In this document: piece after piece, positions 1-64,000 of the stretch
How the letters are laid out: every line of letters begins with the position of its first letter
Numbering within the stretch: position 1 is the stretch's first letter
Assembly (NCBI RefSeq): GCF_001422245.1
Contig: NZ_LMMM01000016.1
Location: 257,945-321,944, forward strand
DNA length: 64,000 nt
From: Rhizobium sp. Leaf262
GTDB taxonomy: Bacteria > Pseudomonadota > Alphaproteobacteria > Rhizobiales > Rhizobiaceae
Direction of reading: 5' to 3'
Made by a program: the position numbers and the translations under genes
The notes under the pieces: generated by a model
What the model was told of the DNA's origin: nothing
Database searches by the model: none
Seen by the model: the letters and a program-made list of their open reading frames with translations, nothing else

Positions 1-683
1 GTCCGCACGACGGGGTTTGAGCCCTGCTCGACCGCAATAACGCGCGAGTTTTCGAAAATGCGCCCGCCGAGGCTCTCAATCGCCGCCGCTTCGCCTAAAA
101 CGTAATTCAGCGGATGAATATGCCCGCCGAAACGATCGATCATGCCGCCCGCATAGCGGTCCGACTTCACATATTTGCCGACCTCGGCCTTGGAGACCAT
201 CTCCAGCCCGGTATGGCCGTGCTTTTCCCAATTGGCCTTGTTTTCAGCCATTTCCTTGATCTGCTTTAGCGTGAAGGCTGCGAAGAAACCGCCATCCACC
301 AGATCGCAATCGATATTGTATTTCGCGACTCGGTCGCGGATGATCTGCCCGCCTTCCAGCGACATCGCGCCCAGCTGCGCTGCCTTCTGCGCGCCGTAAC
401 GCCGGGCAACCGTGTGAAGGTCACGGCTATAGCCGTTGACGATCTGACCGCCGTTGCGCCCTGATGCCCCGAAACCGACCCGCTCACCTTCCAGAACAAT
501 GACGGAAAAGCCCTTTTGCGCCAGTTCCAGTGCAGCCGACAGGCCGGTGAAGCCCGCGCCGATGATGCACACATCGGCATCCTGATCGCCCTGAAGCGCG
601 GTGCGAACCGTCTTTGTGTTGGCGGATGCCGCGTACCATGAAGTGGTATGGCCGGGATTTGGAGTGTCAGTCACTTTCGCCAT
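1..683 (-). CDS. puuB: Gamma-glutamylputrescine oxidase, FAD-dependent (C-terminus cut by window edge)
   Basis: The visible 227 codons are the N-terminal half of a DAO-family flavoprotein. A dinucleotide-binding motif (IIGAGFTGLSAALELA) lies near residues 40-55, followed by an acidic residue ending the second beta strand (VIVLEGE) and by the GASGRNGGQ loop typical of PuuB/OrdL enzymes. PuuB oxidises gamma-glutamylputrescine to the aldehyde, releasing ammonia and hydrogen peroxide. The ATG lies one base after the TGA of the glutamine-synthetase-like gene upstream, so the two are translationally coupled and this neighbour supports the substrate. General amine or amino-acid oxidase is the alternative. 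The 3-prime end lies outside the window. Confidence 0.85.
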   Translation of the reverse strand, partial: MAKVTDTPNPGHTTSWYAASANTKTVRTALQGDQDADVCIIGAGFTGLSAALELAQKGFSVIVLEGERVGFGASGRNGGQIVNGYSRDLHTVARRYGAQKAAQLGAMSLEGGQIIRDRVAKYNIDCDLVDGGFFAAFTLKQIKEMAENKANWEKHGHTGLEMVSKAEVGKYVKSDRYAGGMIDRFGGHIHPLNYVLGEAAAIESLGGRIFENSRVIAVEQGSNPVVR

Positions 684-684
684 G

Positions 685-2046
685 TCACACCGTCCTGATA
701 TATGCGTCGTATTCGACGTCGGTTACGCGGAGGGAAAATTCCGACAATTCCTGCTGTTTGCAGGCTGAGTATAGCGTGCGATATTTCTGCCCAAATGTCG
801 CATAGGCAAAGCTGGAGCGCGTGAAACGCTGCAGCGCATAGTCCCAGTTCGTCGGCAGCGGCTCATGATTGATGGCGTGGCTATCGCCCGAAATTGCACC
901 ACCCGGCTGGCGCTTTTCCTTCATGCCGGCAAGGGCGGCACTCAGGATCATGGCCAGCACCAGATAGGGATTGGTGTCGGCTCCTGCCACACGGTGTTCG
1001 ATACGGGTCGCAGCCTTACTGGCGACAATCACGCGCACGGCAGCAGACCGGTTATCGATGCCCCAGGAAGCATAGGTCGGTGCGTGTTCGCTGGGGCGCA
1101 GGCGGCGGTAGGAGTTGGCATGCGGCGCAAACACGGCCATGCTCTCACCCATATTCTCCAACAGGCCACCGACCGAATGCATCAATGCTTCGGAAGGGCC
1201 GTTCTCACCGGCGTAGATATTGTTGCCATCTCTATCCAGCATGGAAAAATGGACATGCATGCCGTTGCCAGCCTGCATGCCGTAGGGCTTGGCCATGAAG
1301 GTGGCATCGAGATCGTGCTTGCGCGCCACGCCCTTGACGATGCGCTTCAGAAAAACGGCATCATCCGCCGCCCGCAAAGCATCCGGCACATGGTTGAGAT
1401 TGATTTCATACTGGCCCGGACCGTTTTCGCGCAGCGTCGTATCGGCTCCGACATTCTGCGCGCGGCAGGCCGTCGAGATATCGTGAAAGACGCCCTCGAA
1501 ATCCTGCAATTCGGAGATGGAGAGAACCTGCGTCTGGCCCGTATGCCAGCGGCCTTCGCGGCTACGCGGCGGGCGCACGGGGTCGAGCGCGGAGCGGACA
1601 GGATCGATCAGATAGAATTCGAGCTCGGTCGCGACAACCGGCGTCAACCCGCGACGGGTAAAGCCTGCCAGCACCTGCGCCAGCACAGTGCGCGGATCGC
1701 CATAAAAACCGTTGCCGTCAGGGTCTTTCATGGCCAGCAGAACCTGCGCCGTGGAGCGCCCCAGCCATGTAACGCGTGAGAGCGTTTCTGGAACGGCAAA
1801 GCACAGACCATCAGGGTCGCCGGTGCCTTCTGCAAGTCCGGCTGCGTTTACGTCGCGGCCCCAGATATCCAGCGCGTAGACCGAGCGCGGCACGGCCATG
1901 CCCTTTTCCAGCACGTCGATGGCCCGTTCACGCGGGATCCATTTGCCGCGCGGCACGCCGTTTACATCGATGACAAAGGCTTCAAGAATTTCAATATCGG
2001 GGTTTTCTTCGAAAAATCTTTTTGCGTATTCAATATCGACCATCAT
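685..2046 (-). CDS. puuA: Gamma-glutamylputrescine synthetase (glutamine synthetase family)
   Basis: The 453-residue protein has the complete glutamine-synthetase fold: an N-terminal beta-grasp part (about 15-110) and a catalytic domain with the metal-binding segment GNGMHVHFSM (about 265) and the ATP/glutamate segment RLRPSEHAPTYASWG (about 320). It is a PuuA/GlnA3-type member that ligates glutamate to a polyamine rather than to ammonia; the adjacent puuB homologue supports this. Two in-frame ATGs lie three bases apart at the start. Upstream is a 174-base gap with an AT-rich stretch and a short perfect palindrome that may hold the promoter. Other polyamine or amine substrates are possible. 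Confidence 0.85.
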   Translation of the reverse strand: MMVDIEYAKRFFEENPDIEILEAFVIDVNGVPRGKWIPRERAIDVLEKGMAVPRSVYALDIWGRDVNAAGLAEGTGDPDGLCFAVPETLSRVTWLGRSTAQVLLAMKDPDGNGFYGDPRTVLAQVLAGFTRRGLTPVVATELEFYLIDPVRSALDPVRPPRSREGRWHTGQTQVLSISELQDFEGVFHDISTACRAQNVGADTTLRENGPGQYEINLNHVPDALRAADDAVFLKRIVKGVARKHDLDATFMAKPYGMQAGNGMHVHFSMLDRDGNNIYAGENGPSEALMHSVGGLLENMGESMAVFAPHANSYRRLRPSEHAPTYASWGIDNRSAAVRVIVASKAATRIEHRVAGADTNPYLVLAMILSAALAGMKEKRQPGGAISGDSHAINHEPLPTNWDYALQRFTRSSFAYATFGQKYRTLYSACKQQELSEFSLRVTDVEYDAYIRTV

Positions 2047-2128
2047 TCACCAGCAGGTTGTTTCTCTTCGGTTCGCGGCAGAGTCGCTAACGGAAAACAT
2101 CCACAAGCTGATAAAGTATATATCGCGC

Positions 2129-2138
2129 CGTCATGACG
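2129..2138. promoter_or_regulatory. Perfect 10-bp palindrome in the puuA leader
   Basis: CGTCATGACG is its own reverse complement and lies beside an AT-rich tract (TATATATACTTTAT on the minus strand) about 85 bases upstream of puuA. It could be an operator for a polyamine- or amino-acid-responsive regulator. Nothing else supports this, and the surrounding 174-base gap holds no gene. Confidence 0.25.
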
Positions 2139-2220
2139 ACATCACGCCTCTTTGTTTCCCGCATCCTGACTGCATCGTACGTGGGCCGGGGCGAGAAGGC
2201 CAGCGCGTTCTTGGAGACGC

Positions 2221-3870
2221 CTACTCGCTGATCGCTGCCGTCTTGACGGCTTCGATGTTGAAAGCCGCCGCCATCAGCGCCCGCGTATAGTCCTCTTTCG
2301 GTGCCTCGAAGATGGACTTTGCCGGACCGCTTTCCACCACCTTGCCGTGACGCATCACGATCATGTCGTTGGCGAGCGCTTTGACGACCTTCAGATCGTG
2401 GCTGATGAAGAGATAGGCCAGATCATGTCTCGCCTGCAAATCCCGCAACAGATCGACCACCTGCGCCTGCACGCTCATATCCAGCGCCGATGTCGGCTCG
2501 TCCAGCATCACGAAGCGGGGTTTCAGCACCATGGCGCGGGCAATGGCGATGCGCTGTCTCTGGCCGCCCGAGAATTCATGCGGGTAACGCCAGCGCGTGG
2601 CGGGGTCGAGCCCCACCTCATCCAGTGCCTGCGCCACGCGCCGGTCGCGCTCATCCGCAGACAGGGCTTTTTCATGCACCCGCAGACCTTCGGCGATGAT
2701 TTCCCCCACCGACATGCGCGGGCTGAGAGACCCATAGGGGTCCTGAAACACCACCTGAAGCCGGTTTCTGAGCGGTTTCATCATGGAATAGGAATAACCA
2801 TCGATGGACTGGCCGATGAAGCTGATCCGCCCCTTGGAGGAAATCAGCCGCGAGAGCGCGAGACCCAGCGTCGTCTTGCCCGAACCGGATTCACCCACGA
2901 CACCCACCGTCTGCCCGGCGCGCAGGGTAATATCGATGCCATCCACCGCCTTGACGTGATCCACCACCCTGCGCATCAGCCCGGCCTTGATCGGGAACCA
3001 GACCTTGATCTCGTCTCCCTGCATGACCACTGGCTTGCTGCTATCGGACAGCGGCGGCTCGCCCTTGGGCTCGGCAGCCAGAAGATGGCGGGTATAGGCG
3101 TGCTGCGGATCGGTGAAGACCTGCTCGACCGTGCCGGTCTCGACGATCTTGCCCTTGGTCATCACGCACACGCGGTCGGCGAATTTGCGCACGATGCCGA
3201 GATCATGAGTGATGAACAGCATCGACATGTCATGCTGGTTCTTCAAATCGCCCAGAAGCTCCAGGATTTGCGCCTGCACCGTCACATCCAGCGCCGTCGT
3301 GGGTTCGTCGGCGATCAGCAGTTTCGGCCGGTTGGCGAGTGCCATGGCAATCATCACACGCTGGCGCTGGCCACCGGAGAGTTCATGCGGATAGGCCTTC
3401 AGCCGCTTTTCAGGCTCACGAATACCGACCTGCAACAGCAGTTCCAGCGTCCGCTTGCGCGCCTCGATACCGGTGATGGCCTGATGAAGCTCGAGAATTT
3501 CACCAATCTGCCGCTCGATGCTGTGCAGCGGGTTGAGCGAGGTCATCGGCTCCTGAAAGATCATGGTGATATCGTTGCCGCGCACATTGCGAAGATCGCG
3601 CAGCGACGCATTCAGCAAATCCTTGCCTCCGAACAGGATTTGGCCAGACGGGTGGCTCGCCGCCGGATAGGGCAAAAGCTTCAAAATGGAATTCGCCGTC
3701 ACCGATTTGCCGGAACCCGACTCCCCCACCAGCGCCACGACCTCGCCCGGCATGATGTCGAACGACACATGATCGACAGCCACGCTTTCCTTGCCGCCCT
3801 GATGGAAGGCAACGGAGAGATCGCGGACGGAAAGAAGCGGAGTGGTCATCATATCCTTCGTGGCACTCAT
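2221..3870 (-). CDS. yejF: Peptide ABC importer, fused double ATPase subunit YejF
   Basis: This 549-residue protein carries two ABC ATPase domains in one chain. Domain 1 has Walker [10 protein letters not shown] near residue 50 and signature LSGGQRQR near 165; domain 2 has GESGSGKTT near 320 and FSGGQRQR near 440. Oligopeptide-type ABC families (Opp/Dpp) normally split these into two genes; the fusion is characteristic of YejF. It powers uptake of peptides (microcin C in Escherichia coli) at the inner membrane. Its ATG overlaps the TGA of yejE by four bases. In rhizobia this transporter is linked to antimicrobial-peptide tolerance and, in Agrobacterium, to muropeptide recycling. Confidence 0.93.
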
Positions 3871-4997
3871 CGGAAGGTCTTTCTCGGATCGAAGGCATCT
3901 CGCACCGCTTCACCGACGAAGATCAGCAGGGACAGCATGATCGACATTGTGAAGAAGGCCGTCAGCCCCAGCCAGGGCGCCTGAAGGTTGTTCTTGCCCT
4001 GAGCGATCAGTTCTCCCAGCGAGGGAGAGCCGGGCGGCATGCCGAAGCCGAGGAAATCGAGCGAGGTGAGCGTTGTGATCGAGCCCGAGAGAATGAAGGG
4101 CAGGAAGGTCAGCGTTGCCACCATGGCATTGGGCAGCAGGTGGCGGAACATGATGGTGCCGTTGCCGACGCCAAGCGCGCGGGCGGCGTTGACATATTCG
4201 AAATTTCTGGCGCGCAGAAACTCGGCGCGCACGATGCCGACGAAGCCGACCCACGAGAACAACAGCATGATGCCCAGCAGGACGAAGAAGCCGGGCGGCA
4301 GGATGGCCGCGATGATCAGCAGGATGTAGAGCACCGGCATGGACGACCAAATCTCGATGAAACGTTGCATCAAAAGGTCGGTCCAGCCACCGAAATAGCC
4401 CTGCACTGCACCGGCGCTGACACCGACGATGGCCGAGGCAATGGTGAGCGCCAGCCCGAACAGCACGGAAATGCGGAAGCCATAGATGACGCGGGCTGCG
4501 ACATCGCGCGCCTGATTGTCGGTGCCCAGCCAATTGAGATTGCCGAGCGTACAGCCGGGATCGGCCGCGCCTTGCGGGTAACCGGAGCAACGTTCCTGCG
4601 CATCCATCAGCCAGAAAGGCGCTGTGGGTGCCGAGTGCGGAATATTTGAGTTCACCGTCTGGTAGGAATAGCGGATCGGCGGCCAGATCATCCAGCCATT
4701 GGCGTTGATTTCATCCTGAATGAAGGAGGATTTATAATCCGTTTGGGCCAGGAAGCCGCCGAATTTCTCCTCCGGGTAATCCATCATGACAGGCACCAAA
4801 ATCTCGCCCTTGTAGGAGGCGATGATAGGTTTGTCGTTGGCCAGAAACTCGGCAAACAGGCTCAATCCGAAGATCAGAAGGAACAGCCAGAACGACCAGT
4901 AGCCGCGCCGGTTCGCCTTGAAATTCTGCCAGCGCCGCACACTTGTGGGAGAGAAGAACGGCCGCTTTTGTGGTGGTGTGTCGATTGCAACAGCCAT
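3867..4997 (-). CDS. yejE: Peptide ABC importer permease YejE
   Basis: This is a 376-residue inner-membrane permease of the OppC/DppC type. It has an N-terminal membrane segment (about 35-50), a long periplasmic loop, then a BPD_transp_1 domain with the EAA-type cytoplasmic loop (RARNFEYVNAARALGVGNG, about 260-280). Length and the N-terminal insertion match the YejE branch. The ATG at 4997 overlaps the yejB stop in a TGATG; a GTG three bases earlier is the alternative start. The stop overlaps yejF by four bases, so yejB, yejE and yejF form one translationally coupled unit. Confidence 0.93.
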   Translation of the reverse strand: MAVAIDTPPQKRPFFSPTSVRRWQNFKANRRGYWSFWLFLLIFGLSLFAEFLANDKPIIASYKGEILVPVMMDYPEEKFGGFLAQTDYKSSFIQDEINANGWMIWPPIRYSYQTVNSNIPHSAPTAPFWLMDAQERCSGYPQGAADPGCTLGNLNWLGTDNQARDVAARVIYGFRISVLFGLALTIASAIVGVSAGAVQGYFGGWTDLLMQRFIEIWSSMPVLYILLIIAAILPPGFFVLLGIMLLFSWVGFVGIVRAEFLRARNFEYVNAARALGVGNGTIMFRHLLPNAMVATLTFLPFILSGSITTLTSLDFLGFGMPPGSPSLGELIAQGKNNLQAPWLGLTAFFTMSIMLSLLIFVGEAVRDAFDPRKTFR

Positions 4998-6085
4998 CAC
5001 ACATCCCTCCGCTCAAAGTCGATACGCGGATCGATCCAGGTGTAGATCATGTCGGAGATGAGGCTGACGACGAGGCCCATCAGCGAGAAGATGAACAGCG
5101 TTCCGAACACGATCGGATAATCGCGGTTGACGACCGAAAGATAACCCAGCCGTCCAAGACCATCCAAGGAGAAGATGTTTTCAATCAACAGCGACCCGGT
5201 AAAGAAGGCCGAGATGAAGGCGCCGGGGAAACCGGCGATGACGATCAGCATGGCGTTGCGGAAGACGTGGCCATAGAGAACCTTGCGTTCAGACAGGCCC
5301 TTGGCGCGCGCCGTGACTACGTATTGCTTCTTGATCTCATCGATGAAGGAATTCTTGGTCAGCAGTGTCGTCGTGGCAAAGGCTGAGAGAACGAGCGCAG
5401 TTAGCGGCAGCGCCAAGTGCCAGAAATAGTCGATGATCTTCTGCCACCACGTCAGTTGCGCAAAATTGTCAGACGTCAGCCCCCGCAACGGGAACCAGTC
5501 GAAGAACGATCCGCCCGCGAAGACGACGATGAGCAGAATGCCGAACAGGAAGCTCGGCACCGCATAGCCGACGATGACGATGCCGGATGTCCAGACATCG
5601 AATTTCGAGCCATCCGACACTGCTTTCTTGATGCCAAGCGGGATCGAGATCGCATAGGAGATGATCAATATCCAAAAGCCGAGCGAAATCGACACCGGCA
5701 GCTTGTCGATGATGAGATCGATGACGGAGGAATTGCGAAAGAAGCTATCGCCGAAATCGAAGCGGATGTAATTCCACATCATGTCGAGGAAGCGGGTGAG
5801 CGGCGGCTTGTCGAAACCGAACTGCTTTTCCAGTTTGGCGATCAGGTCGGGGTCTAGCCCCTGCGCGCCACGATATTTCGAACCGCTCTCATCCAGACCG
5901 CCACCCATGAGGTCGCCACCACCGGAAAGACGGTCCGACGCGCTGTCGCCGGAGCCCGAAAGCTGTGCAACCACCTGCTCAACCGGACCACCGGGTGCGA
6001 ACTGAATGACGAGAAAGGAAATGCCCATGATGCCGATAATTGTCGGTATCATCAGGGCCAGACGCCGCAGAATATAAGCTCCCAT
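4997..6085 (-). CDS. yejB: Peptide ABC importer permease YejB
   Basis: This 362-residue permease of the OppB/DppB type begins with the conserved membrane helix [21 protein letters not shown] periplasmic insertion rich in Gly and Ser (about 45-65) follows, as in YejB proteins. The transmembrane domain includes the coupling loop [20 protein letters not shown] (about 245). It pairs with YejE to form the channel. It is separated from yejA by 143 bases containing hairpins, the usual arrangement where a binding protein is made in excess over its permease. Confidence 0.93.
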
Positions 6086-6150
6086 CAGGCGCTCCGCTTT
6101 ATGGCGTTGGGCTCAGTCGTCATCGGCTTCGTCAAACCGTTTCCTTTCGG

Positions 6151-6221
6151 GCCTGCGGTAACCCGCAGGCGGCGTGATTCGTTATCGCTCATGTGAATCA
6201 AGGCTTGGCTTATAAAGCAAG
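6151..6221 (-). promoter_or_regulatory. Two hairpins between yejA and yejB
   Basis: A perfect 8-bp stem GCCTGCGG/CCGCAGGC with a 4-base loop lies at 6151-6170. A second stem (CTTG-G-CTT / AAGCAAG, one bulged base) lies at 6204-6221 directly after the yejA stop. Such intercistronic stem-loops commonly protect the mRNA of an ABC binding protein and lower expression of the permease genes downstream. Neither has a U-tract, so simple termination is less likely. Confidence 0.45.
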
Positions 6222-6228
6222 GCCAACG

Positions 6229-8073
6229 TTATTTTACGGCGTTTGCAGACCACCATGCATCGGGGAAACCAATGCCGTATCTAGGCAGCGTCTGGGGTTG
6301 CACCAGTGTATTCCAGTAGGCAAGCGTCATTTCACCACGATAAAATTGCGGGATCACATAGTTTCCAGTAAGAAGCACCCGGTCCAGCGCCTTTACGGCG
6401 GCTACCTGATCGTCGCGGTTTGCGGCAAAAATGATCTTGCGGACGATTGCATCAACAGTGGGGTTGCTGATGCCGGCATAGTTTTTAGACCCTTGGCGAT
6501 CAACAGCCTTAGAGCCCCAGTAATCTGCCTGCTCATTTCCCGGGTTCGCGCTCTGAGCCCAGAGATTGACGATCATGTCGAAATCAAAAGACCGGGTACG
6601 ATTTGTGTATTGCGACGTATCCACCACTCTGACTGTGGCGTTGATTCCGATCTTTCTTAGATTTTGCGCGTAAGTAACCACCACGCGCTCCATCGCTGCG
6701 GAATCAACGAGAATTTCGAACTCAAAAGGCTGGCCCGTGGACGCGTTGACCATTCGGTTGCCACGAAGCTCATAACCGGCCTCCTTCATGAGCTTTACGG
6801 CTTCACGAAGATTGTCGCGCTGTTTGGCGGGGTCACCGCCAACCGGGTTTCGAAATTCCCTTGTAAAAACATCAGGGGGGATCTGATCTTTAACTTCGTT
6901 CAGAATTTCCAGCTCTTTTCCTTGAGGAAGGCCAGACGATGCTAGGTCGCTTCCCATGAAGAAACTGCCGATGCGTTGATACTGGTTATAGAACAGCGTG
7001 CGGTTCATTTCTTCGAAGTCGAAGGCGTAGTTCAAGGCCAGCCGGACTTTTGGATCCTTGAATTTATCGCGTCGTCCATTCGGCACGAGTGCCTGCATTA
7101 TGCCAACTGAACGATAGATGTTGGGCAACTCCTCTTTCTTGATACGACCGTCTTTCACGGCCGGAAAGTCATAACCCGTTGCCCAGCGCCCTGCTGAATT
7201 CTCCTGCCAGAAATCCGTATTCCCGGCCTTGAACGCCTGAAACTCGACATCGCGGTCTGTGTAGAAGGTGTAAGTGATCGTCTTGAAGTTGTTCATCCCA
7301 ACATTGACGTTGACGTCCTTGCCCCAATAATCGTCGCGCCGCTCATAGGTGATGGTCGAACCCGGTGCGATGGACGCGATCTTGTATGGGCCGGACCCCA
7401 TGACGGGCTCCAGCGTGCCACGGGAAATGTCACGCGGCTTGCCGTCTGCGCCATTGGCTTCCCACCAGTGTTTCGGAACGACCATGATCTGGCCGACGAT
7501 CTGGGGCAGTTCCTTGTTGTTCTTTTCATCGAAGGTGAAAGTGACTTCCCGTTCACCGGTCTTTTCGGCCTTGGTGACATGGGTGTAATATGTTGCCAGT
7601 TGCGGGCTTAAATCCTTCGCCTTTTCGAAACTGAAAACGACATCTTCGGGCGTCACCGGCTGACCATCGGCCCACTTCGCTTCTTTCCGCAGCCGAAAAC
7701 TGGCCTTGGAAATATCGTCTGGAAAGCTGACGGCCTCGGCAAGAAGGCCGTAGGATGAGGAGAGTTCCTCTTCGGAGGATTTCATCAACGTATCAAAAAC
7801 AGCGCCAAGCCCGGTGGCAAGTTCGCCTTTTGCCAGAAGCGGATTGACCGTATCGAAGGTGCCTGCTGTCGAAAGGCGCAACGTCCCGCCCTTGGGCGCA
7901 TTCGGGTTCACATAATCGAAGCGCTCAAATCCGTTCGGGTGCTTCAGCTCGCCAATCGTCGAAATCCCACTGCGCCAGTTTTCGCTGTCCTGCGCCAGTG
8001 CCGCCGTCGGCGCCATCACGCATGATAGAGCAGCCAGAGCGAACACACCGGATTTCAACCTTGCCAATGCCAT
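6229..8073 (-). CDS. yejA: Periplasmic peptide/muropeptide-binding protein of the Yej importer
   Basis: The 614-residue protein is a family-5 extracellular solute-binding protein (SBP_bac_5). It starts with a Sec signal peptide (hydrophobic core GVFALAALSC, likely cleavage after ALA near residue 27). The mature protein carries the lobe-I signature near residues 50-115 (GTLRLSTAGTFDTVNP) and the usual long two-lobe architecture. It delivers peptides to YejBEF. In Agrobacterium a YejA-type protein (YepA) with YejBEF is known to import cell-wall muropeptides. It stands divergently next to mepA, which cuts peptidoglycan cross-links, which fits that role. Base composition looks somewhat lower in GC than in yejBEF. 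Confidence 0.9.
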   Translation of the reverse strand: MALARLKSGVFALAALSCVMAPTAALAQDSENWRSGISTIGELKHPNGFERFDYVNPNAPKGGTLRLSTAGTFDTVNPLLAKGELATGLGAVFDTLMKSSEEELSSSYGLLAEAVSFPDDISKASFRLRKEAKWADGQPVTPEDVVFSFEKAKDLSPQLATYYTHVTKAEKTGEREVTFTFDEKNNKELPQIVGQIMVVPKHWWEANGADGKPRDISRGTLEPVMGSGPYKIASIAPGSTITYERRDDYWGKDVNVNVGMNNFKTITYTFYTDRDVEFQAFKAGNTDFWQENSAGRWATGYDFPAVKDGRIKKEELPNIYRSVGIMQALVPNGRRDKFKDPKVRLALNYAFDFEEMNRTLFYNQYQRIGSFFMGSDLASSGLPQGKELEILNEVKDQIPPDVFTREFRNPVGGDPAKQRDNLREAVKLMKEAGYELRGNRMVNASTGQPFEFEILVDSAAMERVVVTYAQNLRKIGINATVRVVDTSQYTNRTRSFDFDMIVNLWAQSANPGNEQADYWGSKAVDRQGSKNYAGISNPTVDAIVRKIIFAANRDDQVAAVKALDRVLLTGNYVIPQFYRGEMTLAYWNTLVQPQTLPRYGIGFPDAWWSANAVK

Positions 8074-8255
8074 AAAGCGACAGTCCTTTTCGTTTCATTG
8101 CCGTGCACCATAAGACAAACATTGGCAAAATATAGGGGATTTGGGTCACAAGCCGTTTATGCCGCCAAAATCGGCCAAACATGCTTTCACCAAATTCGCG
8201 TTCCAGCGTAATATTTCAAAGAGAATCATTTCAAGCATCGCAGGCGACGGACAAT
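8074..8255. other. Divergent intergenic region yejA / mepA
   Basis: These 182 bases hold the promoters of both divergent genes. I see AT-rich stretches (CAAAATATAGGGG near 8132; GCGTAATATTTC near 8208) but no clean -35/-10 pair or operator. No small ORF here is convincing. Confidence 0.4.
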
Positions 8256-9314
8256 ATGGACAAACTGGCAAAAGGCGTGGGCAAGGCATCATTTCTGGCA
8301 CTTTCGATGATGTCCATGCTGGCGGCAGATGCGGTCTCTGCCTTTGCGCAGGATGCGCCCGCAAAACAGGTCTTCGGCAATATCGCCCTGCCATCTGCCG
8401 GACCCTCTGCGTCTTACGGTTCCTATGCCAAGGGTTGCCAGTCCGGTGCGGTGGCGCTGCCCACGGAAGGTCAGGGCTTTCAGGCCATGAGGCTGTCCCG
8501 CAACCGGCGCTGGGGTCAGCCGCAACTGATTTCCTTTATCGAACGCTTTGCGCAGGACGTGCAAAAGATCGGATGGCCGGGCCTGTTGATCGGCGATATC
8601 TCGCAGCCGCGTGGCGGGCCGATGCTGACAGGCCATGCTTCTCATCAGATCGGCCTCGACGTCGACATCTGGTGGCGACAAATGCCCAAGCAGGTGATGA
8701 GTGCAGAGCAGCGGGAAAGCACACCCTTCATCTCCATGCTGGACAAAAGCAAATTCCTGACGGTGGATGACCGCAAATGGTCGCCGCTCAATGCAAAACT
8801 GGTGATGATGGCGGCGAGCTATCCGCAGGTGGAGCGCATCTTCGTCAACCCGGCCATCAAGCAGAAGCTGTGCCAGACATGGACCGGCGACCGCACCTTC
8901 ATGGGCAAGATCAGGCCGATCTACGGGCATGATGAACACTTCCACGTTCGCCTCGAATGCCCGCCGGGCGCGCCGAACTGCAAACCGCAGGCACCTGTGG
9001 GTGCTGGCGATGGCTGCGACAAGTCGCTGGCATGGTGGTTCACCAAGGAACCTTGGGCCACACCGAAGAAAGACCCCAATGCCAAGCCGCCCAAGCCGCC
9101 GCGCGCCATGATGGTCTCCGATTTGCCGAAAGCCTGCGCAGCCATTGCCGCCGCACCTGCCGCTGGCAAGGCAAGCGTTGCTGCTCAAAATTCCTACACG
9201 CCTTCTGCGCCAGCCGCACAGGTACAGGACATCGTGCCACAATCGTCGGGCAAGGCGGCACCCATGCCGCCCGCCGATGTGCCGCGACCATCTTCCCGCC
9301 CGTCTTCGAATTGA
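8256..9314 (+). CDS. mepA: Penicillin-insensitive murein endopeptidase MepA
   Basis: This 352-residue exported peptidase M74 family member starts at the ATG at 8256, giving a Sec signal peptide (core ASFLALSMMSMLAA, cleavage after AFA near residue 31). Zinc ligands of the LAS fold are visible: HASHQIGLDVDIWW near residue 130 and YGHDEHFHVRLECPP near 225. MepA hydrolyses D-Ala-mDAP cross-links in peptidoglycan. The C-terminal 90 residues are Pro/Ala-rich, low in complexity and longer than in the E. coli protein. It is divergent from yejA, the binding protein of a probable muropeptide importer. Confidence 0.93.
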   Translation: MDKLAKGVGKASFLALSMMSMLAADAVSAFAQDAPAKQVFGNIALPSAGPSASYGSYAKGCQSGAVALPTEGQGFQAMRLSRNRRWGQPQLISFIERFAQDVQKIGWPGLLIGDISQPRGGPMLTGHASHQIGLDVDIWWRQMPKQVMSAEQRESTPFISMLDKSKFLTVDDRKWSPLNAKLVMMAASYPQVERIFVNPAIKQKLCQTWTGDRTFMGKIRPIYGHDEHFHVRLECPPGAPNCKPQAPVGAGDGCDKSLAWWFTKEPWATPKKDPNAKPPKPPRAMMVSDLPKACAAIAAAPAAGKASVAAQNSYTPSAPAAQVQDIVPQSSGKAAPMPPADVPRPSSRPSSN

Positions 9315-9410
9315 CGCGGCCCGGCTTTCCAAACGGTGTGAAGTTGCGTTAGAAGGCTTCAAATCGATTTAGAAAATGCGATCTGAACAAGGCTGGGGCG
9401 CAGAGACCAA

Positions 9411-9794
9411 ATGACAGGGCAACGCTGTATCGCTTTGATCGCGCATGACCAGAAGAAAGACGACATGGCGGATTTCGCCCGTCAGCATCAGGCAGCCCTC
9501 TCGCAATTCAGGATCGTCGCCACCGGCACTACTGGCGGGCGCGTGCAGGATGCCTGTCCCGGCTTGAACGTGGTTCGTCTGAAAAGCGGCCCGCTGGGTG
9601 GCGATCAGCAGATCGGCGCGATGATCGCGACGGGCGATGTGGACATGCTGATCTTCTTCATCGACCCCCTGTCGTCCCTGCCGCATGATGTCGACGTCAA
9701 AGCACTGACGCGCCTTGCGACCGTCTACGATATTCCCATGGCCTTGAACCGCGCTACGGCCGAGCAGTTGACCGATTTTCATTCGACCCATTGA
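9411..9794 (+). CDS. mgsA: Methylglyoxal synthase
   Basis: The 127-residue protein matches the short alphaproteobacterial form of MgsA. Visible motifs are [13 protein letters not shown] (phosphate and substrate binding, residues 7-19), ATGTTG (about 37-42), [11 protein letters not shown] (about 60-70, with the catalytic Asp) and FFIDPL. The enzyme turns dihydroxyacetone phosphate into methylglyoxal and phosphate, an overflow bypass of lower glycolysis inhibited by phosphate. It is followed after 24 bases by glucokinase in the same direction, so both are likely on one transcript. Confidence 0.93.
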
Positions 9795-9818
9795 TAGCCC
9801 GGCGATCCAGGAGCAGCG

Positions 9819-10835
9819 ATGCCCAAGCAGAACGATACTCTTTCCTTTCCGATTCTCATCGGAGATATCGGTGGTACCAATGCGCGCTTTTGCATTCTGC
9901 CGGATGCCGACGCCGACCCCACCCAGTTGACGAGCGTCAAGACCGCCGACTACGCGTCGATCGACGAGGCAATCCAGAATGCCGTGTTGAACCACACGGC
10001 CTTGCTGCCAGTCTCCACGATCCTTGCGGTTGCCGGGCCGATCGAGGCTGACGAGATACCGCTGACCAATTGCCATTGGATCGTCAGGCCCAGGGAAATG
10101 CTCGCCAATCTCGGCCTGAAAGACGTGATCGTCATCAACGACTTCGAAGCACAGGCTCTCGCGATTGCCTCGCTTGGCGGCGACAACAGGGAAACCATCG
10201 GCCCTCATCAGCCGGATATGATGGCATCGCGCGTCGTGCTTGGGCCCGGCACCGGGCTGGGTGTCGCGGGCCTCGTCTATGCACGCGGCATGTGGTTTCC
10301 GGTTCCCGGTGAAGGCGGCCATGTCGATATCGGCCCGCGCAGCGCACGCGACTATCGGGTATTTCCACATCTCGACGCCATCGAAGGACGTATCGCAGGC
10401 GAGCAGATCCTGTGTGGGCGCGGCCTCGTTAATCTCTACCGCGCCATTTGTGCGACAGACGGCATCACGCCGGTGTTTTCCGACCCTGCAGACGTGACGG
10501 CGAAAGGCCTGAGCGGCGAAGACCTGCAGGCGCAGGAAACGCTGTCCCTGTTCAGCACCTATCTAGGGCGGATCGCGGGCGACATGGCACTGATTTTCAT
10601 GGCCCGTGGCGGCGTCTATCTGGCCGGCGGCATCTCTCAGAAAATCATCCCGGCCTTGCGACTTCCGGAGTTCCGCGCAGCTTTCGAGGACAAGGCCCCG
10701 CACAAGGCCCTCATGCGCAGCATTCCCACCCATGTCGTCACCCACCCGCAGGCGGCTTTGGCCGGCCTTTCAGCTTATGCCCGCACGCCGTCGGATTTTG
10801 GTCTGACGCTGGATGGACGGCGCTGGCAGGCGTAA
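9819..10835 (+). CDS. glk: Glucokinase
   Basis: This 338-residue bacterial glucokinase (Glk family, not ROK) has the phosphate-binding loop [10 protein letters not shown] (about 13-22), the glucose-binding segment INDFEAQA (about 105), [11 protein letters not shown] (about 147) and [10 protein letters not shown] (about 166). It phosphorylates glucose for the Entner-Doudoroff and pentose phosphate routes typical of rhizobia. A good Shine-Dalgarno sequence (AGGAGC) precedes the ATG. The 96-base gap to the next gene contains two hairpins (10857-10886 and 10892-10906) without U-tracts, so read-through into the ABC exporter is plausible. Confidence 0.95.
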
Positions 10836-10931
10836 GCACAAGTCAGCACTGGCCAAAACCGGCTCGAATGGCTATAGACGCCGGTTGAAGAGGCGGCTTG
10901 CCCGCCAAAAACCGCATAAGGTGGATAAAGC

Positions 10932-12716
10932 TTGAAAACCGCCAAGAACCGGCACCCCGTTGATACCGACACAATCACGTCCGTGCTGAAGCGCATTTTT
11001 GCCGAAAACGCCCGCGATCATATTCCCGGTTATGGTTTTGCGATTTTCTGCCTGCTGACGGTCGCCGGCACCACGGCGTTTACGGCCTGGATCATGGATT
11101 CCGTCATCAACGAGGCGTTCGTCAACCGACGCGCCGATCTTGTCTGGCTGATCTGCTTTTCCATTTTCGTCGCCTTCTTTATTCGCGGGCTTGCCACTTA
11201 CGGACAATCGGTGGCGCTCTCGAAAATAGGCAACAATATCGTTGCGCGATATCAGAAGCGTTTGTACTCGCATCTCATGACCCTGTCGGTGGGTTATCTC
11301 AGCGAATCTCGCTCCGCGCATCTGGCAGCACAGGTCAGCCAGAACATCGGCGGCATTCGCGATGTCATGAACCTGACCGTGACGACGGTTGCCCGCGATC
11401 TACTGACCTTTATCGCGCTGGTTGCGGTGATGATCGTCAAGGACCCGATCCTGTCGATCGTCATCGTCTTCATCGTTCCACCATTGGTTCTGGGACTGCG
11501 CTATATTTCCAAGCGGCTTCGCAGCGCCACGCGGGATGCGGTGATCCTCAACAGCCGCGTGCTGGGCGCCATGCAGGAAACATTGCAGGGTATCGCCATC
11601 GTCAAAGCCTTCACGATGGAAAAGCAGCTGGAACATCGCGTCGATCGCGTCATCGATTCCGCTGAAATGCGCGCAAACCGCATTGCACGTCTAACGGAAA
11701 AGAGCGCGCCGCTGACGGAAACCATTGCCGGCCTGGCCGTATCGGGCGTTCTGGCCTACGCCGCCTATCGCGCCATCTATTACAATGTGCCTCCAGGTGC
11801 ATTCTTCGCCTTCGTGACCGCGCTTCTGCTCGCTTATGATCCGGCCCGCCGTCTTGCACGCGTGCAGATTTCTCTGGAACGCGCGGTCGTCAATGCGCAG
11901 ATGATCTACGACATTCTCGATATGGAGCCGATCCAGCGTCAGAAACCGGATGCAAAGCCGCTGGCGATCACCAATGCCACGGTCGAACTGCGGGACGTGG
12001 TGTTTTCCTACAAGGATGGCGGCCCGATCCTGAAAGGCGTCAGCTTTATCGCCGAAGGCGGCAAGACGACGGCGCTGGTGGGTCCGTCCGGGGCGGGTAA
12101 GTCGACGATCATCAATCTCGTGCCGCGTTTCTACGATCCGGACGGCGGCGCCATTCTGGTCGATGGTCAAAACATCGCGGATGTGACGACCATGTCGCTT
12201 CGCCAGAATTTGGCCTACGTCTCGCAGCAGCCCTATCTGTTCGAAGGCACCATTCGCGACAACATTCGCTATGGCCGCCCGGACGCGACGGATGCCGAGA
12301 TCGAAGAGGCCGCACGACTTGCCTTTGCGCATGATTTCATCGTCGCGCAGCCGGAGGGCTACGACACTGCGGTGGGAGAAAACGGCATGAGCCTGTCTGG
12401 CGGCCAGCGCCAGCGCCTGTCGATTGCGCGTGCACTGGTGCGCAACGCGCCGATCCTGCTGCTCGATGAAGCGACGTCCGCACTCGATACGGAATCGGAA
12501 GCCGTTGTTCAGAAGGCGCTCGATACGGCTATGAACGGACGCACTGTCATCGTCATCGCCCACCGCCTGTCGACGGTGGTCAAAGCCGACAAGATCGTGG
12601 TCATGAACGAGGGGCTGGTCGTAGAAGAAGGCGTTCACGAGACGCTTGCGCGGCAAGACGATGGTCTTTACGCTCGCCTCAACAATCTTCAGGCCACGGG
12701 TGTCCGTGGCCTTTGA
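10932..12716 (+). CDS. MsbA-like ABC exporter half-transporter (TTG start)
   Basis: The 594-residue protein fuses a six-helix ABC transporter membrane domain (about 30-320) to an ATPase domain. The ATPase carries Walker A GPSGAGKST (about 383), signature LSGGQRQR (about 487) and Walker B ILLLDEATSALD (about 505). It belongs to the lipid A/multidrug exporter branch (MsbA-like) and should work as a homodimer; the substrate cannot be read from the sequence. The start is TTG at 10932, chosen because AAGGTGG lies seven bases upstream and no ATG fits. The order glk - exporter - dapB - gpmA recurs in rhizobia as far as I know. Confidence 0.88.
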   Translation: MKTAKNRHPVDTDTITSVLKRIFAENARDHIPGYGFAIFCLLTVAGTTAFTAWIMDSVINEAFVNRRADLVWLICFSIFVAFFIRGLATYGQSVALSKIGNNIVARYQKRLYSHLMTLSVGYLSESRSAHLAAQVSQNIGGIRDVMNLTVTTVARDLLTFIALVAVMIVKDPILSIVIVFIVPPLVLGLRYISKRLRSATRDAVILNSRVLGAMQETLQGIAIVKAFTMEKQLEHRVDRVIDSAEMRANRIARLTEKSAPLTETIAGLAVSGVLAYAAYRAIYYNVPPGAFFAFVTALLLAYDPARRLARVQISLERAVVNAQMIYDILDMEPIQRQKPDAKPLAITNATVELRDVVFSYKDGGPILKGVSFIAEGGKTTALVGPSGAGKSTIINLVPRFYDPDGGAILVDGQNIADVTTMSLRQNLAYVSQQPYLFEGTIRDNIRYGRPDATDAEIEEAARLAFAHDFIVAQPEGYDTAVGENGMSLSGGQRQRLSIARALVRNAPILLLDEATSALDTESEAVVQKALDTAMNGRTVIVIAHRLSTVVKADKIVVMNEGLVVEEGVHETLARQDDGLYARLNNLQATGVRGL

Positions 12717-12740
12717 ACCCGATAGCATGAGCGAGGAAGC

Positions 12741-13568
12741 ATGAGCGGCGATGGCATGAAACTGGTGGTGGTGGGTGCGGCCGGTCGTATGGGGCAGACA
12801 CTGATCCGGCTGATCCATGAAACGCCGGGTGTCCAGCTTCATGCAGCAGTCGAGCGCGAAGGCTCTCCCTTTATCGGCCGTGATGCGGGTGAACTGTCGG
12901 GCCTCGGTCCTATCGGCATTGCTGTCACAAGTGACGCGCTCGACGCCTTCTTGCATGCACAAGGTGTCATCGACTTCACCTCGCCTGCGGGAAGCGTTGG
13001 CTTTGCTGGCCTTGCGGCTCAGGCGCGGATCGTCCATGTCATCGGTACCACCGGCTGCACGCTTGACGACGAGGCAAAGTTTCAGGCCGCCGCTCGCCAT
13101 GCCCGCATCGTTAAGTCAGGCAATATGAGCCTTGGCGTCAATCTGCTCGGCGTCTTGACGCAGCAGGCGGCAAAGGCGCTCGATGCGAATGCCTGGGACA
13201 TCGAAATCCTCGAAATGCACCACAAGCACAAGGTCGACGCGCCGTCCGGCACTGCTTTGCTGTTAGGCCAGGCAGCAGCAAAAGGGCGCGGTATCGACCT
13301 TGCGGCCAAATCCGTACGTGTGCGTGATGGACATACAGGCCCGCGCGAAGGCGGCACGATCGGTTTTGCGACGCTGCGCGGCGGCTCCGTGATCGGCGAC
13401 CATTCGGTGATTTTCGCTGGCGAAGGCGAGCAGGTCACGCTTTCGCACCATGCCGCAGACCGGACCATTTTTGCCCGTGGCGCAATTGCTGCCGCCCTTT
13501 GGGCGCACGACCAGAAGCCCGGCTTTTATTCGATGCTGGACGTTCTCGGTCTGGCTGAAGACCACTAA
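12741..13568 (+). CDS. dapB: 4-hydroxy-tetrahydrodipicolinate reductase
   Basis: This 275-residue enzyme of lysine/diaminopimelate synthesis reduces hydroxy-tetrahydrodipicolinate with NAD(P)H. The N-terminal Rossmann motif reads [10 protein letters not shown] (residues 9-18). The catalytic/substrate signature [15 protein letters not shown] (about 157-171) contains the conserved HH and Lys. The ending is complete ([10 protein letters not shown]). It begins 24 bases after the exporter gene and is followed after 23 bases by gpmA. Together with dapD and dapE near 27 kb it covers three of the succinylase-pathway steps within this window. Confidence 0.97.
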
Positions 13569-13591
13569 CCAACCTCTGGAGAGACATTGAT

Positions 13592-14227
13592 ATGAGCGGA
13601 ACCCTCGTCCTCGTTCGTCACGGCCAAAGTGACTGGAACCTCAAGAACCTCTTCACCGGCTGGCGCGACCCCGACCTGACGGAGCTTGGTGTTCAGGAAG
13701 CCAATGCCGGTGGCAAGGCGCTTGCCGATTACGGCATCAAGTTCGATGTGGCATACACATCGTCGCTGATCCGTGCCCAGCGCACATGCCAAATGGTGCT
13801 GGACAATGTCGGTCAGTCCGATCTGGAGACGATCCGTGATGAAGCGCTGAACGAGCGAGATTACGGCGATCTCTCCGGCTTGAACAAGGATGATGCGAGG
13901 GAAAAGTGGGGCGAGGAGCAGGTTCATATCTGGCGCCGCTCCTACGACATTCCACCGCCAGGCGGTGAAAGCCTGCGCGACACCGGCGCGCGCGTCTGGC
14001 CCTATTATCTGACGGAAATCCTGCCCCGTGTTTTAAAAGGTGAAACGGTTCTCGTGGCAGCGCACGGCAACTCGCTTCGCTCTCTCGTCATGGTTCTCGA
14101 CAAGCTGAGCAAAGAAGAAATCTTGAAGCTCAATCTCGCGACCGGCGTCCCTATGGTCTACAAGCTGAACGCAGATTCGACCGTTGCATCCAAGGAAGTA
14201 CTGGGCGACATGTCTGCCGCTCATTAA
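13592..14227 (+). CDS. gpmA: 2,3-bisphosphoglycerate-dependent phosphoglycerate mutase
   Basis: The 211-residue phosphoglycerate mutase interconverts 3- and 2-phosphoglycerate. The histidine-phosphatase motif [10 protein letters not shown] (residues 6-15, phospho-His 9), [11 protein letters not shown] and the second catalytic His in [10 protein letters not shown] are all present. It is shorter than the E. coli protein (about 250) but typical of the alphaproteobacterial form. It ends the mgsA-glk-exporter-dapB-gpmA run, directly before a strong terminator. Confidence 0.96.
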
Positions 14228-14239
14228 GTTGTTCAACAA

Positions 14240-14281
14240 AAAAAGCAGGCTTAGAGATGATATTCTCTAAGCCTGCTTTTT
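14240..14281. terminator. Bidirectional Rho-independent terminator (gpmA / 32-aa gene)
   Basis: An 18-bp perfect stem (left arm 14240-14257, right arm 14264-14281; core GCAGGCTTAGAGA) has a six-base loop and runs of T on both strands: five on plus and seven on minus. It lies 12 bases after the gpmA stop and 26 bases beyond the stop of the small minus-strand gene, so it can end both transcripts. Confidence 0.9.
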
Positions 14282-14307
14282 AGCGTATCAAGTATATTTT
14301 ATGACAC

Positions 14308-14406
14308 TCACCGAGAGCCGTGAGATTCGCCGAACCAATAGGCGCAAAATACGCTCGAGGCTGCGAAGACGGTGAAGAATAGCGCGACGAGAATTCCAAC
14401 TTCCAT
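14308..14406 (-). CDS. 32-residue single-pass membrane protein, unrecognised
   Basis: A short frame reads MEVGILVALFFTVFAASSVF (first 20 residues), then CAYWFGESHGSR and TGA. Residues 3-24 form one transmembrane helix with a short polar tail; the single Cys is at 21. The case for a real gene is a strong Shine-Dalgarno sequence (GGAAGGAG) ending 9 bases before the ATG, a fitting terminator just downstream, and isolation in a gap with no other use. I recognise no family: it does not resemble CydX or KdpF. It resembles the many small stress-linked membrane proteins only in size and shape. The function is unknown. Confidence 0.7.
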   Translation of the reverse strand: MEVGILVALFFTVFAASSVFCAYWFGESHGSR

Positions 14407-14693
14407 TGCCTTTACTCCTTCCATCCGTGAAGACTGTGAGGAGACAACGCGCAATTCTTGAAGAAGTTTCAATTCATGCCGGAATGCTGCTCAGGCAGGT
14501 CTCTGTCGCCAAACGTTTTCCATCCGCCGCAGCGGCATCGCAGCCAAGTTGAGCTGCCCTTCCCGGTACAACAAAGTCCAATTTTTTTCTGCCACATCAT
14601 CATTCCGTCATGCGCAGAGGCTAATTCGCCTCTACAGCCTTGCGTCGTTGAGGCGATTCATTTCAATAATGCCGTGACTGCCGATACCTGAAA
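14407..14693. other. Intergenic region between the 32-aa gene and the phn genes
   Basis: These 287 bases must contain the leftward promoter of the 32-aa gene and the rightward promoter of the DUF1045-phnM-phnN set. I see a GAAAC-N16-CGTT pair facing left, an inverted repeat TTGAA-N5-TTCAA at 14458-14472 and an AT-rich CAATAAT near 14665. No further ORF is credible. Confidence 0.5.
14446..14470 (-). promoter_or_regulatory. Candidate EcfG (general stress) promoter of the 32-aa gene
   Basis: On the minus strand GAAAC (14466-14470) is followed after exactly 16 bases by CGTT (14446-14449). The alphaproteobacterial general-stress sigma factor EcfG recognises GGAAC-N16/17-CGTT, so one base differs. 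Position relative to the gene (about 40 bases upstream of the ATG) is suitable. A single near-match can arise by chance. Confidence 0.3.
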
Positions 14694-15416
14694 GTGCGAC
14701 CCGTGCGCTACGCCATCTATTTCTCCCCTTCTCCCGATGATGCTCTTACCCGCAAGGCGTCTCGCTGGCTTGGTCGAAATGCCTTCACAGGCGCCGAAGA
14801 CCATAACGACGCTGACCAAAGGCACATGACGGCCGAGCCTCGCCGTTACGGATTTCATGCGACACTGAAAGCGCCTTTCGAACTGGCGGATCGTAGCAGC
14901 GAGGCTGAGCTTCTGACCGCTTTCCAGAATTTTGCGAGAACCCGACAAGCTTTCGAAATTCCTGAGATGATTATCGATAACCTTGGTCCCTTTTTTGCCA
15001 TCGTGCCCAAAGCGAAATCCGAAGCGCTGCAGGACTTCGCCGCAGATGTGGTCGCGTATTTCGAGCCCTTCCGGGCAGTCCTTTCGCCAAGCGATATTGC
15101 AAGAAGAAGGCCGCAGGAACTCAGCGAAAGCCAGCGGCGCAATCTTTCACAATGGGGTTATCCGCACGTCATGGACGATTTTCGTTTTCACATGACACTG
15201 ACAGGTCCTGTTGAGACAAAGGATCGTGACCGTGTCCGCGCCCTGCTGATGAGGGAATTTTCGGACTTTACGGAGCGATCTCTGGCCATCTCCGGTCTTG
15301 GCCTTTTTGTCGAGAGGGCGCGTGGAGAGGCGTTTACCGTTCACACATGGCTGCCGCTTGCGGAAGCGCCTGACACGCTCAGGACCACACCCGTCGAGAA
15401 AGAGGCAATCCGATGA
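14694..15416 (+). CDS. DUF1045 / phosphonate-operon protein with 2H phosphoesterase motifs
   Basis: The 240-residue protein belongs to the family often found in phn operons (annotated putative phosphonate metabolism protein). Two H-x-T motifs of the 2H phosphoesterase superfamily are visible: HATLKAPF at His 55 and HMTLTGP at His 166. That suggests hydrolysis of a cyclic phosphate, which I infer could be 5-phosphoribosyl 1,2-cyclic phosphate, normally opened by PhnP in the C-P lyase pathway. The start is GTG at 14694. Its stop overlaps the phnM ATG by four bases, so the two are coupled. Confidence 0.8.
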   Translation: MRPVRYAIYFSPSPDDALTRKASRWLGRNAFTGAEDHNDADQRHMTAEPRRYGFHATLKAPFELADRSSEAELLTAFQNFARTRQAFEIPEMIIDNLGPFFAIVPKAKSEALQDFAADVVAYFEPFRAVLSPSDIARRRPQELSESQRRNLSQWGYPHVMDDFRFHMTLTGPVETKDRDRVRALLMREFSDFTERSLAISGLGLFVERARGEAFTVHTWLPLAEAPDTLRTTPVEKEAIR

Positions 15417-16549
15417 CCGAACAGGTTTTAACCCATGCACGCATCGTTCTCCAGGATGAGATCATCGAGGGGTCGGTCCAGATCAAGGATGGCCTGATTG
15501 CCGATATCAGTGAGGGAACGTCACGCCTAGGTGAGAATTTCGAGGGGGATTACCTTATCGCTGGTCTGGTCGAGTTGCACACCGACCATCTGGAACAGCA
15601 TTATTCTCCACGTCCCGGCGTGACATGGAACAAGGTGGCCGCCATTCAGGCGCATGATGCGCAGATCTCGTCTTCAGGCATTACCACCGTGTTCGATTGT
15701 CTCCGGCTGGGTTCGGACGAAGATGGCGGCTTTGCACGCGGCGAAATGCGCCAGATGGCCGACGCCATCGAACAGGCCCAAAGGGAGGGTCGCCTGCGTG
15801 CGGATCATCTTTTGCATCTTCGCTGCGAAGTGGCTTCTGCGGATGTCCTTGAGCACTTCGAAGATTTCGAGGACGACGCCCAGGTAAAACTGATTTCGCT
15901 GATGGATCATTCGCCGGGTCAAAGGCAGTTTCAGACGATGGATCAATATATCGTCTTTTATCAGAAGAAGCGCGGCTTGAGCGACGAGGCCTTCCAGGCT
16001 TTTGTGGATCGACGTGTGGCGGCTTCCGCCAAATATTCCACCAACCACCGCGATTATCTCTCGGCGCAATGTCTGGCACGCGGCATCACCATCGCGAGCC
16101 ATGACGACGCGACGCAGAGCCATGTCGAAGAAGCGATCGGTCATGGCGTCAAACTTGCCGAATTTCCAACCAGCGTCGAAGCTGCACAGGCATCGCATGG
16201 TGCAGGCATGAGCGTCTTGATGGGCGCTCCCAACATCGTGCGCGGTAAATCACACTCCGGTAACATTGCTGCCCGTGATCTGGCTGAAATCGGTGTTCTC
16301 GATGTCCTGTCGTCCGACTACGTGCCGTTCAGCCTGCTTTATGCTCCGTTTCTTCTGGCCGATCAGGTTGAAGGCATAACGCTGCCCGCAGCCATATCGA
16401 TGGTCACGGCCACACCGGCACGCACAGTTGGCCTGATGGATCGCGGGCGGATTGCAAACGGTTTGCGAGCCGATCTCGTCCGAGTCCGTCGCAACAACGA
16501 CGTTCCGGTTGTCCGATCGGTCTGGCGGCAAGGCAGGCGCGTCGCATGA
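15413..16549 (+). CDS. phnM: Alpha-D-ribose 1-methylphosphonate 5-triphosphate diphosphatase
   Basis: PhnM is a 378-residue amidohydrolase that removes pyrophosphate from ribosyl-phosphonate triphosphate before C-P bond cleavage. The metal-binding motif LVELHTDHLEQHYSPRPGV lies near residues 51-69, with later metal ligands in the ITIASHDDATQSHV segment (about 225) and the SSDYVPFSL region (about 303). Length matches the family. It overlaps its neighbours by ATGA junctions on both sides. The core genes phnGHIJKL are not in this window. Confidence 0.94.
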   Translation: MTEQVLTHARIVLQDEIIEGSVQIKDGLIADISEGTSRLGENFEGDYLIAGLVELHTDHLEQHYSPRPGVTWNKVAAIQAHDAQISSSGITTVFDCLRLGSDEDGGFARGEMRQMADAIEQAQREGRLRADHLLHLRCEVASADVLEHFEDFEDDAQVKLISLMDHSPGQRQFQTMDQYIVFYQKKRGLSDEAFQAFVDRRVAASAKYSTNHRDYLSAQCLARGITIASHDDATQSHVEEAIGHGVKLAEFPTSVEAAQASHGAGMSVLMGAPNIVRGKSHSGNIAARDLAEIGVLDVLSSDYVPFSLLYAPFLLADQVEGITLPAAISMVTATPARTVGLMDRGRIANGLRADLVRVRRNNDVPVVRSVWRQGRRVA

Positions 16550-17148
16550 GTGATACGGTGCCCTCGCTCTCACCGGTCCCATCGCCATCCACAGGCCTGA
16601 TGATCGTCGTGGTGGGACCGAGCGGTGCGGGCAAGGATACCATCATGGAGTTCGCCGCCGACCGGCTCTTGAGCCGGGGTGATGTGCATTTCGTACGTCG
16701 CGTGATTACGCGTGACAGCAGCGCTGGCGGCGAAAACCATGATGCCGTGAGCGACGAAGAATTTGTACGTCGCCATGCCAAAGGTGAATTCTGCGTCTCC
16801 TGGCAAGCGCATGGGCTGAACTATGCCATTCCAGCAGCGGTAAAAGACAAGCTTGCTGAGGGAAACATCGTCATTGCGAATGGCTCTCGCTCTGCGCTCG
16901 GCCATTTTAAGGCTGTGTTCCCCAGGCTGAAGATCGTCAATATCGTTGCAAGGCCGGAGGTGCTCGCGGCCCGGCTTGAAGGTCGGGGCAGGGAGAGCCA
17001 TGACGACATCATGCGCAGACTCGAGCGTCGTTCGCTGGATGTCTGCGGCGACTTCGACGTGACCACCATAGACAATAGCGGCGCGCTGGAAACGTCAGGA
17101 ACCGCCTTTGTCGACCTCGTTGTGACCCTAATCGACCTGCGCGATTGA
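16546..17148 (+). CDS. phnN: Ribose 1,5-bisphosphokinase
   Basis: This 200-residue guanylate-kinase-like protein has a P-loop VVVGPSGAGKDTIM (about 21-34). PhnN phosphorylates ribose 1,5-bisphosphate to PRPP, ending the C-P lyase pathway. It overlaps phnM by four bases. About 15 N-terminal residues (Ser/Pro-rich) precede the kinase domain. Guanylate kinase is ruled out by context and by the missing GMP-binding pattern. It ends against a convergent gene with no spacer. Confidence 0.92.
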   Translation: MSDTVPSLSPVPSPSTGLMIVVVGPSGAGKDTIMEFAADRLLSRGDVHFVRRVITRDSSAGGENHDAVSDEEFVRRHAKGEFCVSWQAHGLNYAIPAAVKDKLAEGNIVIANGSRSALGHFKAVFPRLKIVNIVARPEVLAARLEGRGRESHDDIMRRLERRSLDVCGDFDVTTIDNSGALETSGTAFVDLVVTLIDLRD

Positions 17149-18138
17149 TCACAGGGCCTTGATCTGCGCCAAGATGTCGTCTTCGATGACGATTCCGTTC
17201 TCCAGCGACTGCTTTCGGATGCCCTGGCTCCTGCGGCCCGGCAGACGGGCGTTTTCCTGCCCCTCGATCTCCGCAGCCATGAGCGCCAATCGTCTCGCAA
17301 AGATATCATCTCCGGCAATCGTGGGGTCGATGGCGATGATGGTGTGACCAAGCGATGGCGCCGTTCCCGTATCGTCGAGAAGCGAGGAAGCCTGAAAACC
17401 AAAATTCCCGCCGGTCAGACCCGCAGCCATGACCTCCACCATCAAGGCTAGCGCTGCACCCTTGGCATCGCCAGCGGGCACCATCGTTCCCTTGATGGCC
17501 TCATCCGGATCCGTCGTCGGACGGCCCTGGCTATCGAACGCCCAGTCATCGGGTATGCTTTCGCCCTTTTGCCGCGCTGCCATGATTTTGCCGCGCGCCA
17601 CCTTTGAGAGGGCGAGATCGATTACGAGCGGGTCTGCGCCATCAACGGGCGCCGCAAACGCAATCGGATTTGTGCCGTAAAGCGGTTTGGTACCGCCCCA
17701 GGGAGCCATAGAGGCGGGTGCATTTGCGACCATGAAAGCGACTAGGCCCTGATCGGCAAACCGTTCGACGGTAAGAGCCATGACCCCTGCGTGGTGAGAC
17801 CTGCCTATGACCCCAAGCGCGATGCCCTGCGCCCTGGCGATCGCCGGAAGCTGATCGACCACCATATCGATAGCCGGATATGCATAGCCGTATCCCGCAT
17901 CGACGCTGAGAACAGAAGGACGCGGACGTGATGCCGCAGGCTTGGCTGTTCCGTCGATCTTGCCGACACGCAACTGGCTGATATAGGCGGGTATCCTGCG
18001 GACGCCATGTCCACCCTGCCCGGCTGCTTCCGCCGCAACAAGCGCGCGTGCGACGGATTGGGCATTGGCCGGCAAAACGCCGTTCGCCTCGAAAATGGAA
18101 GAAACGAATTTTTCGGCGTGTTCAATGCTGAATTTCAT
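17149..18138 (-). CDS. Malate/L-lactate/ureidoglycolate dehydrogenase family oxidoreductase
   Basis: This 329-residue protein of the Ldh_2 family is an NAD(P)H-dependent 2-oxoacid or imine reductase with a non-Rossmann nucleotide-binding fold. Family marks visible are GHGVRRIPAY (about 42), GRSHHAGVMAL (about 116, with the catalytic His) and GTNPIAFAAP (about 156). Members include malate, lactate, ureidoglycolate and sulfolactate dehydrogenases and delta-1-piperideine-2-carboxylate reductase; the substrate cannot be settled here. Its stop codon abuts that of phnN, and it stands alone. Confidence 0.85.
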   Translation of the reverse strand: MKFSIEHAEKFVSSIFEANGVLPANAQSVARALVAAEAAGQGGHGVRRIPAYISQLRVGKIDGTAKPAASRPRPSVLSVDAGYGYAYPAIDMVVDQLPAIARAQGIALGVIGRSHHAGVMALTVERFADQGLVAFMVANAPASMAPWGGTKPLYGTNPIAFAAPVDGADPLVIDLALSKVARGKIMAARQKGESIPDDWAFDSQGRPTTDPDEAIKGTMVPAGDAKGAALALMVEVMAAGLTGGNFGFQASSLLDDTGTAPSLGHTIIAIDPTIAGDDIFARRLALMAAEIEGQENARLPGRRSQGIRKQSLENGIVIEDDILAQIKAL

Positions 18139-18197
18139 GAGACTCTCTGCCTACCAAGGGATATCAAGCCTTACCCCAGCAGAGCGGCAAGAGAAAC

Positions 18198-18224
18198 AGG
18201 ATTTGGAAAAAACATCCAAATCCT
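18198..18224. terminator. Hairpin at the end of tonB
   Basis: AGGATTTGG/CCAAATCCT forms a perfect 9-bp stem around a 9-base loop (T-rich on the minus strand) and includes the second base of the tonB stop codon. GTTTCTCTT follows on the minus strand. It is a possible terminator for exbB-exbD-tonB but lacks a clean T-tract after the stem. Confidence 0.4.
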
Positions 18225-19149
18225 ATCGAATGCTGATTGGCACCGTCACGTCCCGGCGGGCATTTGGTGGCGGTTCTGCTACAGGCGATGCACGTTGAAT
18301 CCACCCGATGACCTGCTGGTCGAGCGTGGAGTCACCTGTTGAGCGAACCAGTTTTATCGAGGTCAGAGACCCGGATTCGCTGACCATGAAGCTGACGACA
18401 GCGCTTACACCTTTTCCCGACAGAGAACTGGGCTTCTTGCCCATGATCCGCGACCGTACACGCGCCTCCCACTTGGCAGGTGTCATGGTTGAGGAAAAGA
18501 AGCCCGAACTGTTGCGGGAAGCAGCGGTGCGGTTCGACTGCGTCGCCTCCACTTTTGCGGCTTCCTTGGCAGCGGATGGAGGTGGAGATGCCACCTGCTT
18601 GCGCTCGACCTTTTTCTTGTCGGGCACATCCTTCTTTTCCACCTTTTTCTCGGTGGGCGGAGGAGGAGGCCGCAAGACAGGCAGAGGTACTTCGACGTTT
18701 TCAAGCGCAGCCATCTGCTGTTCTTGAATGGGATCGATTTCTTCAACCGGCTCAGGCGTTTCCTCGGGCACCGGTTCGGCAACCTCTGGCAGAGGCTCGG
18801 GCTGCGGCTCTGGCGGTGTTTCTTCCGCCACAGGTTCAGGCGGAGGCGGCGGCGTTTCCGGCGGCGGAACCTCTTCTACTCTATCAGGCTGGACGCTCTC
18901 GACTTCCTGCACGTCCTCTACGTCATTGGCCTCCACCGTCTGTTCGGTCTCCACAGCCTCTGGAAGAGCGGCAAGCTCAATCATGATCGCGGCAGGCGGA
19001 CCGCCATCATTGTCCGGTTCCGGCTGCTCCTGCATGAGATAATAAGCGCCACCCGCGTGTACGGAAAGCATCAGTACACCTGCAACCGCCCAAAGGGCGA
19101 CTTCGCCCAGCCTGGACCATCCGGAACGAAGAAGGTCGCTTTCGCTCAT
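18223..19149 (-). CDS. tonB: TonB energy-transducing protein
   Basis: The 308-residue protein has the three TonB parts: an N-terminal membrane anchor (about 14-35), a long periplasmic Pro/Glu-rich spacer (about 50-170, many PEP/PPP runs followed by a Lys-rich patch), and a C-terminal TonB domain (about 215-308, W-E-A-R-V-R start and IQRASP). It couples the proton motive force, via ExbB-ExbD, to outer-membrane receptors for iron carriers and other ligands. It overlaps exbD by four bases. The operon is probably iron-responsive, but I see no clear RirA or Irr box. Confidence 0.92.
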   Translation of the reverse strand: MSESDLLRSGWSRLGEVALWAVAGVLMLSVHAGGAYYLMQEQPEPDNDGGPPAAIMIELAALPEAVETEQTVEANDVEDVQEVESVQPDRVEEVPPPETPPPPPEPVAEETPPEPQPEPLPEVAEPVPEETPEPVEEIDPIQEQQMAALENVEVPLPVLRPPPPPTEKKVEKKDVPDKKKVERKQVASPPPSAAKEAAKVEATQSNRTAASRNSSGFFSSTMTPAKWEARVRSRIMGKKPSSLSGKGVSAVVSFMVSESGSLTSIKLVRSTGDSTLDQQVIGWIQRASPVAEPPPNARRDVTVPISIR

Positions 19150-19628
19150 GGGGTCGCCCCCACCGGAGCCGGGGTAGAAGATGTGCCCTGCGCAGGCGGG
19201 CTCGCAGCAGCGGCACCTTCAAGACCGACAAGCGCAATCTTGAGATAACCGCCATCCCGTAGCGTGTTCATGACATCCATGAAGTGCCCGTAATCGACGG
19301 CCTTGTCCGCACGAAGAAAAATTCGGGTATCCTTGTTGCCGCCGGTGCGTGCATCGAGACTGGCGGCAAGCGCCTCTTTTGATACCGCGTCATTGCCGAG
19401 ATTCAGAGAGAGATCGTCCTTGACGGTCAGATAGAGCGGCTCGTCCGGACGCTCGGCCGGCTTTGCAGACGACGCGGGCAGATCGACATTCACATCCACG
19501 GTCGCCAAAGGTGCCGCCACCATGAAGATGATCAGCAAAACCAGCATGACGTCGATGAAAGGCGTCACGTTGATTTCGTGGTTTTCGGAGAGTTCGTCTC
19601 CACCACTTTCTCTAATGCCACCAGCCAT
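19146..19628 (-). CDS. exbD: TonB-system accessory protein ExbD
   Basis: The 160-residue protein has one N-terminal membrane helix (VTPFIDVMLVLLIIFMVAAP, residues 20-39) with the conserved Asp of the proton path, then a periplasmic domain. It starts two bases after the exbB stop and overlaps tonB. The C-terminus extends in an Ala/Pro-rich tail. TolR is the alternative in this family; the following TonB protein decides for ExbD. Confidence 0.93.
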   Translation of the reverse strand: MAGGIRESGGDELSENHEINVTPFIDVMLVLLIIFMVAAPLATVDVNVDLPASSAKPAERPDEPLYLTVKDDLSLNLGNDAVSKEALAASLDARTGGNKDTRIFLRADKAVDYGHFMDVMNTLRDGGYLKIALVGLEGAAAASPPAQGTSSTPAPVGATP

Positions 19629-19630
19629 GA

Positions 19631-20758
19631 TCAGCGTCCTACGAGCGAAACATTGGGCTTTGCGGTATTGCCCGGCGGGATGCGGCGAAAGTCGAGGTCA
19701 CGGCTGACGAGACGTTCGACACCGGCTGCGACATCGGCCAGCAAATGTCGGTAGCCGGTGATGGAACGCGCAAACACATTGTAGATGACGACGGCTGGAA
19801 TGGCCGCGACCAGACCAATCGCCGTAGCCAGAAGCGCTTCAGCGATACCGGGCGCGACGACGGCCAGATTTGTCGTCTGAGATTCCGAGATGCTGATGAA
19901 GGAGTTCATGATCCCCCAGACCGTGCCGAAGAGGCCGACAAAGGGTGAAACGGAGCCGATCGTCGCCAGAACACCAGTGCCGCGCGACATACGGCGACCG
20001 GCGTGGGTTTCGATACGCGACAGAACCGAAGAGACACGTTCCTTGATGCCGCCGCCATCGGTATGTTCCACCACTGCGTCGGACAATTGCATTTCATGCG
20101 TGGCCATGCGCAGCATGAGAGCCCCGGGACCACCCCTGTTTTCGATAGCGGTCGTGGCTTCCGAGAGCGTCTTCGCATTGCGAACGATCTTGAGCGCCGA
20201 CCTTGCCCGCAGACGCGCGCCTGTCAACTCGATGGATTTCGCAACCCAGACCGTCCATGTCATGAGCGAGGCAAAAGCCAAACCAATCATGACGCCCTTG
20301 ACCACCCAGTCGGCAGCCATGAACATGCCCCAGGGAGAAAGATTATGCGGGATGTCGGTGCGCTGTTCGGCGCTGACAGAAGGCTGAGCGGGCGTGTCCG
20401 CCAGGCTCGGCTGGACGGGCGTGGTATCGGTCGCCGATGGCGTCTGCTGCGGAGGAGAAGCCTCCGGTGCTGCTGAGGGAGCTGGGGCCGCCTGTTGCGG
20501 AGAAGACGTGTCCGGAACCGCAGGTGCTGGAGCCGTTGCTGCAGGTGCTTGCGGCTGGACCGGTGGTGCAGCCGTCGCTGGAGCAGGCGCTTGGGACGAA
20601 GGTGCTGCTCCTGCGGGAGGAGCTGCAGGTTCGGTCTGCGCAATCCCGGCACCAGCGTAGAGGCATGCCACAAGCGAAACTATGACTGCCCCGGATATGC
20701 GTCGTTTGCCTGATGTCACATTGCTGGGCAGAAGACTCAGTTTTTCAGGTGCAATCAT
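19631..20758 (-). CDS. exbB: TonB-system proton channel ExbB with long N-terminal extension
   Basis: The 375-residue ExbB is a MotA/TolQ/ExbB-family channel with three membrane helices in the C-terminal two thirds (about 150-175, 275-300, 320-345). The SVSPFVGLFGTVWGIMNSF and VAPGIAEALLATAIGLVAAI motifs are typical. Before this comes a signal-like helix and about 100 residues of Ala/Pro/Gln low complexity in the periplasm, as in the long ExbB type of many Gram-negatives. The ATG at 20758 is preferred; a GTG ten codons upstream has no better ribosome site. Confidence 0.92.
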   Translation of the reverse strand: MIAPEKLSLLPSNVTSGKRRISGAVIVSLVACLYAGAGIAQTEPAAPPAGAAPSSQAPAPATAAPPVQPQAPAATAPAPAVPDTSSPQQAAPAPSAAPEASPPQQTPSATDTTPVQPSLADTPAQPSVSAEQRTDIPHNLSPWGMFMAADWVVKGVMIGLAFASLMTWTVWVAKSIELTGARLRARSALKIVRNAKTLSEATTAIENRGGPGALMLRMATHEMQLSDAVVEHTDGGGIKERVSSVLSRIETHAGRRMSRGTGVLATIGSVSPFVGLFGTVWGIMNSFISISESQTTNLAVVAPGIAEALLATAIGLVAAIPAVVIYNVFARSITGYRHLLADVAAGVERLVSRDLDFRRIPPGNTAKPNVSLVGR

Positions 20759-20861
20759 GATTTTATTCCCGGATTTCGTAACGCGCACTGATGTTCACAG
20801 CCAGATCTGCATCTCAATCTTGCAAGGTGCAGCGCCTCTGTGAGGTCCGCTAACAAAGTTG

Positions 20862-20890
20862 AGTAAATTTGACAACTAATACATCGTCAA
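20862..20890 (-). promoter_or_regulatory. Possible promoter of exbB-exbD-tonB
   Basis: Minus-strand TTGACG (20885-20890) is followed after 17 bases by TTTACT (20862-20867). The match to the -10 consensus is poor. A short inverted repeat with CTTTT/AAAAG arms lies just upstream, near 20910-20932. Confidence 0.25.
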
Positions 20891-20949
20891 AACCTGTGAT
20901 GTAAACTCTTCTTTTCCGAAAAGAGTGCAAACAGCGCAGCTGGCCGTCC

Positions 20950-21675
20950 TCAGGAAGGCAGGAATTGCGCCATAAGTTCGTGGCGATCGCCGGGGTAGGT
21001 CACGGTGACATGGGTTATGTAGTTCGGCCCATTCCAGGTTCGCCGCTCGATAACCAGACAGGCTGTACCACTGGGTATCGCAAGGGCTTCAGCCACGCGC
21101 CGGTCGGCCGACACCGCACGGATGCGATGTTCGGCGGCGCTCCAGGGAACCATCTGAAGGAGCCAGTGCCCGGGGCCGACCTCTGAAAAATCCGCCTCCC
21201 GTGCACTCGGCACGGCAGCAACGTTGATAACACGGTCCTCAAGGCAAAACGGTGCATCGCCGGTAAAATGGCGACAGGTCAGCGCCAGTACCGGAGCGCC
21301 TGCCTTCACATCCAGAGTCTTGCGGTCTTCTGCCGTCGATTTGCGCAGTTCCCGACGGTCCAGCCGATATCCATATATCAGACCCAGGGCCTGAACCTCG
21401 CGCTGGATGTCGTGGATTTCCAACACGGCAGATTGCGCATGCGGCTGGGTGACGAAACTTCCAGAGCGGCGGCGGCGCTCGATCAGACCCTTTTTCACCA
21501 GCTCACTCAGCGCCTTGTTGACCGTCATGCGGGAGCATTCGTACTCAACGGTCAGTTCATGCTCGAAGGGAATTCGATGACCGGGCGGCCACGCGCCGGA
21601 CATGATCCGCCCCTCGATATCCGCAGTGATGCGTTCGTGTAGCGACCTTTCCTGAACCCTGGGGGTCTCGGTCAT
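20950..21675 (-). CDS. GntR/HutC-family transcriptional regulator
   Basis: This 241-residue regulator has a winged helix GntR domain (about 10-75, with ECSRMTVNKALSELVKKGLI as the recognition part) and a C-terminal UTRA ligand-binding domain (about 90-235). It resembles HutC, the repressor of histidine utilisation that senses urocanate, but no hut gene is in the window. Another HutC-subfamily target is therefore possible. The ATG at 21675 has AGGA ten bases upstream; an ATG at 21696 adds seven residues but lacks a ribosome site. It is divergent from a DUF1275 membrane protein. Confidence 0.85.
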   Translation of the reverse strand: MTETPRVQERSLHERITADIEGRIMSGAWPPGHRIPFEHELTVEYECSRMTVNKALSELVKKGLIERRRRSGSFVTQPHAQSAVLEIHDIQREVQALGLIYGYRLDRRELRKSTAEDRKTLDVKAGAPVLALTCRHFTGDAPFCLEDRVINVAAVPSAREADFSEVGPGHWLLQMVPWSAAEHRIRAVSADRRVAEALAIPSGTACLVIERRTWNGPNYITHVTVTYPGDRHELMAQFLPS

Positions 21676-21734
21676 AGGCTGTTCGTCCTGTTGCATTGCT
21701 GGCGTGATATCATCCCGTCACCGGAATCACCACA

Positions 21735-21749
21735 GGACTTGCGAAGTCC
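21735..21749. promoter_or_regulatory. Inverted repeat between the divergent HutC-type regulator and DUF1275 gene
   Basis: GGACTT-GCG-AAGTCC is a perfect 6-bp inverted repeat in the 148-base divergent region. It is placed where an autoregulatory operator would sit. It does not match the usual HutC-subfamily pattern (GT-N-TA-N-AC). Confidence 0.25.
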
Positions 21750-21823
21750 CCAAACGGCAGTTGAAATTCGCCGGTGCTCACGCCTAAACTTGTCCAGTTC
21801 GAGACAGATCAACGAGAAGCCCC

Positions 21824-22528
21824 ATGACCCGACAAAGACGCCGAAGATTGATCACGCTACGGCGAAAGGGCGCAGGTGTCGCGCTGGTGGCGGCAATTTC
21901 TTTCGTTGCCGGAATGACGGATGCCATCGGACTGTCCATGTCGGGCGACTTCGTATCTTTCATGACGGGAAATACGACGCGCGCCGCATTGTCGCTACGG
22001 GCTGGCGATCTTTCCCATGCAACCCGGCTTCTTCTGGCCATCCTTGTTTTCGTGAGCGGAAATGCGGGAGGGATCATCGTGGCCAACCTCTCCGAAAGAC
22101 GCGTTGTTGCCGTACTGTGTGCGGTCGGCCTCTTTCTGCTGCTTAGCGCTGTCCTGCAAGGACAGGGCGGAAAGACCGCGCCGTTCTATCTCGTGGTCTT
22201 TGCGATGGGCATGATCAATGCCGCCGTTGAAAACGTGGAGGGGCTGCCCATCGGGCTGACCTATGTCACGGGTGCTTTATCCCGCTTTGGCCGCGGCATC
22301 GGGCGATTTGTTCTGGGCGATCGAAATCTGGATTGGACGATACAGCTCGTGCCATGGATCGGCATGATCAGCGGCGCACTTTGTGGCGCGGTCCTCGCAA
22401 TCACCTGGCCCGAGATCGCATTGGCGACCGTCAGCCTGTCCGTTTTCCTAATCGCATTGGCCAGCACGATGATGCCGCGCTCCTTGCGGCATCGCTATAA
22501 TCGTAAAACGGGACCCAAACCTGTCTGA
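21824..22528 (+). CDS. DUF1275 (YoaK-type) membrane protein
   Basis: The 234-residue integral membrane protein has about six helices. The family mark is the first helix pair with SFVAGMTDAIGLSMSGDFVS (about 26-45) and MTGNTTRAA. The N-terminus is strongly basic (RQRRRRLITLRRK). The function of DUF1275 proteins is unknown. A ribosome site (GAGAAG) precedes the ATG. It is convergent with the next gene, two bases apart, and divergent from the HutC-type regulator, which may control it. Confidence 0.85.
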   Translation: MTRQRRRRLITLRRKGAGVALVAAISFVAGMTDAIGLSMSGDFVSFMTGNTTRAALSLRAGDLSHATRLLLAILVFVSGNAGGIIVANLSERRVVAVLCAVGLFLLLSAVLQGQGGKTAPFYLVVFAMGMINAAVENVEGLPIGLTYVTGALSRFGRGIGRFVLGDRNLDWTIQLVPWIGMISGALCGAVLAITWPEIALATVSLSVFLIALASTMMPRSLRHRYNRKTGPKPV

Positions 22529-22530
22529 GC

Positions 22531-23004
22531 CTATTTCTTGGATATTGTTACGAATGTCGTGCCGCGGACACGCACCGTCATTTCGCAAGGCTCGCTATCG
22601 GTTCTGTCACAATAGCGCGGGTGCATTTTGAGCACGAAAACCATGTTTCCAAAGCGCTGGACGAAATCATAGCTGTAGATCGTGGCGGTGGCGATCATCA
22701 GATAACCGCCTTCCTTGACCTGTACATAGAAATTATAGGGGCAGCCATCATCGTTGCAGGCCCGTGCCTTCTCGCCATCGCAGGTCAGCTCACCACGATT
22801 GGTGACGGCATCCACCAGCCCGTCATTGTTGATGTCGAGCCGCGTGAGAAAATTCGGGCCGAATTCGGCAACTTTGCACTCGGCGCGAAAATGATCCTTC
22901 TCGTAGATTTCAGGATCGCTCACAAGCTGTTGCTGGGCAAAAGCAACGACGGGCATTGCCAGGAAAGCCAAGGCTTGAAGCATTACGATGAGAAGGCGTT
23001 TCAC
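22531..23004 (-). CDS. Secreted cysteine-rich protein with an EF-hand-like loop, unrecognised
   Basis: The 157-residue protein starts with a Sec signal peptide (MKRLLIVMLQALAFLAMPVV, cleavage after AFA near residue 23). The mature part has six cysteines, enough for three disulfides, and a D-x-N-x-D-G-x-x-D loop (DINNDGLVDAV, about 57-67) that looks like a calcium-binding EF-hand or dockerin-type loop. No membrane helix follows, so it is periplasmic or secreted. I do not recognise the family. It is monocistronic, between two convergent or divergent membrane protein genes. Confidence 0.75.
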   Translation of the reverse strand: MKRLLIVMLQALAFLAMPVVAFAQQQLVSDPEIYEKDHFRAECKVAEFGPNFLTRLDINNDGLVDAVTNRGELTCDGEKARACNDDGCPYNFYVQVKEGGYLMIATATIYSYDFVQRFGNMVFVLKMHPRYCDRTDSEPCEMTVRVRGTTFVTISKK

Positions 23005-23142
23005 GGCATTTTCCTTTACGTCTGTTTCGGCTATGGATGCCAGGCATCGAGCATGTCATCTTTGATCCGGCACAGGATCGTAAAGACCGGCCCTTGCGTG
23101 ACACTGACCGCTTGCGAAACCACTCAAGGAAAGCGCCTGCCT

Positions 23143-23778
23143 ATGACCCTTCTGGCTTTTCTCGATTATGCGGGCGTCGCCGTCTTTGCCGCCACGGGTG
23201 CGCTGGCGGCCTCGCGCAAGCAACTCGATCTCATCGGCTTTCTGTTTTTTGCGGCCGTCACGGGAATAGGCGGCGGCACCCTTCGGGATCTGGTGCTGGG
23301 ACGCACGCCCGTCTTCTGGGTCGTCAATCCCACCTACATTTTGGTGTGCGTCGGCATAGCCGCGCTGGTCTATCTGACAGCCCACCTGATGGAATCGCGC
23401 TATCGGCTGCTGATCTGGCTGGATGCTATCGGGCTTTCCGCCTATTGCGTCATGGGCGCGGCCAAAGGGCTTGCCGCAAGCGGATCGCCCACTGTCGCCA
23501 TCGTGACCGGCACATTAACCGCAACCTTTGGAGGTGTGCTGCGTGATATTCTGGCGGGCGAACCCTCGGTCCTGCTGAGACCAGAGGTCTATGTCAGTTG
23601 CGCGCTTGCGGGTGCCTGTGTCTTTACGGCCGCCCATGCCATTGGACTTCCTCTGCTCATCGCCTCAGCAGCCGGGGTTCTCACGGCTTTTGCGATCAGA
23701 AGCGGTGCCTTGATCTTCGGCTGGACCTTCCCGCGTTATCGCGCTCGCCCCGGAAGGCCGCCGGAGGACGTCATGTAA
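23143..23778 (+). CDS. TRIC-family (UPF0126) cation channel protein
   Basis: The 211-residue protein has two repeats of the UPF0126 domain (about 5-80 and 90-165), each with three helices. The conserved GGGTLRDLVLG (about 44) and its second copy GGVLRDILAGEP (about 130) line the pore in the trimeric intracellular cation channel family, which conducts monovalent cations such as potassium. The ATG at 23143 is supported by AAGGAAAG upstream. The physiological role in bacteria is unsettled. Confidence 0.87.
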   Translation: MTLLAFLDYAGVAVFAATGALAASRKQLDLIGFLFFAAVTGIGGGTLRDLVLGRTPVFWVVNPTYILVCVGIAALVYLTAHLMESRYRLLIWLDAIGLSAYCVMGAAKGLAASGSPTVAIVTGTLTATFGGVLRDILAGEPSVLLRPEVYVSCALAGACVFTAAHAIGLPLLIASAAGVLTAFAIRSGALIFGWTFPRYRARPGRPPEDVM

Positions 23779-23829
23779 GCAGCCGTTCAAAAACCTGGCT
23801 GAGGCGGTCTGGGAAAACTCTGGTTGCGA

Positions 23830-24087
23830 TCAGTGCACGCTGATGGTGCGAAGCTCGTCCTCCGCTGCCTTGAAGAAGGTGCTGGAACGATTGTCGGTCA
23901 ACAGGATCGGCGTGCCATCCGCACCGAACAGGGCCCACAGATCAAGGCCGGGATCGATATTGGGTGCTTCCGGGAAACAACGGTTGACGTCTTCGGCACG
24001 AATTTTGCGGATATATCCGACTTCGCCTGCTCCGATATGAGCCAGCTGGGACTTGGTCAAACGCGCATGCGCTTCTTTCAAGAGCAT
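23830..24087 (-). CDS. DUF1150 family protein
   Basis: This 85-residue cytoplasmic protein matches the small DUF1150 family of alphaproteobacteria (core HIGAGEVGYIRKI near residues 17-29, ending in LWALFGADGTPILLTD). In rhizobia it commonly follows a small heat-shock gene, as here: it begins 57 bases after hsp20. It probably shares that transcript and its heat control. The molecular role is unknown. Confidence 0.85.
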   Translation of the reverse strand: MLLKEAHARLTKSQLAHIGAGEVGYIRKIRAEDVNRCFPEAPNIDPGLDLWALFGADGTPILLTDNRSSTFFKAAEDELRTISVH

Positions 24088-24144
24088 ATTTCAGCCTCCA
24101 CATTCTAAGACGCCGCGACGTGAGAATCGATGGCGTGCAGAATC

Positions 24145-24570
24145 CTACTGTGAGACGGAAATGTTAATTTTCTTCACCACGTTGGAGATTTCCGGTCGCG
24201 TCAGATCGATGGAGAGCAGCCCGTTGCGCAGGCGCGCATCATTGACCTGCATCCCGTCCGCCAGAACGAAAACCCGCTGGAATTGGCGCGCAGCAATGCC
24301 GCGATAGAGATAATCCCGCGCATCCTGTTCCTGCTGGCGTCCACGGATGACGAGCTGATTGTCTGCTGTCGTCACTTCCAGATCGTCTTCGGAAAATCCC
24401 GCCACCGCAATGGTGATTCGCAGGCGCTCGGGGCTGTTTCCCTCGGCGGCTAGGCGTTCGATATTATAGGGCGGATAACCATCATTCGCCTTTGCCATGC
24501 GCTCCAGCGTTTTTTCCATGGCATCGAAACCCAGCATCAGCGGGTGCGTGAAAGGTGTCATGCGACTCAT
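24145..24570 (-). CDS. Small heat-shock protein, Hsp20/IbpA family
   Basis: The 141-residue holdase chaperone has an N-terminal arm (MSRMTPFTHPLMLGFDAMEK) matching IbpA/class A rhizobial sHsps. The alpha-crystallin domain (about 35-125) contains PPYNIE, VAGFSEDDLEV and the GIAARQFQRVFVLADGMQV strand pair. The ATG at 24570 is decided by AAGGA nine bases upstream. The leader folds like a ROSE RNA thermometer, so translation should rise with temperature. A longer frame upstream of this ATG runs through that leader and is not coding. Confidence 0.95.
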   Translation of the reverse strand: MSRMTPFTHPLMLGFDAMEKTLERMAKANDGYPPYNIERLAAEGNSPERLRITIAVAGFSEDDLEVTTADNQLVIRGRQQEQDARDYLYRGIAARQFQRVFVLADGMQVNDARLRNGLLSIDLTRPEISNVVKKINISVSQ

Positions 24571-24656
24571 CTGTTTCAGTCCTTGTACCCAAGCGACGAT
24601 CCTGTGCCCCGGTTGCGGCGGCACTCCCTCATATGGGAACATGCTGTTTGCAACGC
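24571..24656 (-). promoter_or_regulatory. ROSE-type RNA thermometer in the hsp20 leader
   Basis: The hairpin next to the start (24579-24597) pairs GUC-G-CUUG with CAAG-GAC around a GGUA loop, burying the AAGGA ribosome site and leaving one bulged G in the anti-SD strand. This is the hallmark U-Y-G-C-U/AGGA arrangement of ROSE elements, which control sHsp genes in Bradyrhizobium and Agrobacterium. Upstream stems GUGCC/GGCAC (24604-24624), UCCC/GGGA (24625-24638) and UUGC/GCAA (about 24648-24656) complete the usual multi-hairpin leader. Confidence 0.85.
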
Positions 24657-24752
24657 AAGAACGCCACGCCGCGAAAAGGCTGAACTGCCGCGTGCTTGAC
24701 AAGGCTGCGAAACAGGCCTGAAAAGGCGTGTCATAGAAAGAACAGGACAATC

Positions 24753-25697
24753 ATGGCCGAGCGCAGAAAAATCATTATCGACACGGATCCGGGGCAGGAC
24801 GACGCAGCCGCCATCATGCTGGCATTGGCAAGCCCAGAGGAAATCGAAGTCCTCGGTCTTTGCGCCGTTGCAGGCAACGTACCGCTGAAGCTGACCAGCC
24901 GCAACATTCGCATCATGCTGGAACTGTGCAACCGCACGGAAATCCCTGTCTATGAAGGCTGCGAGCGCCCGCTGGTCCGCGCGCCGATTACTGCCGAGCA
25001 CGTTCACGGTAGCACCGGCCTCGATGGCCCCACCCTGCCGGAGCCGGTTCTCGAAGCGCAATCGCAGAACGCCATCGACTTCATCATCGAGACGATCCGC
25101 CGTGAGCCGGAAGGCACCATCACGCTCTGCACACTGGGTGCGCTCACCAACATCGCCACCGCCTTGCAGAAGGCGCCCGATATTGCGCCGCGCGTGAAGG
25201 AACTGGTGCTGATGGGTGGCGGCTTCTTCGAGGGCGGCAACATCACGCCCGCTGCCGAATTCAACATCTATGTCGATCCGCAGGCCGCAGACATCGTCTT
25301 CCGCTCCGGCATTCCGCTGGTCATGATGCCGCTGGATGTGACGCACAAGCTGCTGACCACCAAGGCCCGCGTTGCCGCCATCCGCGATATCGGCACCCGC
25401 CCGGCGATTGCCATGGCCGAAATGCTGGAATTCTTCGAGCGCTTCGACGTGGAGAAATACGGCTCCGACGGCGGCCCGCTGCATGACCCGACCGTGATTG
25501 CCTATCTCATCAAGCCGGAACTCTTCGATGGTCGCGATTGCAATGTCGAAATCGAGGTGAATTCCGAACTCACCATCGGCATGACCGTTGTCGATTGGTG
25601 GAAGGTCACTGGCCGCGAACCGAATGCCCGCGTCATGCGCGATGTGGATGCGGATGGTTTCTTCGCGCTGCTGACGGAGAGGTTTGCGCGGATTTGA
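24753..25697 (+). CDS. Inosine-uridine preferring nucleoside hydrolase family protein
   Basis: This 314-residue enzyme carries the calcium-binding signature IDTDPGQDDAAAIMLAL (about 8-24), the ACGTLGALTNIA-like segment (CTLGALTNIATAL, about 127) and MGGGFFEGGNITPAAEFN (about 154). It hydrolyses the N-glycosidic bond of ribonucleosides for salvage. The ATG at 24753 has AGGACA upstream; a longer frame would extend back into the hsp20 control region. Sub-specificity (IunH, RihA, RihB type) cannot be assigned. It is divergent from hsp20. Confidence 0.92.
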   Translation: MAERRKIIIDTDPGQDDAAAIMLALASPEEIEVLGLCAVAGNVPLKLTSRNIRIMLELCNRTEIPVYEGCERPLVRAPITAEHVHGSTGLDGPTLPEPVLEAQSQNAIDFIIETIRREPEGTITLCTLGALTNIATALQKAPDIAPRVKELVLMGGGFFEGGNITPAAEFNIYVDPQAADIVFRSGIPLVMMPLDVTHKLLTTKARVAAIRDIGTRPAIAMAEMLEFFERFDVEKYGSDGGPLHDPTVIAYLIKPELFDGRDCNVEIEVNSELTIGMTVVDWWKVTGREPNARVMRDVDADGFFALLTERFARI

Positions 25698-25702
25698 TTT
25701 TT

Positions 25703-25817
25703 CCGTCACCCCGGCCTTGAGCCGGGGTCCAGCGCGATCAAGTCCTTGATCGAGAAAGAGTCTTGTCGTCGCGCAGACGCGCGGCGGCTGGATCCCGCAT
25801 CAGGTGCGGGATGACGG
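25703..25817. repeat. Palindromic intergenic repeat of about 115 bp
   Basis: The outer arms CCGTCA/TGACGG enclose nested stem-loops: CCCCGGC/GCCGGGG (25709-25727), CGATCAAG/CTTGATCG (25735-25752) and ATCCCGCA/TGCGGGAT (25792-25812). The GGTCCAGC and GCTGGATCC segments also mirror each other. This is the form of the dispersed palindromic repeats common between genes in Rhizobium and Agrobacterium. It lies between two convergent genes and may end both transcripts. Confidence 0.75.
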
Positions 25818-25836
25818 AGGCAAAGTAACGCCACAC

Positions 25837-26697
25837 TCAAAGCTCATAAAAATCCGCAACGACCTTCCAAGCATCCTCAGCCGTTTCGGCAAAATGCAGT
25901 AGCTCCATATCGTCAGGCGCAATCGTACCAAAATCAGCCAGCGCCTCGAAATCGATGATGGAGCGCCAGAAAGCCTCACCGAACAGAATGAGCGGAATGG
26001 GTGCCATGCGCTTGGTCTGGATCAGGGTGAGCGTTTCAAACAGCTCATCCATGGTGCCGAAGCCGCCGGGAAACACGACGACGGCCTTGGCACGCATCAA
26101 AAAGTGCATCTTGCGGATGGCGAAATAGTGGAAGTTGAAGCTGAGGTCTGGCGTCACATGCCGGTTGGGTGCCTGCTCGTGCGGCAGCAGAATGTTGAGG
26201 CCGATTGACGGCGCACCGGCTTCCGAGGCACCGCGATTGCCCGCTTCCATCACACCGGGGCCGCCGCCCGTCATCACCACATATTCGCGGTGGTCATGCT
26301 TTTCGGATTCACCGGCGCAGAGTTTTGCGAACTTGCGCGCCTCATCATAATAAACGGAGGCGGCCTCGAGATTCTTTCTCTGCGTCTCGTTGCGCGCCGC
26401 CCAGGCTTCGCCGCCCGGTTCAGGAATGCGCGCGCCGCCAAACAGAACGACGCTGGATTTTATGCCGCGCTCGGTCAGGATCATTTCCGGCTTCATCAGT
26501 TCCAGTTGCAGCCGAATGGGGCGCAATTCTTCGCGGCACAGAAAATCGGTGTCGGTATAGGCCAGACGATAGGATGGCGAGGCCGATTGCGGGGTTTTGG
26601 GCAGGCCTTCTGCCTGCTGCTTGTCATCCGAGCTGGATTTCAACGGGTCCCAGACGCCATCCTTGCGCCGCAACTTGCCATTTTTCAGTTTTGCCAT
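25837..26697 (-). CDS. LOG-family protein (putative nucleotide phosphoribohydrolase)
   Basis: The 286-residue protein carries the LOG/TIGR00730 motifs MTGGGPGVMEAGNRGASEAG (about 140) and PGGFGTMDELFETLT (about 205). Members cleave nucleotide 5-prime-monophosphates to free base and ribose phosphate; plant LOG enzymes activate cytokinins this way, and the old name lysine decarboxylase is wrong. It is longer than the common 190-residue form because of an N-terminal extension. The ATG at 26697 is chosen since AAGG lies seven bases before it. It is divergent from dapD. Confidence 0.85.
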   Translation of the reverse strand: MAKLKNGKLRRKDGVWDPLKSSSDDKQQAEGLPKTPQSASPSYRLAYTDTDFLCREELRPIRLQLELMKPEMILTERGIKSSVVLFGGARIPEPGGEAWAARNETQRKNLEAASVYYDEARKFAKLCAGESEKHDHREYVVMTGGGPGVMEAGNRGASEAGAPSIGLNILLPHEQAPNRHVTPDLSFNFHYFAIRKMHFLMRAKAVVVFPGGFGTMDELFETLTLIQTKRMAPIPLILFGEAFWRSIIDFEALADFGTIAPDDMELLHFAETAEDAWKVVADFYEL

Positions 26698-26834
26698 GTC
26701 CATGCCTTTCGTATAGCCGCGCCAAATCACATTGACGCCCTTGAAACACTCGCTTAGAGCAATTGGCCATGTCCGGCCAGCGCGCGGATGTTTCCCTGTA
26801 TGTGACGATAGTCAGCGAAGTTTAAGGAATTCTC

Positions 26835-27689
26835 ATGAGCATCTCGGATCTTGGCTCCCTTGAAACAATCATCGAAACCGCATTCGATAATCGCGACAGC
26901 GTTACCATATCGACCAAGGGCGAAGTGCGCGATGCCGTCGAAACCTCGCTGAACCTGCTCGATGGCGGCAAGGCACGCGTTGCTGAAAAGCAGGCCGATG
27001 GAAGCTGGAAAGTGAACCAGTGGCTGAAAAAGGCCGTGCTTCTGTCCTTCCGTCTCAACGATATGGAGATCGTCACCGGCGGCCCGGGCGAATCCACATG
27101 GTGGGACAAGGTGCCTTCCAAATTCGAAAACTGGGGTGAAAACCAGTTCCGCGCTGCAGGTTTCCGCGCTGTGCCGAATGCCGTCGTGCGCCGCTCTGCC
27201 TATGTGGCCAAGAACGTCGTGTTGATGCCGTCCTTCGTCAATCTCGGCGCTTACGTCGATGAAGGCACCATGGTCGATACATGGGCAACCGTCGGTTCCT
27301 GCGCACAGATCGGCAAGAACGTCCACCTGTCCGGCGGCGTCGGCATCGGTGGCGTGCTTGAGCCGCTTCAGGCTGGCCCGACCATCATCGAAGACAATTG
27401 CTTCATCGGCGCTCGCTCGGAAGTCGTGGAAGGCTGCATCATTCGCGAAGGTGCCGTTCTCGGCATGGGCGTGTTCATCGGCAAGTCCACCAAGATCGTA
27501 GACCGCGCCACCGGCTCGATCACCTATGGCGAAGTGCCGCCCTATTCCGTGGTTGTTGCTGGCACCATGCCGGGCAAGCCCTTCCCGAATGGCGAGATGG
27601 GCCCCAGCCTCTATTGCGCCGTCATCGTCAAGACCGTGGACGAGAAGACCCGCTCCAAGACCGGCATCAACGAGTTGCTGCGCGACTGA
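26835..27689 (+). CDS. dapD: Tetrahydrodipicolinate N-succinyltransferase
   Basis: This 284-residue enzyme of the succinylase branch of lysine/diaminopimelate synthesis has an N-terminal helical domain (1-100) followed by a left-handed beta-helix of hexapeptide repeats (about 115-250; [20 protein letters not shown] and [13 protein letters not shown]). The ribosome site AAGGAATT precedes the ATG. The dapE gene follows after 17 bases, so the two steps around DapC are co-transcribed. Confidence 0.97.
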
Positions 27690-27706
27690 TAGAAGTAGAC
27701 TGACCC

Positions 27707-28900
27707 ATGCACGCCACCGATCCCGTCGCCAATCTTGCCGCCCTCATCCGTTGCCCGTCGGTGACACCTAAAGAAGGTGGAGCGCTGACGCTGCTCGACG
27801 CGCTGCTTTCCCCGCTCGGCTTTGCGGTGCAGCGTGTCACGGCGACGGAAGAGGGAACGCCTGACGTCGAAAATCTTTATGCCCGGCTTGGTGACCAAGG
27901 CCCGCATCTGATGTTTGCGGGCCATACCGACGTCGTGCCTGTGGGTGACGAGGCAGCCTGGAGCCATCCGCCATTTTCGGCAGAGATCGCGGATGGACAA
28001 ATGTTCGGGCGCGGTGCCGTCGATATGAAGGGCGGCATTGCCTGCTTCGTCGCGGCCATCGCCCGCCATATCGAAAAGCATGGAGAGCCCCAAGGCTCCG
28101 TATCCTTTCTCATCACCGGCGATGAAGAGGGACCATCCATCAACGGCACCTCCAAGCTTCTGGGATGGGCCGCCGCCAAGGGCGAGATCTGGGATGCCTG
28201 CGTGGTGGGCGAACCCACCAACCCGGATCAGCTGGGCGACATGATCAAGATCGGCCGCCGCGGCTCACTGTCGGGCCACATCGTGGTCCATGGCGTTCAG
28301 GGCCACGCCGCCTATCCGCATCTGGCCGACAATCCCATTCGTGGTCTGCTGCAACTGACCCACGCACTCATGGACCCGCCTTTCGACCATGGCACGGATA
28401 ATTTCCAGCCATCCAACCTCGAAGTCACGACCATCGACACAGGCAATGCAGCCACCAACGTCATTCCGTCCAAGGCGACGGCTGCCTTCAATATCCGTTT
28501 CAACGATACGTGGACGGCTGAGACGCTGCGCGCCGAGATCATCCGCCGTCTGGATGAGGCCGCTGCCGGTGGCGTGCTGCGCCCGGATCGTTCGCCGGTC
28601 ACATACGATATCATCTGGGCCGACCGCCCATCCCACGTCTTCCTGACGCGCAACAATGCTCTCATCTCATCGTTGTCGGGTGCGGTGGCAGAGGTCACCG
28701 GCAACGAGCCGAAGCTATCGACCACCGGCGGCACGTCGGATGCCCGTTTCATCAAGGACTATTGCCCCGTGGTGGAATTCGGCCTCGTCGGCCAGACCAT
28801 GCACATGGTGGATGAGCGCGTGGCCGTCGCCGATCTCGAAACCCTGACCCGCATCTACGAGACCTTCATCGAACGCTGGTTTGACCATGCCAGCGCTTAG
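27707..28900 (+). CDS. dapE: Succinyl-diaminopimelate desuccinylase
   Basis: This 397-residue M20 metallopeptidase-type enzyme has metal-binding motifs MFAGHTDVVPVGD (about 66), GAVDMKGGIACFV (about 104) and TGDEEGPSINGT (about 137, catalytic Glu), and the dimerisation insert in the middle. It removes succinate to give LL-diaminopimelate for cell wall and lysine. Its last 14 bases overlap the start of a membrane protein gene, indicating translational coupling. Confidence 0.97.
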   Translation: MHATDPVANLAALIRCPSVTPKEGGALTLLDALLSPLGFAVQRVTATEEGTPDVENLYARLGDQGPHLMFAGHTDVVPVGDEAAWSHPPFSAEIADGQMFGRGAVDMKGGIACFVAAIARHIEKHGEPQGSVSFLITGDEEGPSINGTSKLLGWAAAKGEIWDACVVGEPTNPDQLGDMIKIGRRGSLSGHIVVHGVQGHAAYPHLADNPIRGLLQLTHALMDPPFDHGTDNFQPSNLEVTTIDTGNAATNVIPSKATAAFNIRFNDTWTAETLRAEIIRRLDEAAAGGVLRPDRSPVTYDIIWADRPSHVFLTRNNALISSLSGAVAEVTGNEPKLSTTGGTSDARFIKDYCPVVEFGLVGQTMHMVDERVAVADLETLTRIYETFIERWFDHASA

Positions 28901-29537
28901 GAAAGTTGCTCTTCACATCCGCGGCCTGTGGCTGCTGGGAAAAGGCGAGCGCCAGGGCATGCTGGCATTTGATACGTCCGCTCGGGGCGTGCTGAGCTCG
29001 TTCCAAGCGTTGATCTGGGCTCTCCCGGCAACATTTGCTTATCTCATATTAAGCCGATGGGAATTTCTCTCCGAAATGCCGGATGCAGACCGGGGCAGTG
29101 TGGACTTTTTCGTCAAGGCCGGTTTGATCGAGGTCGCCGCGTCTGCTGTCATACCACTCGCCATCTTTCTTTGCGTCCCTTTGCTGAGAATGAATGTTTC
29201 ACCAAGTGCTTTGGTTGTTGTTGCCAACTGGGCTTTCTTACCGGCATCTTATGTTTCCACCGTTGTGGTTTATCTGTCCCACGGCCTCGATCATAAAGGC
29301 AACCTGGGCTTGATTATCTCCCTGATTTTTCTGCTGGGAACGGCGATTGTCCTTTTTGCATGGCTTGGGATCGTGCTGAAAACCGCAAGTGGCGCGCGCT
29401 CCTGGCAGATATTTTTCCTACTCACTATCGTTGTCGGCTCTGGATTTTTCGTCACCGCCTATCTGGAAAGCCTCATGGGCTTGTCTACCTCCTTTGACTA
29501 CAGCGAGAGCACCCGGGGATACCATGCCGTCGTATAA
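28887..29537 (+). CDS. Membrane protein A of a tandem pair, unrecognised
   Basis: This 216-residue integral membrane protein has about five helices (roughly 35-55, 75-95, 100-125, 140-160, 170-190). It starts KVALHIRGLWLLGKGER and shares this opening and the following RG-x-x-x-SF-A-LWxLP pattern with the next gene, so the two are paralogues. It overlaps the dapE end by 14 bases. Codon use looks more AT-rich than in dapE and the second copy. No function can be assigned. The position suggests co-expression with diaminopimelate synthesis, not necessarily a role in it. Confidence 0.8.
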   Translation: MPALRKVALHIRGLWLLGKGERQGMLAFDTSARGVLSSFQALIWALPATFAYLILSRWEFLSEMPDADRGSVDFFVKAGLIEVAASAVIPLAIFLCVPLLRMNVSPSALVVVANWAFLPASYVSTVVVYLSHGLDHKGNLGLIISLIFLLGTAIVLFAWLGIVLKTASGARSWQIFFLLTIVVGSGFFVTAYLESLMGLSTSFDYSESTRGYHAVV

Positions 29538-30120
29538 CGAGGTTACCCTTTACGTCAGAGGCCTGTGGTTGCTGTTTCTGGGCGATCCGGCCGGTGGGCG
29601 TTTGCTGGATTTGACTGATCGCGGCATGGCCCGGTCTTTCTACGCGGCCTTGTGGTGCCTGCCCTCCATGGCGCTGTCATGGTACTGGTGGCATGAAGCC
29701 TATCTTTCCGTCTTGCCGAAGGGTGTTGGCACCGGCGCCATTTTCTTTCTGCGGTTGGCCATGGTCGAGGCCATCTGCTGGATGGTGCCGCTGATCCTCA
29801 TCGGGCTTTTGCTGGTGGCGTTCGGTGCGAAGCAGAAGTTTCCCGCCCTCGTGGTCGTCGCCAACTGGCTGTCGCTGCCGTTTTCCTATGCCTATGCCAC
29901 GCTGATCCTGATCGCGCTGCTCGTGCCGTCCTTGCAGGGACTGATCGCAATTCTGTGGTTTTCGCTGCTGCTGGCGCTGGTGTTCAGCTTTTCGCGCATC
30001 GTCAAATTCTTCGTGCGGGAGCAACCGCTTCTGGTCGCCGCACTCGTCATGACGCTGCTCATTCCCGGCATGATCCTGTCGGAAGTGCTGCAACGCTTTC
30101 TGGGTGTCTATCCGAGCTGA
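29524..30120 (+). CDS. Membrane protein B of a tandem pair, unrecognised
   Basis: The 198-residue paralogue of the preceding gene starts MPSYNEVTLYVRGLWLLFLG and has about five membrane helices, with a short basic C-terminal loop (SRIVKFFVREQ, about 160). It overlaps its upstream neighbour by 14 bases, the same overlap as that neighbour has with dapE, and in both cases the start lies in a CATGCC context. The ATG at 29524 is chosen for this homology. It is followed by a RIME-like repeat. Confidence 0.8.
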   Translation: MPSYNEVTLYVRGLWLLFLGDPAGGRLLDLTDRGMARSFYAALWCLPSMALSWYWWHEAYLSVLPKGVGTGAIFFLRLAMVEAICWMVPLILIGLLLVAFGAKQKFPALVVVANWLSLPFSYAYATLILIALLVPSLQGLIAILWFSLLLALVFSFSRIVKFFVREQPLLVAALVMTLLIPGMILSEVLQRFLGVYPS

Positions 30121-30168
30121 CGACTGGGGTTTGAAGCTTTCATTATAGGCGTCGGCGGGCTTGGCTTA

Positions 30169-30321
30169 CCCCCCTCTGTCCTGCCGGACATCTCCCCCTC
30201 AGGTGGGGAGATTGGCTGGGCGCACGCTCCCCACTCCATCAGTAACGTTAAAGACGGGCGAGAGATTGCTACGAGCCGGTCTCCCCCCTTGAGGGGGAGA
30301 TGTCCGGCAGGACAGAGGGGG
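30169..30321. repeat. RIME-like palindromic repeat
   Basis: Two arms of about 42 bp are near-perfect inverted copies: left 30170-30212 starting CCCCCTCTGTCCTGCCGGAC, right 30280-30321 ending GTCCGGCAGGACAGAGGGGG. They are separated by about 67 bases, and each arm contains its own small hairpin (TCTCCCC/GGGGAGA). This is the architecture and the sequence style of the Rhizobium intergenic mosaic elements (RIME). It lies between convergent genes. Confidence 0.85.
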
Positions 30322-30367
30322 TGAGCCGCACCCGCCACCACCTACTGCCGCCTGGCTTCCGCAGAAA

Positions 30368-30772
30368 TCAGCGTTCAGGCACAACCTCGCCATCTTCCTT
30401 GGTGAAGCTACCGATGCTGCCATCGGCCAGAATGTCCAGCACCAGTTCCGACGGGCGGCAGAGGCGCGCGCCCTTGTCCGTCACCACGATTGGCCGGTTC
30501 AGGAGGATCGGATGCGTTTCGATGGCATCCAGCAAGGCATCGTCGCTCAAGCTCTCGTCCGAAAGGCCAAGTTCCGTATAGGGCGTGCCTTTCTCCCGCA
30601 AAAGGCTGCGCAGCGGCACGCCGATCTTTTCTGCAAGAGAGACGATCTCGGCGCGTGATGGCGGTGTCTTCAGATATTCGATGATAACGGGCTCTTCGCC
30701 CGATTGGCGGATCACGGCCAGCGTGTTGCGCGAGGTGCCGCAGGCGGGGTTATGATAGATCGTCACCGTCAT
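30368..30772 (-). CDS. arsC: Arsenate reductase, glutaredoxin-coupled type
   Basis: The 134-residue protein is a close match to the plasmid R773-type Ars[14 protein letters not shown] with the catalytic Cys at 11, PPSRAEI, and [12 protein letters not shown] with the arginines that bind arsenate, then [12 protein letters not shown]. It reduces arsenate to arsenite with glutathione and glutaredoxin. No arsB, arsR or acr3 gene is nearby. Its start lies 23 bases inside the 3-prime end of truA, so it is translated from the fmt-truA transcript. Confidence 0.92.
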
Positions 30773-31556
30773 TGTTCGTCTCCGTTCTGGGCAGGCGTGG
30801 CGGTATCACGTCGGGATAATCGACCTGCATGAAATAGAGCCCATCCGGTGGTGCGACCGGGCCGCAGGCCTTGCGGTCGCGCGCCTCAAGCGCTGCCTTC
30901 ACATCATCGACCGTCATGCCGCCGTCACCGGCCAGTTTCAGCGTGCCGGCAAAGGAGCGGATCTGATTGTGCAAAAAGCTCTGCGCCGTCGCGCGTATCT
31001 CGATCAGGTCGCCGTCGCGCGTCACGTCCAGCCGGTCGAGCGTTCTGACCGGACTGTTGGCCTGGCAATGAACGGAGCGGAAGGTGGTGAAATCATGCCG
31101 GCCGACCAGCATCTGGGCTGCAGCATGCATGGTCTCATGATCGAGGTCTTTCGACACCCACCAAGCTCGCTTGTGCTCCAGCGCCAGCCGCGATTTGCGG
31201 CAGATGATGCGGTAGAGATAGTGGCGGCGCAGCGCCGAAAAGCGGGCATCGAAGTCCTCGGTGACAGCTTCGACATCCAGAACCGAGACAGCCTCCCCCG
31301 CCATGGCCAGATGCGCGTTCAGCGCGTTGCGCAGCTTATACGGCTCCCAGGCGCGGGAAAGATCGACATGAACGACTTGCCCCTTGGCGTGAACGCCGGA
31401 GTCGGTGCGGCCTGCGCCACGAAAGCTGACCGTCTCTGTCGTCAGCGACAGCACGGCTGCTTCCAGCGCGCCTTGCACGGATGGACCATTGGTCTGCCGT
31501 TGCCAGCCGAAATAAGGGGAACCGTCATATTCGACGGTCATGCGGAAGCGTGGCAT
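30750..31556 (-). CDS. truA: tRNA pseudouridine synthase A (positions 38-40)
   Basis: This 268-residue enzyme opens with [20 protein letters not shown]. The catalytic Asp sits in [15 protein letters not shown] (about 47-61). RNA-binding and dimer segments follow ([18 protein letters not shown]). It modifies the anticodon stem-loop. The ATG at 31556 shares one base with the fmt stop (TGATG); the frame runs further upstream but inside fmt, so that start is rejected. The end overlaps arsC. Confidence 0.95.
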
Positions 31557-32491
31557 CAGCCGAGCCTCGTGCCGACAGCGACTGGCGTGCCGCGCAGGAA
31601 GTCTGCCGCCAGCATCGGCTTTCCGCCCGCCTTTTGCAGACGCACCAGCCGCACAGCACCGCTGCCACAGGCGATCGTCAGGGCATCGTCCAGAACGGAG
31701 CCCGCCTCGCCCATGCCGCTTGCCAGTTCCGTCTCCAGCACCTTCACGCGCTCTGCCTTGCCGCCGATTTCCATTTCGAACCATGCGCCGGGGAAAGGCG
31801 AGAGGCCGCGAATGTGATTGTGCACATCCTGGCTGGACCGGGAGAAATTGATGCGCGTCTCGGCCTTGTCGATCTTGGCGGCGTAGAGAACACCCTCTTC
31901 CGCCTGCGGTGTCAGCGGCAGATCGCGATCTTCGAGCTTCAGCATCGCCTCGCGCATCAGTCGAGCACCCGCCAGCATCAGGCTGTCATGCAATTCGCCA
32001 GCGGTCATGTTCGGACCGATTGTAACCTTTGCCGTCAACGCGACGGGACCGGTGTCCAGCCCCTTTTCCATCTGCATCACCATCATGCCGGTTTCTGTAT
32101 CACCAGCCATGATCGCGCGCTGAATGGGTGCAGCACCGCGCCAGCGTGGCAAGACCGATGCATGGCCGTTGTAGCAGCCAAGCTCTGTGCCGTTTAAAAT
32201 GGCCTCTGGCAGCAGCAAACCATAGGCAACGACGACGGCCACGTCAGCATTGAAGGTCTTGAACTGCGCCCTGTCTTCTTCCACCTTGAAATTCAGCGGC
32301 GTCAGAACGGGAATGCCGAGCAGCTCAGCGGCCTGATGCACGGGTGATTTCTGGAGATCGAGCCCTCGACGACCGCCGGGCCGTGGCGGCTGCGTGTAGA
32401 CGGCGGCGATCTGATGGCCCGCATCGACCAGCGCGCGCAGGGTGGGAACGGAAAATTCCGGTGTTCCCATGAAAATAATGCGCAATGCCAT
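31556..32491 (-). CDS. fmt: Methionyl-tRNA formyltransferase
   Basis: The 311-residue enzyme formylates initiator Met-tRNA. It opens with [17 protein letters not shown], and the catalytic core shows [20 protein letters not shown] (Asn and His of the active site, about 105-124) with EKGLDTGPV after it. A C-terminal OB-like domain (about 205-300) binds tRNA. The gene def lies 52 bases upstream in the same direction, so formylation and deformylation are genetically paired, as is usual in bacteria. Confidence 0.97.
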
Positions 32492-32543
32492 GCTCGCCCC
32501 CTGCCCTCAAAGACCTGATGTGCCGACCGTCAAGTCAGTCAAA

Positions 32544-33056
32544 TCAGATTTTTGCGCGGGCCGCCTTGGTGAATTTCTTGATGACCATATCCCGTTTCAG
32601 GCGGGAAATGTGGTCGATGAACAGAACACCGTTCAGATGGTCGATTTCATGTTGCAGGCAGGTGGCCAGAAGGCCATCGGCCTCCACCGTCTGCTGCTTT
32701 CCGTCGCGGTCGATATAGCCAACCGTCAGTGCCGCGGGACGTTCCACTTCGGCATAATAATCCGGGATGGAAAGACAGCCCTCCTCATAGGTCGAAACAT
32801 CGTCCGACACTGTGAGGATTTCCGGGTTGATGAAAACGACCGGCTTGCGGTCTTCATCTTCACGCGAGATATCGATGACCAGCATGCGGCGCGGCACGCC
32901 GATCTGGATGGCGGCAAGGCCGATGCCCGGCGCATCATACATGGTTTCCAGCATATCATCGGCAAGACGCACGATCTCGGCATCCACCTGTTCGATAGGC
33001 TTGGATTGCTGGCGCAACAACGGATCAGGCAAAATAATAAGCGGTTTGATGGTCAT
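32544..33056 (-). CDS. def: Peptide deformylase
   Basis: All three motifs of this 170-residue metalloprotease are present: [10 protein letters not shown] (about 45-54), EGCLSIP (about 92, Cys ligand) and [12 protein letters not shown] (about 136, two His ligands and the catalytic Glu). It removes the formyl group from new proteins. It is the first gene of the def-fmt-truA-arsC run and is divergent from rmuC; promoters for both must lie in the 149 bases between. Confidence 0.97.
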
Positions 33057-33205
33057 GGCTTCCCATAACGCATCTCATCTTTGGAGGAAACAAAAAATAA
33101 AGGCCCGGAATAAGGTCTGTTTCAGCGATCCATAGGACTCAATTAGGCCCCAGAAATGTTCTTGGTTTGATCTTACGAATCACGAGAAATCTGGTAGATT
33201 TGCGC

Positions 33206-34402
33206 ATGAACATCGATCTCACTGCTCTTGGTACGACAGCTTTCAGTCTCGGCGACCTGCACATATCGGTCGGCGCTTTGCTCGGCATCATCGTCGCAGG
33301 CTGTCTGGTGGCTGCCGCCTTCGTCTGGCGCAGACCGCCTGTCGTTGATCAGTCGCGTGATGAAATCACCGAGCTTCTCAGAACCCAGTCGGAGCTGCAT
33401 GGCCGTATCGCCGCCATGACGGAAAGCCTCAGCGCCCGCCAGAACGAGATGAGCCAGACTCTGAACGACCGGCTGGATGGCATGTCGCAGCGCATTGGTA
33501 CCACCTTGACGGAGCAGACCCGCTCGACGCATGAAAACCTCAGCAAGTTGCAGGAGCGCTTGGCGGTCATCGATGCGGCGCAGGGCAATATTCAGGATCT
33601 GGCTAAAGACGTGATCGGCCTGCAGGCCATCCTCAATAATAAGCAGACGCGCGGAGCGTTCGGGCAGGCGCGCATGGAAGCGCTGATTGCCGACGCCCTG
33701 CCCTCCGGCTCCTACAGTTTGCAGCCCACACTTTCCAACGGTTTCAGGCCCGATTGCACCATCAAGATGCCGAACAATGCGCCTCCGCTGGTCATAGATG
33801 CCAAGTTTCCGCTGGAAGCATGGAATGCCCTGAAGGCGGAAGAGGGGGCCGACGGCAAACGCGCCGCCACCCAGCAGTTTCGCCGCGATATGGAAGTGCA
33901 TATTCGCGATGTCGCCGACAAATATCTCATCTCCGGTGAGACACAGGATACGGCCTTCATCTTCGTGCCCTCGGAATCGATCTTCGCCGATATCCACCAG
34001 CATTTCGAAAATCTGGTTCAGCGCGCCCACCGCTCGCGCGTGGTGATTGTCTCGCCATCCTTGCTGATGCTGTCGGTGCAGGTCATCCAGTCGGTGCTGA
34101 AAGACCAGCGCATGCGCGAACAGGCGCATCTCATCCAGGGCGAAGTCGCGATGCTGATGGACGATGTGCGGCGTCTGGATGAGCGGACCCGCAAATTGCA
34201 GGCACATTTCGGGTTGGTTCAGAAGGATGTGGACATGATGCTGACCTCGTCGGAAAAAGTGCTGGCGCGTGGCGTGAAAATCGAAAGCCTTGATTTCGCG
34301 CCATCGCAAAAGGAAATTGCCCATCTGGAGGCCGAGCAATTGCGGCGCATTGCGGATGTGCGCGCCGGTGCTGCCAAGCTGAGGGTGGTTGACGACGAGT
34401 GA
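33206..34402 (+). CDS. rmuC: DNA recombination protein RmuC
   Basis: The 398-residue protein has an N-terminal membrane helix (about 18-38), a coiled coil (about 45-135, with heptads around QSELHGRIAAMTESL) and the RmuC nuclease-like core (about 150-340; PPLVIDAKFPLEAW and TAFIFVPSESIFADI). RmuC limits inversions at short inverted repeats. The ATG at 33206 is preferred to a TTG 13 codons upstream. The gene rbsK follows in the same direction. Confidence 0.92.
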   Translation: MNIDLTALGTTAFSLGDLHISVGALLGIIVAGCLVAAAFVWRRPPVVDQSRDEITELLRTQSELHGRIAAMTESLSARQNEMSQTLNDRLDGMSQRIGTTLTEQTRSTHENLSKLQERLAVIDAAQGNIQDLAKDVIGLQAILNNKQTRGAFGQARMEALIADALPSGSYSLQPTLSNGFRPDCTIKMPNNAPPLVIDAKFPLEAWNALKAEEGADGKRAATQQFRRDMEVHIRDVADKYLISGETQDTAFIFVPSESIFADIHQHFENLVQRAHRSRVVIVSPSLLMLSVQVIQSVLKDQRMREQAHLIQGEVAMLMDDVRRLDERTRKLQAHFGLVQKDVDMMLTSSEKVLARGVKIESLDFAPSQKEIAHLEAEQLRRIADVRAGAAKLRVVDDE

Positions 34403-34451
34403 TCCACTCGGCAAAGTCGCCTTCTTTTTCGTCCCTTATGGAATGACCCGC

Positions 34452-35351
34452 ATGATCACAGTTTTCGGCTCCATCAACATGGACCTCGTTGCCATTTCCG
34501 ACCGCCTTCCAAAGCCGGGTGAGACGGTGACCGGCAAGACCTTCTCCACCGCCGCCGGTGGCAAGGGCGCCAACCAAGCGCTGGCCGCACGGCGCGCGGG
34601 TGCAGAGGTGAAAATGGCGGGTGCCATTGGTGACGATGCTTTCGCCGCCCCTGCGCTGACTCTGCTGCGCGATGCGAGAGCAGACCTGTCGCTGGTCAAA
34701 ACCGTCGCCGTCCCCACCGGCACCGCCGTTATCCTGATCGGTGAGGGCGGTGAAAACATGATCTCGGTCATTCCCGCCGCCAATGGCGAAGTCTCGGAAG
34801 CCGATGCAGAACGCGCCGTCTCCGAAATGGCGGCGGGCGACATTTTGATGTTGCAGTTCGAGATTCCGGCCGAAGCCATCGAAGCAGCGTTGAAGGCCGC
34901 CAAGGCAAAGCGCGTGACGACGCTGATCAACACCGCGCCGCTGACATCTGAAGCGCAGCGCCTGTCGCGACTGGCAGATGTCGTCATTGCCAATGAGACC
35001 GAATTCGAGTTGCTGATCGGGAAAAACGGCCTTTCCCCTGACCAGCGCGAGAAGGAACTCGCAGCCCTGCATAATGAGACCGGCCAGACGCTGATCGTCA
35101 CGTTGGGTGCAGAAGGCGTGATCGCCATTCGCAACGGTAAGCTCGTCAAGGCCAAGGGCCTGAAGATCGAGCCGGTCGATACGGTCGGTGCAGGTGACAC
35201 ATTCTGCGGCTATCTTGCCGCCAGTCTCGATGCCGGTCTAGATTTCGAGGCAGCGCTTCGACGCGCCGCCGTTGCCGGTTCTCTGGCCTGCACCCGCGAA
35301 GGTGCGCAGCCATCCATTCCCGTCGCATCTGAGGTGGATGCGAAGGTCTGA
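34452..35351 (+). CDS. rbsK: Ribokinase
   Basis: This 299-residue PfkB-family sugar kinase has the N-terminal ribose-binding signature FGSINMDLVAI, GGKGANQALAARRAG (about 37-51) and the C-terminal DTVGAGDTFCGYLAA motif (catalytic Asp about 251). It phosphorylates D-ribose for the pentose phosphate route. The ATG at 34452 has GGA nine bases before it. No ribose transporter is adjacent, but a nucleoside hydrolase that could yield ribose lies 9 kb away. It is convergent with trmB. Confidence 0.92.
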   Translation: MITVFGSINMDLVAISDRLPKPGETVTGKTFSTAAGGKGANQALAARRAGAEVKMAGAIGDDAFAAPALTLLRDARADLSLVKTVAVPTGTAVILIGEGGENMISVIPAANGEVSEADAERAVSEMAAGDILMLQFEIPAEAIEAALKAAKAKRVTTLINTAPLTSEAQRLSRLADVVIANETEFELLIGKNGLSPDQREKELAALHNETGQTLIVTLGAEGVIAIRNGKLVKAKGLKIEPVDTVGAGDTFCGYLAASLDAGLDFEAALRRAAVAGSLACTREGAQPSIPVASEVDAKV

Positions 35352-35354
35352 CAA

Positions 35355-36053
35355 TCAGGTCCGGATGAAGGTGAGATAGGCGGAGCTGCGACCCTCGCGC
35401 TTCGCCTTGTTCTCGTATCGAGTGCCCGGCCAATTGGCGAATGGCGTGGTCCAGTCGGTAGAGATCTGCGCCGTCCATTCGAAACCACCGTGGGCGGCGC
35501 AATGCTGAAGCGTCCAGTTGATGTAGGTATCGATGTCGGAGGCGAAGCAGAATTTGCCGCCGGGCTTCAACACCCGGTGAAACCGCGCCAGATTGACATC
35601 AGACACGAAACGGCGCTTCCAGTGCTTCTTCTTCGGCCAGGGATCTGGGTAGAGCAGGTCGATATGGTCGATGCACGCGTCCGGCAACCAGTCCAGCAAT
35701 TGCGTGGCGTCATCATCATAAAGGCGGATGTTCATCAGCTCGCGCTCTTTCACGCTGCCCAGAAGCTTTGCCATGGAATTGACGAAGGGCTCGACGCCGA
35801 TGAAACCGGTATCAGGATTTTCAGAAGCCCGGTGAACCAGATGCTCACCACCGCCAAAGCCGATTTCGAGGCGAATGGATTTCACATCGGCCGGAAACAT
35901 GGCCGCAAGATTTTTCGGTGGCTGCGTCGCCAGGTCCACCTTCAGCAAAGGCAGAAGGTTCTCGATCGTATCGACCTGCTGGTTGCGCAGCGGCTTGCCT
36001 TTACGCCGGCCAAAAAACGCTTCCGTTGCGCGTGAACGCCGCTCTTCCGTCAT
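35355..36053 (-). CDS. trmB: tRNA (guanine-N7-)-methyltransferase
   Basis: The 232-residue SAM-dependent methyltransferase makes m7G46 in tRNA. The SAM motif [10 protein letters not shown] (about 63-72), the [17 protein letters not shown] motif (about 135-151) and the C-terminal T-x-Y-E-x-KA-x-REG signature ([11 protein letters not shown], about 210) are all there. It lies downstream of metK, which makes its cofactor, with 107 bases between. Confidence 0.96.
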
Positions 36054-36076
36054 GTCAACACTCTCAGCAAATGGAT

Positions 36077-36113
36077 AACCCGCACCGTGCCTGTTGATGG
36101 CGCTGTGCGGGTT
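36077..36113. terminator. Hairpin between metK and trmB
   Basis: A perfect 9-bp stem AACCCGCAC/GTGCGGGTT encloses a 19-base loop that can itself pair (GCC/GGC). It lies about 45 bases after the metK stop. There is no T-tract on the minus strand, so it may attenuate rather than stop transcription into trmB. Confidence 0.35.
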
Positions 36114-36160
36114 TCAAAACCTTCAGACCGTATCTCTCAATCGGTAACGATTGACAAGCC

Positions 36161-37426
36161 TTATGCGGCTTTCAATGCGTCCTTGAGCGGCTTGACCAGA
36201 TCCAGCTTCTCCCAGGAGAAGGAGCCGTCACGACCGGCCTTGCGACCGAAATGGCCATAGGAGGACGTCTTGGCATAGATCGGCTTGTTGAGGTCGAGGT
36301 GACGACGGATGCCCGATGGCGAGAGGTCGATGACCTTGCGGATCGCGGCTTCGACTTCGTCTTCGCTCATCTTGCCGGTCTGGTGGAAATCGACATAGAC
36401 CGACAGTGGCTGGGCCACGCCGATGGCGTAAGACAGCTGGATCGTGCAGCGTTCTGCCAGTCCTGCGGCCACAACGTTCTTGGCGATGTAGCGGGCAGCG
36501 TAAGCTGCGGAGCGGTCGACCTTGGTCGTGTCCTTGCCGGAGAATGCACCACCGCCGTGCGGAGCTGCACCGCCGTAGGTGTCGACGATGATCTTGCGGC
36601 CAGTCAGGCCAGCGTCACCATCAGGACCACCGATCACGAACTTGCCCGTCGGGTTGATGTACCACTGGCAATCGTCTGCAATCTTCAACTCGCCGAGCGC
36701 TTCGCGAATATAGGGCTCCACGACGGAGCGAACCTTCTTCGAATCCCAGCTGGCATCGAGGTGCTGCGTGGACAGGACGATGGAAACAGCCTCAGCAGCC
36801 TTGCCATCGACGTAGCGCACGGTCACCTGGCTCTTGGCATCGGGGCCGAGCTTTGCAGCTTCGCCTTCGCCGCTCTTGCGGGCCGTGGCCAGAAGCTGGA
36901 GAATGCGATGCGAGTAATAGATCGGGGCCGGCATCAGGTCCGGCGTTTCCTTGCAGGCGTAACCGAACATGATGCCCTGGTCGCCAGCACCTTCGTCTCC
37001 CTGCTTGTCGGAAGCATTGTCCACGCCCTGCGCGATGTCGGCAGACTGCGGGTGCAACAGCACGTCGATCTTGGCCGTCTTCCAATGGAAACCGTCCTGC
37101 TCGTAGCCGATGTCACGGATGGCCTTGCGTGCCGCAGCCTTGAACTTGGCCGGGTTGATGACCGGGTGGCCGCTCGCGTCCTTCAGAACGTTGCCTTCCT
37201 TGTCCTTCTTCAACAGCGTGTCGGGAACGCGGACTTCGCCAGCGATGATCACGCGATTGGTTGTGGCGAGCGTTTCGCAAGCAATGCGCACAGTCCACGG
37301 GTCAACGCCGGTCTTGGCGGCTTCACGATAGATGAGATCGACGATTTCATCGGAAATGCGGTCACACACCTTGTCAGGGTGACCTTCAGCAACAGACTCG
37401 CTGGTGAACAGGTAATTAGCGCGCAT
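36161..37426 (-). CDS. metK: S-adenosylmethionine synthetase
   Basis: The 421-residue enzyme makes SAM from methionine and ATP. Motifs are [13 protein letters not shown]-type start ([20 protein letters not shown]), [14 protein letters not shown] (about 147) and [19 protein letters not shown] (about 290). It is about 35 residues longer than the E. coli enzyme through small insertions, as in other rhizobia. A good ribosome site (AGGGG) lies eight bases before the ATG. I find no SAM-II riboswitch in the leader. Its neighbours are phrR and trmB. Confidence 0.97.
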
Positions 37427-37548
37427 GCGGGATTCCCCTCAAAGAAGTGTCTTCCGGTTTGTTAGTCAGTTTGTCCGAAAAAAACAAGGACACAACGACA
37501 TAAATATATCTTTATATGAGAATTCCTAACTCATGCTTACCCAATAAA
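37427..37548 (-). promoter_or_regulatory. metK leader and promoter region
   Basis: The region is AT-rich on the minus strand (CATATAAAGATATATTTATG) as expected for a promoter. It is followed by a stem TGTCC/GGACA (37472-37492) with a T-rich loop, and a repeated ACAAAC motif. It does not fold into a SAM-II core. The hairpin could modulate expression, but no known element is matched. Confidence 0.35.
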
Positions 37549-37570
37549 AAACGGCCCCGAAGGGCCGTTT
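37549..37570 (-). terminator. Rho-independent terminator of phrR
   Basis: On the minus strand a 9-bp stem AAACGGCCC/GGGCCGTTT with a TTCG tetraloop ends in six T residues. It lies 27 bases after the phrR stop and insulates metK from read-through. Confidence 0.85.
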
Positions 37571-37597
37571 ATCTTAAATCAAAGCGGTTCTTGAGGT

Positions 37598-38017
37598 TTA
37601 TTCCGTATCGCCTTCGGCAGCCAATGCCTTCACGAGGTCAACGATGCGACGACGCACTTTTGGGTCGCTGATCTTGACGAACGCGCGGTTGAGCTGCAGG
37701 CCTTCGGAAGACGACAGGAAATCCACCACGTAGTTGGAGCTCGTCGCCTCTGCCATACCGGTCGCGCTAACGCCCTGGTCACCAGGGGCGTCCTCGAAGA
37801 AAAACGATACCGGAACGTTCAAGATACCAGAGATGTTCTGCAGGCGGCTCGCACCGACGCGGTTCGTCCCTTTTTCATATTTCTGAATTTGCTGGAAGGT
37901 AATGCCAAGGCTCTCACCCAGCTTCTCCTGGCTCATGCCCAGCATGGTGCGGCGGAGACGGATACGGCTCCCGACGTGAATGTCGATCGGGTTCGGCTTC
38001 TTCTTGTTCTCTGTCAT
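37598..38017 (-). CDS. phrR: Xre-family regulator (PhrR-like)
   Basis: The 139-residue DNA-binding protein has an N-terminal Cro/CI helix-turn-helix (about 14-68; LGMSQEKLGESLGITFQQIQ) and a C-terminal tail typical of rhizobial PhrR. In Sinorhizobium medicae phrR is a low-pH-induced regulator next to actA, the lnt homologue; here lnt is also next in line upstream. The ATG at 38017 is set by AGGA eight bases before it. The leader contains TTGCACAAC near 38115, a possible operator. It ends in a strong terminator. Confidence 0.85.
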   Translation of the reverse strand: MTENKKKPNPIDIHVGSRIRLRRTMLGMSQEKLGESLGITFQQIQKYEKGTNRVGASRLQNISGILNVPVSFFFEDAPGDQGVSATGMAEATSSNYVVDFLSSSEGLQLNRAFVKISDPKVRRRIVDLVKALAAEGDTE

Positions 38018-38161
38018 TTGTGTCGTCCTGACATTCAGTTTCTTCGGGTTATCGACTACACGCCTGTTCAAATCCTGAATCGTGGGATTGTCACTGCAAG
38101 GAATATATCATGTGCGTTGTGCAACCTAACAAGTTCACTATGCAATTTTAGGGGTTTTTGG

Positions 38162-39751
38162 TCAATTCTCCCGTTTCATCAAACCAGTCCGCGCAATCAT
38201 TGAACAAACGAGTAATAATGCAAAGAGCAACCAAAAGTGTATGTGTCGCATATCTGCGGTGAGCGCGCCAGTGGCCGGACCACTCAAGGTAGAATCGATT
38301 ATTCCCTTTTGACCGTAGTCCAGACCTGCGACAATTCGCCCCAGAGGGTCGATAATGGCGGAAATACCGGTATTTGCCGCACGAATCACCGGAATGCCGG
38401 TTTCGACGGCTCGGACTCTCGCTTGCTGAAAATGCTGATAGGGGCCTGGTGTATTGCCGAACCAGCCATCATTCGTCACGTTGACGATGGCTGTCGAGGT
38501 CGTGATATCGTCAGGCACCTCACCGGGAAAAATGATTTCGTAACAAATGAACGAATATAGCTTTTTGCCCGAAGGCAGGGTGATCGCCTCGCGTGTCGCG
38601 GCGGGCGAAAAACCACCTGGCAGACTGATCAGATTATCGACGCCGAAGCTGCGCAGAATGTTTTCGAACGGAACGTATTCACCGAATGGCACGAGATGAA
38701 CCTTGTCCGTCGCGCCGATGATCTGTCCCTGACTATCCACCGCATAGACCGAATTGTAATACCGCGGCGCATGGCCCGCGCCAGCATCCTCCATCCGCAC
38801 CGCGCCTGTAAGAAGAATTTGACCGTCTTCCAGCGTTTTGGAAATTTCCTCCAGCGCGTCGGGGTTTTGCGTCAGAATGAAGGGAACGGAGGTTTCCGGC
38901 CAGACGATGACATCCGGTCGCTTCTGACCCTCCGTCGGGGGGAGTGCCGATAGCCGCAGATGTTCCTTGAATATTTCCGCGCGATCGGCATTCAACATCT
39001 TGCGCGATTGATCGATTCCCGGCTGGACGATCCTGACCGTCAGCGCACTGCCATCGGCGACCAGTGGTTGACTGAGCCTGTAGAGGCCATATCCCAGATG
39101 AAATGCCATCGCCAGAGCCGCAATACAGAGCCCGGGGACCATTCCTTTTTTTGTGCCCAGAAGAGCCGGTGCGGAAAAAATGAGGACTGCGAGCATCGAC
39201 ATGCCAAATATGCCGATGAGATTCGATGTCTGCATCATCAACGGTATCGGCATGAGGCCAAAGCCCACAGTATTCCACGGAAACCCAGTCAAAACGAAGC
39301 TTCGCAGCCATTCGATGAGCCCGAAACTCGCCGACAGAGCGGCAATCCGGCCCCAACCGTCCGACCACAAAAGGTTCGCCAGCATGACGGCAAAGCCATA
39401 GAATATAGCAAGGCAGGCTGGCAGACCCAAAATGGCAAGCGGCAAGGCCCATGCGAATTCGTCTGCTTCCAGAAGAAGGGCGTTACCCAGCCACCAGAGA
39501 CCAGCCACGAAGTAACCGAAACCAAACAGCCAGCCTATAACGAAGGTTTTCCAGCCACGCGACCACAGACCGCCATCGGGATTTCCCGTCGCTCCGTCGA
39601 CCAGCCAGACTAGAAGCGTAAAGGAAATGAACAGGGAAGCGAAAAATCCAAAGGGCGGAAAGGCGAGAGCGCCGACTGCGCCTGCGCCGATTGCAATGAA
39701 TGTCCGGCCAAAACCACTGCTCAGCATAATCCTGCCCGCCAGCCGCTCCAT
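38162..39751 (-). CDS. lnt: Apolipoprotein N-acyltransferase (ActA of rhizobia)
   Basis: The 529-residue membrane enzyme adds the third acyl chain to lipoproteins. About six N-terminal helices (20-215) precede a nitrilase-type periplasmic domain (about 240-490) with catalytic Glu in VWPETSVPF (about 288), Lys in TDKVHLVPFGEYVP (about 348) and Cys in FICYEIIFP (about 405). AAGGTGG precedes the ATG. In Sinorhizobium its homologue actA is needed for acid tolerance. It works after lspA, also in this window. Confidence 0.95.
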   Translation of the reverse strand: MERLAGRIMLSSGFGRTFIAIGAGAVGALAFPPFGFFASLFISFTLLVWLVDGATGNPDGGLWSRGWKTFVIGWLFGFGYFVAGLWWLGNALLLEADEFAWALPLAILGLPACLAIFYGFAVMLANLLWSDGWGRIAALSASFGLIEWLRSFVLTGFPWNTVGFGLMPIPLMMQTSNLIGIFGMSMLAVLIFSAPALLGTKKGMVPGLCIAALAMAFHLGYGLYRLSQPLVADGSALTVRIVQPGIDQSRKMLNADRAEIFKEHLRLSALPPTEGQKRPDVIVWPETSVPFILTQNPDALEEISKTLEDGQILLTGAVRMEDAGAGHAPRYYNSVYAVDSQGQIIGATDKVHLVPFGEYVPFENILRSFGVDNLISLPGGFSPAATREAITLPSGKKLYSFICYEIIFPGEVPDDITTSTAIVNVTNDGWFGNTPGPYQHFQQARVRAVETGIPVIRAANTGISAIIDPLGRIVAGLDYGQKGIIDSTLSGPATGALTADMRHIHFWLLFALLLVCSMIARTGLMKREN

Positions 39752-39886
39752 CTAGTCTCCACCTTTTTAAGGCACCATCCGACACGAGATACACGGGAGG
39801 CGACACCGTCTGCTCAACGGGACTTACTGTAAAAAAAACGGCGCGTCCACTGCATCCAACAGCCTGATACTCGGGGTTCCAGAGAC

Positions 39887-39918
39887 AAAACGCCCGCAGA
39901 ATAGAAATCCTGCGAGCG
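39887..39918 (-). terminator. Probable terminator of tlyC
   Basis: On the minus strand a stem CGCTCGCAG/CTGCGGGCG (one mismatched pair) with a 10-base loop is followed by TTTTG. It lies about 24 bases after the tlyC stop. A second small stem AGCAG/CTGCT (39927-39939) lies between. The rest of the 190-base gap must hold the lnt promoter. Confidence 0.55.
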
Positions 39919-39941
39919 CCTGAATAGCAGAGACTGCTGGA

Positions 39942-41078
39942 TCATGCAGGAGCGTTATCCGCCCGACGTTCAGGCGAAGGCAACGCAAGAACGACGTCAC
40001 TCGGCGCGTCCGCTGGCGCTTGGTCATCCTCGCCCTCGGAAGACTGGTTGCGCACGATGCGCACGCCCTTAATGCGGCGGGAATCAGCATCCAGAATATG
40101 GAATTCGAAACCGGACACCGCCCGGACCACTTCACCCTTGACCGGAATACGGCCCAGCGCGAAGAAAATCAGACCGCCCAGCGTATCGATTTCCTCGATA
40201 TGCTCGCGCACATCGAAATCCGGGCCGATGGCCTCGGCCAGTTCAGTCAGTTCGGCACGCGCATCGGCAATCAGCACGTCGGCGGACAGGCGCGAGAACA
40301 TCGTCTCGTCCTTGTCGTGCTCGTCGTCGATATCACCAATGACCATTTCCACGATGTCTTCATGGCTGACGAGGCCGTCCGTGCCGCCATACTCATCGAT
40401 GACAAGCGCCAGCTGGGTGCGCTGCGCCTGCATGGTCTTGAGAAGAGTCGAGGCCAGCATGGATGGTGGCGCAAAGAGGATTTTGCGGATGATACCCGCT
40501 TCCGCCAGCGTTTTTTCCAGATCGACGCGGGCAAGGTCGAAATTGGCGCGGGGCGATTTCGCAGCCTTGGCTTCGCCTCCTGCGGCAGCACGCGAGCCGA
40601 CGCGGCGCTTGTTGCGGGCCTGCTTGCCGATGAAGGACAGAAGATCACGAATATGGATCATGCCCTTGGGGTTATCCAGCGTCTCGTCATAGACAGGCAT
40701 GCGCGAGCGGCCAGTCTCTTCGAACAGGATCATCGCTTCGCCGATGGTCATGTCCTGATCGAGCCCGTCAATATCGACGCGCGGGATCATGATGTCCTCG
40801 ACGCGGACTTCCCGGAAACGCAGGATGTTGTTGAGCATTGCCCGCTCTTCGGGCGTAAACGCGGCGCCGATTTCGGTATCGGTCATCAGCGCGTCGGTAA
40901 TGTCTTCTCGAAGACGCTCGCCCTGCGATGGCTTTAGAAGCCGCGAGATGCGAGACCAGATGCTGGCTCTGGGTTTGGCCTGATAGTCCTGCCGTAAGGG
41001 ACTACTGCCCTCCTCCGATGAGGATTGTTCCCCGGTGTCTTTGCCCTCCAGGGGCGGTCGTGCCGAATGTTCGTTCAT
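39942..41078 (-). CDS. tlyC: CorC/TlyC-family CBS-domain protein
   Basis: The 378-residue cytoplasmic protein has a pair of CBS domains (about 88-245; VEDIMIPRVDIDGLDQDMTI and ALVIDEYGGTDGLVSHEDI) and a C-terminal CorC/HlyC transporter-associated domain (about 255-345). Members are called hemolysin C or magnesium/cobalt efflux protein; the true role is ion homeostasis or envelope function. It comes after ybeY with an 17-base gap, within the phoH-ybeY-tlyC-lnt order seen in many proteobacteria. Confidence 0.9.
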   Translation of the reverse strand: MNEHSARPPLEGKDTGEQSSSEEGSSPLRQDYQAKPRASIWSRISRLLKPSQGERLREDITDALMTDTEIGAAFTPEERAMLNNILRFREVRVEDIMIPRVDIDGLDQDMTIGEAMILFEETGRSRMPVYDETLDNPKGMIHIRDLLSFIGKQARNKRRVGSRAAAGGEAKAAKSPRANFDLARVDLEKTLAEAGIIRKILFAPPSMLASTLLKTMQAQRTQLALVIDEYGGTDGLVSHEDIVEMVIGDIDDEHDKDETMFSRLSADVLIADARAELTELAEAIGPDFDVREHIEEIDTLGGLIFFALGRIPVKGEVVRAVSGFEFHILDADSRRIKGVRIVRNQSSEGEDDQAPADAPSDVVLALPSPERRADNAPA

Positions 41079-41095
41079 GGTCCCAAACTGTTAAA

Positions 41096-41602
41096 TCAAA
41101 GCGGTTCCTGTCCCGCATAGGGATCAGATAGACCAAGCTTGGCCAAAATGCGAGTCTCAAGCCCTTCCATTTCTTCCGCTTCTTCGGTGTCCAGATGATC
41201 GTAACCGAAAAGATGCAAAAATCCATGCACCAGAAGATGTGTCAAATGATCCTCGAAACTCTTCTCCAGATCAAGGGCCTCGCGCTCAACAGTCTCGCGC
41301 GCGATGACGATATCACCCAGCATCGGCCCCGGCATGCCGCCAGGCTCCAGCGGATAGGCCGGAAAAGACAGGACATTCGTCGCCTTGTCCTTGTCACGCC
41401 ATTCGGCATTGATTTCGCGAATGGCTTCGTCATCCGTAAAGACCAGCGATAGCTCGGTTGGCTGTTTCGGGAAGGGCTGATTCTCTTCCGATTTCAGAAA
41501 ATCGACAGCCGGGCTCAAAACCCGGCTGCTGAATGCAAGCAATTCCTCTTCCGAAGGCCAGCGATCTGCTTCGACGCTGATCTGTATATCCAATGCCGTC
41601 AT
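41096..41602 (-). CDS. ybeY: Endoribonuclease YbeY
   Basis: The 168-residue zinc RNase acts in 16S rRNA 3-prime maturation and ribosome quality control. The metal motif HGFLHLFGYDH (about 126-136) fits H-x3-H-x5-H. The ATG at 41602 is chosen, seven bases after the phoH stop; the frame continues upstream only inside phoH. In Sinorhizobium YbeY affects symbiosis and small-RNA regulation. Confidence 0.95.
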   Translation of the reverse strand: MTALDIQISVEADRWPSEEELLAFSSRVLSPAVDFLKSEENQPFPKQPTELSLVFTDDEAIREINAEWRDKDKATNVLSFPAYPLEPGGMPGPMLGDIVIARETVEREALDLEKSFEDHLTHLLVHGFLHLFGYDHLDTEEAEEMEGLETRILAKLGLSDPYAGQEPL

Positions 41603-41609
41603 GTCTGCG

Positions 41610-42665
41610 TCACACGCCTCTTGGCAGGCTTTCGTCTGGCACTGCCGTCTGGGCTTCATAGGCGCGGACGATGCGTGCGACCATCGGATGGCGAACGACA
41701 TCGACGTCCTTGAAGCGAACGACGGACACACCCTCGACATCGGGCAGGATTTGCAGCGCTTCCACGAGGCCGGATTTCACGCCGCGTGGCAAGTCCACCT
41801 GGCTCGGGTCACCGGTCACGATCATGCGGCCGTTTTCACCCAGACGCGTCAGAAACATCTTCATCTGCATCGTCGTGGTGTTCTGGGCCTCATCGAGAAT
41901 GACCGCAGCATTGGCAAGCGTACGTCCGCGCATGAAGGCGAGCGGCGCAATTTCGATGACGCCAGCCTGAATGGCACGCTCCACCTTGTCGCCCGGCATC
42001 ATGTCGTAAAGCGCGTCATAGAGCGGACGAAGGTAGGGATCGACCTTTTCCTTCATGTCGCCGGGCAGGAAGCCCAGACGTTCACCCGCTTCCACCGCTG
42101 GACGCGACAGGATGATGCGATCCACCACGCCCCGTTCCAGAAGCTGGGCGGCGTGTGCCACGGCCAGATAGGTCTTGCCGGTACCGGCAGGGCCGACACC
42201 GAAGACAAGCTCCGACTGTTCCAGCGCCCGCATATAGACGTCCTGCGTCGGCGTGCGGGCAGCAATGGTCTTTTTGCGGGTGGAGATTTGCGCCATGGAG
42301 ACCTTGGCTTTGCGTTCCATGGTCGGCAGGGTCAGCTGGTCATCGGCAGCCACCGCCATGCGGATGGCACCTTCGACGTCCGATTCCTCGACACTTCCGC
42401 CCTTCAGCAGACGCTGATAGAGGAAATCCAGCGCCCTGCGTGCCTGATTGGTGGCAACCAGTTCACCGGTAATGGCAACGGAATTGCCGCGCGGGCGCGC
42501 ATCGATGTTCAGTCGCTGTTCCAGCAATTTCAGGTTTTGATCGAACTGACCGAATAGCTCTCCGGCTATCCTGTTATTCTCGAACGTGAGGACGAAGTGA
42601 TTGGCGTCGGTCGCGGCTGGGCGTGGCTGGCGCGATGAGGGTGATACCAATTCGTGTGCGTTCAA
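41610..42665 (-). CDS. phoH: PhoH-like ATPase (TTG start)
   Basis: The 351-residue protein has the PhoH domain with Walker A VGPAGTGKTYLA (about 150) and Walker B ANAAVILDEAQNTT (about 252). An N-terminal KH-like part (about 20-110) suggests RNA binding, as in YbeZ. It is thought to act with YbeY in RNA processing. The start is a TTG at 42665 with GGGAG nine bases upstream; no ATG or GTG lies near in frame. The gene lies between miaB and ybeY. Confidence 0.92.
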   Translation of the reverse strand: MNAHELVSPSSRQPRPAATDANHFVLTFENNRIAGELFGQFDQNLKLLEQRLNIDARPRGNSVAITGELVATNQARRALDFLYQRLLKGGSVEESDVEGAIRMAVAADDQLTLPTMERKAKVSMAQISTRKKTIAARTPTQDVYMRALEQSELVFGVGPAGTGKTYLAVAHAAQLLERGVVDRIILSRPAVEAGERLGFLPGDMKEKVDPYLRPLYDALYDMMPGDKVERAIQAGVIEIAPLAFMRGRTLANAAVILDEAQNTTTMQMKMFLTRLGENGRMIVTGDPSQVDLPRGVKSGLVEALQILPDVEGVSVVRFKDVDVVRHPMVARIVRAYEAQTAVPDESLPRGV

Positions 42666-42711
42666 GCGGTCAGGCTCCCGTCCTAATCAGTGTGGGTTCC
42701 TCACTCTAGCT

Positions 42712-44109
42712 TTATGCCACCTCGGCAAACAAGCTGTTTGGACCCGTTGCGGTGATTCGTACATGAATAATGTCGCCGATTTTCATGTCGTTTGCATCAA
42801 GATTCACAGATTGCAGCCAAGGAGATCGTCCGATCAACTGGCCAGGCATCCGGCCCGGCTTCTCCAGCAGCACATCCATGGTCTTGCCGACCAGCGATCC
42901 GGCAAAGTCATGCTGCTGTTTCAGCAACAAAGCCTGTAGTCGCTCCAGCCTTTCGGCCTTCACATCCTCGGGTACCTGATCGGTCAAATCCGCACCCGGC
43001 GTGCCGGGGCGTGTCGAATATTTGAACGAAAAGGCCTGCGCGTATTTCACATGATCCACGATGGCGAGCGTATCTTCGAAATCCTGATCCGTCTCACCGG
43101 GGAAACCAACAATAAAATCCCCGGACATGGCAATATCAGGGCGGGCGCCACGAATCTTTTCAATAAGCCTAATATACTCCTGGCCGGTGTGGCGACGGTT
43201 CATGGCTTTCAGGATTCGATCCGAGCCGGATTGCACTGGCAGATGCAGATAGGGCATCAGGCTGCGCAGATCGCGATGCGCGCCAATCAGCTGATCATCC
43301 ATGTCACGCGGGTGGCTGGTGGTGTAACGCAGTCGGGCAAGACCGGGAATTTCCGCCAGACGATAAAGCAGTTCGGCAAGGCCCCATTGCTCACCCTTCG
43401 GGCCGGTTCCGCGCCAGGCATTGACGTTTTGGCCCAGCAGCGTGATTTCGCGCACGCCGGCATCCGCCAGCTTCATGGCCTCATCGACGATCTGGTGCAC
43501 AGGCCGCGAGACTTCCGACCCGCGCGTATAGGGCACCACGCAGAAGGTACAAAACTTGTCGCAGCCTTCCTGCACCGTCAGAAAGGCTGTTACGCCACGC
43601 GCACGCAGCTTCGATTTTTCCGCGACCGGCAAATGGTCGAACTTGTCTTCAACCGCATATTCGGTCTCGATGACGCGCTCGCCGCCACGCACGCGCTTCA
43701 AGGCTTCCGGCAGGCGGTGGTAGGTCTGCGGGCCGATGACCACATCGACCGCCGGTGCACGGCGCAGAATTTCCTCACCCTCAGCCTGCGCCACACAACC
43801 GGCCACGCCGATCATGAATTCGCGGCCCTGCTCCTCGCGGGATTTCTTCATGTCGCGAAGACGGCCCAGCGCGGAGTAAACCTTCTCGGCGGCCTTTTCG
43901 CGGATGTGACAGGTGTTGAGAAGAACCAGATCCGCCTCGCCCATGTCTTCGGTCGGCACGTAGCCGTCCTTCGCCAGAGCATCGCTCATGCGAACGGAAT
44001 CATAGACATTCATTTGACAGCCATAGGTCTTGATAAAGACCTTACGGCTGTTTGCGCCTTCGCGAAGAGCAGTTGGGGCGGCCTCGAGGCCGATCGTTTC
44101 CTGGGTCAT
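42712..44109 (-). CDS. miaB: tRNA-2-methylthio-N6-dimethylallyladenosine synthase
   Basis: This 465-residue radical SAM methylthiotransferase has an N-terminal UPF0004 domain ([12 protein letters not shown], about 28), a radical SAM cluster motif [15 protein letters not shown] (about 182) and a C-terminal TRAM domain (about 395-460). It carries two iron-sulfur clusters and thiomethylates A37 of tRNAs reading U-starting codons. Forty-nine bases separate it from olsA upstream. Confidence 0.97.
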
Positions 44110-44159
44110 GGCCGCTATCTAATGATTTTGAGCGCCAGATTAAACAGAAAAATGTTCGG

Positions 44160-44960
44160 TTAGCGAGACTTTCGCCATCCGCCGCGCAAAGAGAAATTCA
44201 ACATGGCCCGCAGAGACGCCGTCGCATCCGCGCTCAGGGTCTTGCGATTATCGCCCCGGTGAAAGGGAATGGCGTCGCCGAAGGAGACGTCCACATCGAT
44301 AGCGCCCGCCTTCATCAACCCGAAAAGCGATGGCAGCAATTCCAGACTGCCGGGCCAGGCTGCAACGCTGCGGTGGTAACGCCCCATCGCCATGCCCTGA
44401 ATGCCGGTATAGGCAATCGCCATGGGCTGGACATAGACCATCTGCCCCGGCACCTGATCGGCAGCACTGGAGGCCGCACCGAACAGCGATGACTTGATGG
44501 GCAGCAGCCGGTTGCCGTCGGATGTTGTCCCTTCCGGAAACAGAACGACGATTTCGCCACCTGCCAGACGTTCCGCAATCTCATTGACCTGCGCGCCTGC
44601 GGCACGCTTCTGCTCGCGCGCCACGAAAATGGTTTTCTGCAAACGGGCCAAAACCCCGAAGATCGGCCAGTGCCGCACTTCCGTCTTGGCGATGAAGGCC
44701 ACGTCGGCCACGCTGCCGACAATCATGATGTCCTTCCAGGACACATGGTTGACCACCAGAAGCAGCGGCTTTGCCCGCTCCAGCGAACCGTGAACATGAA
44801 CCTTGATGCCCAGCCCATGGCAGGCAACCCTGTGCCACCAGCGCGGCAGACGACGCCTGATCGGCAAATCGAAACAAAGGGCCAGAAGCTGCACCGGCAG
44901 CAGTACCAGTGTGACCAGCGACAGAAGGACAACCAGATAGATAACCCGCAGCCACATCAT
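44160..44960 (-). CDS. olsA: Lyso-ornithine lipid O-acyltransferase (PlsC family)
   Basis: The 266-residue PlsC-type acyltransferase has an N-terminal membrane helix (about 5-30), the H-x4-D motif NHVSWKDIM (about 72) and the second motif FPEGTTSDGNRLLP (about 140). In Sinorhizobium the gene beside miaB is olsA, which acylates lyso-ornithine lipid; an olsB homologue lies at 56.6 kb. A general lysophosphatidate acyltransferase is the alternative from sequence alone. It is downstream of mur with 32 bases between. Confidence 0.82.
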   Translation of the reverse strand: MMWLRVIYLVVLLSLVTLVLLPVQLLALCFDLPIRRRLPRWWHRVACHGLGIKVHVHGSLERAKPLLLVVNHVSWKDIMIVGSVADVAFIAKTEVRHWPIFGVLARLQKTIFVAREQKRAAGAQVNEIAERLAGGEIVVLFPEGTTSDGNRLLPIKSSLFGAASSAADQVPGQMVYVQPMAIAYTGIQGMAMGRYHRSVAAWPGSLELLPSLFGLMKAGAIDVDVSFGDAIPFHRGDNRKTLSADATASLRAMLNFSLRGGWRKSR

Positions 44961-44992
44961 CGCTTCATTCGCTCCGTGGCCCCATGTCCGGT

Positions 44993-45421
44993 TCAGTTTT
45001 CGTCGGGCTTGAGCGGAACACCATAGAGTTCGAGCCTGTGATCCACCAGCTTGAAGCCGTGTTCGCGGGCGATCTTTTCCTGAAGCGCTTCGATTTCCGG
45101 TGAATGAAACTCGATCACCACACCATGCTTGAGATCGATCAGGTGATCGTGATGCTCTTCCGGCATGGTCTCATAGCGCGAACGGCCATCACGAAAGTCA
45201 TGCCGCTCGATGATACCGGCATCCTCGAACAGCTTGACCGTGCGATAGACCGTGGAAATGGAGATGCGCGGATCAACCGCAGACGATCGACGATACAGCT
45301 CTTCGACGTCTGGGTGATCGTCGGATTCCTGGAGAACGCGGGCAATCACCCGACGCTGATCGGTCATGCGCATACCGCGCTCGGCACAAAGTTCTTCCAG
45401 GGTTTTAGAGAGGTCTATCAC
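44993..45421 (-). CDS. mur: Fur-family manganese-responsive regulator Mur (GTG start)
   Basis: The 142-residue metalloregulator has an N-terminal winged helix (about 1-80) and a C-terminal dimer/metal domain with HHDHLIDLKHGVVIEFHSPE (about 90-109). It lacks the C-x2-C zinc motif of gamma-proteobacterial Fur. In rhizobia this orthologue is Mur, which represses manganese uptake genes, while iron control rests with RirA and Irr. The start is GTG at 45421. Confidence 0.9.
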   Translation of the reverse strand: MIDLSKTLEELCAERGMRMTDQRRVIARVLQESDDHPDVEELYRRSSAVDPRISISTVYRTVKLFEDAGIIERHDFRDGRSRYETMPEEHHDHLIDLKHGVVIEFHSPEIEALQEKIAREHGFKLVDHRLELYGVPLKPDEN

Positions 45422-45485
45422 GTCGTCCGGCTTCCAGATGCTTCCGTTGGATGGCGCAAAGCGCTGATTTCAATGTCTACACGAA

Positions 45486-45980
45486 CTAGCGAAGATCACG
45501 ACGCATGACAAGCGCCGTCGATTTCGTACCGTCTTTCGCTGTGTAGTACGCCTGCCGCTCGGCGACCGTCTTGAAGCCGAGCTTTTTATAAAGACCGATG
45601 GCCGACAGATTGCCGCCATCCACCTCCAGAAACATGGTTTCCGCACCGCGCATACTCGCTTCCCGCATCGCCGCCTGCATCAGCCGCCAGCCGAGGCCGG
45701 AGCGGGCAAACTTGTCGCTGACGGCAACGGTCAGGATTTCGGCTTCTCCACCTGCTTCGCGCGACAGAACGAAACCACCCAGCGGCTTGCTGAAAAACGC
45801 ATTGGTCTGGCGCGCGATGAAACCGAACACGCTAGACTGACCCAGAAGGCTCGAAAATTCGCCGTCGCTCCACGGTCGCGGAAAGCGCTCTTGATGGAGG
45901 GTGGCAACATCGGCGGAGTCGACGTGCTCCATCGTCACGACTTCGAAAAACGGTTTCCAGCTGAGATAATCGTCAAACAT
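45486..45980 (-). CDS. rimI: Ribosomal protein S18-alanine N-acetyltransferase-like GNAT enzyme
   Basis: The 164-residue GNAT protein has an acetyl-CoA loop (ARSGLGWRLMQAAM, about 92) and the RimI-like end FKTVAERQAYY with the following basic tail. It follows tsaB after 39 bases, the usual pairing for RimI. The exact target cannot be proven from sequence. Confidence 0.87.
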   Translation of the reverse strand: MFDDYLSWKPFFEVVTMEHVDSADVATLHQERFPRPWSDGEFSSLLGQSSVFGFIARQTNAFFSKPLGGFVLSREAGGEAEILTVAVSDKFARSGLGWRLMQAAMREASMRGAETMFLEVDGGNLSAIGLYKKLGFKTVAERQAYYTAKDGTKSTALVMRRDLR

Positions 45981-46019
45981 TGCAGGGAATCATCCGCAGA
46001 ATAGCTATCGATTGCCCTA

Positions 46020-46688
46020 TCAGGCAACCGGGCGGCGTTCCAGCGCAAATCCTGCCTGCGGCTTGGCATCCGGTCCGCGCAGATAAAGCGGTGCGGGTTT
46101 CGGCATGCCTTCAGGCTTTTGCGCGCCCAGACGGGCAACCCTCGCAATCGCAAACCTGTCCGGCCCGGAGCCCGTTTCTCCACCCGCAAAAAGCGGTGCG
46201 GCAGAGCCGATAACAGTGCCAGCAAAGCCTGCAAGTGCGGATTTCGCATCGTCCAGCGACAGAAGCGCTGGCTCGCTCAAGGGCGATCCATCCGCAGCAA
46301 AGGTCTGGAGATAGGCCTCGTCACGCTTGGCATCCAGCCCGACGGCCACCGGCAGTCCAGGATTTTGGGCATGGTGATGCGCCGCCAGCGTTTCCAGCGT
46401 GGTGATGCCCACGGCCTCGATGCCCAGCGATAGAGCAAAGCCGCGCGCAGCGGCCACACCAACGCGAATGCCGGTAAAGGAACCCGGACCGATGGTTACG
46501 GCAATTCGCTCGACGTCTTGAAGCGTCAGAGACGCTTGGCTCAAGGCACCATCGATGATGCCCATCAGCAGTTCCGCATGGCCCTTGCCGATATTCTCGG
46601 TAACTTCACCCAGCACGGCATCCTCAGCACTGTCATAGAGACAGGCAGAGCAATCCACACCTGATGTGTCGATGGAAAGAACGATCAT
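46020..46688 (-). CDS. tsaB: tRNA threonylcarbamoyladenosine synthesis protein TsaB
   Basis: This 222-residue ASKHA-fold protein starts MIVLSIDTSGVDCSACLYD and carries IAVTIGPGSFTGIRVG (about 63-78). TsaB is the scaffold partner of TsaD in forming t6A37 in ANN-decoding tRNAs. It is an inactive paralogue of TsaD lacking its metal-binding histidines. It is followed by rimI and preceded by nfu with 19 bases between. Confidence 0.94.
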   Translation of the reverse strand: MIVLSIDTSGVDCSACLYDSAEDAVLGEVTENIGKGHAELLMGIIDGALSQASLTLQDVERIAVTIGPGSFTGIRVGVAAARGFALSLGIEAVGITTLETLAAHHHAQNPGLPVAVGLDAKRDEAYLQTFAADGSPLSEPALLSLDDAKSALAGFAGTVIGSAAPLFAGGETGSGPDRFAIARVARLGAQKPEGMPKPAPLYLRGPDAKPQAGFALERRPVA

Positions 46689-46707
46689 GGATCAAGCCGC
46701 CTCTTTA

Positions 46708-47271
46708 TCAGACGGCCTCGACCTCTTGCACTTCAGGCACGAAGTGGCGCAGCAGGTTCTGCACACCATGCTTCAGGGTGGCCGTAGAAGACGGGCAGCC
46801 CGAGCATGCGCCCTTCATGTTGAGGAAGACAGTACCATCGCGGAAACCACGGAAGGTGATGTCGCCGCCATCCTGCGCAACGGCAGGACGAACACGGGTT
46901 TCGAGAAGTTCCTTGATCGTAGCAACGATCGTCTCATCGCCTGCTTCGAAGAACTCTTCTTCCTCGTCGGAAATTTCAGCCGCAACAGCCGTTCCCATCA
47001 GCGGGCGACCGGACATGAAATGTTCCATGATCGAGCCGAGGATGGCGGGCTTCAGGTGCTGCCATTCCGCGCCATCCTTGCTGACGGTGATGAAATCGAA
47101 GCCGTAATAAACGCCGGTCACACCCGGAATTTCGAACAGAACCGCAGCCAGCGGCGAGGCTTGCGCCTGCGCGGCATTCAGGAACTCCGCCGTGCCGCTC
47201 TCCAGAACGACCTTGCCGGGAAGAAACTTCAGCGTTGCCGGGTTCGGCGTGGATTCCGTCTGAATGAACAT
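46708..47271 (-). CDS. NifU/Nfu-family iron-sulfur cluster scaffold
   Basis: The 187-residue protein has the N-terminal Nfu domain (MFIQTESTPNPATLKFLPGK, 1-90) found in mitochondrial NFU1 and alphaproteobacteria, and the C-terminal NifU domain with the C-x2-C motif CSGCPSS (about 156). It carries and delivers 4Fe-4S clusters to target enzymes, possibly including MiaB and LipA. It is not the nitrogenase-specific NifU. Confidence 0.93.
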   Translation of the reverse strand: MFIQTESTPNPATLKFLPGKVVLESGTAEFLNAAQAQASPLAAVLFEIPGVTGVYYGFDFITVSKDGAEWQHLKPAILGSIMEHFMSGRPLMGTAVAAEISDEEEEFFEAGDETIVATIKELLETRVRPAVAQDGGDITFRGFRDGTVFLNMKGACSGCPSSTATLKHGVQNLLRHFVPEVQEVEAV

Positions 47272-47404
47272 TGCAATCTCCTTCGGGACGTCAGGAGGAC
47301 ATCCCGGAATTTAGAATACTTCCAAAATACGCCGGACGAAGCCTGACTTCAAGTCCTGACATGATAAACATAGTCAAGAAATCTGCATCGCAGCCTGCCA
47401 CTCC

Positions 47405-47896
47405 TTAGCAGAGCGCGTCGATTTCCTCATCTGTCAAAGTGTCCGGCAGAACCGTCACCGGAATGGGGAACGCAGCCCCACGCCCGGCGATGGAAGACAC
47501 CAGTGGACCTGGACCATCCTTGGTCGATCCCGCCGCCAGAACAAGAATGGCGATATCGCGGTCTTCTTCGATCAGTCCGTGGATCTGTTCGGCGGCATTG
47601 CCTTCGCGGATCACCGCTTCCGGCTCGATACCGACGCTCTCACGCACCTTCTGCGCCACCTTGGCCAGCGACGCCTCGGCCTCTTCGAGCGCTTCGGCCC
47701 GCATGATCTGCTCGACACCAAGCCATTGCTGGAAGTCGCCTTCCGGGATCACATAGAGAAGAACCAGAGCGCCATTGGAATTCTTGGCGCGACGCCCGGC
47801 ATAATGAACGGCCCTTTCGCATTCGGGTGTTCCGTCAATAACCGCCAGAAATTTGCGGCGGTGTCCTTCGAGACGCGAAAGCCGTTTCGATACCAT
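47405..47896 (-). CDS. Universal stress protein (UspA family)
   Basis: The 163-residue Usp-fold protein starts with KFLAVIDGTPECERAVHYA and contains the ATP-binding G-x2-G-x9-GS-like segment near AGSTKDGPGPLVSSIAG (about 123), so nucleotide binding is plausible. A strong ribosome site (AGGAG, six bases before the ATG) precedes it. Its client process is unknown. It lies after trpS, beyond a probable terminator. Confidence 0.88.
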   Translation of the reverse strand: MVSKRLSRLEGHRRKFLAVIDGTPECERAVHYAGRRAKNSNGALVLLYVIPEGDFQQWLGVEQIMRAEALEEAEASLAKVAQKVRESVGIEPEAVIREGNAAEQIHGLIEEDRDIAILVLAAGSTKDGPGPLVSSIAGRGAAFPIPVTVLPDTLTDEEIDALC

Positions 47897-47924
47897 TGCA
47901 TACTCCTGTTTTCGCCGTCACGGC

Positions 47925-47949
47925 AAAACCCGCCCGGCGGTTCGGGCGG
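47925..47949 (-). terminator. Probable terminator of trpS
   Basis: Minus-strand stem CCGCCC-GAACCGCC-GGGCGG is followed by GTTTTG; it lies 42 bases after the trpS stop. A second small stem GCCG/CGGC (47914-47924) follows. The T-tract is short. Confidence 0.5.
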
Positions 47950-47990
47950 ACTTTATATCAAATCCCAGGATTAAAAAATGCTTCCGCGTG

Positions 47991-49055
47991 TCAACGCAGG
48001 AAGCCGATGATGTCGCGCACCTCGTTCATGGTCTTTTCGGCCATAGCCCCAGCCCGCTCGCCACCCTGCTTCAGGATCGCGTCGATATGGCTGACATCGT
48101 CCAGCAGACGGCGCATTTCGCCATTGATCGGAGCGAGAACCGTGACCGCCAAATCAACCAGCGCCGGTTTGAAGGCCGAGAACTGCTGGCCGCCGAATTC
48201 TAAGAGAACCTCGGCCTTGGTCTTGTCGGACAGGGCCGCATAGATGCCGACGAGGTTTTCTGCTTCCGCACGGCCCTTCAGGCCATCCACTTCGCTTGGC
48301 AGCGCATCCGGGTCGGTCTTTGCCTTCTTGATCTTTCTGGAGATTGCATCGACATCGTCCATCAGATTGATGCGTGACAGGTCGGACGGATCGGACTTCG
48401 ACATTTTCTTCGTGCCGTCCTTCAAGGACATGACACGCGGTGCCGGACCACCGATCAGCGGCTCCACCATCGGGAAATAGGCATGAACCGGCTCATTACC
48501 CACGGTGATATCGACGCCAAGGCCAGCGTTACGAATATTGGCACCGAAATCGATGTTGAACTTCTGGGCGATATCGCGCGCCAGTTCCAGATGCTGCTTC
48601 TGATCGTCACCGACAGGAACATGGGTCGCGCGATAGACCAGAATGTCGGCAGCCATCAGGCTTGGATAGGCGAGCAGACCCAGCGAGACCTGTTCGGCAT
48701 TCTTGCCGGACTTATCCTTGAACTGCGTCATACGCTCCATCCAACCGATGCGCGCCACACAGTTGAACACCCATGCCAGTTCCGCATGCTGCGGCACCGC
48801 CGACTGGTTGAAGACGATGTGCTTGACCGGATCGATGCCCGCCGCAATGAAGGCCGCCGCAATCGAACGCGTCTGCGCCTTCAGGTCTGCATGCACCAGC
48901 TGGGCTGTAATGGCGTGCATATCCACGACGCAGTAGATGCAGTCATTGTCTTGCTGAAGCGCAACGAATTTGCGGATGGCACCGAGATAATTGCCGAGAT
49001 GGAGGTTTCCGGTCGGCTGGACGCCTGAGAAAACCAGCGGCTTGAATGCGTTCAT
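47991..49055 (-). CDS. trpS: Tryptophanyl-tRNA synthetase
   Basis: This 354-residue class I aminoacyl-tRNA synthetase has its HIGH-type motif in [17 protein letters not shown] (about 11-27) and KMSKS in [14 protein letters not shown] (about 215). The ATG at 49055 has GAGG six bases upstream; another ATG two codons earlier is less well placed. It follows murJ after 105 bases. Confidence 0.97.
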
Positions 49056-49160
49056 GATCATCCTCGAAAAGGCTTGTGGAGGGCCTTGCCCTATGTTTCA
49101 GACTGGGTTTCGGACTCGGTTTCAAATTGGCCGCGCTTATGCACCCGCAACAGCCTGCAA

Positions 49161-50762
49161 TCAAGGGGTTTCGGTCGTCTCCGCCGGAGTTTCCTTCTTG
49201 GCCTGCCGACGCTTCAATCCGCGTTTGACCATGGCAAGACTTGAACCACCCGTAAGGAAGGCCAGTCCGAAATAAAGGATCATCGCTGCAAAAACGAGGC
49301 CGACCAGCGTTCCGGCCCGCACCGCGATAGACGATGCGGATGACAGTTCGAAGGCGAGATAGGCCAGCGCATAGTGGATGGCGATGGCCATGACCGCCGC
49401 TGCAAACAGCAGTCGAGGAATGCGGGTCAGAAGCGGAATGTCGAGCTTCCAGTGGCCGCGCCACAGCAGCATGCCGAAGAGAAGGGCGGCGTTGACCCAG
49501 CCTGCGGTGATTTCCGCCGTTGCAATGCCCGGCCCGCCATAGAACGGGAACAAAGTGAGCGCCAGCGATACGTTGACGACCACAGAAACGGCGGCAAAAA
49601 TCATCGGCGTGCGGGTGTCTTCGCGGGCGAAGAAGCCGGGAATGAAGGCCTTGATCAGCACGAAGGCAGGAAGCCCAAGCCCGTAAATGCCGAGGATTTG
49701 CGCAACCGTAATGGTCGCGGAGGGCGAGAAATTGCCGCGCTCATACAGGAACCGCACGATGGGTTCGGCCATGACAAGCAGGGCGGCTGCGGCTGGCAAG
49801 GTCAGGAACATCACGAATTCGACGGAGCGGTTTTGCAGATTGGCCGCTTCCACCTGATGGCCGCCGCGCAGAGCGCGCGCCAGTTCAGGCAGCAGCACGG
49901 TCGCCACCGCAATGCCGACGACGCCGAGCGGCAGCTGATAGATGCGATCCGCATAGGCGAGCGAGGAGATGACGCCCTCTTTGCCGGATGCGATATTGGT
50001 GTTGATCAAAAGGTTGATCTGGGTAATGCCGCCGGTAATGGCGGCAGGTAGCGCCAGCACCAGCAGGCGTTTGACATTGCCGGTCATGCGTGGGCGGCGA
50101 AAGCCGATCTTGATACCGGCATGGCGCACGGCAATCCAGACGATGGCCAGTTGCACGAAACCGGCGGCCATCACCCCCCAGGACAGGGCATAGCCGACCT
50201 GGAGCGGATCGTAGCTCTTCCACCAGGCCACGCCGAGCACGCCGATCAGAATAATATTAAGGAAAACCGGCGCAATCGCCGCTGCAAAATACCGATGCAG
50301 CGAATTCAGCATGCCGCCCATCATTGCCGCCAGCGACATGCAGGCGAGATAGGGAAACATGATGGTTGCGAGACGCACGGTGTTGTCGAACTTGGTCGGG
50401 TCTTCAACGAAGCCCGGCGCAATCACCGTCCGCACGATGAAGGGCATCGACAGTTCCATGACGATCGTCAGCGCCATCAGCACCGTGAAGAGAACACCGA
50501 AGACCTCTTCCGAAAAGCGCTTTGCGCCCTCCATGCCATTGGCTTCGATTTCCTTGGCAAACAGCGGCACGAAGGCGGAGTTGAAGGCGCCTTCGGCAAA
50601 CAGGCGGCGGAAGGTGTTGGGAAAACGGAAGGCAGCATTGAAGGCATCCGCCACCGGGCCGGTGCCCACGGCAGCGGCCATCAGCATTTCACGGACGAAG
50701 CCGAATAGCCGGCTACCGAGCGTCGCGGTGCCGACGGTTGCGAATTTGGCAATCAAACCCAT
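49161..50762 (-). CDS. murJ: Lipid II flippase MurJ
   Basis: The 533-residue integral membrane protein of the MOP superfamily has about 14 helices. It starts MGLIAKFATVGTATLGSRLF and has the conserved VADAFNAAFRFPNTFRRLFA loop (about 37-56). MurJ flips the peptidoglycan precursor lipid II across the inner membrane. The ATG lies seven bases after the glnD stop. The gene pair glnD-murJ is common in alphaproteobacteria. Confidence 0.96.
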   Translation of the reverse strand: MGLIAKFATVGTATLGSRLFGFVREMLMAAAVGTGPVADAFNAAFRFPNTFRRLFAEGAFNSAFVPLFAKEIEANGMEGAKRFSEEVFGVLFTVLMALTIVMELSMPFIVRTVIAPGFVEDPTKFDNTVRLATIMFPYLACMSLAAMMGGMLNSLHRYFAAAIAPVFLNIILIGVLGVAWWKSYDPLQVGYALSWGVMAAGFVQLAIVWIAVRHAGIKIGFRRPRMTGNVKRLLVLALPAAITGGITQINLLINTNIASGKEGVISSLAYADRIYQLPLGVVGIAVATVLLPELARALRGGHQVEAANLQNRSVEFVMFLTLPAAAALLVMAEPIVRFLYERGNFSPSATITVAQILGIYGLGLPAFVLIKAFIPGFFAREDTRTPMIFAAVSVVVNVSLALTLFPFYGGPGIATAEITAGWVNAALLFGMLLWRGHWKLDIPLLTRIPRLLFAAAVMAIAIHYALAYLAFELSSASSIAVRAGTLVGLVFAAMILYFGLAFLTGGSSLAMVKRGLKRRQAKKETPAETTETP

Positions 50763-50769
50763 GATGTTT

Positions 50770-53598
50770 TCAAGCCTTCGCGGTGAGTGAAGCGGGCAGA
50801 GCCGCGACATCGGGGTGAGCGATGATGCCGGGCGGCATGCGGTCTCGCAATTCGTCTTCCTGCTCGGCCATGACAGCCTTCAGCCGCGAAGCGATGCTCG
50901 CCTGCCGGTTATCGGTCATGACCTTCTGGCCGAAGAGGTCGGTCACATAGAAGGTGTCGATGACCTTCTCACCGAAGGTGGTGATGCGGGCAGAGGTGAT
51001 ATCCAGCGACAGATCGGCCAGAACCGCCGTCATATCCGCCAACAGGCCGGTGCGGTCGAGGCATTCCACTTCGATCACGCTGAACTTGTTGGAAAGACCG
51101 TTGGAGATGGTAACGGATGGCGGAATGTTGAAGGTCTTGCTTTTCTTGCGGCCCTTGGTGCGGGTCGCGATGATCTCAGGAACGCGCTTCTTGCCCGCCA
51201 GAACCTCTTCAATCATCTTGCCGATATTGTTGGCCCGCCGCGTCTCGTCTTCATCGATTGGGAATTCGCGGTTGATGAGGATGGTATCGAGCGCGCGCCC
51301 ATCTGACGTCGTGAAGATTTGCGCGTCGGCAATGTTGGCCCCGGCAGCAGCACAGGCGCCCGTAATGATGGACAGAAGGCGTGGATGGTCGGGCGCCAGC
51401 ACGGTGATTTCCGTAATAGCGTGGAAGGAATGGGTGCGCACCATGGTCGATAGCGCTTTTTCCTGCTTGTCCGCTTCGCGCAAAAACCGCGTGTGGCGGA
51501 TCTGGTCTTCCAGATCGACCGACAAGAGATAGGGCTCGTAATGCAGGCCGGTATATTTGCGCCGTGCCTTCTGGCCCCAGTCCGTCAGCGAATCATAGAG
51601 CGCCTGACGGGCAATCTTGGCGCGTTCTTTTCGCGATGTTTCCGAGAAACCGCCGGAGAGCAGAAGCTCGGTTTCATAATAGAGCGTGCGCAGAAGCTGG
51701 CCCTTCCAGCCGTTCCACACATCCGGTCCCACGGCCCTGATATCGCAGACGGTGAGGATCAGCAGCATTTTCAGCCGCTCCATGGACTGCACCTTGTCGG
51801 CAAAATCGGTGATCGTCTTGCGGTCGTGAAGATCACGGGTCTGCGCCACCATCGACATCAACAGATGCTGCTCGATCAGCCAGAACACCGTTTCGGTCTG
51901 CTTGCTGGTGAGCCGGAAGCGTTGGCACAGTTTGCGTGCAACGCGGGCACCGGCAATGGAGTGATCCTCCTGCCGACCCTTCGCCACATCATGCAGCAGT
52001 ACGGCGACGTAGAGCGCATCGCGATCCTCGATCCCGGGCATCAGCTGGTTGACCAGCGGGTGCGTATCGACAGCCTGCCCTTTTTCGATTTCCGACAGCA
52101 CGGCAACGGAGCGGATCAGATGCTCATCGACAGTATAGTGGTGATACATGTTGAACTGCATCATCGCGACGATCTTGCCGAATTCCGGGATGAATTTGCC
52201 CAGAACACCCGCCTCGTTCATACGCCGCAGCGTCAGCGCAGGATCGCGCCGGGAGGTCAGGATGGAGAGGAACAGCCGGTTGGCTTCCTCATTGTCGCGA
52301 AGCTCGTGATTGATCAGAGCGAGCGAGCGGGTCAGCACACGCAGTGCATCTGGATGCAGTTCCAGATTGTTGATATCGGCCACATGAAACAGGCGGATGA
52401 TGCTGACCGGATCGTTGCGAAACACATCGGCATTGGCGAGCGCAATGCGGCCGCGATCTTCCACGAACTGGTCGGAGCCGGGAATTTTGCGCAGGCGATG
52501 GGCAAAACGGCTGAACACGCCCGACAGGCCCGGAACATCCTTGGCCTGCTTGTCCTCCAGTGCCGCGCAGAGAATGCGGGTCAGATCGCCCACATCTTTG
52601 GCCACGAGGAAATAGTGCTTCATGAAACGTTCGACCGCAGACAGGCCGGGGCGCGGCTGGTAGTTGAGTGCTGCTGCGATTTCGCGCTGAATATCGAAGG
52701 ACAGCCGCTCTTCCGCCTTGCCGGTGATGAAATGCATCTGGCAGCGCACGGTCCAGAGAAAATCGTCGGCCTTTTCGAACAGCTTCAATTCGCGCTTCGA
52801 CAGCACGCCCAGCTTCACCAATTCGGCTGTGTCGCGCACATGGTAATAATATTTGGCAATCCAGAACAGCGTGTGCAGGTCACGCAGGCCGCCCTTGCCT
52901 TCCTTGACGTTGGGCTCCACCAGATAGCGCGTATCACCCGCCTTGCGGTGGCGTTGGTCGCGCTCGGCAAGCTTGGCGGCGATAAATTCGGGGCCGCTAT
53001 TGGTAACGACTTCCGTTTCGAAACGACGCTCCAGCTCATCCGCCAGCGATTGCTTGCCGCAGATGGAGCGCATTTCGAGGATCGCGGTGCGGATTGTCAT
53101 ATCGGCCTTCGACAGCCGAATGCATTCATCCACAGAACGCGTGGCATGGCCCACCTTGAAGCCGATATCCCAGAGAATGTAGAGAACGAACTCGATCGCC
53201 TTGTTCATGTCAGGCATATTTTTGGGCGGCAGCAAGAACAGCAGGTCGATGTCGGAACCCGGTGCCAGCGTGCCACGCCCGTAACCGCCAACGGCTGTTA
53301 TGGCCACCTGTGGCGCATCCTTGGGATAGACGTAAGTGCAGGCCAGATCATAGAGAACTTCGATCAACCGATCCTGAAGCCAGGAAATTCGGCGCGCGCA
53401 ATCAATGCCGCCGCCTTCGGTGTCCAGAAGTTCGCGTGCCTTGTCGCGGCCCTGCGCGCTGGCTTTCTTGAAGATCGGCAAAAGGTCGGCACGCACATCC
53501 GACACGCGCTGCCCATCGCCCTGAAACACGGCTTCGCATTCCTGCTTCAGCGCATCGACATCCAGTATTGCGGAGAAATCCAGGTCTTTCGTGGCCAT
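50770..53598 (-). CDS. glnD: PII uridylyltransferase / uridylyl-removing enzyme
   Basis: This 942-residue nitrogen sensor modifies PII proteins (GlnB, GlnK) according to glutamine. Domains in order: nucleotidyltransferase with [20 protein letters not shown] (about 93-112), a linker, an HD domain with [14 protein letters not shown] (about 505), and two C-terminal ACT domains (about 725 and 845) that sense glutamine. The ATG at 53598 is preferred; an ATG seven codons earlier is possible. Inverted repeats in the leader may affect expression. Confidence 0.96.
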
Positions 53599-53621
53599 TG
53601 ATGCCGATATCCATTTCATAC

Positions 53622-53661
53622 GGGCTATAGTTTTGGCATAGCCCTATAACGATTTTAGGGC
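53622..53661. promoter_or_regulatory. Adjacent inverted repeats upstream of glnD
   Basis: GGGCTAT-N9-ATAGCCC (53622-53644) overlaps GCCCTA-N9-TAGGGC (53641-53661), so the middle strand can pair to either side. The region ends 24 bases before the preferred glnD start. The two stems cannot form at once, as in an attenuator or switch, but the repeat could also be a protein operator. Confidence 0.35.
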
Positions 53662-53698
53662 GTGATGGACAGGCACGATGCGCATCTTAAAAGTTCAA

Positions 53699-53717
53699 TG
53701 CCCCTTCACAAGGGGCA
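53699..53717 (-). terminator. Probable terminator of mutS
   Basis: A perfect 8-bp stem TGCCCCTT/AAGGGGCA with a 3-base loop starts nine bases after the mutS stop and is followed on the minus strand by TTGAACTTTT. The T-tract is imperfect. Confidence 0.5.
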
Positions 53718-53726
53718 CTGTAAGGC

Positions 53727-56441
53727 TCAAGCCTTGCCAAGTTGTTTCTTGAGCGCATAAAGCGCATCCAGCGCTTCACGCGGGGTCATCTCATCCGGGT
53801 TGAGTGCTTTTAAAGCCTCGTCCACCTTGGAATTGCCATGGCTGCGGCTTTCCTCGCGCCGCACCGCCACCTGAAACAGCGGCAGATCGTCGATCAGCTT
53901 GCTGGCCGGGTTCTTGCGGTCGGCATCTTCCAGCTGTGTCAGAACCGTCCGCGCCCGCTCCACGACGGACGCCGGAAGGCCTGCCAGCCTTGCCACCTGA
54001 ATACCGTAGGATCGATCCGCCGCACCCGGCCCCACCTCGTGCAGGAAGATCACGTCGCCTTCCCACTCGCGCACCTTCATGGTGGCGTTGGACAAGCGAC
54101 CGAGCTTTTCCGACAGAACCGTCAATTCGTGGAAGTGGGTGGCGAAAAGTCCACGGCAGCGGTTGACCTCATGCAGATGTTCAACAGCCGCCCAGGCAAT
54201 CGAAAGGCCATCGAAGGTCGCCGTGCCGCGACCGATCTCGTCCAGAATAACCAGCGACCGATCTGTTGCCTGATTGAGAATGGCAGCGGTTTCCACCATT
54301 TCCACCATGAAGGTGGAGCGCCCGCGCGCCAGATCATCCGATGCGCCGACGCGGGAAAACAGCCGGTCGACAATGCCGATATGGGCCGCTTGCGCCGGCA
54401 CGAAGGAACCGATCTGGCCTAAAATGGCGATTAGCGCGTTCTGGCGCAGGAAGGTCGATTTACCGCCCATATTCGGACCGGTCAGCAGCCAGATCGCGCC
54501 GTTGCGATTGCCATTCACCGCCGAAAGATCGCAATGATTGGCGATGAACGGCCCTGACGACTGGCGGCGCAGCGCCTGTTCCACCACCGGGTGGCGTCCA
54601 CCCTTGATGTCGAACATCATCGAACCATCGACCACCGGGCGGCAATAGGCCTGCTCGGCGGCGAGATAGGCAAGGCTGGTGGCAACGTCGATGGCCGCAA
54701 GCGCCAACGCCCCCGCCTTGATCGCTTCGGCATGGGAAACGACGGCCCGCACCATCTGCTCGAAAGCCTGCAATTCGATGGTGAGCGCCTGAGAGGCGGC
54801 ATTGGCGATGCGGCTTTCCAGATCGGCGAGTTCCGTCGTGGTGAAGCGCATGGCACCGGCCATGGTCTGGCGGTGGATGAAGCGGGCTTTGGCCTCATCA
54901 CCCGTCGTCATCACATCGGCATTGCCTGCCGTGACCTCGATGAAGTAACCCAGCACATTGTTGTGCTTGATCTTCAGAGACTTGATGCCCGTCTCTTCGG
55001 AATATTGCAGCTGCAACCCGGCAATGACCCGGCGGGACTGGTCGCGCAACGCCCTGATCTCGTCCAGTTCCGGGTTGGAGCCCTCGCGAACGAAACCGCC
55101 ATCGCGCTTCAGCAAAGGCAATTCATCGGCAAGCGTGGCGGCGAGCATCGCTTCCAGCGTCGTCGGCAGCGCTTTCAGCGCGGCAAGTGCATCCGCCAGT
55201 TCATCCGGCAACAGGCCCTGATCCAGCAGTTCCGCAACATGGGCGGCGGCGGAAATCCCGATCCTGATGGCACCGAGATCCCGTGGCCCTCCACGATCCA
55301 GCGCCAGACGCGACAGCGCACGCGGCATATCCGCCACCTGCTTCAACGCATCGCGTAAGCCATCGGACAGCGACACATCATCCAGCAGATAGGCGACGGC
55401 ATCCAGCCGCGCATTGATCTTGTCGGCATCCGTCAGCGGCGACATCAGCCGTTCTGCCAGCAACCGCGCTCCGCCGCCCGTAACAGTGCGGTTGATGGCG
55501 TGCAGTAGCGATCCATCACGCTCGCCCGATAGCGTCTTGGTCAGTTCCAGATTGGCGCGGGTGGCGGGATCAATGAAGAGGGTGGAGGCCGCACTTTCCC
55601 GTTCGGGTGCTGCCAAAGGCGGGCGCTCGGCAATCTGGGTTTTCTCGACATAGGCAACGGCTGCGGCAGCAGCGGCCATTTCGACGCGGGAAAACGTGCC
55701 GAAGCCATCCAGCGTCGTGACGCCAAAATAGCGCGCGATACGGCCTTCCGCCGTCGCACTATCGAACAGAACGGCAGGTTGCGGCACGGCCACGCGGCCT
55801 AGCACATCGAAGGTGGCCTTCAGCTCTTCGTCATGAAACAGGCTGTCGGCGACGATCAACTCGCGCGGATCGATGCGCCAGATATCAGCCAGAAGCCGCG
55901 TCAGCGTCGTTTCGGCCAGGCGGAAAACGCCGGTGGAAATATCGATCCAGGCCAGCGCGAACTGAGCATCGCCGCTGCCCCTGATACGCGCCAGCGCCAT
56001 CAGATAATTGGATTCCGTTGGCGAAAGCAGCTTTTCTTCGGTCAGCGTGCCGGGTGTCACCAGCCGCACGACATCGCGCCGCACCACGGATTTCGAGCCG
56101 CGCTTCTTGGCCTCCGCCGGGTCTTCCGTCTGCTCGCACACCGCCACGCGGTAACCGCGCAGGATCAGCTTTTGCAGATAATCATCGGCTGCATGCACCG
56201 GCACGCCGCACATGGGAATATCCTGCCCCAGATGCTGGCCGCGCTTGGTCAGCGTAATGCCCAGCGCCCGCGAAGCTTCCGCCGCATCATCGAAGAACAG
56301 CTCGTAGAAATCGCCCATGCGATAGAAGAGCAGCGAACCGGGATTGTTCGCCTTGATCTCGATATATTGCTCCATCATCGGAGTGGCCGAGGCGCGGCTC
56401 TCCTCGGATATGAGCGAGGCAGTGGAGTGAACGTCCGTCAA
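53727..56441 (-). CDS. mutS: DNA mismatch repair protein MutS (TTG start)
   Basis: The 904-residue protein recognises mismatches through the Phe-x-Glu motif in MGDFYELFF (Phe 45, Glu 47) and has connector, lever and clamp domains. The ATPase has Walker [10 protein letters not shown] (about 660) and Walker [16 protein letters not shown] (about 735). The C-terminal helix-turn-helix is present. The start is TTG at 56441; the residues between it and the first ATG ([10 protein letters not shown]) match other rhizobial MutS, so the TTG is credible. Confidence 0.96.
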
Positions 56442-56555
56442 TGGCTTTTCAACATCGCTATGTGTTGCGGGAAACGAGCGCAGAGACTAACGGCCCCGCC
56501 CCATCAGGACAACACATAGAAGCCACCTGCCCACAGGAAGCTTGGCCGGAAAGCA

Positions 56556-57437
56556 TCAACCCGTGAAGCGATAGGCGTCGCCGCCGTAATAATTGATGTA
56601 GCGGCCCGCAATCGAAGACACCGGCAGGATGACCAGAACATCCGTGGTGTTGAAGGCGTGATCGACGACGGCGCCGGAGCCGAACATGGCACCGAGGCGC
56701 ATATAGCCCTTGATCAGCGGCGGCATGGCGAAGAGTGCGCGGCGTGGGTTGATGGCCTCCATCGGCATCATGTCCATTTCGCGGTAGAGTTCAGGCAAGG
56801 CTTGCGCCGCCCAGTCACCCTTTGCGCCACAGGTATGGTGCAGGAACGAGAGCGCCAGCGCGTGCGCTTCCGGCTGCACGCCGGGGAAGGAGGCGCAGCC
56901 GATCATGGCATCCATGCGGTGGCGCACGGCATAGGCCCAGTTGCCCTGCCAAAGCAGTTCCACCGTTCTTTTGGTGCGATATTCCGGCAGCACGCAGGAG
57001 CGGCCCAGTTCCATGAAGCTCTTGCCCGGATGACGGGCGATCAGCCCTTCGATATCGAATTCGCTGGCGGAGTAAAAACCGTTATGGGCAAAGGCCGTTT
57101 CCTGCCGCAGCAGACGGTATGTGCCGACGATCTGGTCTTCGGTGTCGCCTTCGATGGAATTGTCGAGGACCAACAGATGGTCACAGACGGCGTCGAATGC
57201 GTCGGCATCGCGGTTGCGGCGCATGGCGTCAGCAGGGAGTCTCGCGCCCATTTCTTCCACGAAAACGCGGAAGCGGACATGTTGCGCTGCGTCGATTTCG
57301 CGGTCATTGCGCGCAAGCCGCGTTTCCAACGGGCCGATACGGCCGAAGACGTCGTCGTTGCGCGTCTGCGAAACGGGACGGGCGCTGGTGATGACATTTC
57401 GCTCGCGAATGTCGTGTTCGAGAATTTCCGTGATCAT
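56556..57437 (-). CDS. olsB: L-ornithine N(alpha)-acyltransferase
   Basis: The 293-residue GNAT-like protein of the hemolysin-related OlsB family has RFRVFVEEMGARLP (about 54) and FMELGRSCVLPEYRTKRTVE (about 137), the core of that family. It makes lyso-ornithine lipid from ornithine and a 3-hydroxyacyl-ACP; OlsA (44.2 kb here) completes it. These phosphorus-free membrane lipids rise under phosphate limitation in rhizobia. The ATG at 57437 is preferred to a GTG 15 codons upstream. It lies in the same region as glnD and mutS in Sinorhizobium, as I recall. Confidence 0.88.
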   Translation of the reverse strand: MITEILEHDIRERNVITSARPVSQTRNDDVFGRIGPLETRLARNDREIDAAQHVRFRVFVEEMGARLPADAMRRNRDADAFDAVCDHLLVLDNSIEGDTEDQIVGTYRLLRQETAFAHNGFYSASEFDIEGLIARHPGKSFMELGRSCVLPEYRTKRTVELLWQGNWAYAVRHRMDAMIGCASFPGVQPEAHALALSFLHHTCGAKGDWAAQALPELYREMDMMPMEAINPRRALFAMPPLIKGYMRLGAMFGSGAVVDHAFNTTDVLVILPVSSIAGRYINYYGGDAYRFTG

Positions 57438-57535
57438 GGAGAATCGTCCCACCACCGTTTGGTTCTGACTGTCATAAATCACTTATTGACGACAAAACAG
57501 TGACAGTTAGCCGCGTAACGGCCCGCAGATCAAAT

Positions 57536-59782
57536 CTAAAATCTGCCTGTGCTTTTTTGGGGAAACAACCGCAGCACTTCCTCGATCAGCCGCTTCGGCT
57601 CCACGGGTTTTGCCAGCACGGCGGCGATGCCGGCAAGCAGCAAAGCCGATTTGGTATCCGGCGTCGTATCGCCGCTCAGCACCATCACAGGCGTGCTTTT
57701 ACCCGCCAGCGAGGCGCAGAGGCGTGGCAGCACTTGCAGCCCGTCGCCACCTGGCATGCTCAAATCCGAAATGACCAGATCGGGCAATGTCTCAGCACCA
57801 CCGAGAGCGGCAGACAGAGCCTCGAAATCGCTCACCAGCCGTACCGTGCAGCCGGATTTTTCCAGCACTGCAAGCAGGATACGGGCATTGACCGGATCAT
57901 CCTCGGCCACGAGAACATCGAGGTCGTGGGATTTCTCATCCAGCATGGAGAAGAAACCGAGGCCGGGATGATTGTTGTCGTTGATGGCGTCGCGTCGCTC
58001 CACACCGCGCAGGCGACCGCACAGCACATCCGTCAGCGACTTTTCCCGCAGCGGCCTGATCAGCCAGGCGTCGAAATCTTCCTGCTGCTGCGAGGCGCGG
58101 TCTTCCGGATTGACGAGAAGGATGTGGCGCACCGTCCGATCCACCACGACGGGCCAGTTATGGAGGCTCTCGCGAAACTCCGGTGCGACGCGGTGATCGA
58201 TGATGATATCGGTGACGCGGTCCAGATCGACTAAAGCTTTCGACCGCAGCGCTTCCAGCTGACGTGGTGTCGAGACCAACATGCACTCGCCGCCAAGCGC
58301 CTGTATCGATTCGATGGTGGCGTTTGCAGCAATGCCTGCGGGGGCAAGCAGGAGGACATTCGATCTGCGTAGCACACCGATACGGCTGGAAGGCCCTGCC
58401 GATGCCGTGGCGGAGCCTGCCTTGAAGGTCAGCGTGAAGATGCTGCCCTTACCCTTCTTGCTTGTCACAGACAGCTGACCGCCGAATTCACGGATGATGC
58501 GGGCGGAGATGGCAAGGCCAAGCCCGGTGCCAGCGCTGCGTTGCGAGGTGGAGCCCGCCTGCTCGAACTCTCCGAAAATGCGGGCCTGTTCGGTCTTGCT
58601 CATGCCGGGGCCGGTGTCTTCAACGGCAATCGACAGCGTGTCGCCCTGCATGGAGGCCTGTACCAGCACGCCACCCTTGCTCGTGAATTTCACCGCATTG
58701 CCGATGAGGTTGAAGAGAACCTGACGGAGGCGGGCCGGGTCGAAATCCAGATAGTCCGGCACGTCGGGTGCGACGATGGAGGCGATTTCGATGCCTTTTT
58801 CATGGGCGCGATGGGACAGCATTTCCACCACGCTTTCGATCAGCTGGCGCAGGTTCTCCGCGCGTGGATTGAGCCGGAAACGTCCCGCTTCCATGGTGGA
58901 GAAGTCCAGCAGATCCTCCACCAGTTGCACCAGCGCCTGACCTGACTGGCGCATGCCATCCAGATAGTTGCGCTGCTCATGGCTGAGCTTCGTCTGCGAC
59001 AGAAGATGGTTCATGCCCAGAATGCCCGACAGCGGCAGGCGGATTTCGTGGCTGACCGTGGCCAGCAGCCTGCCCTTGGCGGCATTGGCATTTTCAGCGC
59101 GCAGTCTTGCATCCTCACGCGCCCTCAGTGCTGCCCGCTCATCGGTGATATCGCGGGCAATGCTGCTGATGACCAGACGGCTGCTGGAGGAATCATTGGC
59201 GACCACATCGTGCCAGGTGAAGATGCGCTGGCCATAGGGCGTTGCTATCTCCACATCGTAGCAATGCGCCTTTCCACCGGGGCGAAAGGCAATGCCGATT
59301 TCCTCGCAGGTCTTGCCGCGCGGAGCTGCACAGCCGGCCATTTCGCAAAAGGCGGCATTGGCGTGCAGAATGCGTCGCTCCATATCCCGTGTTACGACGA
59401 TATCGCCCATCGCCTCATGGATTTCAGCCATCAGCGCCGCATTCTGCATCTGCCGCGCTTCGATGATCCTGGCATCGCGCACGGATGCCTGCCGCAGCAT
59501 GGAGGACCGGACCATCATATAGAGCGCGCAGGATACGCAGATGGCGACCGACAGTGCGGCCATATAAAGTGCGGCGTTTCCACCCAGATAGACAGCGCTT
59601 GCGAAAGCAAAGCCGCAACCAGCGGTGAACAGCGTCACCCGGCGCAGAATTTTGTTATAGAAAGGAAGAGCGTCGGCCTCTTGCGAACGCACTTTTTTCG
59701 AAACGACCGGAGAAACCGCATCCGCCTCAGTCGGGCCGAAGGCTTCGGAAAGCTGCTCTTTCAGTTTCGCCAGTTCGCTCAT
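57536..59782 (-). CDS. Hybrid sensor histidine kinase with a degenerate receiver
   Basis: The 748-residue protein has two membrane helices (about 48-93), a PAS domain (about 115-215), HisKA with phospho-His in ATVSHEIRLPLSG (about 245), HATPase with LFNLIGNAVKF, EDTGPGMS and GTGLGLAIS, and a C-terminal receiver (about 618-740) with phospho-Asp in VISDLSMPG. Between kinase and receiver (about 455-590) lies a receiver-like segment without the acidic pocket, so it is probably a pseudo-receiver. No partner regulator is adjacent. The signal is unknown; there is almost no periplasmic loop, so sensing may be membrane-internal or cytoplasmic. Confidence 0.9.
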   Translation of the reverse strand: MSELAKLKEQLSEAFGPTEADAVSPVVSKKVRSQEADALPFYNKILRRVTLFTAGCGFAFASAVYLGGNAALYMAALSVAICVSCALYMMVRSSMLRQASVRDARIIEARQMQNAALMAEIHEAMGDIVVTRDMERRILHANAAFCEMAGCAAPRGKTCEEIGIAFRPGGKAHCYDVEIATPYGQRIFTWHDVVANDSSSSRLVISSIARDITDERAALRAREDARLRAENANAAKGRLLATVSHEIRLPLSGILGMNHLLSQTKLSHEQRNYLDGMRQSGQALVQLVEDLLDFSTMEAGRFRLNPRAENLRQLIESVVEMLSHRAHEKGIEIASIVAPDVPDYLDFDPARLRQVLFNLIGNAVKFTSKGGVLVQASMQGDTLSIAVEDTGPGMSKTEQARIFGEFEQAGSTSQRSAGTGLGLAISARIIREFGGQLSVTSKKGKGSIFTLTFKAGSATASAGPSSRIGVLRRSNVLLLAPAGIAANATIESIQALGGECMLVSTPRQLEALRSKALVDLDRVTDIIIDHRVAPEFRESLHNWPVVVDRTVRHILLVNPEDRASQQQEDFDAWLIRPLREKSLTDVLCGRLRGVERRDAINDNNHPGLGFFSMLDEKSHDLDVLVAEDDPVNARILLAVLEKSGCTVRLVSDFEALSAALGGAETLPDLVISDLSMPGGDGLQVLPRLCASLAGKSTPVMVLSGDTTPDTKSALLLAGIAAVLAKPVEPKRLIEEVLRLFPQKSTGRF

Positions 59783-59837
59783 GACCAAAAGCTAACACGC
59801 CAGCCGTTTGGATTGGCTTGGCTTGAACGCTAAATTT

Positions 59838-60347
59838 TTAGCGTTCCTCGTTTTTAGCGCGCTGGGTTGCTCTGGCGTGCAATATCTCATCCAGAATGAC
59901 ACAACCGGCACCGATCGTGATGAAGCTATCGGCCAGATTGAACACCGCAAAGGACCAAGTGTCGGTGTGGAAGAGAATATAATCGATCACATGGCCGTAT
60001 AAAAAACGGTCGAAGATATTGCCTGCGGCACCGGCAATGATGAGCGCAAAGCCCAGATGAGCGAAGGTGCGGTCCTTGTCCGTCTTGCGCCACAGCCATA
60101 TGACAAAGGCGACGATGACAAGCCGCATCGTCACGATGAACCAGCCTTCCATGTCAGCCATCATAGAAAAGGCAACGCCCAGATTATAGGTGCGGTAGAG
60201 CGCCAGATAAGGCATCACCGGCACCATCTGCTGCAGGGGCAGATAGGCTTCCACCAGAAGCTTGATGATCTGGTCTGCGATCAGCGCAAAGACGATCAGC
60301 GCGATGGCCGGAATGGGCTTGGAGAACAGAGCGGGCTTTGCCATCAT
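59838..60347 (-). CDS. lspA: Lipoprotein signal peptidase
   Basis: This 169-residue type II signal peptidase has four membrane helices. The two catalytic aspartates are in [20 protein letters not shown] (about 105-124) and [13 protein letters not shown] (about 138). It cleaves prolipoproteins after lipidation and before Lnt. It overlaps the upstream RNA methyltransferase gene by four bases (ATGA). Confidence 0.96.
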
Positions 60348-61204
60348 TTTACCGGTGCGAGTTCGAGAAGATGACGGCGGGCTTCAAACAGCATGACGGC
60401 CGTTGCAATCGCCAGATTAAGAGAATCGGCACGCCCCTGCTGGGGAATGCGCGCCAGCTGGTCTGCCTTCGCAGCCAGTTCCGGCGGCAGGCCGGATTGT
60501 TCGTTGCCCATCAGGATCACGGTCGGCTTGCGCTTGTAATCGATGGTCCGGTAATCGACAGACCCGGCAAGATGGGTGGCGACGACGCTGACACCAGCTG
60601 ATTTCTTCCAGGCCAGAAACTCCTCCACCGTCGCATGCGCAACCGGCGTGGCAAAGACCGAACCCATGGTGGCGCGGACTGTTTCCAGCGAAAACGGATC
60701 CGTGCAATCACCAACGAGGATCACGCCGGATGCACCCGCCGCATCGGCGGTGCGAATGATGGTGCCGAGATTACCGGGGTCGCGCACACGGTCGAGCGCA
60801 ATGAAAGTCTGGCCGTCCTGCGGCTGGATGTCCTTCAGCGGCGTCCATTTCTGATCGAAAATACCGACCACCATCTGCGGATTGTCGCGACGGGTGATGG
60901 AGGACAGGATTTTTTCCGTCACTTCCAGAACCAGCCCGCCGGACGCGACGGTCTTCGTCGCCACCTGCTCGACCAGCGGCTTGCCCTTGGCATTTTTCGC
61001 GTAAACCAAAGTGCGGATTGTCCAACCCAGCTCCAGCGCGTCGATGACCAGCTTCAGCCCTTCGGCCATGAAGGTGCCGGTTTCTTCCCGGCCCTTCTTC
61101 TGGGTCAGGTTCTTGATGTCTTTGATGATGGGGTTGGCAAGGCTGGTGACCTCTTTGACCTGCCCTACCCGGCCCGGTCTGTTTTCACGGCGGTCATCGA
61201 TCAT
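60344..61204 (-). CDS. TrmH/SpoU-family RNA 2-prime-O-methyltransferase
   Basis: The 286-residue SPOUT methyltransferase has an N-terminal substrate-binding domain (about 15-100) and the knotted catalytic domain with the three SpoU motifs: [20 protein letters not shown] (about 141-160), [11 protein letters not shown] (about 228) and [20 protein letters not shown] (about 250). The target (23S rRNA as in RlmB, or tRNA) is not determined. It overlaps both neighbours by four bases. Confidence 0.92.
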
Positions 61205-62403
61205 TTCGGCACCCAGCGGCTGAAGAGAGAGGTGGAAAGCGCACGGCCCCGGGTCTTGCCGTCAAGACCGGCCTCGCGGATGACGAGTTCGCCCGAGGCA
61301 ACCTCGCCGCCTGCTCCGCGCATGGTTTCGCGCATCAGCTCATGCATGGAGTAAAAACTGGCGCGGATCGAATAGGCCGTCAGCACCAGACCCAGCGCCT
61401 TGGGCGACAGGATATCGCGGCAAACATCCAGCATCAGCGGCAGATGGTCGAACAGCTGCCAGATCTCGCCATGGGTGCCACGGCCAAAGTGCGGCGGATC
61501 AGTGAGAATAACGTCGTAGGTGTTGCCACGCCGTTCTTCGCGCTGGATGAACTTCATCGCATCTTCGCAAATCCAGCGGATCGGGGCATTTTCCAGCCCC
61601 GCCAGTGCCTGATTTTCCCGCGCCCAGCCAATCGCCTTCTTGGAAGCATCCACATGGGTGACTTCCGCACCGGCAGCCGCCGCCACCAGCGAGGCGACAC
61701 CGGTATAACCAAAGAGATTGAGAACCTTGAGCGGGCGACCCGCCGTTTCGATCGTGTGTTTCAGCCATTCCCAGTGAACAATCTGTTCCGGGAAGACGCC
61801 GACATGGCGAAAGGCGGTGAAACGACCGAGGAAATTGACGCCGAGGAGAGAGAGTGGCCATGTTTCGCCCAGCGGCTCCTTGGGAAAGCGCCAGCGGCCC
61901 ATGCCGTCTTCATCCGTATCGCCGGTGAAGATGGAATCGGCGTTTTCCCAGACACGCTCGGGCAGGCTCGGACGCCACAGCGCCTGTGCCTCGGGCCGCA
62001 CGATGCGGTAATTGCCATATTGCTCCAGCTTCAGCCCGTTGCCGGTGTCGATCAGGTGGAAATCACCTGCGCCCAGCGATTCCAGGATCACTGGAACCTG
62101 TTCGCCCGGCAGATCGCCGGCCCGCTGCTTGAGAGGGCGTGGTGGAACCTGTTCCGTCTCTTGCGGGGCAATCTTGACCTTCACACTGTCCTGAGCGCCC
62201 GCTTTCGCAACGGGTTTGCCGGGTTTGGATGGCGCGCTGGCGGCAGCGCGGACATGGTCCGGCGCGCGGCTGCGGGGAGCGGTCTCTTTTTGTCTTGCCG
62301 GTTTACCGGCATTGCGCTGCCGGGGTTCCTGCCCCGCGCGCGACTTGGCGCCCGGGCGGTTGTCTTTTTTCTTCAACGGGGTTCTTTCCAAGTCTGACCG
62401 CAT
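61201..62403 (-). CDS. Class I SAM-dependent (rRNA) methyltransferase, RlmI-like catalytic domain
   Basis: The 400-residue protein has a basic low-complexity N-terminus (about 1-85, rich in Lys, Arg, Ala, Pro) and a catalytic domain with SAM motif LNLFGYTGVASLVAAAAGAE (about 229-248) and motif IV VILTDPPHFGRG (about 303). Such enzymes methylate 23S rRNA cytosines; the exact site is unknown. The ATG at 62403 touches a palindromic repeat and has no ribosome site. A TTG nine codons in, with GGAAAG seven bases before it, could be the true start. Confidence 0.85.
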   Translation of the reverse strand: MRSDLERTPLKKKDNRPGAKSRAGQEPRQRNAGKPARQKETAPRSRAPDHVRAAASAPSKPGKPVAKAGAQDSVKVKIAPQETEQVPPRPLKQRAGDLPGEQVPVILESLGAGDFHLIDTGNGLKLEQYGNYRIVRPEAQALWRPSLPERVWENADSIFTGDTDEDGMGRWRFPKEPLGETWPLSLLGVNFLGRFTAFRHVGVFPEQIVHWEWLKHTIETAGRPLKVLNLFGYTGVASLVAAAAGAEVTHVDASKKAIGWARENQALAGLENAPIRWICEDAMKFIQREERRGNTYDVILTDPPHFGRGTHGEIWQLFDHLPLMLDVCRDILSPKALGLVLTAYSIRASFYSMHELMRETMRGAGGEVASGELVIREAGLDGKTRGRALSTSLFSRWVPK

Positions 62404-62573
62404 TCTAGAGTCTGTTTGAAAACATCGGACGGGTCGACCCAGCGGCGCTTTTTTGCGCCTGACTGCGTCGAAAATCTTGCCGATATCACATGATATCGCC
62501 TACGATCTTCTCCTTGTCAGCCACAAAAATCACCCGCCGGTTCTCCGCCGCCGAGTTTCCAAACAGACTCTTA
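62404..62573. repeat. MITE-like inverted-repeat element
   Basis: The terminal inverted repeats are 17 bases with one mismatch: left 62407-62423 AGAGTCTGTTTGAAAAC, right 62555-62571 (reverse complement AGAGTCTGTTTGGAAAC). The roughly 130-base interior holds GGCGC/GCGCC (about 62442-62458) and CGATATC-ACAT-GATATCG (about 62483-62502) and is imperfectly self-complementary as a whole. There is no ORF and no transposase. A target duplication is not clear (possible TA). Confidence 0.65.
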
Positions 62574-62648
62574 TGCGACAGCGAATAGCATCACAGCGCA
62601 ATATTATCAAAGGGCTGCGGTTTCAACACCCATCACGTCCTGGAGACC

Positions 62649-62999
62649 TCACTTGGCAGCGATGCGCGCATCCGTGGACGGGGCGATGACCACCGCATTG
62701 GCTGCCGCCTTCTGCCGGTTGGCTTCATCATGCCAACGCACGGCCTCCTTGGCTTCGGTGCGGGCGCGCTTGCGATATTTGCCCTGCGAGAACCACGTGA
62801 CAAGAGAACCGAGAAACACACCGAAAATGACGGCGAGGAAGATGAAGACGAAGAACGGTGCCGAGAAGGACAGAACGCTGTCATCGGGCCGGAACGGATT
62901 GAGCGCGAGTGTCACGGCCTGCCGGTTGGCCACGCACAACACCACCAGAATGATGGCGAGCGGCACCAGAACCACGAGATTGACGATCTTCTTAGACAT
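62649..62999 (-). CDS. lapA: LapA/DUF1049 family membrane protein
   Basis: The 116-residue inner-membrane protein has two helices (about 7-24 and 46-68) and a charged helical C-terminus (KYRKRARTEAKEAVRWHDEA). LapA-type proteins regulate lipopolysaccharide assembly in E. coli with LapB; no lapB is in the window. In rhizobia the gene usually follows ihfB, as here, and is usually followed by trpF, which is not found here. Confidence 0.82.
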   Translation of the reverse strand: MSKKIVNLVVLVPLAIILVVLCVANRQAVTLALNPFRPDDSVLSFSAPFFVFIFLAVIFGVFLGSLVTWFSQGKYRKRARTEAKEAVRWHDEANRQKAAANAVVIAPSTDARIAAK

Positions 63000-63122
63000 C
63001 CAACGATACTCCGTCTTTAGGGGCCTTCAGACAAACCTGCATGGACGTCAGATAGGAGCCCGACTGCTCGGTCTCAACCGTTCTCCAAAGCGCAAAATCG
63101 CCAAACGATCTGCGCACCGGAC

Positions 63123-63428
63123 TTAGTCTTCGTCTTCGACGTCGCTCATGCCGGGGTTGAGACGCTCGCGCAGCTCCTTGCCGGTCTTGAAGAAGGGTAC
63201 CCATTTTTCTTCGACAAAAACGGACTCACCCGTGCGCGGGTTCCGTCCGGAACGCGAGGGTCGATTCTTGACTGAAAAGGCACCGAAGCCACGCAGCTCC
63301 ACACGGTTGCCCGCTGCCAACGCATCCGTGATCTCATCGAGCACAGCGTTGACGATATTTTCCACGTCCCGGTGGTAAAGATGCGGGTTATGCGCAGCGA
63401 CAATCTGCACCAGTTCAGACTTAATCAC
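63123..63428 (-). CDS. ihfB: Integration host factor, beta subunit (GTG start)
   Basis: The 101-residue DNA-bending protein of the HU/IHF family has the DNA-arm signature [18 protein letters not shown] (about 51-68). It forms a heterodimer with IhfA. An acidic tail (MSDVEDED) extends it about seven residues beyond the E. coli protein. The start is GTG at 63428 with AGGGGG before it. It follows sppA after 26 bases, a common alphaproteobacterial order. Confidence 0.96.
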
Positions 63429-63454
63429 GGTTGCCCCCTGAAAGAATTGGATTT

Positions 63455-64000
63455 TTAATGGTCACCAACCTGCCAAACCGAAACAAGACCGTCAAGAAAC
63501 AACTTGTCGGCACCCAGCTGGCGAGGCACGTTGAATGGCAAAAATTCGTCATATCCGAGCATTTGAGCAATGCCCGCAAGACTGAAGAGTGAAAATGGCG
63601 AGCGTTTGGGAGGAGCCGTCCATTCGACGATGGGCAGATCCTTGGCAACGTTGCGGCTTTCGAAATAGCTGCGAATTTCTTTTTCGCCACCCAGCGTGTC
63701 GATGAGCTTCACGGCCACGGCCTGACGACCGGTGAAAATCGAACCATCGGCAAGCTTTAGCACGTTTTCGCGCGGCAGCTTGCGGCGATCTGCCACGAGA
63801 TCTACGAACCAGCTATAGCTGTCCATAACCATGTTGCGGATCATGGTCTTGGATTCCTCGGGTGGCTCATGGAAGGGCGATGGCTCCGCCTTCATCGGCG
63901 ACGACTTGATCTCCTGCAAGGAGACGCCGAGCTTGTCGAGCAGAGGCTTCACCTGCGGATATTGGAAGATAACGCCGATGGAACCGGTGATCGAGGTGTC
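63455..64000 (-). CDS. sppA: Signal peptide peptidase SppA (N-terminus cut by window edge)
   Basis: The visible 181 residues are the C-terminal part of a peptidase S49 family enzyme. The frame is open to the window end, starting with [19 protein letters not shown], the segment that follows the catalytic Ser in this family. It then reaches [15 protein letters not shown] with the conserved Lys region and [17 protein letters not shown]. The catalytic Ser and the membrane anchor lie outside. It degrades leftover signal peptides in the membrane. It precedes ihfB on the same strand. Confidence 0.92.

Follow-up and report, generated by a model that had tools for sequence, protein, structure and literature searches.

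In the 64,000-nucleotide stretch of Rhizobium sp. Leaf262 DNA analysed here (the window), the interval between gpmA, for a 2,3-bisphosphoglycerate-dependent phosphoglycerate mutase (13592–14227, plus strand), and the gene for a DUF1045 or putative phosphonate metabolism protein (TIGR03223; 14694–15416, plus strand) holds a minus-strand open reading frame that specifies only 32 residues, convergent with the first neighbour and divergent from the second. The DUF1045 gene is followed on the plus strand by a phnM-like amidohydrolase gene (15413–16549; Pfam Amidohydro_1), which we take to be phnM. A gene as small as this one is easily missed, and the locus raises the question of whether the frame is a gene at all and, if so, what drives it and why it lies where it does. 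The reading that we favour, with a probability of roughly three in four, is that the frame is a genuine gene for a small protein and belongs to the alphaproteobacterial general stress response, driven by EcfG, with its product in the inner membrane.

The small gene and its predicted product

The frame occupies 14308–14406 of the minus strand, from an ATG at 14404–14406 to a stop codon included at 14308–14310, and its translation is MEVGILVALFFTVFAASSVFCAYWFGESHGSR (32 aa). A Shine-Dalgarno sequence, AAGGAG, stands at 14415–14420 on the same strand, 8 nt before the ATG, as a preliminary description of this DNA had recognised; its AGGAG is invariant in an alignment of the 10 genomes that share the gpmA context, and among 45 homologs a single one (L038) has no recognisable Shine-Dalgarno. 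The same description had proposed one clear transmembrane helix, and this too is borne out: the protein has a single hydrophobic stretch, with a best 19-residue Kyte-Doolittle mean of 2.38 (1.84–2.84 across all 45 homologs), and AlphaFold, given this sequence alone, predicts one helix spanning residues 2–30 with a mean pLDDT of 90. A single-pass membrane protein is thus predicted, presumably located in the inner membrane. With E up to 1 allowed, neither Pfam nor NCBIfam gave a family for the window protein, and Pfam gave none for two of its homologs; the small gene had no match in a plasmid collection. Small single-pass proteins of bacterial membranes, of which CydX is an example, likewise have about 30 residues, one helix, and their own promoter and ribosome site, although in Pfam and NCBIfam no sequence relation to them was found at the same threshold.

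Between the stop codons of the convergent gpmA and small gene lies an inverted repeat (14240–14281) that we predict to be an intrinsic terminator acting on both strands, in keeping with the terminator that had been proposed just downstream. Its arms (14240–14257 and 14264–14281; 18 nt each, 100% complementary) form a perfect 18-bp stem around a 6-nt loop, with a fold z-score of −8.3. The repeat came from a separate repeat search and is absent from the output of the terminator scan, probably because the run of T residues is part of the stem.

Conservation and selection

In a single-sequence search of 61 genomes, the small gene was found in all 37 genomes of the genus and in none of 24 genomes of other families. 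The first 28 codons of these 37 copies gave 33 distinct sequences, for which pooled pairwise substitution counts yielded pS 0.551 and pN 0.110, that is, dS of about 1.0, dN of about 0.12 and dN/dS of about 0.12. Four of the other five frames have pN/pS of 1.5–2.1; the fifth, a reverse frame, reaches 0.32, its third positions coinciding with those of the real frame, and is interrupted by stops in 26 of the 33 sequences. The conservation at the protein level, with predominantly synonymous substitution, for which the preliminary description had asked is therefore present, and on this comparison of sequences the frame is a real gene under purifying selection as a protein. Open frames of such size are common (69 are listed as overlapping 12500–16500), but a frame open by chance is scarcely credible in view of the conservation in 37 of 37 genomes, and the dN/dS of 0.12 over 33 distinct sequences rules it out. 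The most divergent version within the genus (L051 in G014, from 1491) has 50% identity and, at 44 aa, a longer C-terminal tail.

Beyond the genus the distribution is narrow. A profile built from 18 homologs, run against 394 family genomes, reached E 0.01 in 20, comprising eight of the genus, eight that are convincing in four other genera (G077; G261, G315 and G428; G383; G166, G345 and G385) and four (G152, G180, G289 and G442; E 0.0018–0.008) that we dropped as chance; three of these sit in open frames of at least 270 residues, and that of G152 aligns over 12 positions only. Of 18 matches in another search, eight weak ones (G079, G095, G132, G157, G243, G255, G274 and G327; E 0.018–0.089) were likewise dropped as chance. 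A DNA pattern scan added four named records, from three strains of Agrobacterium vitis and from Allorhizobium sonneratiae; the scan may omit records near the window's own genome and its pattern was narrow, so that it is uninformative on distribution. Among the papers listed in our literature search none dealt with this small gene, and none of those searched combined 'small open reading frame' with phnI and phnJ; 'phn' is absent from the main text of a study of the S. meliloti small proteome (PMC10117765).

Two genomic contexts

Ten of the 37 genomes of the genus, the window's among them, have the small gene between gpmA and the DUF1045 gene. In the other 27 (27 of 27 checked) it is flanked by phnI and phnJ of the C-P lyase operon and runs antisense in the space that separates them, a context wider than the preliminary description had envisaged and one found in most of the genus. 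The same arrangement occurs in G315, G077, G345, G385 and G383 and in the four named records. The genes of the phn C-P lyase operon (phnI, phnJ, DUF1045 and phnM) are thus recurrent neighbours of the small gene, from which it differs in lying on the opposite strand, in having its own candidate promoter and in being kept where phnI and phnJ are missing. In the genera g71 (G261, G428) and g131 (G166) it stands beside the DUF1045 gene with no phnI or phnJ within the approximately 3 kb fetched, which makes three genera with members that keep the gene in a locus lacking both. Since these three genera show both contexts, the gene would have stayed put while its context changed at least three times, unless it was moved horizontally. 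Comparison of the loci indicates that in the window and its nine relatives the small gene has outlasted phnI and phnJ, the flank there having diverged.

Nine of the 10 genomes with the gpmA context have a distant PhnJ on another contig, 82–84% identical to the G006 protein, and the tenth (G020) gave no PhnJ match. In the window's own genome this second phnI-phnJ pair (L064, G000:C1:154000–163000), with a PhnJ about 83% identical to that of relatives in which phnI and phnJ flank the gene, has a tight junction without the small gene, which rules out a second copy there. The pattern suggests that the original C-P lyase core of this genome may have been replaced by another copy. One genus member carries, beside its normal PhnJ, a second and very divergent one (53% identity; G024:C24:4705–5523).

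Where the small gene lies between phnI and phnJ, its stop is 0–11 nt from that of phnI in 31 of 32 loci, and in the remaining one, L051, the frame reaches 32 nt into the end of phnI. Such spacing leaves no room for a terminator, so transcripts should run antisense into phnI and interference with C-P lyase expression is possible, which brings up the explanation that the antisense transcript is the key product and that transcription against phnI, or polymerase on the start of phnJ, damps C-P lyase expression. We regard this as quite unlikely to be the principal function: strong purifying selection acts on the encoded protein, and both gene and promoter persist in loci from which phnI and phnJ are absent, so that an antisense effect could be a side effect but not the only role.

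Other antisense frames at the phnI-phnJ junction

A survey of 70 phnI-phnJ junctions (the 30 top scorers among 279 genomes with PhnJ, and 40 chosen partly from gene-bearing genera and partly for spread) was not a random sample, so that its proportions do not estimate frequencies within the family. In 43 of the 70 the junction is tight, with 11–41 nt between the stop of phnI and the conserved core of PhnJ. The small gene of the window kind (class 1) occupies seven, and 13 hold a different antisense frame for a small membrane protein (class 2) that combines a helix with a Gly-Asp-rich tail and is apparently unrelated to the window's gene; five have other or unmeasurable gaps without such a frame and one piece was too short. 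The class-2 loci are L140, L142, L143 and L146–L148 (g95), L150 and L157 (g71), L162 and L163 (g127), L178 (g122), L183 (g28) and L197 (g111), and in g95 their substitution is of the coding type (dN/dS 0.33, six sequences). In the one junction left, L188 (G311, g64), a third antisense helix frame, without the Gly-Asp tail, lies in a gap of 277 nt.

Two of the four class-2 frames tried match the Pfam family of YxzE-like putative bacteriocins, at 29.5 and 38.0 bits, below the 40-bit cut-off. Together with the size and hydrophobicity of the 32-residue protein, these matches to unrelated frames could speak for a toxic hydrophobic peptide, akin to type I toxins or to bacteriocins. We consider this very unlikely: the small gene is single copy in its own genome (one match) and present throughout the genus, the class-1 proteins tried gave no family match, and no Rfam family was found in the 64-kb window at the gathering threshold.

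The upstream motif

The candidate EcfG-type promoter is TGAAAC-N16-CGTT at 14446–14471 on the minus strand, with its −35 element at 14466–14471 and its −10 element at 14446–14449; we place the start of transcription 9 nt after CGTT, at 14437, on the model of the SMc01509 promoter of S. meliloti (PMC6180224). Within a single genome the motif is at chance level and would mean little without comparison between genomes. The window has one GRAAC-N16-CGTT against 0.96 expected, and its own genome has 11 matches to TGAAAC-N16-CGTT (7 for a control read backwards) and 109 to GGAAC-N16/17-CGTT (131 for the control), which amounts to no overall enrichment over that control. It rises above chance because it is kept between genomes. 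When the 120 nt upstream of 45 homologs were examined at spacings of 8 to 25, with shuffled upstream regions as control, the exact GRAAC-N16-CGTT was present in 42 homologs from four genera (g1, g42, g127 and g131), all 37 of the genus among them, at a spacing of 16 and at none of the others, as against 36 of 45,000 shuffled regions (0.08%). The three deviating homologs all belong to g71 and read GGAAC-N16-TGTT (L036), GGAAC-N16-CATT (L084) and GCAAC-N17-CATT (L037). None of the 13 class-2 gaps contains an EcfG-like motif.

Much of this conservation could have another origin, since the block overlaps the start codons of PhnJ wherever phnJ is adjacent, and conservation there could be coding. 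Even in the window, six plus-strand codons reading I-L-E-E-V-S (14454–14471), with no PhnJ following, match the PhnJ start of relatives (M-L-K/E-E-V-S) and coincide with the −35 element and most of the spacer. The block might then be only the antisense of the first PhnJ codons, inherited with the position in the operon, and no promoter; 27 of the 37 genus genomes do have the gene between phnI and phnJ. The 10 genomes of the gpmA context, from whose locus phnJ is absent, speak most directly to this. Every column of TGAAAC and CGTT is invariant there (10 of 10), whereas invariant columns number 5 of 16 in the spacer, which held the start codon, 0 of 40 upstream and 0 of 5 at fourfold sites of the frame, and the mean majority is 0.46 over the 40 upstream bases as against 0.93 in the promoter block. 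The selection that maintains the hexamers here must concern something other than PhnJ. Moreover, other genera keep GRAAC-N16-CGTT despite differing PhnJ residues (EVS, DVS, EVP or NVP), and the 43 tight junctions of the survey have no room for such an extension. The 10 genomes rule out that a coding relic of PhnJ accounts entirely for the conserved block, and the explanation as such is most improbable; the EcfG-like promoter reading is, on these alignments, well supported.

Which sigma factor

The window motif shares the −35 and −10 letters and the 16-nt spacing of the EcfG (ECF15) promoters of rhizobia, from which it is set apart in overlapping, in many relatives, an antisense protein-coding start. 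It differs by one base from the consensus printed for R. etli EcfG1, GGAAC-N16-CGTT (PMC3892343), in line with the one-base departure from the EcfG consensus that the preliminary description had stated, and all 37 genus members have GAAAC in place of GGAAC. The GAAAC variant is identical to that of the S. meliloti SMc01509 promoter, printed in PMC6180224 as GAAAC-N16-CGTT (spacings of the promoters printed there were counted in this analysis), with values of 4.5 with RpoE2 and 2.9 with RpoE6; the rpoE5 promoter printed there, GGAAC-N16-CATT, has 4.8 with RpoE2 and 5.9 with RpoE5 itself. Each of the two variants is thus represented among promoters responsive to the stress sigma factor.

The response of SMc01509 to RpoE6 in those data, and the uniform GAAAC of the genus, make it possible that the promoter is real but served by another ECF sigma factor than EcfG. 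This we consider unlikely. The response of SMc01509 to RpoE2 is the larger in PMC6180224, where the ECF26 group consensus is quoted as GGAATA/GT and fits worse, and GGAAC itself appears in homologs of g71 (L036, L084) and, as a perfect GGAAC-N16-CGTT, in one distant homolog of g127 (L082, G383). Of the NepR/EcfG switch, the gene for NepR was sought and is found in the window's own genome (PF18557 at G000:C18:387052, 58.5 bits, over the cut-off), and two GGAAC-N16-CGTT sites lie within 3.1 kb around it. The stress promoter first proposed for this locus is accordingly supported at the level of sequence by the exact motif at its fixed spacing in four genera, with variants one base away in a fifth, the perfect GGAAC homolog, the SMc01509 variant and NepR.

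Discussion

We infer EcfG as the sigma factor, as well as the transcript, its translation and the membrane location, and the resulting scheme would run as follows. Under stress, EcfG would be freed from the anti-sigma factor NepR, and EcfG-RNA polymerase would start near 14437 from TGAAAC-N16-CGTT to give a monocistronic mRNA of about 200 nt, ending at the predicted terminator at 14240–14281. Translation from the strong ribosome site would yield the 32-residue protein, with one helix in the inner membrane, where, in stress or stationary phase, it would probably join a larger membrane protein as a small subunit with an accessory or regulatory role. That last role is a guess, possibly right but on balance doubtful. 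Taken as a whole, the sequences represent a new family of small proteins, controlled by what is very probably a promoter of known type, and what is unusual about the small gene is its place and its persistence.

A broader and more speculative interpretation, itself unlikely, is that antisense genes for small membrane proteins, of two or more unrelated kinds, have repeatedly settled at the phnI-phnJ junction of the C-P lyase operon in this family. The stress-sigma promoter of the window kind, lying in the start of phnJ, would fire against phnI, so that one cassette would make a stress membrane peptide and shut off phosphonate catabolism, and it would have been kept for the peptide after phnI and phnJ were lost from the locus.

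With the small gene, the probable general stress response of Agrobacterium-like bacteria (the genus being our assignment) would gain a new family of very small membrane proteins, and the promoter prediction is precise enough for a test by one reporter fusion. The two genomic contexts of the gene amount to a clean natural experiment, separating the conservation of a promoter from that of an overlapping coding sequence. If the antisense reading were true, it would also link stress signalling with the use of phosphonates.
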